Translations under genes and position numbers: made by a program
DNA from: Chloromonas sp. AAM2
Lineage: Eukaryota > Chlorophyta > Chlorophyceae > Chlamydomonadales > Chlamydomonadaceae
Assembly (NCBI GenBank): GCA_004335635.1
Contig: QAXH01005149.1
Location: 345-43,965, forward strand
Reading direction: 5' to 3'
DNA: 43,621 bases
Shown here: piece after piece, positions 1 through 43,621 of the stretch
How positions within the stretch are numbered: position 1 is the stretch's first letter
Layout: every line of letters starts with the position of its first letter
Notes under the pieces: model-generated
Database searches by the model: none
What the model saw: the letters and a program-made list of their open reading frames with translations, nothing else
Told to the model about the DNA's origin: nothing

Positions 1-3000
1 GGGCGCGGGCGGGGAGATGCAGTTGGGCAGCTCAATGGGCACTGTGGAGTAGTAGTTGCTGTCATGGAGGACATACGTGCCAACCTGCACAGTGTGTCAA
101 GGGGTTGCACAAGTGTTGAGATGGCTGGCCTGGTATAGAGGGGGTCGAGAGGGAGTGGTGTGAGGGGAAGGCGCCACATGGCTGGGTACAACAGGGCTCA
201 ACAGGCCTAGGGAGATAAGGAGATGGTCGATTGATGAAGAGCTTCCACGTGCCCCACTTGCTCGCAAGGCCTTACACACAACACATGAAGTGAACACAGC
301 CATGATTTCAAAGCGACACATGCCACACGGGTGCATGCACACCCATGCATGCGTGCATGAGACTATGCATCAAGCTTGCAGCTGACCTGCGACGGGTTGA
401 AGTTGCAGTTGCTGCCGTCGTTGTTGAACGTGGCCAGCCGCACACGCAGGGTGACGTAGATGGTGCTGCCTGGGTTGAAGAGGTCCACACCCGTCACGTT
501 GGCACCATTGGGTAACACGCACGTGCCCTGCACACACACATGGCGGCACGAAATGAAATGGCATGCACGAAATTCACATGGAGGCCCACTGCATCATCCC
601 TGGACAACAATCACATTAGAGCCACGTACGTACAACATAACATGAAGGGAATCAGAGTTCTATGGCTCAAGGCCACAGACGTACCGCTCGAAGCAGACTC
701 GTGCCAACTCAAGCTTTACAGCCCTAGGAAGAGCTACAAACACAGTTGCCGCTGTGCTACAAGTTGAATCGCATCCACAGCGCTGCCGCGCCACATCAAT
801 GCGAGAAAGCAGTACCACGAATGTCTCTCAAGCGTGGTTGTGCTGACCTCTAGCTTCACCTGCCCAGTCGCCATTGGGTTGTGCCCAGGCACCATTGGCC
901 TTACTCATTGCCCTTGCTTACCTGGTTGGGATCGTTGGGGCTGGGGTTGTACTTGGCACCAGTGGTGGGGTCACACACGTTCTGCATCATCACATGAATC
1001 ATACATCACACTTCCGCACATGTGGTCACAGATGTCGTTCTTGGCAATACACAGGTCTACCTCTCTCGAGCCTGCCCTTGCACCCACTCCGCCTGCTGCG
1101 CAGCCTTGTCCCCGTGAAATCAAAGTCCCTGCATGTGTCCCCCTCACCCCTTTTCCCGACCCATGCCAGGAACATCACAGTGCGGGAACATGATGGCACT
1201 CCAAACCTGGCAGCCTGCCTGATCAGAAAGAAAGAAAGGGGACGCCGGTTGGTGCATGTATGGAGACCGAGCGGTCAAGCCCAACCCCCAGGTAACAGGT
1301 TTACCCTATACCCCTTGCCTCTTCATCTTGCCCTTCTGGTACCTTCCGGCCCATTGGGATGCCCTGGCACCACAGCCTGCCTGACCAGACTGCACGCGCG
1401 CCATACGACATGTGCCATGCTCACTCACCTGCCACATGCACTGTGCCCCACCCCCTCGCACACACGCATAGACACATTCACACACGCTAACACACAGGCC
1501 TGTCTCTCACCGTTAGGTCCACAGACAGAGTGTAGCATGAGGTGGGCCCAAACGCATACAGCACGTCAACATAGTTGGCTGACAGCACCTGCGATCCGCC
1601 CGCACTGTTCCACACCAACACATCCACTATGCGGTTGCTGAACGCCTGCACACAAGACATGAGACATAGGAATAGAAGTTGACATGCCAACCTTCTGCTG
1701 GTGGAGGAAAATGCTGCATGCCTGCTGTTTGGTGCTCAGCTCGCCTGAGTTGAGTGGGCTGCTGGCTGGGTATCACAGGGGTCCCATGCGACCACATGCC
1801 ATGCATGCAAGCCAGTCCCTCCCCTTGCGTTGACTGGCATGCAGCATGCCAGCATGTGTGCACAAGCGCCTGCTGGGTCCACCTGCCTGTTTGCTCAGCT
1901 GGCCATGCAAGCATCCTTGAGAAGATATGGCATGCAACATGTCTTGACGCTGGCATGCTTGCCAGCAGCACAGCATAGCATGCAGGCGTACCTGGTATGT
2001 ATTGAACATGTAGTTGCAATCAAAGGTAGCGGTGATGTACAGCCGTTTGGCGTACGTGGTGTAGATGTAGGCATTGCCCACGTCATTGGGTGCTGTAGGG
2101 TATTCGCCCGTGAGCTGGTACCTGTAACAGGCCATGCATGGGCGCATGCATGCATGCATGCATGTTGGGCAAGGCAAGGGCCACCAAATTCAATTTGCTT
2201 CCTGTTGCATGCTGGTGTGCATTGCGCTACGACTAGGCCGACCATGCACGTACTGTACGTCAAGCGCCCATGCATAACTCCCACTTCATGCTGCACCCTA
2301 AGCACCGTCCATGCACAACCCGCAATGCCATGCGCACACCATACGCGCATGTGGCAGACCCAACACTTCCCAGCTGCACAAGCTGATCTGCTGCCATGCT
2401 GGCCCATACGTTACTGGCCAGTCTGCATGTGCCTGCTGCCAGGCCTTTTCCCATGCACCTTCCTGGCTGTTGTTACAATGAGTCTCTTTCCATGTATCTC
2501 CTTGCATGCGCATGCTCAACTCGCATGTGGTCAGGTATGATGCATGGCCATCATGCACAACATCAACACCCAGCTTCCATGCATGCCAACGTCTCTGATC
2601 CTTACGTGTTGACAGCCGTTCCATCAGAGTACGCACAAATGTTGGCGGCTGATAACTTGTTCGTGTTTGGTACGTTCTCTGCAATTGCATGCATGGTGTA
2701 TGCCTGTGTTTGCATGCATTCGCAATGCTGTGTGAGCACAGCATGCAAGCCTCACCGGTATGCATGGAGCTAGTGGCATGCTGAAGCACACGGAGGCTGA
2801 TTAAAGGCTGCGCTTGTGGTAATCGCATGCAAGATTGGCATGGGCAGCTTTGCACATGACAAAGGGCGTAAAACAAGTGGCATGATGGCATGGACTGTCG
2901 TCCTGTTGGCATAGCTGTTGCATGCAATTGATGGTCACCTACCAACAGCTTTGATGTCTGGCAGTGTGCAGAGGCGTGAATCGGTGTAGAAGCGGTCGGT

Positions 3001-3425
3001 GCTGTTTATGTTCTGCATGTGTGTTCAAGCACATGAAGCACATGCTCTGCGGTGCCTGATCCATGGTGCCTGCCTGTCTTGGACTTGGCAGCGTGCATGG
3101 CATAATGCCAGCATGGATGAACTGGCTGCATATCTGCACTTCCTGGCCTTGCAAGTCCTGTCTGCAACCGTGGCGCTGGCATGCAGTTGGAGCGTTGGGA
3201 AGGTGGGCAACTCACGTAGCATGGGCTCCCGCTGATGCACAGTGGGCAGGTGGACGTGGCATTCTTTGTCGTCGAGCAATACCATGACGAGTTTGTGGCC
3301 AGTGAAGGTGTCAAAGCTGCTAGGCTGAGAACCAATGCAAAAAGTGTCGTACAACAGCTCGGTACGGACGCGCTGAGACAGCGAGGCCGGCCGGGGGCAC
3401 TGGGCCTCCTCCGGCCCATTTTCAT
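1..3425 (-). CDS. Secreted N-glycosylated Cys-containing protein, 3' end missing
   Basis: I do not recognise the family. Eight exons on the minus strand join in phase: 3425-3216, 3012-2943, 2678-2606, 2121-1992, 1645-1511, 981-922, 527-387 and 84-1, giving 301 residues before the window edge. All introns are GT-AG. The ATG at 3425 gives a basic start (MKMGRRRP), then a hydrophobic core at about residues 26-42 ending SLA: a signal peptide. The mature start has a Cys cluster (WYC, TCPLC, SPCY at 48-70). N-glycosylation sequons are NSS, NAT, NST and NVT. Later exons are rich in Tyr, Asn and Thr, with scattered Cys. The last visible residues are CISPPAP, perhaps the start of a Pro-rich stretch as in algal cell-wall proteins. 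A secreted wall or matrix role is inference; the pherophorin Cys signature was not seen. The gene is divergent from the STI1 gene. Confidence 0.72.
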
Positions 3426-4093
3426 GTGGGCCTGTTCACTAGGCTGGCTGTCTGTCCCGACGGATGGTGCAAGGTTGAGTTTGGGAGTGGGGCTGTCCAC
3501 CAAGTGGGCCGAACTGAATGCTCCTTAACACTGCAATCAGGCGCAATGCACTGTGAAAATGTGCTGGTGGTTGATGATTCGTCTGTCGCAGACTCGACGG
3601 GTGGGCGCGACAAGGTTTCGCCCCCCTGTTTCCCACCACAAAGGCGGTCGCGTGCACGAAGTTAGGCACGAAATACCTGCATTAGCTCCAATCTCCTGCT
3701 GTTTCTGCTGCTTGTGCTGTAGGGATGTCCGTCCCTCCAAAGCAACCTTGTCTCAGCTGTAAGTTACAGACTTTTTTGTTCTGCTTCGGCTGCGTTTACT
3801 GTATGGGGCGTAATGTCCGGTGTAGTAATGATTGATCAGCTCGTGCCTTGCATGCAAGCACAGGGTCAGGCCGTTGTTGCTCCGCACACACAAAATCACA
3901 CAACGCCGGGCTTCCGAGGAGCCAAATCGTCAGAACTCAATAAAGCGTGAGAAGTGAACTTATCAACATGCACATTCAATAGTGCTGCGGCCGTAATCAA
4001 GCAGAGTTGAGGTTTGCGGCGCGCGGCACGTGATCACAGCCTCAGCTTCTGGATCGCTTCCTGCCAGCAGAGATTTGTCCTCGCTCATTGTGC
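3426..4093. promoter_or_regulatory. Divergent intergenic region between secreted protein and STI1 gene
   Basis: These 668 bases separate two start codons that point away from each other, so both promoters and 5' UTRs must lie here. I see no clear TATA box or other decisive element. Open frames crossing it lack splice borders that fit either gene and start at non-ATG codons. Confidence 0.45.
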
Positions 4094-5225
4094 ATGACAT
4101 TTCTGGGCCGCAAATCGTGCCTGGCAACTGGCCTGCACGGCCCCAGACAGGTTCCTGCAGGCAGAGCTGTCTGTCAGCTGAGGCCAACATGCACCCCAAG
4201 GCCTGTACATGCCAGGCGAACAGTTGTAGCCGCCAGCAGCGCTGACAACCTGCCGGGCGACATAAAGGCAAGCCTTGCAACGCAGCCCAATTTCGACCAC
4301 CAGCGTTAGCCATGAGGCCACCATGTGCATGGCTATCCCTGCATGCAGCGCAGCAGCTGCGTCTATCTACATCCATTACCTTGCGTGCAGGATGTCATGG
4401 CAGAGATACGTTCAGATCCTGCCCTGGCTCCTGTGCTGGACTCTCCAAGGTTGCAGCGTGCACTGAACGAGTTCAGGGAGAATCCAGGGAGGGCTATGGC
4501 CAAATACGCTGATGATAGACAGGTCAGTAGGCTCCTTGGTACTGGGCTCGCACAAGGAACAGCCCCATTAAGTCGACTTACTTGCAAGCAATTCAAGTGT
4601 ACGCTCACGCAAGGCACATAGCATGTGTGCGGGCCTGGTAAACATGCGGACCATCATGTATGCATGCCAGCTTGACTGGCGCATGCTAGAGATGTCACAT
4701 GTGCCGCAGCAGCAGCGGAGTCACCAGCAGGCCTCATGGACTGGAACTCCGCATTGCATAGCCTTCCGTGCATTGTTGAAGATTGGTTTAAGCAGCAGGG
4801 CATTCTATGCAGCAACAGCATGTGTACAACGACCCAATTCACTCCCCGCATGCCTATATTGCCCACATCTTTATGCAAATGTTTGCCCGAATTGCCTACA
4901 CGTCCATGCGCGCATGCACATCCCAACCATGCAGGTGATGGCCATAATGACACGGCTGACCGCCTTGGGGCTCAAGGATGCCACCGGTAACTCAGGCTTC
5001 CTCTCCCGCATGGGCACTAGCGCGCCTGATCTTGCAGCTTCAGTGTTCAGTGATGGGCAGCTGGCTGCACGGCTAGCTGCACCGCGTGTGCGTGCTGCCC
5101 TGGCTGAAATACGTGCAAACCCAGAGGCTGCGATGGCCAAGTATGAAAACGACCAAGAGATTATGGGTGTGCTAGACATGTTGCAGAAACGGTTGGAAGC
5201 CCAGAACGGCGTCATTGACGTGTGA
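4094..5225 (+). CDS. Small plastid-type protein with two STI1-like repeats
   Basis: Three exons, 4094-4267, 4391-4522 and 4935-5225, encode 198 residues. The first 50 residues are rich in Arg, Ala and Ser and end RRTVVAASSAD, which resembles a chloroplast transit peptide. Exon 2 (residues 59-102) is one STI1-like helical repeat containing RENPGRAMAKY. Residues about 134-189 are a second with RANPEAAMAKY; both have the P-R-x-x-x-A-L-x-E pattern. This repeat type is known from the C-termini of Hip, Sti1 and Tic40, where it contacts Hsp70 or client proteins. No TPR domain or membrane span is visible, so this is a stand-alone STI1 protein. A co-chaperone role in the plastid is inference. Intron 1 has a GC-AG border; intron 2 (4523-4934) is GT-AG. 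The start was chosen because this ATG opens the transit-like exon. Confidence 0.75.
4268..4390 (+). other. GC-AG intron
   Basis: The intron begins GCAAGC after AAG and ends TTGCGTGCAG. It is the only way found to join the transit-like exon to the first STI1 exon, and the join is phase 0 with a smooth reading (GDIK then DVMAEI). GC donors are a known minor class with an otherwise strong consensus, as here. Confidence 0.6.
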
Positions 5226-5532
5226 CTCTTGACTGTAACGGCTACCAGTTTCAAGAGACAGTATGATACAGCATTTTTTTGGAATGCGGTGGCACACATA
5301 TGCACACCAGGTGAATACACTCCGAGGTGACCGGCCAATCATTTTGTCACTGCGTACCGGTGCATGTAGGACAGGTGGACCCTCTGAATCCCTGGCTGTC
5401 AGAAGTGTTTCATAAGAAGAACTGGTTAGACTGGTTCGAGGGAGAACCGGATCCGCGCAGTGTGCGTCGCAAGTGTCTAACACCCTAGCACCTTTGCCAC
5501 CATAGCAACCTTGTCAAACCAAGATGCTCAGG

Positions 5533-5537
5533 TGTAA
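5533..5537 (+). terminator. Possible TGTAA polyadenylation signal, STI1 gene
   Basis: TGTAA is the usual chlorophyte polyadenylation motif. This copy is about 310 bases after the stop; another at 5234-5238 is only 9 bases after it, which would leave a very short 3' UTR. The choice between them cannot be made by eye. Confidence 0.35.
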
Positions 5538-5769
5538 TTAGATGTTTATGGGTTCAACGGCCAAAAAGCATTATCAAAGTGGCTCTGTCTGCCTTTGACA
5601 GTAAGCGTTATGTGTTGGATGACGGGGTTCACACCTTGGCATACGGTCACTACAGACAGGGATCAGGGGCAGCAATGGCAACGCCAATGTGACAGCTGGC
5701 GTAGCATCACCTACAATACGACGGGCCATGGGCTGGTAGCAAGAAGCATATAGTACGTCATAGCCAGAG

Positions 5770-5774
5770 TTACA
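5770..5774 (-). terminator. Possible TGTAA polyadenylation signal, hisC
   Basis: On the minus strand this reads TGTAA, about 87 bases after the hisC stop codon at 5861-5863, a plausible 3' UTR length for a green alga. Confidence 0.45.
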
Positions 5775-5860
5775 TCAGTCGCAGTCAGCGGAGCAATCTC
5801 ACTTCAGGCAAACGTTGGTCACATAAATACACAATTAGTTCAGTATCGGTCGAGTCAAGG

Positions 5861-8800
5861 TCATATCATGGCGCGCAGTGCAGACACCACCGCGTCTGTG
5901 TGCTCAGGCTTGCCCACGCTGATGCGGATGTAGTTGCTCAACTCCTTCTTGGCGTAGTGGCGCACCTGCACAGTCAAAACACGGCTTATGCTCAGGTTCA
6001 TCGCCGCTGACCATAGGCGGTCCAACGGCTCATTGCTGTTAACAACCAGAAACATATCGCGGCGTTGACAACCACACACATATCGCATGTCAAGGTTCAA
6101 AGGTCCACAGTCATGCAGGCCAGCTTCCACCGTTCTGGCTGTTTCGTGTGCATGCCGTGTGATGCCTGCCATTCCACTCTGACCTCGCCCTCTCTCACCA
6201 TGATGCCGTGATCTGTTGCCAGCTTTTCCTTGACTGCCTTTGCGTCCTTGCCGCCCACCACCTTGGCCAGGATGAAGTTAGAGTGGCTGGGGTAAGGCTC
6301 CAGGAATGCAACGGATTGCAACCCTGTGAGGAGCCGCTCGCGCTCAGATACCAACAGGTTGCGAACCTGCAAGGCACAGGCCAAACATCCAGATGTGCAA
6401 CAATTGCATGGCCCTGCAACCAGCCAGCCATGCGGAATCCATGCCAGTGCACACATTGTGCCTTGATGCATTAAGGCAATGTGCTCACATAAGAAAACTG
6501 TGACGATGCCAGGAGTTCAATACGCTCCTGCATCTACAGTCACCCTCGTTCAGATGGGAACTGACGCGGCCGATCAGAAGCCACCTGCTGGCCCCAGTCC
6601 ATCTCCGTTGCATCGCACTTGGATGTAAACAAGCCAATCCATTCCCTGATCGCTGTCCCACCATGTCCAAACGTGCCACGCCAGACACACAACCAGTCCT
6701 CCCCTACGTGTAACCCTCACGCCCACCTTGTTCAGATAGTCCATGTTCTGTAGAGCCGCACATGCTGCTACCTCCGCCGCCACGCTGACGTTGTACGGCT
6801 GCTTGGCGCGCCACAGGTACTCGATCATCTCCAGCGGGAACGCGCCAAAGCCAACACGCAGGCCAGCAAGGGCTGCAAGGCACACATGAAGGACACGCGT
6901 GCATTGGCATTCCTGCCTACGATGAGCTGCTGCATTTGTTCAGTATTGGGCTCAGAAGCACAATGCATTGCTGCCCGACAATGCATTGCTTTCTGGCAAC
7001 GGACCACTGCCCCTGTGCATTGCTGCACGTGCAGACCACTCTTATGCATTTACCAAATCTCATTACCACCTGCCTTGTTCCAGGTTGTCCTTCTCATCCA
7101 GGCCACCAGACAGTGTCCCGCAAACACGCATAGGCACATTTACATGTTGAAATGGTTGGATGCTGATCCTGGGTTACCCAGCTATGCCCGCCGCTCACGC
7201 ATGCACCCAAAACCCTCACATCATGCACTGTCTCCGTGTGCTGGCAGCCCATGCCCTGTCCCAGCACCCACCTGCGCTCTTGGAAAACGTTCTCAACACG
7301 ACCAGGTTGTTGTGCTTCGCCACCCATTGCATGCGCGATGGCTCATCACTGAACTCGATGTAGGCCTCGTCCAGCACCACCAGCACAGGCAGAGACAGCA
7401 CGTCTAGAACCTGACAGGGCAAGCCAACACAACACAACAAAAGGTCGGGTGTTGTCTGTATGCTGCAGCATTGCCAAAAGATGTGCGCCTCACAAGAGTC
7501 TGTTTTGAGTTGCAGCAGTCAGGGCGTGTATCAAGGCGTGTTGTGATCAACTCGAGCAGAGTAGTTGGACATAAACAGGTGCCATTGCATGCCTACCATA
7601 GGCTCCACCCAGTCAATCCCCAACCAAGTGTTTATCCTTTGGCTCCCCTGGACCCACCCCGCTGTGCCCCTCTCACGCGCCCTCCCTCCCTGGCCTGTCA
7701 CCCAACCATCATGGCCAGAATTGCTGGGCATGGGCAAATGCTATTGCATGCATGTTCAGTCCCTGTCTCCTTGGCCCACCCGCACCTCTTGTTCCGTCAT
7801 CATTGACCCGTCCGGGTTGTTGGGCGACGTGAGGAACACAACCTTTGGCTTGTGTGCGGCCACAGCGCGCCTGAAGAAGGCCAAGTGCAAACATCACACG
7901 CTATTCAGGCTGACGTGCAGACCAGACAGCATCATGTAACGAGCCGTGGTCGCTGATACAATGGAGCACGTGCTACCATGTGCAGGTCTGTAAGCAGTGC
8001 CTACAACAGTTTGATACACATCGTCCTGAACTTGTGGCTCCTCCCGACTTGGCCACACCACCAGCCCTGGTGTACTCCATTGTGCAAGCACTCGCAACGT
8101 GCGACAGCACCCACTGCCCACACGCACACACACAGCCTCTACACGCATCCTCCCTGTTGGCCGGTCCACTAGCCCTGATGCCCACCCTATAGCGTAAATG
8201 TACAACGACACATGCCTTCTTCCCCAGCCTCACTTTATCCCTTCCACGTCCACCTTGAACCCGTCCAACCGAGGCACTGTCACCACCCGAGCGTCGTTGA
8301 CATCCGCATCAAACGCATACCTGCAACACACGCAGGGCGTTGACCGACACCACACATGTCTGCTGTGCAAAGCTGTCACAGGGTCCTCAACCACAGCGCG
8401 CCGCCGTCTGCCCATGGGTGCCTTCGCCAACGTGCCCATGCAAGTGCCTACATGCGCATGCCTGATTCTGCTCCCAGCTGTGTGACCAGTACTGGCAAGT
8501 GCTGCATGCGCTCCAAGCATGCTGGCCACCTGCACATGCCGCTGATTTCGTTCATATGCATGACCCTCAGCGTGCATGCCTGTTCCTTCCATGGTGAAAG
8601 CTAGGGCCCACAGTGCTTCTTAAACTACATGCAGCACACTGCATGGACCCTGCCATGCATTAATCTCACATTGTGAAGGTGGGTGGGCAGTCCACTATTT
8701 TGTCCCCTGGCTCCAGAACACATCGCATGAGCAGATCAATAAGCTCGTCTGCACCGCATCCAACCTGCAATAACACGGCGACGCATAAAGTTTAATAGTG

Positions 8801-9261
8801 GTCTGCCAGCAAGCTTGCTTCCTTGTATGCTCGCTCACCAGCAAGTGCTCCATGGGTATGTTGTGCATCTTTGCCAGGGCCTTGCGTAACTGCCGTGTCT
8901 CCGGGTCTGGGTAGATGTGTGGGAACGGCATTTCGGCCAGGGCCTGCCGAACTTCAGGGGGTGGCCCATAGGGGTTCTCATTAGCATCCAGCTTGATGAT
9001 GTCCTCTGCCTTGCGACCGTAGCGTGCAGACAGAATCTCAAATGGCTCAATTGGAGTGTAGGGTGCCATCTTGAGCAAGTGTGGTCTGAGAAATTGTGTG
9101 GAAGAGGTCTGAGGTGCCTGCTGAGTGCTGCTGGGATCCATCGTGGCTGTAGCGGATACAGCCACAGTGCTCCTCCGCTTGATCCGGCGGTGAGCACGCG
9201 CCACTGGCAATGCCGATGATGATGCTGATGGAATTGTGCAGGGAGCTTGCAATGGACTCAT
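5861..9261 (-). CDS. hisC: Histidinol-phosphate aminotransferase, plastid-type
   Basis: Eight exons, 9261-8839, 8764-8670, 8320-8234, 7870-7786, 7410-7272, 6872-6727, 6366-6199 and 5965-5861, join in phase to 415 residues. This PLP enzyme converts imidazole-acetol phosphate and glutamate to histidinol phosphate and 2-oxoglutarate in histidine synthesis (plant HISN6). Residues 1-45 are Ser/Ala/Arg-rich, like a plastid transit peptide. Class I/II aminotransferase marks follow in order: LDANENP at 91-97, SPNNPDGS at 217-224, DEAYIEF at 244-250, the PLP lysine K274 in TFSKS, and LAGLRVG with R282. The C-terminus ([13 protein letters not shown]) matches plant HISN6 closely. The exon 6 donor at 6726 is chosen over a GTGAGG six bases further on because the resulting [14 protein letters not shown] fits the family without an insertion. 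The gene is divergent from the selenoprotein M-like gene. Confidence 0.95.
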
Positions 9262-9514
9262 GATGTGATGGCCTCTCGCGACTGATGTGGCCTCCACAGC
9301 CTGACCTGAGCGATCGTAAGGACAATCTGCCTGTGGACTGATGCTGCGGAGTAAGCATACCATCAAGCCGTCACCTTTCGCGTTGACGGTTTGCACGTGC
9401 AATTTTCGCCCGTTTCAAAACCCAAAGGGCTCGTGAGGCGTGCAGCATCCACGCTTTTCTTGTCCGCCCAGCACCACGCTGAGCAAGGCCATCTACCGGC
9501 AGGTGGCGCAAACA
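9262..9514. promoter_or_regulatory. Short divergent promoter region, hisC and selenoprotein M-like gene
   Basis: Only 253 bases separate the hisC ATG (minus strand) from the selenoprotein ATG (plus strand). Both promoters and 5' UTRs must fit here, so a shared bidirectional promoter is likely. No recognisable TATA box or operator is seen. Confidence 0.5.
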
Positions 9515-11283
9515 ATGAGGAGGGCACAAGTTGCCCTCCTGCTGGTGCTTGCAATCAGCTTGTTGACGGATGCAGAAGCAACAATTACCTCGGCGAAGTT
9601 TAAGGTAAGCAGGTATACGCTCAGCTCAGGTTCCCGTGAATCTGCCAACTGCCGGTCAGACTGCACCGTTGGTGCCAGCCTTGTTGAGCGTGCGCGATGT
9701 CATGGACAGACGCTGTTTACGCATACTAGGTCTAGTATACCAGCCAAGCCCCACACACTCAACCCAACTCCATGTGTGTTTGTGCATGTTCGCAGACTTG
9801 CCCTGGGTGGTAAGTGCCGTGGGACATAGCAGCAACTTGGCGTTCTTCCAACCGAGCTGGTGCAAGAAGTGAAGCACTACAAGCAGCGCCCAGCAGCTCA
9901 CAACCTCACCTGTGCACCCTGACACTGTGCTTGCTCGCAGACGACTCAATCACCTCCCTGACGTGAAGAAATTCATCAGGTTGGTTAGTGAGGGCACTGC
10001 ACATCTCTCATGCATGGTATCGCACAACAATCACTTATGCACAATGCCTTCCCCATGCCAGCTCCATGTATGCCGTTCCTTGCCTGTCTCCAGGGGGGAG
10101 GTTGAGCGGGGTCACTACCCAGGTGTCATCGTGCAGTTTATCATGGGGCATTCACCAGAGGTCGTATTCATGGATGAGAAGGGAAATGAGGTGAGGTACA
10201 GGCGCAGTACATGGCGAGGCGCATTCAGTAGCCGAGGTCATGATGGGCTTTGATTGGGAGTCTCTGCAGCGTGTGCAATCATATGGATCAGCGCTTGTTG
10301 AACCACACCTGATCAGGAAGGCATCACGTGAGCAGACTTCATGTGTGCCACACCAGCAACCAATGGTTGCTGCAACTGCGGTCATTTATTGACAATAATG
10401 TGCTTTCATTCCTGAGGCACAGCCATGAACAGGACACAGTCTGTACTCGATCAACTGACTAAGTTTACCGTTTCTACCCTTGGGAGTGTCCACATTTCCA
10501 TTTAATGCCACTGCTGTGCAGGTTGAGCGCATGGCCGTTGACCACATGTCGTTTGGAGAGCTGCGCAGTCTCATGTCCAGCAAGGGCTTTGTGCACCGGC
10601 CGCGCCCCTCAGGCCCACCCGGCAACATGCAAGGCAACATGCACGGCTATGGCATTGCACCGGGCGGAGGCGCCAGGTTTGTCCACTTGGGGCCGCATGG
10701 AGGGGTTCAAGGTGGCAGGGCCGCCCATGCAGGCGCAGGCGTACACGGTGTGCATGCGGGCGCTGTGGTACATGGCGGGATAAACGCCCAACAAGGCGGT
10801 GGCCCACAGGGCGGCTTGGGCGTACCAGCTGCTACAGCCAACACAGCAGGCACTGAAGCGGCTGCTGGCACCACCAATGATCCGTCCATTGGCGGCCGCA
10901 TCATCAGCCGCAATCCTGCACGCTCCTCCACCACCGCGGCCTCCTTCTTCGGGGCGCTGGCTGGCATGAGCGCTAACTCTGGGCGCGTTATTCAGCAGCA
11001 CCAGCCCTTCCGTAGCCGGTTCTACCAGGGCCCAGCAGAGCCTGACTGGCTGGAGGAGGGCGTGGAGGATGGGCGGGCCGATGGGGCAGGTGCTGATGTG
11101 GTGCGTACACGGCTTGAGACTGACGGTCAGGGCTCATTGGCACAAGATGAGGCCCAGCCCCAGCAGCAGGGCTTGAGATCCACAGGGGCCACGCAAAGGC
11201 TAGATGGAGAGCACGACAAGGGCGCAGCACATAACCAGCCGCTTAAGCGGATATCAATGCCCATAGTTGAAGCAGCAGCGTGA
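9515..11283 (+). CDS. Selenoprotein M-like ER protein, Sec codon split by an intron
   Basis: Five exons, 9515-9604, 9796-9809 (14 nt), 9941-9979, 10094-10190 and 10522-11283, encode 333 residues if UGA at codon 35 is read as selenocysteine. Residues 1-22 are a signal peptide. Residues 27-47 read AKFK-TCPGU-RLNHLPDVKKFI, lining up without a gap on the SELENOM redox motif TCGGU and the following RLNRLPEVKAF-type helix. HYPGVIVQFIMGHSPEVVFMD and VERMAVDHMSFGELRSLM match the rest of the thioredoxin-like SELENOM/Sep15 fold. Family members are ER thiol-disulfide oxidoreductases. Residues 104-333 are a Gly/His/Ala/Gln-rich extension absent from animal SELENOM, and there is no KDEL- or HADL-like tail at its end. 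All introns are GT-AG with matching phase. The ATG was chosen because it opens the signal peptide; the open frame upstream of it has no in-frame ATG. No textbook SECIS was found by eye. Confidence 0.82.
9796..9941 (+). other. Microexon and split selenocysteine codon (TG at 9808-9809, A at 9941)
   Basis: Microexon 9796-9809 reads ACT TGC CCT GGG TG and is followed by the strong donor GTAAGT. The next exon begins at 9941 with A CGA CTC after CTCGCAG. Splicing makes TGA, exactly at the CxxU position of SELENOM. An overlapping weaker donor, GTGGTA at 9807, would give GG|A (Gly) and delete the Sec codon while keeping frame. Confidence 0.75.
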
Positions 11284-12431
11284 CACCGAGGCGCGGCTGG
11301 TGGTGGAGACTGCCTATGTTTGCAGGTGGGGAGCAGGCATATGCATGTGAGCGCTACATTCAGTCCCCGGTCTTCATGACCTGGGAACCCCTAATGGCGG
11401 TTTGAATCCTCAGCAATGAAGGCTTCTGCTCCTTAGCGCACAGTTCATGCATTCTTGCACAAAGCCGGACATTGCCCACAGCAAAGGCGGGCTCAGCTGC
11501 CGTATCTTGAAGAAATCGCGCTGAGCCTCTTTGCCTTGCTTGCAGATGTTGTGATGACCCGTGATATGAAGGGCGGCAGCCAACCCCTGGAGCTGAGCAC
11601 AGGAAGCTGCTGCCTGGAACCACAATGCCAGTAGCTGATGAGTGCGGTGCGGCAGACGGGGCAGGCCATGCTGCCCACCCGCCCGTGCACCATGCCACTG
11701 GCAAACGGACCATTGCCATGCATCTGCAAGAACAAGCAGCCTCTTCTTCGTCTCATTAGACCTTGTTACGTGGAGCAGCAGCAATTTTTCGACCAGTGAT
11801 CAGCATCAGCATTCATGCACAGCCTGCATCGTTATGACACTTGGTTTTGACTGAACATCAAAGTTTGGCACTTTATTTCTCCGGCCAGTGCATTCCTGAT
11901 ACGTGGTGTGCTCAACAGGCTGAAAACCAGTGAGCACGTGCGAAACGACGGTGCTGACTTCATTGTTCGCAAATTGCACATCCAGTGTGATTGTGCAAGT
12001 GGCACTTAATCAGGTCTGCCTGACGTGTCTAGGTGCTGTGCTACGCTCCGACGCCTGAACACTCATATCCAGCATCATTAAACGACTAATCGTCAAGGCA
12101 GCTGCAAGGCTTAACAACAAATCAAACAGAGCAACTGTGGCAGGCGTAAGGCAAACTATCTATCACAGCCACAAGTCAGCCGACAAAACGAAACCCGCTC
12201 AAGACTGGGATCTAAGGCATAACAAGAGCAAGGGACCTAAACAGCGCTAATGGTCAAGTGCAAATACTAAGCTAAAACGAAACGTGCCGCTTACTCGTAA
12301 AGGCCCGCAAGAGGTGAGAAGACGCAGCTCTGCAGCCTGACAGTACAGCACCATCAGTGTCAACCACTCACTCAGGCGGCTGGCGGGCAACACCTTGGAG
12401 TCCACTCAGACCTGACTTGGACAACATCAAG
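11284..12431. other. Spacer holding the selenoprotein 3' UTR; no firm gene
   Basis: This is the 1.1-kb space between the selenoprotein stop and the converging coiled-coil gene. It must hold a SECIS element if the UGA is read through. A minus-strand open frame at about 11610-11730 contains ACPVCRTAL after a possible acceptor, but no partner exon was found. The 11800-12420 part is A-rich on the plus strand and shows no coding signal. Confidence 0.4.
11372..11423 (+). promoter_or_regulatory. Weak SECIS-like hairpin candidate
   Basis: ATGA at 11376-11379 is followed 13 bases later by AA at 11393-11394 in an apical TAAT loop, and GA occurs at 11418-11419. CTGGG pairs CTCAG, AACC pairs GGTT, and an outer stem GTCTTC/GAAGGC closes it. 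The spacing suits SECIS, but the 3' GA falls in the outer stem and the core is asymmetric. A second candidate at 11930-11958 has GTGA, a GCAC/GTGC stem, an AAA loop and TGAC, but its loop is too tight. Confidence 0.25.
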
Positions 12432-12436
12432 TTACA
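12432..12436 (-). terminator. TGTAA overlapping the stop codon of the coiled-coil gene
   Basis: On the minus strand CTG TAA contains TGTAA across the stop codon. It is probably too close to the stop to act as the polyadenylation signal, and no better copy was located close by. Confidence 0.2.
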
Positions 12437-15400
12437 GGAATCTTTGCTCTAGCTGCCGGAATGCAAACTCCAGCTCGTCTTCACTGACGTATTCTCCAGC
12501 CCTATAGCGGGACATGACACGACGCACGTACGCCAGCACCTGCAGGCATGGGATGTGCACAGGGTCGACGACTGAACGATGGATTGCCGAGAGACATGAA
12601 GAGGGGCTCGCGTGCTACGTCTCAGACACAGAGTGCGAAATTTCTTGACAAGTCTTGGGTTGGAGAGCCCTGACAGACGCATGTGGACAATGGCAGCGTT
12701 TCTTCTGACCAAGTTGGCTTGCGAAGCCCTGTTCATCAGGTTCAAAACCGATGCCTCACCTCGTCATCCCGTGCCCTGAGCCTTGCCTGGGCTGCTGCTA
12801 TGGTGCCCTGCTTGTTCGACTCTGCTGCCCTGAGCCTGCACAACGAACCACGCATACGCAACAGCCGCTGTGAGGAATTGTGCCAGAAAGGGTGTGCAAG
12901 CCTCCAAACAGTGCCACTGCAAACTCGTCCTCTGAAGGATGATCTGTACGGTGAACCCAAGTGTCCTGCCCTGCTTGGACTGCCCACCAAAGTGTGTTAC
13001 AAACACCAAAGTGTGTTACAAACACCAAAGTGTGTTACAAACACCACCCCTACACATTTTGCCCTTGCAGACACCTATAGATGCGCTGCCCACCCTTGTG
13101 CCCACATCCGTTGTCCCGCACATGCCCTGTTCTTGGCGCCTTGAGTCATCCCTGCCCGTCCCCATGCCGCGCCCTTCCATTTCCCTTACACACCCACCAA
13201 CCGGCACCCACCTCTCCTGTGCCTCCTGAACGCTCTGGTTGACCTGCGAGGCAATGCGCTCCTGCGCCGCGGCAATGGAGGCAGTGGCGCTGAGCCGCGC
13301 CATGCGCCCGTCCATGTTGGCCTGGCGCTCCTGAGGGGCACAGCGGAAAGCCAGGGCATTGGATCAGTATGGCCAGCCTCAGCAAGCGTGAAACAGCACA
13401 GCTGGCAGTGCTGACGGTGCACAGCCCGGCAGAATCTGACAAAAACACAATCCTCTTGCGCCAGAAGATCAAACTTGAGCTGGCTGCACAGGTGGCCAGC
13501 ACATCCCTACGTCATCCCTACACCCTTGGTGATTTATCAGAAGAAACGTTTCCGCTGTCTGCACAGCCCATGCTCAACTCTCAGACGACCTTGTCTGTAT
13601 CAGTTCCACCACTGTTGCCCATCAAACATTTGCTTGTGCTTTTGTGTGTCCGCATCACTGCAAGCCATCTCACATGCCCCTTTGCCTGCCGGTGTGTGCA
13701 TAAGCCAGCCTTAAACGGTCTGCCGCACAGCTCCGTTCCCCCACCTGTGCCTTGAGCCGCTCCTTGGCCTCCTCCAAGGACTGCTGCCACTTCCAGCGTG
13801 GGTGCTGATCAGACTCAGAGGAAGAGGACGAAGAGGAAGAAGAAGAAGAGGAGGAGGAATAACCGCTGCTGAAGTTACTGCTGGGGGCAGAGTAAGGCTG
13901 CGAGGGCGGGATGGAGGGGTATGCGGAGTAGGAGGGAGAGGAGGGCGGGGAAGGGGAAGGGGGTGCACTGGTGGTAGGGCTGGCGGAGCTGGTCTGGCTG
14001 CGGGATTGGCGCAGGGAGGAAAGGAGCGCAGACTGTTTGTTGGCTATTTTGGCCGCCAGCACTGCAGCCAGCTTGTAGTTCACGTCTGCCTGTGGAGCAA
14101 ACACACGGGGAGATGAAGGACTTGAAGGTTGATCACGGCAGAAAACAGCTGGCATTGTGTGAGCAAGCTGCTGCCGAGAGTGCCAGACAATGCACACTTA
14201 CACTTGCGTAGTACGCAATAGCGGGAATGAAAACCAACCATGTGCAGTTGCTTTGGCTTTTTGGTTTTTGATGCAATCAGATGTTTGGACGCATACATTG
14301 ACCTATCAGTGTGTGTGCCACGCACCTTGTTTGAGTTCTTGTCCATAGCCTCTGTGACTGACGCCTTCTCATTCAGTGCGTTGCGAGCCCCCACCTCGTC
14401 GCCCTGCTGGACCTTGTCAAACGCAAGCTGCTCGAGCATGCGGGCCATCTCTGCCAGCTTGGTGGCGGTTTTGGCACATGACTCAGCTGCAGGCACAGCC
14501 GAGTGCAAAGTGACATGGCAATAAGCAACGCATCAATAGGTGGGCTGGCCGCGCGAAGCATCCACTCATGCATCCATTCATGCATCCACTCATGCATCCA
14601 CTCATGCATCCACTCATGCATCCACTCATGCTACTTCCTGTCAACCTCAAGAGCCACCCATGGAGTGTTGAGCCACATATGTGCTAGTCAAGAAGAGTTC
14701 GGGCTAGAAGACCCTGCATACACTGACATTCGCAGTCCTTGATGTTTGTGCAGTAGATGCGTGTGGCATGGTATGACGACGAGAACACATTGTTCTCCAG
14801 CACCCAGAGGATCCCGACTCAGCAGTGGTCACCTGACGGCTTTCCAGCATATGCTCTGGTAGCAAAACATAGTCGCAGTTTTAACAGTAGAATGATCATG
14901 ACACGTGTCGGGGTTGATCAGCTCGTTTCGTGATGCACCTACCTGTTGTGATTGCCGTGTCCCGCTCAGCGTCCAAGGCTCGCAGCTCAGAGCGCAGCAC
15001 CTCAGTGGAGGAAGAGGTTGCAGCGGACTGACCTGAGGGCATGGTTGGGACACAGGTGCAGGCGGATTAGATGCTTCAGACTGGACTGATGCTCAGAGGG
15101 ATTGCAGAACAGTTGGGTGCGGGCAGGTTGGCCATGGACAAAGGGACGACCATGCAGCTCTTCTTCTGCTTGAGAATAGAGCCATCGAGTCATTTCTCAC
15201 GCTGCCCATCCAATGGAACCCATATGCTGTGGCTGGCACCCCTACCCTACCAAGGGCCAACACAGGATCTACAGTGGGTTGCTGATTCCAAGGATCCCTT
15301 GCCAGTGTCATGCTCATACACCACAAACCTGCTGCTTCGGCCAAAACAAGTCCCCGCGGTGACGCCAGCGAACTGCTCCATCTGGAAGGTGCTGGAACCC

Positions 15401-15527
15401 TGAGCTCAACCTTGTTGCAGCTGTTGGGCCTCAGGTCGCGTCTGCTTATTCTGGTATTCGCCGCACTGCACGAGGATTGCCTGGCTGGGGTTCTAGCTGC
15501 AGGAGCGGTGCGCAAGTGGCGCAACAT
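12432..15527 (-). CDS. Coiled-coil protein with organelle-type N-terminus, unknown function
   Basis: Seven exons, 15527-15411, 15027-14943, 14486-14326, 14089-13745, 13330-13212, 12829-12760 and 12539-12432, join in phase to 334 residues. Residues 1-39 (MLRHLRTAPAARTPAR and on) are Arg/Ser/Ala-rich without acids, like a plastid or mitochondrial targeting peptide. Residues 50-160 are strongly helical (ELRALDAERDTAITTAES, then KLAEMARMLEQLAFDKVQQG), and 225-299 are again Ala/Gln/Glu/Arg-rich coiled coil. Between them is a disordered Ser/Pro linker with 14 Ser in a row at 199-212. The end, SEDELEFAFRQLEQRFL, is amphipathic. I cannot name the family; PspA/Vipp1-like or ESCRT-like assembly proteins share the look but not an identified motif. 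The ATG is the first in the targeting-like exon. The gene is divergent from the methyltransferase. Confidence 0.7.
12989..13045 (+). repeat. Three perfect 19-bp tandem repeats
   Basis: The unit AAAGTGTGTTACAAACACC repeats three times without change. It lies in the intron between exons 13330-13212 and 12829-12760 of the coiled-coil gene. Each unit holds the near-dyad GTGTGTTACAAACAC. Confidence 0.9.
14558..14629 (+). repeat. Six 12-bp tandem repeats in an intron
   Basis: The unit GCATCCACTCAT occurs six times (one copy has ATT for ACT). It lies in the intron between exons 2 and 3 of the coiled-coil gene. In frame it would read MHEW repeats on the minus strand, but that is not part of the spliced gene. 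Confidence 0.9.
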
Positions 15528-16047
15528 TGTCGCAGCTACTGAAACGCTGAGCTCTTCTTGTGCAGCTGAACAGCGGTGTGTCTGTCACGCTGGCGAATTC
15601 AATCGTGCCGCTCCTACACACTTGCGGTTAGGTCAGGAAACCCTAGATCACACTTGTGAGGAACAGTGACGTTGAAGAGTCTTGGCTGTAGAGCGGCACT
15701 GTAATGCTGTGCACGCGCAGCACGAATGCGTCTGCGTGCATTTGCTGTCCATCCAGTCTGCTCCTGCAACCGGCCTTGTGTGGTGCTCCAGCCCCCTCAA
15801 TGTCAGGTGGGCAGATGCAACTGCAAAGCCTGTGGGAGCACTCCAGGCAGACACACGAGAGCCAGTGAGAGGTACAGCTCCATATGATGGCCAAGTACTG
15901 CACAAGTAACACCACGTACTGCACCCATGCATCCAGCAGAAACGAGTGGTTCATACCAGAAACGAGTGGCTCATCAGATTGTGCGGTAAAACTTTGCAGA
16001 CAGTTGGCTGCTCAGCAAAGGCAACCTGCTATAGACGCGGCTCAGGC
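15528..16047. promoter_or_regulatory. Divergent intergenic region, coiled-coil gene and methyltransferase
   Basis: These 520 bases lie between the two proposed ATGs and must contain both promoters and 5' UTRs. The methyltransferase start is uncertain, so part of this could be its 5' exon. A short direct repeat, CAGAAACGAGTGG, occurs near 15937 and 15957. Confidence 0.4.
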
Positions 16048-19000
16048 ATGACTGTCTCCGCCACACATGGTGGTCACGGCTCGGGGGCAGAGGACAGCAG
16101 GAGTGAAACCCTAGACACCGCACAGCCCTCCACAATGCTTCAACTCAGCCTGGACAACCAAGTGGACGTTTTAACAGGTGCGTGCGATGAAGCAGCAACA
16201 ATCACAGCTATGAGCTCGGAACGGGGATGACCGGACAAGGTAGCTAGTGGGTGTTTGTTCCCCATTCCAGTTCTACACACACCTTCACGATGTGCACATG
16301 GGTGCACGTGCGGTGCACGTGCGGTGCATGTGCAGGGGCACGTGCCCTCCTTACCCGTGAGGAGCGCATGCGGCTGGATGAGGGGGACGACGCAGAATTC
16401 TACACGCAGCCACGCATGGTCGAGCATGCCGACAATCACTTCACGCAAGTGCTCACAGGTAGGCGCGCATGGCTACCTGGAGCACCTGTCAGTCGACACT
16501 TGCTGTGCTTGCCCGGTAGCGTTTGCTAGATGCCCGAAGCAACGGGGCTCTGTTACACAACATGGTGCAGGCGTCCCCGCAACCTGACTGGGCTGCTTGA
16601 TGGTGGGCAGTGCTGAAACGGTGCTCCTCATGCCGTTGACACGGCTAATCAATGGATTTTCAAATGCCAGGATAAAGCAAATCAAAAGCAGTGAATACTG
16701 GGGTTCACTGTTCATTGACTAGTTTAGTCAATGGTCTTGCGCAAGATGAACATCACTGCGCAGAGCCGCGGTCCCTCCCTGTATGATGGACTGCCCAGTG
16801 GTGCCCGTTTCCTCCCCTTGCAGCCCTGTACCGTGAGCTGCTCTCCCCTGACACGCGATTGTTGGAGCTGGCCAGCAGCTGGAACAGCCACCTGCCACCG
16901 GACATGACCTTCAGCGCAGTCATAGGACACGGTCAGTGCATGGACGAGTGGTCACACTGCATCTTGAAATCATACCAGTACAGCACTCGTGGCTGCCATC
17001 TTGACCACGGTGTGGGTTTGTTGCTTGCTGCTGCCATGTAGCCGTCAATTGGAAACGAGGCACCCACTCTCTCTTCGCTCTCTGTCCTTCACACATCCTC
17101 TCACACGCGCAGGCGCACGCTCTCACTCATTCACACACACTGTCTCTCGCAATCACGTGGCCATCTACTGCTCAGGGTAGTTCTTTAAACTGTGCCAAAC
17201 TCATGTGCTGAGTGTTCCCGTTGCGCTGCCGCAGGCATGAACAGCGAGGAGCTGGCAGCCAACCCCAGGCTGACAGAACGTCTGGTGCAGGTGAACATGT
17301 GGGGTAGTAGCCGCTGGGCAGGTCCGGCCTGCCACTGGTTCCTTGCTCGCACTCACACGTGCTCCACTCACTCATGCCTCCCTCATGTCTCACTCACTGA
17401 GTGCACTGAGGGCATGGCGCACGGATTACTATTGGGACAGGCATCTAGTGCGCAAGAGGCTTATGACTGCAGCAGTTTTCAAACGCCCGAGTACGCCATG
17501 GCCCTTGCGACTAGCAGCAGTGAGCCCGAGGGGTTCGAAGATCTACCAACAGAAGTGAGAGGGAGGGTGCGCAACAAAAGGCTTCAGGCTTAGTCACGCA
17601 GCAAGTCAACGAAAGGACAGGTTATGCCAGACTGATCAACATGAGAACAGAGGACTGTGAAGCAGTTTCGAGGGTGTTGCTGTGTTTGGACACCTTCCAA
17701 CACTTGGTGGTGACTTAAAAGTTTTCATGGCATGGCGTGCCAAGACTGGTGCAGACAACTCGCTATACTTTTGGCACTGTTATGGGTTGTTCTTTTGGCC
17801 GTAGTGGTGGGTGTATCGCCGTTCAAGCAGTCGGTTGGATGGCGTCGCACAGATTGTACAAAACACTTCACGTACGAGGCGCACATGTGCCTGAGTGGGA
17901 CGTGAGTGGCACACTGTGGGCAAGGCAATTGGTGGAGGAGAGGGTTATGAATGCATGTAGGAGTGCTGATGCCTCAACTGCCTGCCACTGGAGCCTCTGG
18001 AGCCTTGCATCTGGTGTCATTCTTAACCCTTCTCTCCTGCCATCCACGTGCATTTTCATATCCTTGCCAGGACTTGAATCGCCGGCCCAGCCTCCCAGGT
18101 ATTGAAACCGCCTCTGTGGATGCTGTCACGTGCATCAACGGTTTCCAGTACCTGACGCGGCCTGAGTGGGTGATGGCTGAAGTGGCACGGGTGCTGCGGC
18201 CGGGCGGGCGGCTGGTGTTGAGCTTCTCCCGCCACTGCTGGGGAGCCAAGGCCACCTCCGCATGGCTGCAGCGGGACGCGGGACAGCGCATGCAGCTCAT
18301 AGCCAGGTGAGCATCGCATGGTTTAGCAGGGCACGGTCTGTATGCTGAGATGCGCTCGGCACGCTTGCTGTGGCCGGCCCCGCAAAGCACTGACGTGCCT
18401 GCCGTCCTGCTTGTACTCCCGCCGGCCCATCACGAGTTGCCGTGCTTTGGGCGCAGTAACGTGCCTATCCCGTTCGCATTATTCCCTTAGTTATTGCTGC
18501 AGCCCTCGCCTTTAGCGCTATAAGCAGAACCGCAAGCCTAGCAAATGCGTCTTAGCAGCGGCAATTCATCAATCCCGTGAATGCATGCTATGGAGGTCAA
18601 AGTCTGAAGTAGAAGTATGGCGTCAAAAGCACGAATGAGCCGTCTGAAGGGCCAAGGTTATAGACACTGTGAACTGCTATGTACCGTATGGCTGAAATGT
18701 CGTCCCGCAATAGATAATTGCCTGTTTGAGGGTGCAGGATAAAACAACCCATCTTCGGCCCTATGCGCAAATTCGCGGAAAACTTCATGATTGTTGTTCC
18801 TTTCTTGCGCATTCCCACCCCCCTTTTTCGTCTTTGTTTCAGCCTTTTTTCGCGTTTATTAACGCCTGCGCAGAATTATATGGCATGTACGGGTGCGGGA
18901 CCTGGGGGACTGTGTTTATTGAATGTCATTTTGCACCCGGAGGGATGAGATATGAACCGCACGGTATGCGTGCCAAAAAGGCAAAACGCCTAGGCATTGG

Positions 19001-22000
19001 AGTCTTCCGCCCTTGCCACAGACGTCCGCTACAGCGGGGCTGTATGGTTCGTCTCCGCGGGCGCCCAGGAGCGCAGGTCGTTGCCAGCGACGCCGTCAGA
19101 GGAGACCAAGGTCTAAATACCTTTGCGGGCCAGCCATCAGCCACGATTATGGATTTGCAAGGCAGCAATGGACGAGAGCACGCGTACGCTGCGGCAGTAA
19201 GGGAAACACACCCCAATGCGGTACAGCAATCACAGGCCGGCGCACGCTCCCACACCGTGTTTGCAGCTCCACCCGGGACCAAGTGCCAGCGGACGATACT
19301 GCGAGTTGCGAATGCGCAATGCGCGAGCACATCTTGGTCCGCACTAATCAGCGGATTGCTCGGCCGAGGTCGCAGTCATGCATCGCAGGAGGAAGCAGCG
19401 GTCCATTGTCCACAACACAATCTGCTGTAATCAAATGCACGGCCGACAGCCAGGATCAATCTGACCTTGACTGCCACGCAGCGTGTTATTTGAGCATGTC
19501 TATCTGCTGACAACTTGCCGCACAATCACGCACTTGCAGGCTGATGCAGGACGCGGGCTTTGAGAGGGTACAGTATGCATGTTGTGAGGCACCCAGCCAC
19601 GTGGAGGGATTGCAAGGGGAGCCAGGTGGCAGTGCTGATGCGGACGGGGCACAACCGACCAGCCAGGCCAACCTCCTAGACCAGCTGCCTGCATGGCTAG
19701 GCAATACATCAACTTCAGGTGCCCAGCCCGCCACCGCCACACAATTCCCGTCATCAACACCCTTGCAGCAAGCCCTGTCCAGAAGCCAGGTGGTGAGGGC
19801 ACATTGCGACCAGCAGGCAGCTCTTCTGACTGAACTTTTCCGCTGTGCAATCAACGGTAGCAAACAACACCAGGTCCTCGCCCCGGCCTGGCAGTTACTC
19901 ATCCATAACTCTGAGTTGCTGCCTAACGGAGCTCTGTTCTCTCATCACATTATTCACATGAGGGGAGGGATTCCAACCCGTTCAACCTACATGTGAAGGG
20001 GATTGCGATACACCAGGACAGTAATCAGCCAGTGGTGGTGGCTAACTCCTCGAGGTGCTATTCACATTATTCGCATCATCACAGGGTTTGTCAAACATGC
20101 ACAACAGTAGATCAGCCTCGCTTGACCATGAGAGATAACCTCATTGATGGGAAGTCCTTTTTCTGTCACCCAGCCATGACTACACGAACTGTATGCTGAC
20201 AAGCTGAAATATACTGCACCCATCAGCCAGCTCGTCTGATATCTTGTTCCTGAACAGATCAGATGACAATAGCTTAACCCAGCAAGTGACTGAGGCTGTG
20301 TTGACATCCCTCCTTACTGACCCTTGGTCTTCTTCTGGACGCAGAGTTCACCCGCTCTCACTTGCGTGCAGGCAGTTGATCCCTCGTACGCAGTCGTGGC
20401 CCTGAAGCCAGCCAGACCTTCACCCCATGTCTCCATGTCGCCAGGCGCCTCAGCCGCCCAGCAGGGCGACACAGTCAGCAGCCTGCAGCCGCACGGTGAC
20501 GGCGCTGTGAGTGTGAAGAGCCCGGTCCAGGTGGCTTCCGACTTTGTGGCGCCTCCCTTGCGTGAGATTGAGATCCTTGGGTGGGTGGCGGGGCAGAGGT
20601 TGTGGATGTGTGGATGTCATAGGTTACGTCACAAGAGGGGAGGGATTCCAACCCGTCCAACCTACATGTGAAGGGGATTGCGGCACACCAGGACAGTAAT
20701 GCTGGTGGCTAACCCCTCGAGATGCTATCCTGGCCGCATACCTCGTCAGACCCAAAATGGGGTCTGAAAACATGTGCAAATCTTTCAATGTTGTGCTGAT
20801 TGGCATCCACAAAATGCAGGATACATCAATCACAACGAAGGATACGTCATGTTAGTGTCTGATACGATACGTCATGTTAAGTGTCTGATTGTAACCTTCA
20901 TCTCAACCCTGCACGTAATTCGCCGGGTCGTTCAGCTCATGCTCTGCCTCAATCTGGTGCGGCTCCAGTCCCTGGTGTTCCATAGCCTGCTGCGCTTGCT
21001 GTTGTGGCTGAGCTTGTTGTGCCTTAGTACGCAGCACAGGGGGGGGGGTGTCGAACACGACCACGAATGCACACCGACACGAACCGAATATATTGCAGTC
21101 AGGGTGTATGATGACATCACCGTTGATGACATCACGGCTTCTGACATCATCCCGTGCAAAAGTTTGGGTTAGAAATTTCATCTGTTGCTAACCAGGTTGT
21201 TAGGATGGGATGGGCCATGTGCTGCACACAGGCATAGCCAGGCACTTGATCATGGTCGTCATGCCCAGTTTTGGCACCTCCTTTGGTTGTTCTGCTGGTT
21301 GGGCAGCCCTAGCAAGGCGCCCGGCATACAACAAGGTCTAGTTGGAGTTTGATGTGTCTATGCCCAGCACCGCCCTGGTTTGGGCTGGAGGAGTGTCGCT
21401 GTCGCCCTGTGCTGCACAGGCCCACGATGAGTGATGACGGTGGCCTGGGGCTGCTGGGCGGGGCGCAGGGGCGGGCGGTGGCGGTGCGGCCGGAGACACT
21501 CGAGCGCTGGCGGGCGGCCTACGCAGCCATGGCGCACGATGCACAGGTAGGCGGGAGGCGGACTCCAAGGTTCTAATTAGCCAGAGATCAGAGCTGTATC
21601 GTAGATATAACGATACATGTAATCAATTTCAGCCAGGAAAACTACTGTCCTTGAGGAATATTTGATCATGTTTTGCGGGTTGCGTGGATACTTGAAAACG
21701 CAACTACCTAAATTCCAACAGAAACATGGCTGACCGTAGATCATACATCTATGGTGCATTCGCGGGACTTCCACACAGGGGCACTGTAAGCGGAAGCAGG
21801 TAGCTGGCACATGTATGTGCGTGTGAAGGAACACTGGACGCAAATGAGGGACATTGGGCGAGCTTAGACATGACCTAGCCATGGGGTCAGGTGCCACTCA
21901 GCTCCGGGCCTGAAGGTCAAACGCAACAAGCAAACAAGCAGCTACGTGATCAGCCTGCCCAGGCAGCCTGTAATGGTAGGAATCTTGGACATTGGTGCCG

Positions 22001-22279
22001 TCTTAACAGGGCATGGCTTCGTTGATTGTCAGCGGACGCGTTTACAGGGTTGGTTGTTGCATGGCAGCACACCAGCCAGCGGCAAGGCTTGCTCTGCCTG
22101 TGACAGACAGGTCTGTCCCGCATGCATGTGGATGTTCACATGCACTGTGTGCCCAGGCGCTTGGCATTCCTGCCTCCGCCATCCCCGCCCTGCCCGCCCA
22201 TGCGGGTTCCGAGGACATTCGAGGAGCGCGGGATCTTCTCCAGCGGATGATGGAGTCATTCCTGTCATCAGGGCTGTAG
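16048..22279 (+). CDS. Class I SAM-dependent methyltransferase (type 11) with C-terminal tail
   Basis: Nine exons, 16048-16177, 16336-16458, 16824-16931, 17235-17290, 18071-18306, 19540-19792, 20372-20580, 21420-21546 and 22157-22279, join in phase to 454 residues. The core (about 60-240) reads EFYTQPRMVEHAD, then LLELASSWNSHLP, then a variant nucleotide-binding loop VIGHGMNSEELAANPRL, the acidic motif SVDAV with D156, and VLRPGGRLVLSFS at 180-191. This matches the methyltransferase type 11 group found in bacteria and plants, where GxGMN replaces the classical GxGxG region. The substrate is unknown. Residues 245-454 are a low-complexity linker plus two short conserved-looking helices (RPETLERWRAAYAAMAHDAQ and ARDLLQRMMESFLSSGL). 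The start is uncertain: this ATG is the first in the frame that fits exon 2, but an upstream exon is possible. Confidence 0.85.
18307..19539 (+). other. Long intron 5 of the methyltransferase gene
   Basis: The intron is 1,233 bases, GTGAGC to TTGCAG. The part from about 18600 to 19450 reads differently from its surroundings, with T-rich runs, many CG dinucleotides and no GCATGC cluster, and holds a 234-codon open frame with no recognised domain. It may be an old insertion; no terminal inverted repeats or target duplication were seen. Confidence 0.5.
19960..20061 (+). repeat. Dispersed repeat, copy 1 (intron 6)
   Basis: This copy starts GAGGGGAGGGATTCCAACCC and ends near CTCGAGGTGCTAT. It is about 90 percent identical to 20635-20728, apart from an 8-base length difference in the middle. 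Both copies are in the same orientation and lie in introns on either side of exon 7. Confidence 0.9.
20635..20728 (+). repeat. Dispersed repeat, copy 2 (intron 7)
   Basis: Second copy of the 94-102 bp repeat; see 19960-20061. The central CAGTAATGCTGGTGGCTAAC is shorter here. No open frame, poly-A tail or target duplication marks it as a known element. Confidence 0.9.
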
Positions 22280-23789
22280 CCAGCAGCAGGAGTTTATCGG
22301 AGTAGTGGCGGGTTGTGAGGTCGGCTAGGGATGACATGGGCGGCAGGAATGGCCGTCCACAGCAGCATGCCGTGCTCAAATGAAATGCGTATGATGTTGT
22401 CGACACGGTGTTACTTGCCAAAACTCAACACTTGTGACACCGCAGCAGTGACCAAGAAGTGTGACGAACAGCTGCGCAGTCAGTTCTCTCAACTGCACGA
22501 GCTGTGTGTTGCTGTTTAGGTAGGCTTTGCAAGAACCCCTTGATCCTACGGTATTGTCTATCAACACACTCTTTTCAGTTTGTTCAGTTGCGTTTTCAAT
22601 GAGTCTCCCAATCTGACCTGTTTCAGCCCTCTCAGTCTAGTAGGCTCTTACCCAGCCGGCTGAAGCGACTGGGCAACGCGCCTGGATAACCTCTGCACTT
22701 CAAGAATTTGAAGAAGCTTACAATCAACTACGGGATGTCCATCACACTTTTTAAAGTGGACCACAAAGTGGCAAGCGGTCTGGCAGTGACTGTTGAAATA
22801 CACCACCATGTCCAATACATCCAACACGTACAAAGCCCCGTTTCTCAAGCTCGCGCACGATTCAAACCTGGCAGACCAGCGACTGAGCTTCTGCTCCGAT
22901 GATGTGCGACACCCCGTGACGCTGTGGTCAAGTATGGCTGAAAGGCAATGTCTTGAAGACAACACACCACGTCTGTCGTGGCAGGCAAACACACATCATG
23001 GCAATCATACTGAATAGCAACATCACGAGTGCATGGCCACTATCAGTGCACTAATTTTCGCAGGCTACACTCAGCCAATCTACAGCGTATGCCAGCCAAT
23101 GGTTACGAAGCGTTACATCAGAATATTTGCATTCTACTCCCCATACCCCGAATACGCGCCCAAAAGGTCGGGTCTTGCGATCGAATCATTTGATAACCAT
23201 CATCTAGATTGGCTCTTCCCAAGAGTCTGCAGCGTACCATAGGTATCGCAAAAGTTGTACGTCCGGAGAACTCTGCATCTGTGGTGATCAAATCATTTGT
23301 TGATGATAGTCTAGATTGGCTGATCAGCCACACATCATCATCATCATTTCATCATTACATGGCTTTTCATGGTTCAACCGACGGTACTGCAGCTGGAAAC
23401 AATATGTCGCCAAGAATTACGCGCCTGACAATCGTAAAGCCAAGAAAGGTCACTGGTAGCAGGGTGCAAAGTACGAATGTCATGACTGGCAACACGGTTC
23501 CAAGACGAGAGTGGGGCACTCCTGCCTCTCCTTGCTACAGCCTGCTGGCCCTCTGGGGCTGGAACAGTCAGTCACACATGCTTCTGCCAGATACGACTCG
23601 GGAACTTGCTGTCACAAACATTAACACTTTTTGGGCTGTGTCCGGCTCATACACAAACGTTGTGTTCTGGCCCATACCCGATGGCTGCATACAGCCTCTT
23701 ATTCATTGTCTGCGGGATTGGCCGCCTGTCAAGCATGATTGTAGTAGTCAACTCATTACCTGTCCAGGCACCAGTGGCAGTGCTGTGAG
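22280..23789. other. 1.5-kb stretch with no supported gene
   Basis: Long plus-strand frames cross it (one from 23209) but show no domain. A partial direct repeat about 36 bases long, containing TCATTTG then TCTAGATTGGCT, occurs at 23181-23216 and 23286-23322. It may contain 5' exons of the AT-hook gene or the methyltransferase 3' UTR. Confidence 0.4.
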
Positions 23790-24263
23790 ATGCAAACACA
23801 GAGGTTACGACGTGGTGACAGACAGCCAAGAGATTCCTGCCAGGCCAGGGGCAATCGGCAGGAGCAGCTCACATACAGCTGCAGCAGCAGCAGCAGCGAG
23901 ACAGAAGACAGCAATCTGGGCAAATGTGTGCAGACCACACACACAACACGCAGAAAGCCAGGCAGGCCAGCAAAAACTGTCAAGGTGTTTGGTCCGTGCA
24001 ATGGTCCAGTGCCACCAGCTGCTACCTCCACATCCACCACAGCGCCATCACAGCTAGCAGCATCAGTTGTGCTGACACCGCAGCCGCCTGCTGCCCGGCC
24101 AGAACCACAGCCGGCCATCACACAGCCTGCCATCACACAGCCTGCCATGCAGGTACTCGGAGCTGGACGTGCATTGCCTGTACGTCATCCCATTCCGTTC
24201 CTGTATCATGCCTCTGCAGCAGAGGCACGAATGGCGCTGGAGCACATCATAGGCCTCAAATGA
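23790..24263 (+). CDS. Possible AT-hook protein or terminal exon
   Basis: The frame runs from an ATG for 157 residues. It has a Ser/acid patch (SCSSSSSETEDS), then TRRKPGRPAKT, a good match to the AT-hook core R-K-x-G-R-P that binds the minor groove of AT-rich DNA. After this comes a Pro/Thr/Ala-rich region with PAITQPAITQPA, then a short helix ending ARMALEHIIGLK. A TGTAA lies 127 bases after the stop. It could equally be the last exon of a gene whose upstream exons I did not resolve. There is no other domain, so this stays a modest call. Confidence 0.42.
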   Translation: MQTQRLRRGDRQPRDSCQARGNRQEQLTYSCSSSSSETEDSNLGKCVQTTHTTRRKPGRPAKTVKVFGPCNGPVPPAATSTSTTAPSQLAASVVLTPQPPAARPEPQPAITQPAITQPAMQVLGAGRALPVRHPIPFLYHASAAEARMALEHIIGLK

Positions 24264-25281
24264 ATGACAGCAAGAGATGATTGAGCGACTTACTAGATTG
24301 TTACCTGTGTTACAGCTATATTTAACAAGCACGTCTGTCTTGTCTGTCTTATCTATCAACAATAACTTCAATAGTTTGAACTTTACAACTGTAAAGTAGG
24401 GACGCTCGCATGTATTACCCTTTTCAGCCACTGGTGTTTAACCCAAGGCAAGACGCTAGTATTCTCTTCTTATCTTTAAGCCATAACAATGTAAGCAGTT
24501 GCCGTATGATCATCTGACTGACGTGCGAAGAGTGAGTCACACTGTGTGTGAAGAGTTGTTGTCAGTTAGTGTGAGCTTGTCGCTGAAGTCAGCCGTTACG
24601 ACAGGTCAGCTTTTACAATACGGCCTATGGTGCAGTTACTTTGCCAAAACAAAGCCACCAAAACCACCTGTGCAGCCAGCCATGAAGATGAATGAAGCCT
24701 ACCAGGTGGACGTGGCGGACTGACCCGAGAAACTGAAAGATACACAAGCCCGGGCAACCGGCCCTGGGCCGTGTCACCTTACACCTGCAGCAGCACCCTA
24801 CTCGGATGCCCTCGCCCATGGTGGGAGATATCCAAAGCAGTACCATTGCTGCGGGTAGCATGGCGGACCTGCAGCAAGCATGCACGTGGCAAGCACGAGT
24901 CAGGCACAAAGGGTGAAAGGAACGTGAGCAAGTGCAACGAAACAGGTGTCCAACAAGCCGCTGCTGCAGTCGCATTTTCCTCAGAAGGTACAGTGGCAGC
25001 GGTAGTTGCATTCCCGCACAATGCATACACGACATTGGTGCCCATTCTCGCACACCATGAGTTGATTGGCTGGGGCTTGCAGTGTTGTCCAGCTTCTGCC
25101 CATCCTGCAGCTGAACTGCGCTGATGTTTGTGCGCATGTGAACAGCATGCATGCAGAATTCTGCTGCTGCATATGACGGTCAGCATTGCGCATGCCCGGG
25201 CGCACAAGGCACAGCAAGATCTATCATTAAAATGATGGGTATTCCGCCTATACTGTGTGCACCATGTGTGCTTGTGTGTGC
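24264..25281. other. Spacer and possible unresolved upstream exons
   Basis: Possible plus-strand coding pieces follow acceptor-like AG sites at about 24783-24890 (reads MPSPMVGDIQSSTIAAGSM) and 24946-24987 (reads VSNKPLLQSHFPQK). They could be 5' exons of the gene ending at 26082, but phases could not be fixed, so they are not called. Confidence 0.3.
24390..24394 (+). terminator. Possible TGTAA polyadenylation signal, AT-hook gene
   Basis: TGTAA is located 127 bases after the stop codon of the AT-hook frame, a typical distance. Confidence 0.35.
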
Positions 25282-25609
25282 ATGAATACGTATGTATCAC
25301 CCGGTGTGCCATGCATGAATACGTATGTATCACCCGGTGTGCCATGCATGAATACNNNNNNNNNNNNNNNNNNNNNNNNNNNNNNNNNNNNNNNNNNNNN
25401 NNNNNNNNNNNNNNNNNNNNNNNNNNNNNNNNNNNNNNNNNNNNNNNNNNNNNNNNNNNNNNNNNNNNNNNNNNNNNNNNNNNNNNNNNNNNNNNNNNNN
25501 NNNNNNNNNNNNNNNNNNNNNNNNNNNNNNNNNNNNCCATGCATGAATACGTATGTATCACCCGGTGTGCCATGCATGAATACGTATGTATCACCCGGTG
25601 TGCCATGCA
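25282..25609 (+). repeat. 33-bp minisatellite interrupted by an assembly gap
   Basis: The unit begins ATGAATACGTATGTATCACC and continues to GTGCCATGC, 33 bases. Copies start at 25282, 25315, 25348, 25543 and 25576, and the unknown bases lie inside the array. The visible copies are identical. The array precedes the exon at 25670 and is probably intronic. Confidence 0.93.
25356..25536. other. Assembly gap of 181 N
   Basis: A run of N flanked on both sides by the same 33-bp repeat. Unit starts across it are 195 bases apart, which is 3 short of six periods, so the gap length is probably an estimate. Confidence 0.98.
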
Positions 25610-25669
25610 TGCAGCTCCTGCGCTATCAGCTTCTCAGTATGCTGTTGGGTAGTGTTTGGCTGCTTACAG

Positions 25670-26082
25670 GTCCGGACATGATCGGCACAGCGTTCCAAGC
25701 AGGGTTCTTGTGCGCAGCCCTTGGGGGCGCAGGGGGTGCAGTGTGGGTGGCTGCCTCTGCTGCGGGTCTCAAACGCTCTGTTGCGGACATCATCGACTTT
25801 TGCAATCAGTACATAAGATGGCATGACCCCACATTCTCAGCTGTCGTTGGCGGTGTGGGGTCTAACATCAGGGCAGCTGGGAAAGGTGCTGGCCAGGTGG
25901 TCACGTTTCTCCCGGTTGCTGCCACTGCAGCAGCAATTAAGAAAGCATTTGGCCCTGGTCAGCAACTGCCCAACAACAGCCCATCAGGGCCGGCCATCAC
26001 CTCAGCCACAGGCACCAGCGAAGTGTCCCTCGGCACATCCAGCGGTTCAGCCGGTGTGCCAGCGTCTGCCAGCTCTCCGTGA
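25670..26082 (+). CDS. Terminal exon of an unknown protein with a hydrophobic stretch
   Basis: After the acceptor CTTACAG, 413 bases (phase 1 entry) stay open to the TGA at 26080-26082, giving 137 residues. The exon has a Gly/Ala-rich hydrophobic stretch (GTAFQAGFLCAALGGAGGAVWVAASAAG), a helical part (KRSVADIIDFCNQYIRWHD), a Gly-rich loop region (VVGGVGSNIRAAGKGAGQVV), a second hydrophobic patch and a Ser/Thr/Pro tail. It looks like the C-terminus of a membrane-associated protein. Family and upstream exons are unknown. The same frame is open upstream through the minisatellite, but that reading is repeat-encoded. Confidence 0.5.
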
Positions 26083-27522
26083 ATCACAAGAGCTGCAAGG
26101 CATCAGCGGTGAGTAACACAAAAGACGCAGCAACGTGGTACATCCGTGCCGCCTGGGGTGTTTCATTGACATGTGAAGGACACTTCAGTACCATCATAAC
26201 ACCATCATCGATTGGTTTCAGTACAGTACCATCACACCATCTTGTGTTGGCATAACTAATGTCCAGCCATACAACCAGTGATGGTATGCGGATACAGAAG
26301 GGGAGCTTCTGCCAGCGATGCTGTTCGAGGCGATATTGCCGCTTGCCGCCCTTGGCAGTACTTTTTCTTGCTGTTGAACACTGGCCTATCTGTGCCACAT
26401 CAGTATCTATCTCCCCTTGTGTTGTACCATGTACAGTTGCTTAGACGTCTACATGTTCTTGTACCATGACAGCTGTCTACGCACAGCCTGGCAACACGGT
26501 GTAGGAGCCACTGTATCCTCCACTGTACGGAACCTGGCATGATGATAAACAAAACAGAATCAGGCCTGATGATGTACAATTGCTCATGCTGAATTCTTGG
26601 CGGATATCAACCACACTTGCAGACATTATCACACCCAGTGAGGGCACCTTAGAGACCCCACAGTCCAGCGCCCTTTCATGTGCGTCCATGGCTAGGCAGT
26701 ACAAATGGCCGAGTCCGGAATGGAAGACGTTTCCACTTCTTGTGTAATGTGCTGTCCCCTGGCCCTTTCCCTGCTTTCTTCTGATGCAGTCAACCACTGG
26801 CATTATCCAGTTGCTCCTGCCGTACCCCAAAAACTATTCATCTGCCCCAACCGGCACGGAGCTGCTATGATTTGGTTTCCTTTGCTGGAAGCGCTATATT
26901 AGCCTTACAGAAGTTTTTGCTTGGCATCTACACGGGCTGATGTGCTGAAGACAATCAGTGTTGCAGTGTTTAATTTTCAGACGGAGTCTGCAGCACTGTC
27001 CTAGTTAGGGCCTCTGTCGTAATGCTTGGGTGGCACCGCCAGCCCACAGCATCACTCGACCTGTCACGCTATCCTGTGCCAGACAGTAAGTCGGATGTAA
27101 TACAGTTACAGACAGGGAAGGGGTTGTAATTGCTGGTCTACAACAGTGTAGGCTGGCCATGTCCACCAGGGGCACAGCGCAGGATGAGGTGAGACATGAA
27201 GCATTCTAGAGTACTACATGGTGCAGCTTGGTCTCTATGGTGCCAAGGCTCCTTTAATCACTCCGGTGCCGGAGGTTGCATGGCATAGTGGCCTGCAGCT
27301 TCAGGTTGTGAAAAATGTGCTCAACTCTCCAGCTTCGTAATGCACATCGGAGAATTGATCTGCACTTTCGTCAGTCAGATGCAATGATATCTTCCAGCAT
27401 CTGACGCGTGGAGGGGTACCACAGTACGCATTCAGTTTACAAAAGAACTAAATGACTACTGATGGTGAAATCAAGCCCTTTATGACTTTGGCCTGAGCGC
27501 TGACTGCACATGCCCAGGCCTT
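26083..27522. other. 1.4-kb spacer with no supported gene
   Basis: This lies between two converging genes. It contains a small direct repeat of the type TTCAGTACAGTACCATCACACC near 26185 and 26217, and a TGTAA on the minus strand at 27437-27441 that would serve the FAH gene. Open frames are short and carry no domain. Confidence 0.45.
27437..27441 (-). terminator. Possible TGTAA polyadenylation signal, FAH-family gene
   Basis: Minus-strand TGTAA about 82 bases after the stop codon of the FAH-family gene. Confidence 0.45.
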
Positions 27523-29998
27523 TCACGTCTTGCGATGTCCCGTGCACTGCCATGTGGCTTTAGACAGCACGTGGCCTCCGTTGCCCGTCAGCCATGCCGT
27601 GAGCACATCCCCCGGCACCACCCGCCCCACCCCCTCCGGTGTGCCCGTCAGCACAAGGTCACCGGGCTGCAACGGAAACCGCTCCTTGAGGTAACTGAGA
27701 AGGGAAGGGACCTGCGGCAAGATAGAGCAGCACTCAAGTCAGAGCACGATGTGCCTGCTAGCCTAATGGAAGAAGTACTCAAAAGCACATGAGAAAGAAG
27801 AAAAGGGTGAGGGCTCAGTGGGTTTAGAACGCAGCAGTAGGCACACAAGGCGCAGATGCTGCCGGACGCTCGTGTAACCGCACTGTAGAACACATAAAAA
27901 CCGACGCCTGTGTGCCACATTGCAACCTACAGTGGTGGTCGTCTGGGACTATCCCAGATTGCATAACTATACCCTAGCCAGACAGTCATGAGCACGCAGC
28001 ACCAGTATGCGCTGCTCAACCATCTGAAGCGAAACCAACAACCAACTCAACATCGCGCCCAGAGTACGCCTTACCCCCTGCTCACCTTGAATATCATACC
28101 CCCGGTAGATGCCTTCTGACGCACCTCACCGTTTACCTGAGCACCCAACGTGCACAGGAGAACACACACATGGTGACTGCCGCACACCAGTTTGCGAGTT
28201 ATTGAAGCGAGGCTTGCAAGCTTTTGCTGACAGACTTTCCTGTCTTGCACTGGAGATTTCCAGTATACAGTACTGCTCCAAACTAGTTTGAGAACTGAAA
28301 ACTTAACTAGTTTGCGCATTGGGCAGATACAGGGGCATTGTTTTTGTGTTGCCTGCGCTGTGTCAACGTGTTATGCAGCATTCGTTCGTGAAGCCAGTCA
28401 ATCTTGGACCCAGCCTGACGTACTGAAGCAGACAGGAGCGGCTGACTCAGCGCCACACCTCCATGTCACAGGACCCGCTTTTGCGACCTGCATTCATCAG
28501 CGCAGAGCTGTCTCCGTTGCCCTCCCCGCACCTCTAGCCCAAGTGTCAAGGCGTGCAGGTCCGTGTCCCCAATGTCAAAGAAGGGGCCGATGGGGCACGC
28601 AGCGGGGAAGCTCTTGGCCAGCGCCCAGGGGTAGCCCTTGGCCTTGAGGTTGGACTGCGGTAACATGCACCGACAGTTGAAGCATGGAATGCTGCACAAA
28701 GCCAGGCACCCAGTGGGATGGTATGTTACATGGTAAGGGTTATCCAACGTGAAGTTCAGTAGCAATGAAAAGAATGACTGGCTCATTGGACCTTGATCTG
28801 GCGATGCACCCAGTCAAGCATAATATGAGGTGAAATTCCACTGGCACGGCATCTGTGGCTGATGCAGCAATTGTGACTGGTCATCACAGCTCACTGGCCT
28901 GAGCATCTCTGTTCAGCACAGACCTGGTAAGAAACGGCTTACCTGTACATCACGTGCTGTCAAGTCAATAGAAACAGCCGCACGTACCGGCTGTAGGTCG
29001 GCACCCAGCTGAACTGCTAGTTCGACCTCATACTGCAGGCAGATACACATGTGCACGTGACTCTCAGCTGACACATGCACATGCACATGCACATGCACAT
29101 GCACATGCATACATGGACAGAGTATCGTGAGGTGACTGATCTGTCTGCAGGTGCAAGCCTATCATGGATTTGCCTGACATGCAGTTCTTCTTTCGTCTCC
29201 GGACCGGAACAACTAGGACTCACGCTGGGCCAACGAGCCTTCACCCTTTTGCTTTGCAAACCTCAACTAGCCGTTTTCCTGTTTGCCTGCTCGGCTTGGT
29301 CCCCTGCACTGCGCACTGTCCGATGCACTCTGGCAGCATGCCCTCGTGCTTCATCCAACCTCCATGCTTGTCCTTCATCTTCCCTCTTGTTCCTTGTTGC
29401 CAACCGGTGTATCTCAGACTGGTCTGTGCATCCAATCTCATTTGCCCATCCAAGACTCACGTGCACGTTTTCTGACCACGTGGGCAAGGGCAGGGCGGAG
29501 GGCTGCTCCGGGCCTCCGGGCAAACAGCAGGCACCCGCCTTGAGAAAAATTATGGGCTCCTGACGTCCAAGATGAAGACAAGCCATGGGTTTGATACCGG
29601 TTGGGTTTACGGCCATAGTCAGAGAGGCAAATCAAAAGGTCGCATTAGCTACCAATCAAAAGGACAGGAGGTCATGGAATCACAGAGGCAAGGCTCATAG
29701 CATCCTGTTATCGTTCTGTCTCTTTCTCACCAGTAGCTGAGCTGAAGGTTGTCTTTCACGAAGGTAGATTGGACAAACAACACTAACATGAAAGATTGGG
29801 GTGTGAGGTCTTCATATCTGTGATCTGCCCGTACCCCTCAACAACATGGCCCGTGAGCCTGCCCCTACCAAACTCTATCGTATTGCCTTCATGCCCATGA
29901 TTACCCTTGCTACTTCCTTGTCGGACCTGAGGTATGTCCTGGTCGATGTTCAGCACGCTCTTGAGCTCCCGGATGTGCTCCACATAGTTCTTGCCAAC
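27523..29998 (-). CDS. Fumarylacetoacetate hydrolase family protein (FAHD1-like), 5' end unresolved
   Basis: Six exons, 29998-29927, 29559-29461, 29032-28943, 28654-28532, 28136-28086 and 27711-27523, are all phase 0 and give 207 residues. The family hydrolyses C-C bonds of acylpyruvates or decarboxylates oxaloacetate, with a divalent metal. Marks in order: [28 protein letters not shown] with the metal-binding E-x-[47 protein letters not shown], and [23 protein letters not shown]. The first exon, which should end in a stretch like IVCVG, was not found upstream of 29998. Between YEVEL and LTARD the protein is about 12 residues shorter than family members and lacks the DYVxGY segment. Mitochondrial, cytosolic or plastid location cannot be judged. 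Confidence 0.88.
29073..29108 (+). repeat. Six ACATGC hexanucleotide repeats
   Basis: A perfect microsatellite in the intron just upstream (in gene sense) of the YEVELAV exon of the FAH-family gene, about 40 bases from its acceptor. Confidence 0.95.
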
Positions 29999-32713
29999 CT
30001 GCAACGAAATCAGGCATGGGCACCGCAGGTAGTGTCAAGCAGGCAGAAAAGTACTAGACCAGTCACAACAAAAGAGTGTAACAAGAGTGCTCCATTCAAA
30101 GCACACAACTTTACCAAACGGAGTGACACACTCTAAGACTCAACAGCACCACCACTAACACAGCCACAGCGTTCAGCTTGCCACATACCCTGATCGTGAC
30201 AAAGCATTCCACAGGACAGAAGAAGTTCTACGCATACCCAGGGGACAGGGTCTTGCTCGCAACAGAGCTTAAAACCTCCAAGGACGCCAGCGAGCAGGTT
30301 GCTGCCAAGCAGCAGAGCAGCGTGTAGTTGCCTTGTGGCTATGTAAGCAATGTCATACCACATCCGTGCGCTGTCGCGCCCAACTCAAACATTCCAATTC
30401 CAGATCTTCAGTTGCTGTAACACTCTCCTCCCTTGTTGACTCTGCACCAGCCCAGCATGCCACCCTTCATCCCTGATGCTTGCTCTCTCAGCATGCTGCG
30501 TCACCCACCGCCCATATGCTGCGGGGTGGCCAGCTGTCGTGTCGTGCTGACGTGGCCTGGCACCTGATCTGTTGTTCCCGGTGTCTGGTGCCAATCCCAT
30601 CCTGCCGGCCCCCGGTGCCTGCTGTGCCCCACCCAATGCCCCGCAGCCGGTGACTGGCCGCCAAGGGATGCAACCTGCTGCTGCGGGTGCTGACAGCGGC
30701 ACGGGAAACCGCTGACAGATGGGAGATCATGGGGGCCGATGTTGGGCTGCAGAAGTGCAGTACACAGCCAAGTGAGACCTGAATTTCCGATACGAGATGT
30801 GCACAATTATGAACGTGCATGCTGAATGGCAGGGTGTGTATGGCAGCTGAAAGCGTGCGTGGCTGCAATTGCTTGACTGTGCATCCACGGAAGAGAGTTT
30901 GATTGGCTGTCGTGCACAGTGGGCACATGCCGTGGCTGTGCGAGAGGGCAAGGGCTGGGCACATGCGTGGCTGTGCGTAACAGGTGTGTGCAGGGTCCAG
31001 GACTGGATGCTGCCATTAACGCAGCATGTGTTTGGGTCTCTGGGTATACATCTGATGTGCCGCATCCTATGCCTTCTCCTGCCACTCCCTCTGTCTCCTG
31101 TCTGTCTCCAAGAGGAACAGCAAGAAGAACAACACCGTTCAAGCTGCAACATGTGAGTGACTGTGGATAGAATTTGAAAAGTTGGAGGTTTTGTATGTAG
31201 GGCTGGTTCTCTGGAGTTAATTCTGGTGAACTAGCCACAAAGGACATTCTGACCATACCTGCTGTTGCTGACACATACAAATTGGCAAATGATTGGCAAT
31301 ACCGCTGAAACTCCTGATACAGTGCTAGCTTTTCGTACTTTTTCATGTAAATGATCGAGTCATGTGCGTGGACGTGCTTCCTGGTGTGCACTCCCTCCTT
31401 GCATGACATGGGTTCAGCTGTTAGTAGGATGTTGGATGCCAGTATGGCTGTCGGGCGTGGCACCAGTGTGGTATGCCCTGCCGATGTGCAATACCTTGCA
31501 ATCTGCTTGCGTCTCCACAAGCTCGCTCAGCCGCGCCTTGCTCTGTGAGGCGATGGAAAGTCGCCCTCTTGAATTGAGACCTCACTCTGCTACATTGGAA
31601 CTTGCTGTGCTCGAATCCCCCTATGATTATGATGGGTACACGGAAAGCTCAACATTGCCCCATGTGCGAATGCGGTTACGACCACTAACGCACGACCCGG
31701 TCGCCCAGACTTTGTTGCTCGTCCTTTGTTTCCTGCTGAGCTTATTCAACGCGTGTCTGACAGCATTTGGAAGTACGCCTTTGTTTCTCCACAGTGCTTT
31801 GACTTGCTCTTTGCGCCTTGAAGTTGCCTTCTGTTGTTCAGAACGGTATCCAGCCTCGTCTCTTGCATGGCTTGCTAGCGTTCGCGCTCGGTGCATGTGG
31901 GGCCCCCTGATGTTACATAATCAATTCTGTTGCAATCTGCCCCAGAACCCCTTTTCCTGAGCTGAACTGTTCTCGGCTCTTAGCCAGAGCTGCGCAAGGC
32001 CAGACCGGCAACAGCGATTGGCCAACCCACTTGCACAACCTCGGCACTCTAGCAATACTACTACAGCTCACATTCAGCCAAGGGACTTCCCTCACATCCG
32101 TGAGTAACATCACCAACATCATGCCAATTCCAAATCAACATCCCAAGCTCGGGCACGATCACTTTTCCAGATCAGATCAAAGTACGAGTTAACGTGACAG
32201 ACCATCAAACACAAGCAGCTGATTCGCATGTCTCGAGGCTACACACCACCTGTCGTGGTGAACAATACGAGGCTACGGTGTACCAATGTACGATGTATGC
32301 AAGCTATGCAATTGCGCCCATAAAGTCTGGTTATTTGAAGGCATTCGTATTACTTAATCACAATGCACAAACGCTGTGTTGTTGTTGTTGTTGTTGTTGC
32401 TGTTGTTGTTGTGCAAATGCGCATGCGAACTTCATGGGGTTGTGACGACACGAATGATGCCAAAGAAACTATCCACATTATCAATGTATCGAGGAATACC
32501 AACCCGACTGGCACACAGATGCTGTTTCGTAGATCAGTACCGTCAAATTCCAAACTAACACAGGTTTTAGTGCAAGACACAGAAAAAAAAAAAAAATCCC
32601 AGAACCGGCAAACTTCTTTTTCGTATCATGGCGCCTTGATGGACTATTCAATCATACCTCAGTTGCTACTTGAGGCGCCTCACCCCGTTTTGGCAGCCAC
32701 GTTACTTTCTTAC
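29999..32713. other. 2.7-kb stretch: missing FAH 5' exon(s) and spacer
   Basis: The first exon(s) of the FAH-family gene and the 3' end of the secreted-protein gene must lie here, but I could not identify them. Several long minus-strand frames (30807-31520, 31627-31896) cross it without recognised domains. A GTATGT donor at about 30188 follows a short reading ECFVTIR in phase 0, which is a weak first-exon candidate. Confidence 0.35.
32378..32411 (+). repeat. GTT trinucleotide microsatellite
   Basis: About eleven GTT units with one GCT interruption, downstream of the last resolved exon of the secreted-protein gene. Confidence 0.95.
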
Positions 32714-35700
32714 ACATGGCGCCGCAGGATGTACACTGTCGTCATCACACCATGCGTGGTGCATGTAGTAGACGCCAGGTGCGACATCAAAGCTCGCCAT
32801 GTTCAGTGCTCTTGTCATGCAAAAGGGAGTGATAGCCAGGTCCAGTCGCCTTGGTATACTGGTCAACTGTAGCAATCCGTGCATTAGGGTTGTCATCGTC
32901 TAGAAGCTGCGGGCATCACAAGCAAGCGAAAACTTGACAAAGAGGAACAGGCCATGTTCACTTGCTATACCGTTCAGTACTGCATAGTGCACTTATGTGG
33001 GACCTGAGCGAACCAGACCTGCTCTTGACTTGACGGAGCGGCGCACATGTGCGTCAGATTGTGATCGTTGTCATAGCATGCAAGCAGGGCAGCACATAAC
33101 AGCGTCCTTCAGAGACTTTTCAGTGTTGAGCAGCTCTTGCACTAAAGACCAGTACAGCACCAACTGCAGCTGGCTGCAGGGCACAGAGTACCATCATGGA
33201 GGCGTAGCATGTGCAGGCATGACTGGCCACCCCTGGACATGTTGATCTGTCAATCCACCCACCTGAATGATCCCATGGATGAGTCCGAGTACTGGGCCAT
33301 AGTGTTGTTGAAGCTGATCTTGATGCCATCCGGTGACACGGTGATGGGGCCGGCAAAGCGGGCATACTATGAGAGCATGACAAAAGACTGGAGTGGGTTT
33401 GTACAGCTTGTACTCATAAGCTGTGCTGCCGTGCGCACTGTTTGCGTTTGAGCCAATGGGACAGGCAGATGCACGCATGAGAATGCAGTGTGTGCAGGGT
33501 CGAAACATTCAGCTGTACAGCATGTGTTGCCATTAAAGGCAGCACAAACATAAGAGACAGACTATGACAGTGCGTTGCCATCTGCTGCACAACCTTGACT
33601 TGCAACCATGAGCGGCTGATGCCTATGCACCAATCCTCGTGCCTGGTTCAGCCATGCTGGTGTGGCAGGCTGTGAATCTATGCAGACAGCCCCTGTACGG
33701 TCAGGCCTGTTCCTCCATTGACTCACCCCTCTGCCCGTCACTTGGTACAGCGAGTCGACCAGGTATGTGCCACGGCCAATGCCATGTGCTGCAAGTCAAA
33801 GCACAGGAATGCCATGATATCTTTGAGTTGTAGAAGAGCGCAGGTGGGAAGCTGTCCTCATGCGTGCGTGCCGTGCCGTGCAACAGTGCAGCCTCTCCTC
33901 GCTGTCTGACTGTCCCAGGCGTTACCACATGGCCTGGGGCAACGTTTCTGTTGTGACGAGAAAAGCACACTTTGCTGAACCAAATTGATCAAACGATTGC
34001 TCAAGCATGCTTTAGTCACTGTGCCTAGCATGGCGATGCCTTGACCTTAGGCTCACTTAGTTACGAATTGTAACTGCCTAGTAGCAACCAACCACAGCGC
34101 AATCTCCACCCATGGGGTGAATGCAGCCAGGCTTATCAGCTCGCGTTGTCGATTTAGATGGTTCCACTTAGCGCCAGTCAGCGGCGCACTCACCCGCCAT
34201 GCTGAAGGTGACGGCAGTGGAGTTGACCACGTCTGACCCAACGCAGGTGATGGACTGCTCATCGCCCCCGGCACACGTCACAGGCACGCTGCTGAACACC
34301 TGCATGAAGCGGCAAGCGCCTGCTGTGAGTCAGGCTCACACTGCATGCTGCATGTCTGCCTCAAGGACCACCACCGCCACTACACTGCTAAGATACACGA
34401 CGCAAAAAACACCGCTCACTCACACCTGGCCACAGTGGCACACAGGTGACATCACATAGACAGATCACGTGAAACGTTTCTCATGACGAGTGCATGATGG
34501 CATGATTCTGCTTGTGTCAGAAGGAATAGGAAGGCCATATGATCTGGCCAGGACGGCTGCAAACACGACGGTGGGACCTGCCAAGAACAAGCTTCCTCAA
34601 CACCTTAGGTAATCAAATGTATGCTCGCGATTAAACTCCATCAACTGCGCAGTGAGCTGTCTGCAGTGCACCGTGCATTGGCAACTGTCATTTGGCCGCG
34701 TCAGACGGCCAGTGCCCCGCACAATATCCCCGGTAGGCGTGGGTTGCCTGCCTGGCTGGCCGTCAATGGCTGGATGGCTGGGATAGGACAGGTTGGGATA
34801 GGCCAGGCCCCATCACAAGCCAAGCAAGCCATTAAACCGAGCTAGCAAGTCAGAGCGGCCAACCAAGCCAACCTAAACTTCAACTAATGTTGATTCTTTT
34901 GATGCACTTCAGCCATCGCCCCAACACTCACCCAGCTGCCGCGTAGAGTCTGGACAGTGTTGGTACTGCATGTGGTGACAGGCCCGGCACAGTATTGTCA
35001 GTCCTGTTGGTGTTGCCGCTTCATGGCACCACAGTGCACCAAATGTGTGCGGCTTGTTACACCATGTTGAGTAGAGCAGTGTGCCCCATGCATACAACTG
35101 CAGGCAAGCCCTGCTGACAGGCCACGGTGAGGTTCGCCATCGCAGCAGAAGTGTGGCCCAACAAAAACAGCCCTCACCGGTCCAACAGCAAGCAGGGGTC
35201 CTGTCTCCGCCTGGCCGGGGAAGAACTGGCGCTTGAAGTTGCCCAGGCCGCCCCATGATGTGCTGCACACATGGACACACCAACCTTGCCAATACCGGGC
35301 TGACTGGTATTCGAGTCAGCTGCCAATGCGGCCGCACATGCTTGCAATGGCAGTCGATGATTCAGTCCTGTGAACATGCTCTTATGTGCTCACAAGCTTC
35401 AAAATTTGTTCAAACATAAACCAAGCACGTGATAGCACACGTGAGCATCACAGGCAGCACCAGTTTCAACAACAGTCGTTTGGAATCCCTCACACACAGA
35501 CGGTAGCGGAAGACGGGCAGCGAGAAGCACTGCCATTTGAAAGAGTGGTATTCAGCTCGTGGTCAACAGTCAACAGGGATCAGCAGCTGTGTACTGTGTT
35601 CTGTTTGCCATCCTTGCCCCTTGCTCCTACCTCATCGGTCCAACGTTGGTGTACTGCCGGGTGAATCCCCCGTCGGCACTCTGGCGCTCAACCCTACAGA

Positions 35701-38700
35701 CATACGCGCACACACGCTCACAGAAAAAATATGTTTGCCAGTTCTGGGACAATTTTTATGTGTCTCACGGTTCCACTGGGTTTGTTACGACTTTTTCATT
35801 GTTTTGCAATCAGTGACAATCAGCAGCACCAGTGCCGGAGGAAGCGGATTGACGGCGATCGGTTGAATGGGCAGGGTCTGCCCTTCAGTCAACTACACTC
35901 GAGTCTTTTATTGATCGTCAAGACTTGATCGTGGTTGAACTTCCACACCAATGGCAACATCATTGATTTCCAAGCATCCTTGGGTCTGTTTGATTGTTTA
36001 ATCAGCCCTGTCTGAAGGTCTTGGAGCACAGCACCAGCAGAGACCAGTGGCTCGTAACTCACATGATAAAGACGAGGGAAAAGCCTGCTGGGACCATGCC
36101 GGCACCCTGCAATGCAACATACAGCACAAGCAGGACTGACCACTGACTCACTGTGCCTGCAGAGTGGTCACACCTGTGCAGCTCTGAACACATGATGCTC
36201 CAGTCGGTTTCTTGCTTCTATCTGCCCTTGCTCTGCGCATTTTCTCACCCTCGTTGCAGACCATCTTCCTCTTTTGCCGCCCACCGTCCATGCAGGCTTG
36301 AAGGTGGGTAGCAGCAGGACACCGTGCATGTGGCGCATTCACACTCACCACGCACAGAGCGGAAGCCGGGGTGTCCTTGGGAGTTCCGCAGCCCATGATC
36401 TGTGCCAACGGATCGCTCCTGTACAGCCCAGCCATGGGAGGTGCCCCCTCAGCCAGGGACAGAGTGGCCTGCTTCATGACCTCAGTCTCCGCGGTCTTGC
36501 CAGACGTGCGCTCGATGGTCAGTTGGCTGCCATCCTTGCTCAACTGCCACCTGCAAAGCATCTTTGTCTGCCATATTTGCCTGCCATGATGCATGATGTT
36601 GGAGGGGATGGGAAAGTGCTTCGGCACACACTGAAGCAAACAGCGTGGTTTATTGTGCACGCATGTATCAGGCTTGCACACACACTTGGACTGTCAATGC
36701 TTAAGCTTGCCAAACAGGACAAGAAGTGTCTGTGTTCTGGGAAGCACCGGCAGGGTGTGGCTGGCTGGCAGGGCCAAGCGGGCGTTGACCGTCTGACTCC
36801 ACACCATTGGGTTGGGCCGCTAGGACTCACGTAGATTCTCCAAAGTTGGAGAAGGCGTCCGCCATGTCCGTCTGACCCTTAGCCGTGCGCTGCGCGACTT
36901 GCCTGCACGCATAGAGGACAAACGCAAACCCTGCAATTGACTTCAGCAGAGCATACCCGCATTGCTGACAGCAGCAAGCCATGCCGAGCTCTAGGCTGGC
37001 AACTATCAGGCCTTACCCTAGTCTAGCCTGGCAACTACCAGGCCTTACCCTAGTCTAGCGTGGCAGCTACCAGGCCTTACCCTAGTCTAGCCAGGCAGCT
37101 ACCAGGCCTTACCCTAGTCTAGCCTGGCAACTACCAGGCCTTACCCTAGTCTAGCCTGGCAACTACCAGGCCTTACCCTAGTCTAGCCTGGCAACTACCA
37201 GGCCTTACCCTAGTCTAGCCTGGCAACTACCAGGCCTTACCCTAGTCTAACCTGGCAACTACCAGGCCTTACAAGGAGGGAGTGCACACCAGGAAGCACG
37301 TCCAACGCAAACTAGTACTAAGTACTGATACTTGGCTTCAAATTGGCAAGTATCAGTACTTAGCTAGTACTACTAGCAGTAACTACTCAGATTACTAAGT
37401 AGTAGTTGCCTGACAAAGTGGGTGGTGGCACGTGACTGGACTGTAACAACAAGCCAAAGAACACGGTTGCAGTAACAGGAGCAAGCAACAGCAAGCGGCA
37501 ACAGCAGCAGCGCGCCAGTCCTGCAACACTAGGCTGGTTGGGCACAGTTGGCCAGTTGCAATCCTTGTTGGGATTTGTGGTTGGGATTACAGTTGGGCCC
37601 AGTTGGAATTCTAGTTGGGATCTTCCCAGTTGGGCCAGTTGGGATTACAGTTGGGCCAGTTGGGATTACAGTTGGGATCCTAGTTGGGATTGTCCCAGTT
37701 GGGCCAGTTGGGTTGATACATTGGACCCAGCTGGAAAAATCCAACTGGCTCCCAACTGGCTCTCCCAACTGTCCCAACCCAGAATCTTATATTTCGATGA
37801 ACATCAACTGCTTGCGCAAATTTCAAAAAAATTCTCCCAGTAAAGGAGAATCTGACCTGCTGCACGTCATTCGCAAACACTGCACCACGCTGCAGGCATC
37901 ATGAGTAAGAGACTGCAGTGATTAACAGCAGGTAGATGAATATTGCAGGCTGCAGAGACTTCAGAGGCTCCCTCTGGCTCTACAGTGTCATTGTGCACGA
38001 GCCAAGCAGAGTCTGCAAGCACTTCAATGTGTAATGAGACGGCCAGTCTAACCTATAAACTTACGCCCACTCGGAACGGACGGTTCCGTTTGCTAGGTCC
38101 TTTGCAAGATTGCAGATGTAGGCGGAGTATGTTGTCGAGCTGCGCAGGCAAGTCACCACGGTCCCGTCGGTTGAATCGTAGGCACCCTCAAAGTCAGGAG
38201 CGTGCTTTGGCACTTCGGTCATGTGATTGTCAGTGACGCGCGTGATGTTTCCAAAGACAAATGACGGGGTGTTGAACACAGAGACGGCGCCCGACATTCC
38301 GTCTGGTTGGAGAGTGACGGTGTAGTTGCCTGAAGCAAATTGCAACACGGTTAGCGTTTGCCGGTCTGATGTTGTATGGTCTATACAGCCTCGTACAGGC
38401 GATCAGTGTTCGTGTCTTTTGTTGTGGACTCCAAAATCAGTCAGAGGCAGGAGGGTAGCCAACGAATTTTCCAAGACCCTAATCAAACTTTTGGCCAGAG
38501 GGGGGGTCCGGACCCCCCCCCTCCCCCCGACTCCCAACCAAGTCGGTTACGAATTCTGACAATGCCATTCTGCTCCATTTCAAATCAGGTCCAAATTTCC
38601 CTCTACCCCCCTTACCCTCCCACCCCGCACCCTCCGAACAACCATCTCAGAAACGGCTGGAAATTTTTATTTAAGCCTCCAAGAGGGTAACTAAGCCAAC

Positions 38701-39915
38701 CCCGTGAAGAAAAGGTGTCACTCCCGATTAGGGTCTTCGGCTATCATGCTGCTACCCTCCTGGTCAAAGGCAATCAAAACCTGTGCTCAGAAGCAAACAT
38801 GGAATTCTCATTCCATTGCCATGCCAATGAATCCACTGCCATCTAGTGCGCAGATATGCATCCTCGTTGAAGACAACAACAGTATGAATACTGCAAAGGG
38901 CTGGGGCCTCTGCTAGAGTTGGGTTGTTTGGCTTTGTAGGATACACACTGTTGCCGTACCAGCCGCTGCCAACGAAAGAGGTTTTTCGTGGTTGCTACTG
39001 CAACCGTCCCACATTGGCACTCAGGCAGGCACTTCGTGACGCATCGCCACATGTCCGTGATAACCAAGCCTTTGCTGCCTAGAACGACAACAACATGTAC
39101 AGTCACCTTACCAAGTACTGAGTAGACATCCCAGGTGTTGACAGTGTCAGGACGTGCAACGGCCACACTGCGAGCACAGGAAGGGTAAGGCAGACAGGCA
39201 ATGATGACCAGCAATCACGGGATATGCTCTATCAAAAGGGGATTCTGTTGCTGGAGTTCATCATCATCATCTGTTGCTGGAGTTGATCAGCCTCGCCTTG
39301 GCCGTGAGCAAATCTCACATGAAGCAACCACGTAAGCAAGTCCAGCAGCCTTGATTGAGTACTTCTGCCCGGTTCAACCCGACTATTTGAACACGGTTAG
39401 CGCTAACAGGAGGCACATTCTCAGATGTAAGTGTGGCAACTCACGCCACTCTGCCTGTGTTGCATTCCTTTCACCATCGGTGATGAGAACAGCGACCCCT
39501 GGAGCCACGTCGACTATCACCGATGTAGGAAGAGTCAAACCTGTTACAAAAGTCAACACAACCAGCACGTCAGCTTGTTGTGGCTTAGTCATGCGTTGTG
39601 GGTCGTCGCTGATGGGCCTTTGCACATAGGTTGAACAGCCAGCGATGTAAGCACCGTTCCTGAGAAGAACAAAGATGTTTGCCAGTTCTGGGACAGTTTT
39701 GTTATGGCCAATGGTGGCTCTGTGAAAAATGGTGCGTCTGCTGTCACCGGTGGTCCAAAACAGTCCAAATGCTATGTGACAATCAATGACATGCAACAAT
39801 CAGTGATTTCAAGTCTACACTCACTGCCAGTGGCTTGCCACACGCCATCCAGAATGGAAGCTTGAGTTATACTTGCCAGGCAGGCCACAGCCAGCAGGGC
39901 CAGCATGGCGTTCAT
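32714..39915 (-). CDS. Secreted N-glycosylated protein, at least ten exons, 3' end unresolved
   Basis: Exons 39915-39825, 38329-38065, 36902-36831, 36550-36349, 36106-36063, 35262-35178, 34299-34194, 33788-33727, 33366-33263 and 32858-32714 join in phase to 392 residues, all with GT-AG borders. The start MNAMLALLAVACLASITQAS is a clear signal peptide. The next residues, ILDGVWQATGSNYTVTLQPD, have a G-x-W motif and beta-like pattern recalling lipocalin-type barrels, but that is only a resemblance. Sequons include NYT, NIT, NGT, NST and NNT, and Cys are scattered. Later exons read SWGGLGNFKRQFFPG, VFSSVPVTCAGGDEQSITC and ASFDVAPGVYYMHH. The family is not recognised. The exon ending at 32714 is followed by the donor GTAAGA, so at least one more exon exists; two short candidate ends near 32550 could not be separated. 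The acceptor of exon 10 is the least certain. Confidence 0.68.
36996..37273 (+). repeat. 32-bp tandem repeat, nearly nine copies, each with a hairpin
   Basis: The unit CTGGCAACTACCAGGCCTTA plus CCCTAGTCTAGC starts at 36996, 37028, 37060 and every 32 bases to 37252. It contains GCCTGG-CAACTA-CCAGGC, a perfect 6-bp stem with a 6-base loop. Copies 3 and 4 carry small changes. It lies in intron 2 of the secreted-protein gene, close to the acceptor of exon 3. Confidence 0.95.
37312..37363 (+). repeat. 17-bp perfect inverted repeat
   Basis: CTAAGTACTGATACTTG at 37318-37334 pairs with its complement at 37347-37363 around a 12-base loop, with further imperfect pairing of CTAGTA outside. It lies in intron 2 of the secreted-protein gene, directly after the 32-bp array. 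Confidence 0.9.
37534..37775 (+). repeat. Degenerate CAGTTGGGATTA-type repeat with inverted end
   Basis: About twenty imperfect copies of a 10-11 base unit built on AGTTGGG occur in direct order up to about 37715. They are followed by inverted copies (CCAACTGGC, CCCAACTGG) to 37775, so the RNA could fold into a large hairpin. The 101-118 residue frames here (PSWASWDYSW type) are repeat-encoded and not genes. It is in intron 2 of the secreted-protein gene. Confidence 0.85.
38500..38519 (+). repeat. 20-bp perfect G/C palindrome
   Basis: Seven G, TCCGGA, seven C form a perfect palindrome within intron 1 of the secreted-protein gene. The flanking 38440-38700 is C-rich and homopolymeric, unlike its surroundings, and looks like an inserted repeat copy. 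Confidence 0.85.
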
Positions 39916-41743
39916 TTCGGAATTATGGAGTTCCCTGCAGGCAGGACAGAGGACAGGCCTTTCAATAGGACGCACCAACGCTGGTCAGTACATGCCGGTG
40001 TCTAGGAGGTCCCGAACCAAGCTATCGGTGATGCAATGTTAACAAAGGACGGGTGACAAGGTTGCGAGGCAACGATACAAGTATAACCGCGAAGCGTTGG
40101 TTGGAGAATCTCGAGACGGCAGCAGAAACTTGACTGACTTGACGGTAGCGGTGCCAATGAACTCCACGTTGTATAATGCGGGCTGCTTGCTTGCTATGTT
40201 CAAGCAGGTTGTATAGAAAAGGACAGGGATTACAATGAACAGGGTCAGCGCGTGGCTCTGGCGAATGGATGCTTGCTGCGAAATGAGTCCCGGGCCAGCA
40301 AGGCTGCCGTAGTTCGCGCGATTCAAACCCTAGGTCCCTGGTTGATGCGCATGGCCTTGGTGCTACAAGTTCTGATCTTCTACAGATTACAGATTCTGCT
40401 AGTCTGACAAAAGTTGCTGCTGGGCTTGATCGCGTGCTGCGAAGCCTAGGATGCGCGCGACAGCGCGCTCACATTGCTGGCTGAAATGCAAGTCCTTCTG
40501 GCGTTAAGTCAAGTCAGATATCGTCTGGAATGACGGCTGGGATATGGGCAGACCACGTCTTGGTCGGGCGGGCTTTCTTCCCATCTATCGCAACACACAC
40601 GTTGCGAGTTGATGCCATCCATCGCTCAACTTACCTCAAGGAAAATGAACGTTGATCCTTAGTTCAACCAACCGCTGCTGATCCGCCTTCTGGACTTCTG
40701 AGCACCTTGCCAGGCTATGATGATGCGATGTGTATCCTGTTATAGCATGTGTGGCAAGCTGTGAGCCAGGCGCCGCAATCGAATTTGACATTGAATCAAG
40801 GCGGTTAGGAAAAGGCCAGGAACGTTGCCAAGGCCGGGAAGGAATCATATCACGCTGTATATGATTCTGTAGAGATTTGGCCGCCTCTACTTGCCATCTT
40901 GTTGCAACTCCTGCTTTGTGTCATACCCGGCCACTGTCCGGAAAGTCTGCAAGAACGACTGGCCATTCTCTCTTTGACTTGCTCTGGCACGAGCGTCGAT
41001 TCCTGTTGTTCCACTGCAGATGTACTCAGAGAACCTGTGGGGATCAGCAGCAGCAGCATCAGCATCAGCAGCAAAGGTCATCAACTTTTTTCTGCGCATG
41101 GCATCATCAGCATGAGGTCACGAGAGCCAAAAGTATGCGTACAGGACAAGGGTCTGTGCATCATAGGCATCAGATTACGCAGTCGGTTCATAGAGCTCAT
41201 ATACAATGTACAATCTGTAATCAGCACTCTCGCAGCGTCGTAGATCCATGCATGCCAATGTCTACGACAACCGCAGCTACAGTACTTGACTACGCCAGAA
41301 GGTTAGCCAAGGCACACGTAACGGACGTTCATCCCCACGCACCTCGGAGCCGAAAGTTCTCGCGGTCAAAAGCGAGAAAACAAATCCCTTTGATCTTAAC
41401 GTCAGCATACATGTCAGACAGGCCATTAGAGCATACGCGGGTCACTCGTCCTAGCACTGGCTTCCCAAGCCGTCCAATTGTAACACCAAGCACCCACAAC
41501 AAGGTGGCTGCACCGCGTCTGCAGAGTTGTGCGTTCACAGTCATGTGACTGTGAACTGTATGACGTGATTGTTGTGTCAAGCTAAGTGCACTGATCCTCT
41601 ATACTGACGTGAACAGTGTTGGGTAATCTCCAGTCCTGCCACTGGCCATTGTGGGCAAACACGCCGATACTGTAAGTCCTAAACAGCCATTGTGAGTAGA
41701 CATGAAAAACTTTTTTCATGTCTAGTGTCTAGGTCTAGTGTTC
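39916..41743. other. 1.8-kb spacer without a firm gene
   Basis: It holds the promoter of the secreted-protein gene and the 3' UTR of the Myb gene. A minus-strand frame at about 41350-41530 reads VTIGRLGKPVLGRVTRV and could be an S1/OB-type exon, but its neighbours were not found. A CAG-rich plus-strand run lies at 41045-41080. Confidence 0.4.
41698..41723 (-). terminator. 12-bp perfect hairpin in the 3' UTR of the Myb gene
   Basis: AGACATGAAAAA pairs perfectly with TTTTTCATGTCT around a 2-base spacer, 21-46 bases after the Myb stop codon in mRNA sense. Its role in eukaryotic 3'-end formation is not known. TGTAA was not seen nearby on the minus strand. Confidence 0.55.
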
Positions 41744-43621
41744 TTAAGGAACAGAAGCAAGAGCTTCCTGTTGGCCTGCTAACGCTGTGCCCCCTTGCTC
41801 AGGGGTGACCCCTCCAGCTGCAACCAACCGGCCTACAGTGTTTGAGGGCACCTGCAGTGGCTCCTGTGCTGCAAGTGAACCAGTAGTAATGGGTTCAGCA
41901 CTCGCGCGTTCTGCAGGCCCTTGGGTAGGCTCGTTTGAAGCGTCTGCTGCTGGTGCGCCTGTTGCCCTGGGCAGCGGCTCAGCCACCTCAGTGGCTTGAG
42001 GAGAAGCACCCCCTGGTTCACTGCCCGCCTGGGTTCTATCCGCGGCAGGCCGTCCCGAGGGTGACGCAACCGGTGTCTGATGCTGCGCAGCGCACGTCAC
42101 GGCAGTGCTTGTTTCACGTTAGCAATCCCTAAGGCAGTTGTCGTTGTTGCTAAGGCTTAAGATAGGAACAGCTGGTGGCCATTTGCCTGTCGTTGCTCTA
42201 CCGAACAGGACTGTTTGGGTGGCGATCAGCACCATGGTGCTTTGAACAAGCACTTGTTGCAAAACATGGGGATGCGGGCTCTGGTGCTGGCAAGCCATGA
42301 GGGACAAGGGAAGTGATGATTTTCTTGGTACACGCCAGTTGGCCTGCTCTATATGTCCTGCACGATGTGGTGTTGAACCCTGCTCTCAAAAAGAAGGGTG
42401 TGCCCAGCTTCCAACCAGTGCAACTTGTACCCATCTCATTCATGGCAGCAGTCCAGAGTTTGTGAGCCAGAGCGTTATCTCGGGTCTGACTCACAAACTG
42501 CGCCATGTTTCAGTAAGAAGTACCAGTCTGAACCAGCGTTCTCACTGCACCATGCGCATGCACCCCCATGCATGCACCCCAGCCCGTCATGCACCTGTGT
42601 GAGCGCGAGTGTCTCCGTGAGCTGCCGGATGCGCGCCTTGGTCTCATCACTGAGTGGCGAGCGCTCGTCCCGCCAGTTGGTCAGCAGCCCGCGCTGCAGG
42701 TTGCGCCACTTGTCCTTGATGTTCACCTGCGGCCCGGCGTACACATGGGCAGGGCTGGGCACCATTCAACTAAACCGCAAGATGCAAACCAGAATGAGCA
42801 AAATGCTGTATAATGATGTTCCATCCGACGTTTACACAGGTCGTGAGGCAATGTCCTCGCTCATAGATGCACCGACTGCACAGCATACACAACTACCTGT
42901 GTTCGGCGTGACAGCTGCACGGCGAACGCGGACTTAATTCGTGCCCAGCTGGTGCCGTACAACCGAACGCCTTCCACAACCTGCAGTACATCACATGCAC
43001 TCAGTCCGTTGGCAGCACACATCGCTACAGCAGCGCTGTGCTGTACGCAGCAGCCACAGATAAAGACAGCAGCAACGCTGTGCTGTATGCAGCAGCCACA
43101 GGTAAAGACAGCAGCAGCGCTGTGCTGTACGCAGCAGCCACAGGTAAAGACAGCAGCAGCGCTATCAACCCGGGGAACAAAGCAGCAATCGCCATTGATC
43201 TACAGGAGCAGCGCGAGCAGTCCAGCTGCATTCACTGGTCACACTGACAAGCCGTGAGGCCATCAGGCAGTCCGCAGGGCCACTCCGTGCTTGAAGTAAA
43301 TGCAGGGACCCTGCCGCCTCTTCAATTTCAGAAACACATGGCCTTGCCCTCCTTACACACCTGCCACCTTTCCCCCTCCCTAGCCTCCACATTCCCAACC
43401 AACCTCCCCATCACCGACACTGTCACCTGACATTTGCAACCCTAGTCCTCTCAGCCACCTTTTGACATTTCAGAACCGCCCACACTGCCAGCCATTCCGC
43501 TTCACACATGCAGCCCTGCCTCTGACCCTGCAGTACTCACCGCCACAATCTCCTCCTCAGTGAAGCGCTGCCGGCCAGAAACCACCAGGGGGCCGCTGGG
43601 CCATTCCCCGTCCTCGCCCTT
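41744..43621 (-). CDS. Telobox-type Myb/SANT DNA-binding protein, 5' end missing
   Basis: Four exons, 43621-43541, 42980-42897, 42726-42595 and 42082-41744, are all phase 0 and give 211 residues. Together they build one Myb domain: RQRFTEEEIVA, VVEGVRLYGTSWARIKSAF, then RRTQVNIKDKWRNLQRG. The last matches the VDLKDKWRNL signature of the third helix in telomere-repeat-binding Myb proteins (plant TRF-like and animal TRF). Phe replaces the first Trp of the domain. A helical part follows (SDETKARIRQLTETLALTQ), then a 112-residue Ala/Pro/Gly/Gln-rich tail. In plant TRF-like proteins this domain sits near the C-terminus, as here. Telomeric or promoter telobox binding is inference from the motif. 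The N-terminal part lies beyond the window. Confidence 0.82.
43034..43163 (+). repeat. 42-bp tandem repeat, three copies, in an intron
   Basis: Units start CGCTGTGCTGTACGCAGCAG at 43034, 43076 and 43118 and differ at few positions. The array is in the first visible intron of the Myb gene. CAG/CTG-rich frames on both strands are a by-product of the repeat. Confidence 0.92.

Follow-up and report, generated by a model that had tools for sequence, protein, structure and literature searches.

The window (the whole 43,621-nt stretch of DNA that was analysed) was found to possess a five-exon gene, which is most likely, at a probability of roughly 80%, a SELENOM gene whose selenocysteine (Sec) codon is interrupted by an intron. 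A preliminary description of this DNA had proposed a gene of the SELENOM family with its Sec codon split by an intron, and this reading is upheld by the family match, the ranks of the splice sites, the failure of every model tried to place Cys at the site, a downstream SECIS-like hairpin and the Sec genes identified in the genome. In all likelihood the intron simply happens to lie within this codon, and no special mechanism is involved. On the assumption of one intron per 150-250 coding bases, we estimate that chance alone would place an intron within ~1% of codons, and a few split Sec codons are therefore to be expected without any special mechanism.

Joining of the five exons at GT-AG borders results in 334 codons including the terminal stop, with a single internal UGA at codon 35 (Table 1). 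The exon coordinates and borders given in the preliminary description are all present in the sequence, among them the GTAAGT after 9809 and the CTCGCAG before the A at 9941. When the 76 GT sites between 9518 and 10599 were ranked by predicted U1 snRNA pairing, the four donors of the model occupied ranks 1-4; when the 66 AG sites were graded with a crude in-house score, in which ranks 3-6 were tied, its four acceptors occupied ranks 1, 3, 5 and 6. The intron interrupting the Sec codon has the donor of rank 3 of 76 and the acceptor of rank 5 of 66. Together with the family match described below, these ranks go beyond what a coincidence would give.

Table 1. Predicted features of the SELENOM-type gene and its 3' flank (positions within the window)
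Feature	Position	Strand	Details
Exon 1	9515..9604	+	ATG, hydrophobic N-terminus, ends ...SAKFK
Intron 1	9605..9795	+	191 nt, GTAAGC...CGCAG, phase 0; donor rank 2/76
Exon 2, 14-nt microexon ACTTGCCCTGGGTG	9796..9809	+	T C P G and bases 1-2 of the Sec codon; left border favoured
Weak alternative donor GTGGTA	9807..9812	+	3 nt upstream of the main donor; rank 10/76
Split Sec codon	TG 9808..9809 and A 9941	+	Codon 35, TG/A
Intron 2, interrupting the Sec codon	9810..9940	+	131 nt, GTAAGT...CTCGCAG, phase 2
Exon 3	9941..9979	+	Base 1 is the A completing the Sec codon; RLNHLPDVKKFI
Intron 3	9980..10093	+	114 nt, GTTGGT...TCCAG; donor rank 4/76
Exon 4, Sep15/SelM domain	10094..10190	+	
Intron 4	10191..10521	+	331 nt, GTGAGG...TGCAG; donor rank 1/76
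Exon 5	10522..11283	+	End of Sep15/SelM domain, then tail; terminator TGA 11281-11283
SECIS-like hairpin, form II	11548..11626	+	Helix I 11548-11553/11621-11626 (6 bp)
Hairpin core	ATGA 11566-11569; unpaired AA 11582-11583; 3' core GA 11617-11618	+	
Hairpin helix II	11571-11580/11606-11615	+	10 bp; small upper stem

The N-terminus encoded by exon 1 is signal-peptide-like as judged by eye, and 29 of the 30 residues of this exon match P0001 (72 residues), a protein encoded on short ENA contigs. P0001 reads past the exon 1 donor and then continues in another frame of intron 1 of the window; this frame shift inside the intron fits non-coding sequence after 9604. Skipping of exon 2 (9604 joined to 9941) leads to a frame shift and a stop after TTQSPP, and two variants without exon 2 were found to have Pfam scores lower by 8.5 and 9.3 bits. 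At the other end of the gene, the tail following the SelM domain in exon 5 (about 10600-11280) is G/A/Q-rich and ~230 residues long, with no obvious ER-retention end being seen. The terminator at the end of exon 5 is itself a TGA, which counts against the main reading; it lies 283 nt before the SECIS-like hairpin and may not always stop translation.

In the neighbourhood of the gene, an ORF on the minus strand (8695-9402) was observed in a head-to-head arrangement with it. The guess, made from the N-terminal part, that this ORF encodes a histidinol-phosphate aminotransferase found no support from Pfam. Of two tandem arrays in the window, the one at 36990-37272 comprises 8.8 copies of a 32-base unit, and the one at 25279-25611 has a 33-base unit flanking a masked stretch on either side.

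Codon 35 is a TGA in the spliced sequence only. The unspliced DNA reads TGG TAA at this place and retention of intron 2 gives TCPGW followed by a stop, which confirms the earlier statement that there is no genomic TGA at the CxxU site. The possibility of a Cys at codon 35 through other splicing was evaluated by enumeration. With first donors between 9590 and 9700 and ends fixed at exon 3, 2,837 two-intron GT-AG models were found to reach LNHLPDVKKFI (1,245 of them stop-free before LNH), none of which gave CxxC and 15 of which gave CxxU; 14 of these 15 use donor 9810 with acceptor 9941. The 83 stop-free single-intron models (GC donors included) contained neither TCPG nor CxxC in a single case. 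Splicing to a Cys codon was thus rejected for the two-intron GT-AG and single-intron models tried.

The protein encoded by the window belongs to the Sep15/SelM redox family. Profile PF08806 (cut-off 26 bits) matched the 107-residue domain at 73.5 bits (E 1.5e-20) when Cys was written at codon 35 and at 67.9 bits when X was written there, the alignment covering positions 3-75 of the 75 in the profile. Among solved structures the best relative is SelM (PDB 2a2p, E 1.2e-9), which aligns through the exon junction and places its own C at codon 35, and Sep15 (PDB 2a4h) gave a weaker match with an E value of 0.11. The junction falls inside a well-aligned stretch (TCPG-x-RLNHLPDVKKF vs TCGG-x-QLNRLKEVKAF of 2a2p), with C32 and codon 35 falling on the two cysteines of the SelM motif. 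The preliminary description was therefore correct in placing the joined TG/A at the redox C/U position of SelM.

By sequence comparison, the protein appears closer to SelM than to Sep15. It shares with SELENOM the redox domain, the CxxU/C site, the downstream ..LN.L..V..F.. pattern and the signal-peptide-like start, and differs from it in having TCPGU where SelM has TCGG-U/C, in its ~230-residue low-complexity tail and in the intron within its Sec codon. SELENOF (Sep15) is of the same Pfam family, with a redox motif one residue shorter in 2a4h. Sep15 also has a Cys-rich N-terminal part, which is absent from the window protein.

In an alignment of family members, consisting of the best 120 of 515 profile matches with P0001 left out, column 35 held C in 75 members and some other residue in three, and was gapped in 42; column 32 held C in 99 members. 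The 515 matches were obtained with a three-row profile, and the named organisms among the matches listed are animals. Some of the gaps at column 35 belong to records which drop the Sec residue or begin after the Sec site; public SelM records lacking the Sec residue (e.g., P0002, P0007, and P0051) show how annotation can treat such sites.

Other searches for relatives were mostly without result. NCBIfam gave no match for the SelM domain of the window, with exons 3-5 as query none of 3,330 candidate proteins reached E <= 0.01, and a single-sequence protein search yielded one match among six candidates, namely P0001. Among viral contigs there was no pattern match for a relative of the gene, and none of 78 pattern matches in prokaryote contigs was a relative. 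No second SelM copy was seen in the genome. An exon-by-exon search of the genome with PF08806 also gave no match, which is attributed to the short exons and not to the split codon.

The hairpin listed in Table 1 was identified by a script using an ATGA-AA-GA rule. The segment 11566-11618 has a predicted folding energy of -24.1 kcal/mol, and it was the best of five matches on both strands of the 43.6 kb window. It also scored highest in a second scan of different construction, with 25 as against 19 for the runner-up. When the 1-kb 3' flank was shuffled 400 times with its dinucleotides preserved, 28 of the shuffled sequences contained a match at -15 or better, six at -20 and two at -24. The fold of 100 nt around the hairpin is no more stable than that of shuffled sequences (z -0.24, with 79 of 200 being as good), and a looser scan found a longer, unlike match of -25.3 at 613 nt past the stop. 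The hairpin matched no Rfam family, and RF00031 had no match anywhere in the genome. In its 3' core a U pairs with an A; a U.U pair is usual in the 3' core of SECIS elements. Several scans of the 3' flank of a Sec-type GPX gene (described below) gave no convincing SECIS, leaving the hairpin rule without a positive control; the best match from the loosest scan there was a branched one of -23.8 at 81 nt, which carries CA rather than AA. Among other candidate Sec genes, three Pyr_redox_dim loci (6 of 8 matches) have no GCUG end, with one hairpin match of -16.5, and a search of the genome for MsrA found none.

The genome, a draft assembly of 2,324 contigs, was found to contain several components of the Sec machinery. 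A tRNA-Sec gene with anticodon TCA was detected at 72.2 bits. There were five matches to SepSecS exons, of which two were checked and had SepSecS as best family, and four matches to exons of SPS (selenophosphate synthetase), of which three were checked, with selD being the best NCBIfam family in all three. The exon-by-exon SPS matches lie below the whole-protein cut-off, and the SPS family also matched in 14 of 14 controls. The search for eEFSec gave no match anywhere in the genome and had no working control. A GPX exon reading NVASE-TGA-PLQNVNYPG (G000:C1043:31777-31920) has its TGA whole in the DNA and, with Cys written at the TGA, matched GSHPx with an E value of 3.2e-22; this GPX is likely, from its sequence, to be a second selenoprotein of the genome. 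The tRNA-Sec, SepSecS, SPS, and GPX loci have a GC content of 52-55%, similar to that of the window (~54%). Thirty matches to light-harvesting genes indicate that the organism is photosynthetic. An uninterrupted GPX domain was also observed on a piece of 26.7% GC (G000:C2240), which is probably foreign DNA in the assembly. An exon of the Rdx family (SelW/SelT-like) was seen at G000:C1652:3560-3742, and no CxxC or CxxU was found at the expected place in the part read.

The donor region GTGGTAAGT contains a second GT exactly 3 nt upstream of 9810, and its use would remove the in-frame UGA which the predicted mRNA carries at the redox site. The resulting mRNA, with no internal UGA, would read TCPG-RLN and encode a Sec-less SelM homologue lacking the second redox residue, with the SECIS-like hairpin being a chance occurrence or a relic. 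This product has an open frame with its sole stop at the end and still matches the family clearly at 64.4 bits, and a less-than-ideal donor, the GTTGGT of intron 3, is already part of the model. However, the predicted U1 pairing is -5.6 kcal/mol at 9807 vs -8.6 at 9810 (rank 10 vs 3 of 76), and the score of the product is 3.5 bits below that with X and 9.1 bits below that with C at codon 35. It also has no residue aligned to the second motif cysteine of SelM, and the downstream hairpin would be left unexplained; use of this donor is considered unlikely. It is probably the choice which would tempt automatic gene finders, for which the clean Sec-less frame would be an easy wrong answer if the proposed reading is true. 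Judged purely by base frequency, ~1/16 of donors should have a GT at -3, and 9807 therefore needs no special meaning. The idea that the overlapping donors form a splice-level switch, with 9810 giving the Sec protein and 9807 a full-length, selenium-independent one from which the UGA is removed, is regarded as very unlikely; if true, the output of the selenoprotein would be set by splicing plus translation.

The left border of exon 2 bears on the microexon and overlaps with the main reading, as the Sec codon would still be TG/A if exon 2 were longer. With starts at 9736, 9744 or 9749 and suitable first donors, the frame stays open to TCPGU, and the start at 9736 scores 72.4 bits against 73.5 bits for 9796. 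The corresponding acceptors rank 32, 21, and 50 of 66 by the crude score, vs 6 for 9796, and 9736 in combination with the main first donor would insert 20 residues where SelM aligns gap-free. There is accordingly only a small chance of a longer exon 2, and the 14-nt exon of the preliminary description is favoured, with its left border being likely rather than proven as the start at 9736 is a mere 1.1 bits lower. Alternatively, the transcript could be spliced as proposed with the UGA acting as a stop, resulting in a 34-residue peptide or marking a decaying gene, the hairpin again being due to chance. Recoding of the UGA is a prediction, the hairpin has no Rfam SECIS match, and the rule that identified it gave no convincing SECIS for the Sec-type GPX, all of which would suit this reading. 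Against it, exons 3-5 still match the family profile and read on in a long open frame, the genome showed no further copy, and tRNA-Sec and other Sec genes are present, making termination at codon 35 highly improbable. The least probable explanation is that the assembly or a base call is wrong at the border and that an intact Sec or Cys codon is really present. The assembly is indeed a draft in 2,324 pieces with some foreign-looking DNA (26.7% GC vs ~54%), but the two borders are of the canonical type and rank highly, and no Cys reading was obtained from any model tried.

We propose that the gene would encode a SELENOM-type selenoprotein of a photosynthetic alga, with its Sec codon divided by a phase-2 intron. 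With the junction 9809/9941 presumably used in the mRNA, the UGA would arise in the spliced transcript only and would be met by the ribosome in the context TCPGU. By analogy, the putative SECIS at 11548-11626 may recruit SBP2, eEFSec, and tRNA-Sec(UCA), and the UGA would then be decoded as Sec, which would occupy the CxxU redox site of a thioredoxin-like domain following the signal-peptide-like N-terminus. The protein is predicted to have a redox role.

A search of the open-access literature, with most subscription papers being outside its scope, found no description of an intron-split Sec codon. In PMC12822975, which deals with the annotation of vertebrate selenoproteins, a 'Spliced' class is defined by the Sec codon containing a splice site, a feature shared with the window gene. 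However, that class is one of misannotation as set against predicted selenoprotein genes, whereas in the window the split belongs to the best gene model itself. With regard to algae, PMC9404770 gives CxxU for both SelM1 and SelM2 of Chlamydomonas. A survey of algal selenoproteomes is reported to have yielded >1000 Sec genes from 137 species, SELENOM being listed as one of the algal Sec proteins with the widest distribution; the word 'split' is absent from its main text (PMC7539508).

The gene in the window can be regarded as an ordinary SELENOM gene with an intron in an unusual place. SelGenAmic, as its workflow is outlined in PMC2874816, starts by listing genomic TGA codons, and the text of PMC7539508 describes its application to the 137 algae, in which ESTs were scanned too. 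On these descriptions, it is plausible that scans starting from genomic TGA codons would pass over the gene. The preliminary description had stated that every ORF-based method, and Sec-gene scanners needing a genomic TGA, would miss it; to say so of every method would be too strong, as cDNA-based methods and spliced protein-to-genome methods need not do so and the algal scan used ESTs. If the proposed reading is true, Sec would be decoded without a UGA being written whole in the genome, and genomic-TGA scans would have a systematic gap. The ~1% expected by chance, applied to the >1000 algal Sec genes given in PMC7539508, would amount to about ten cases.
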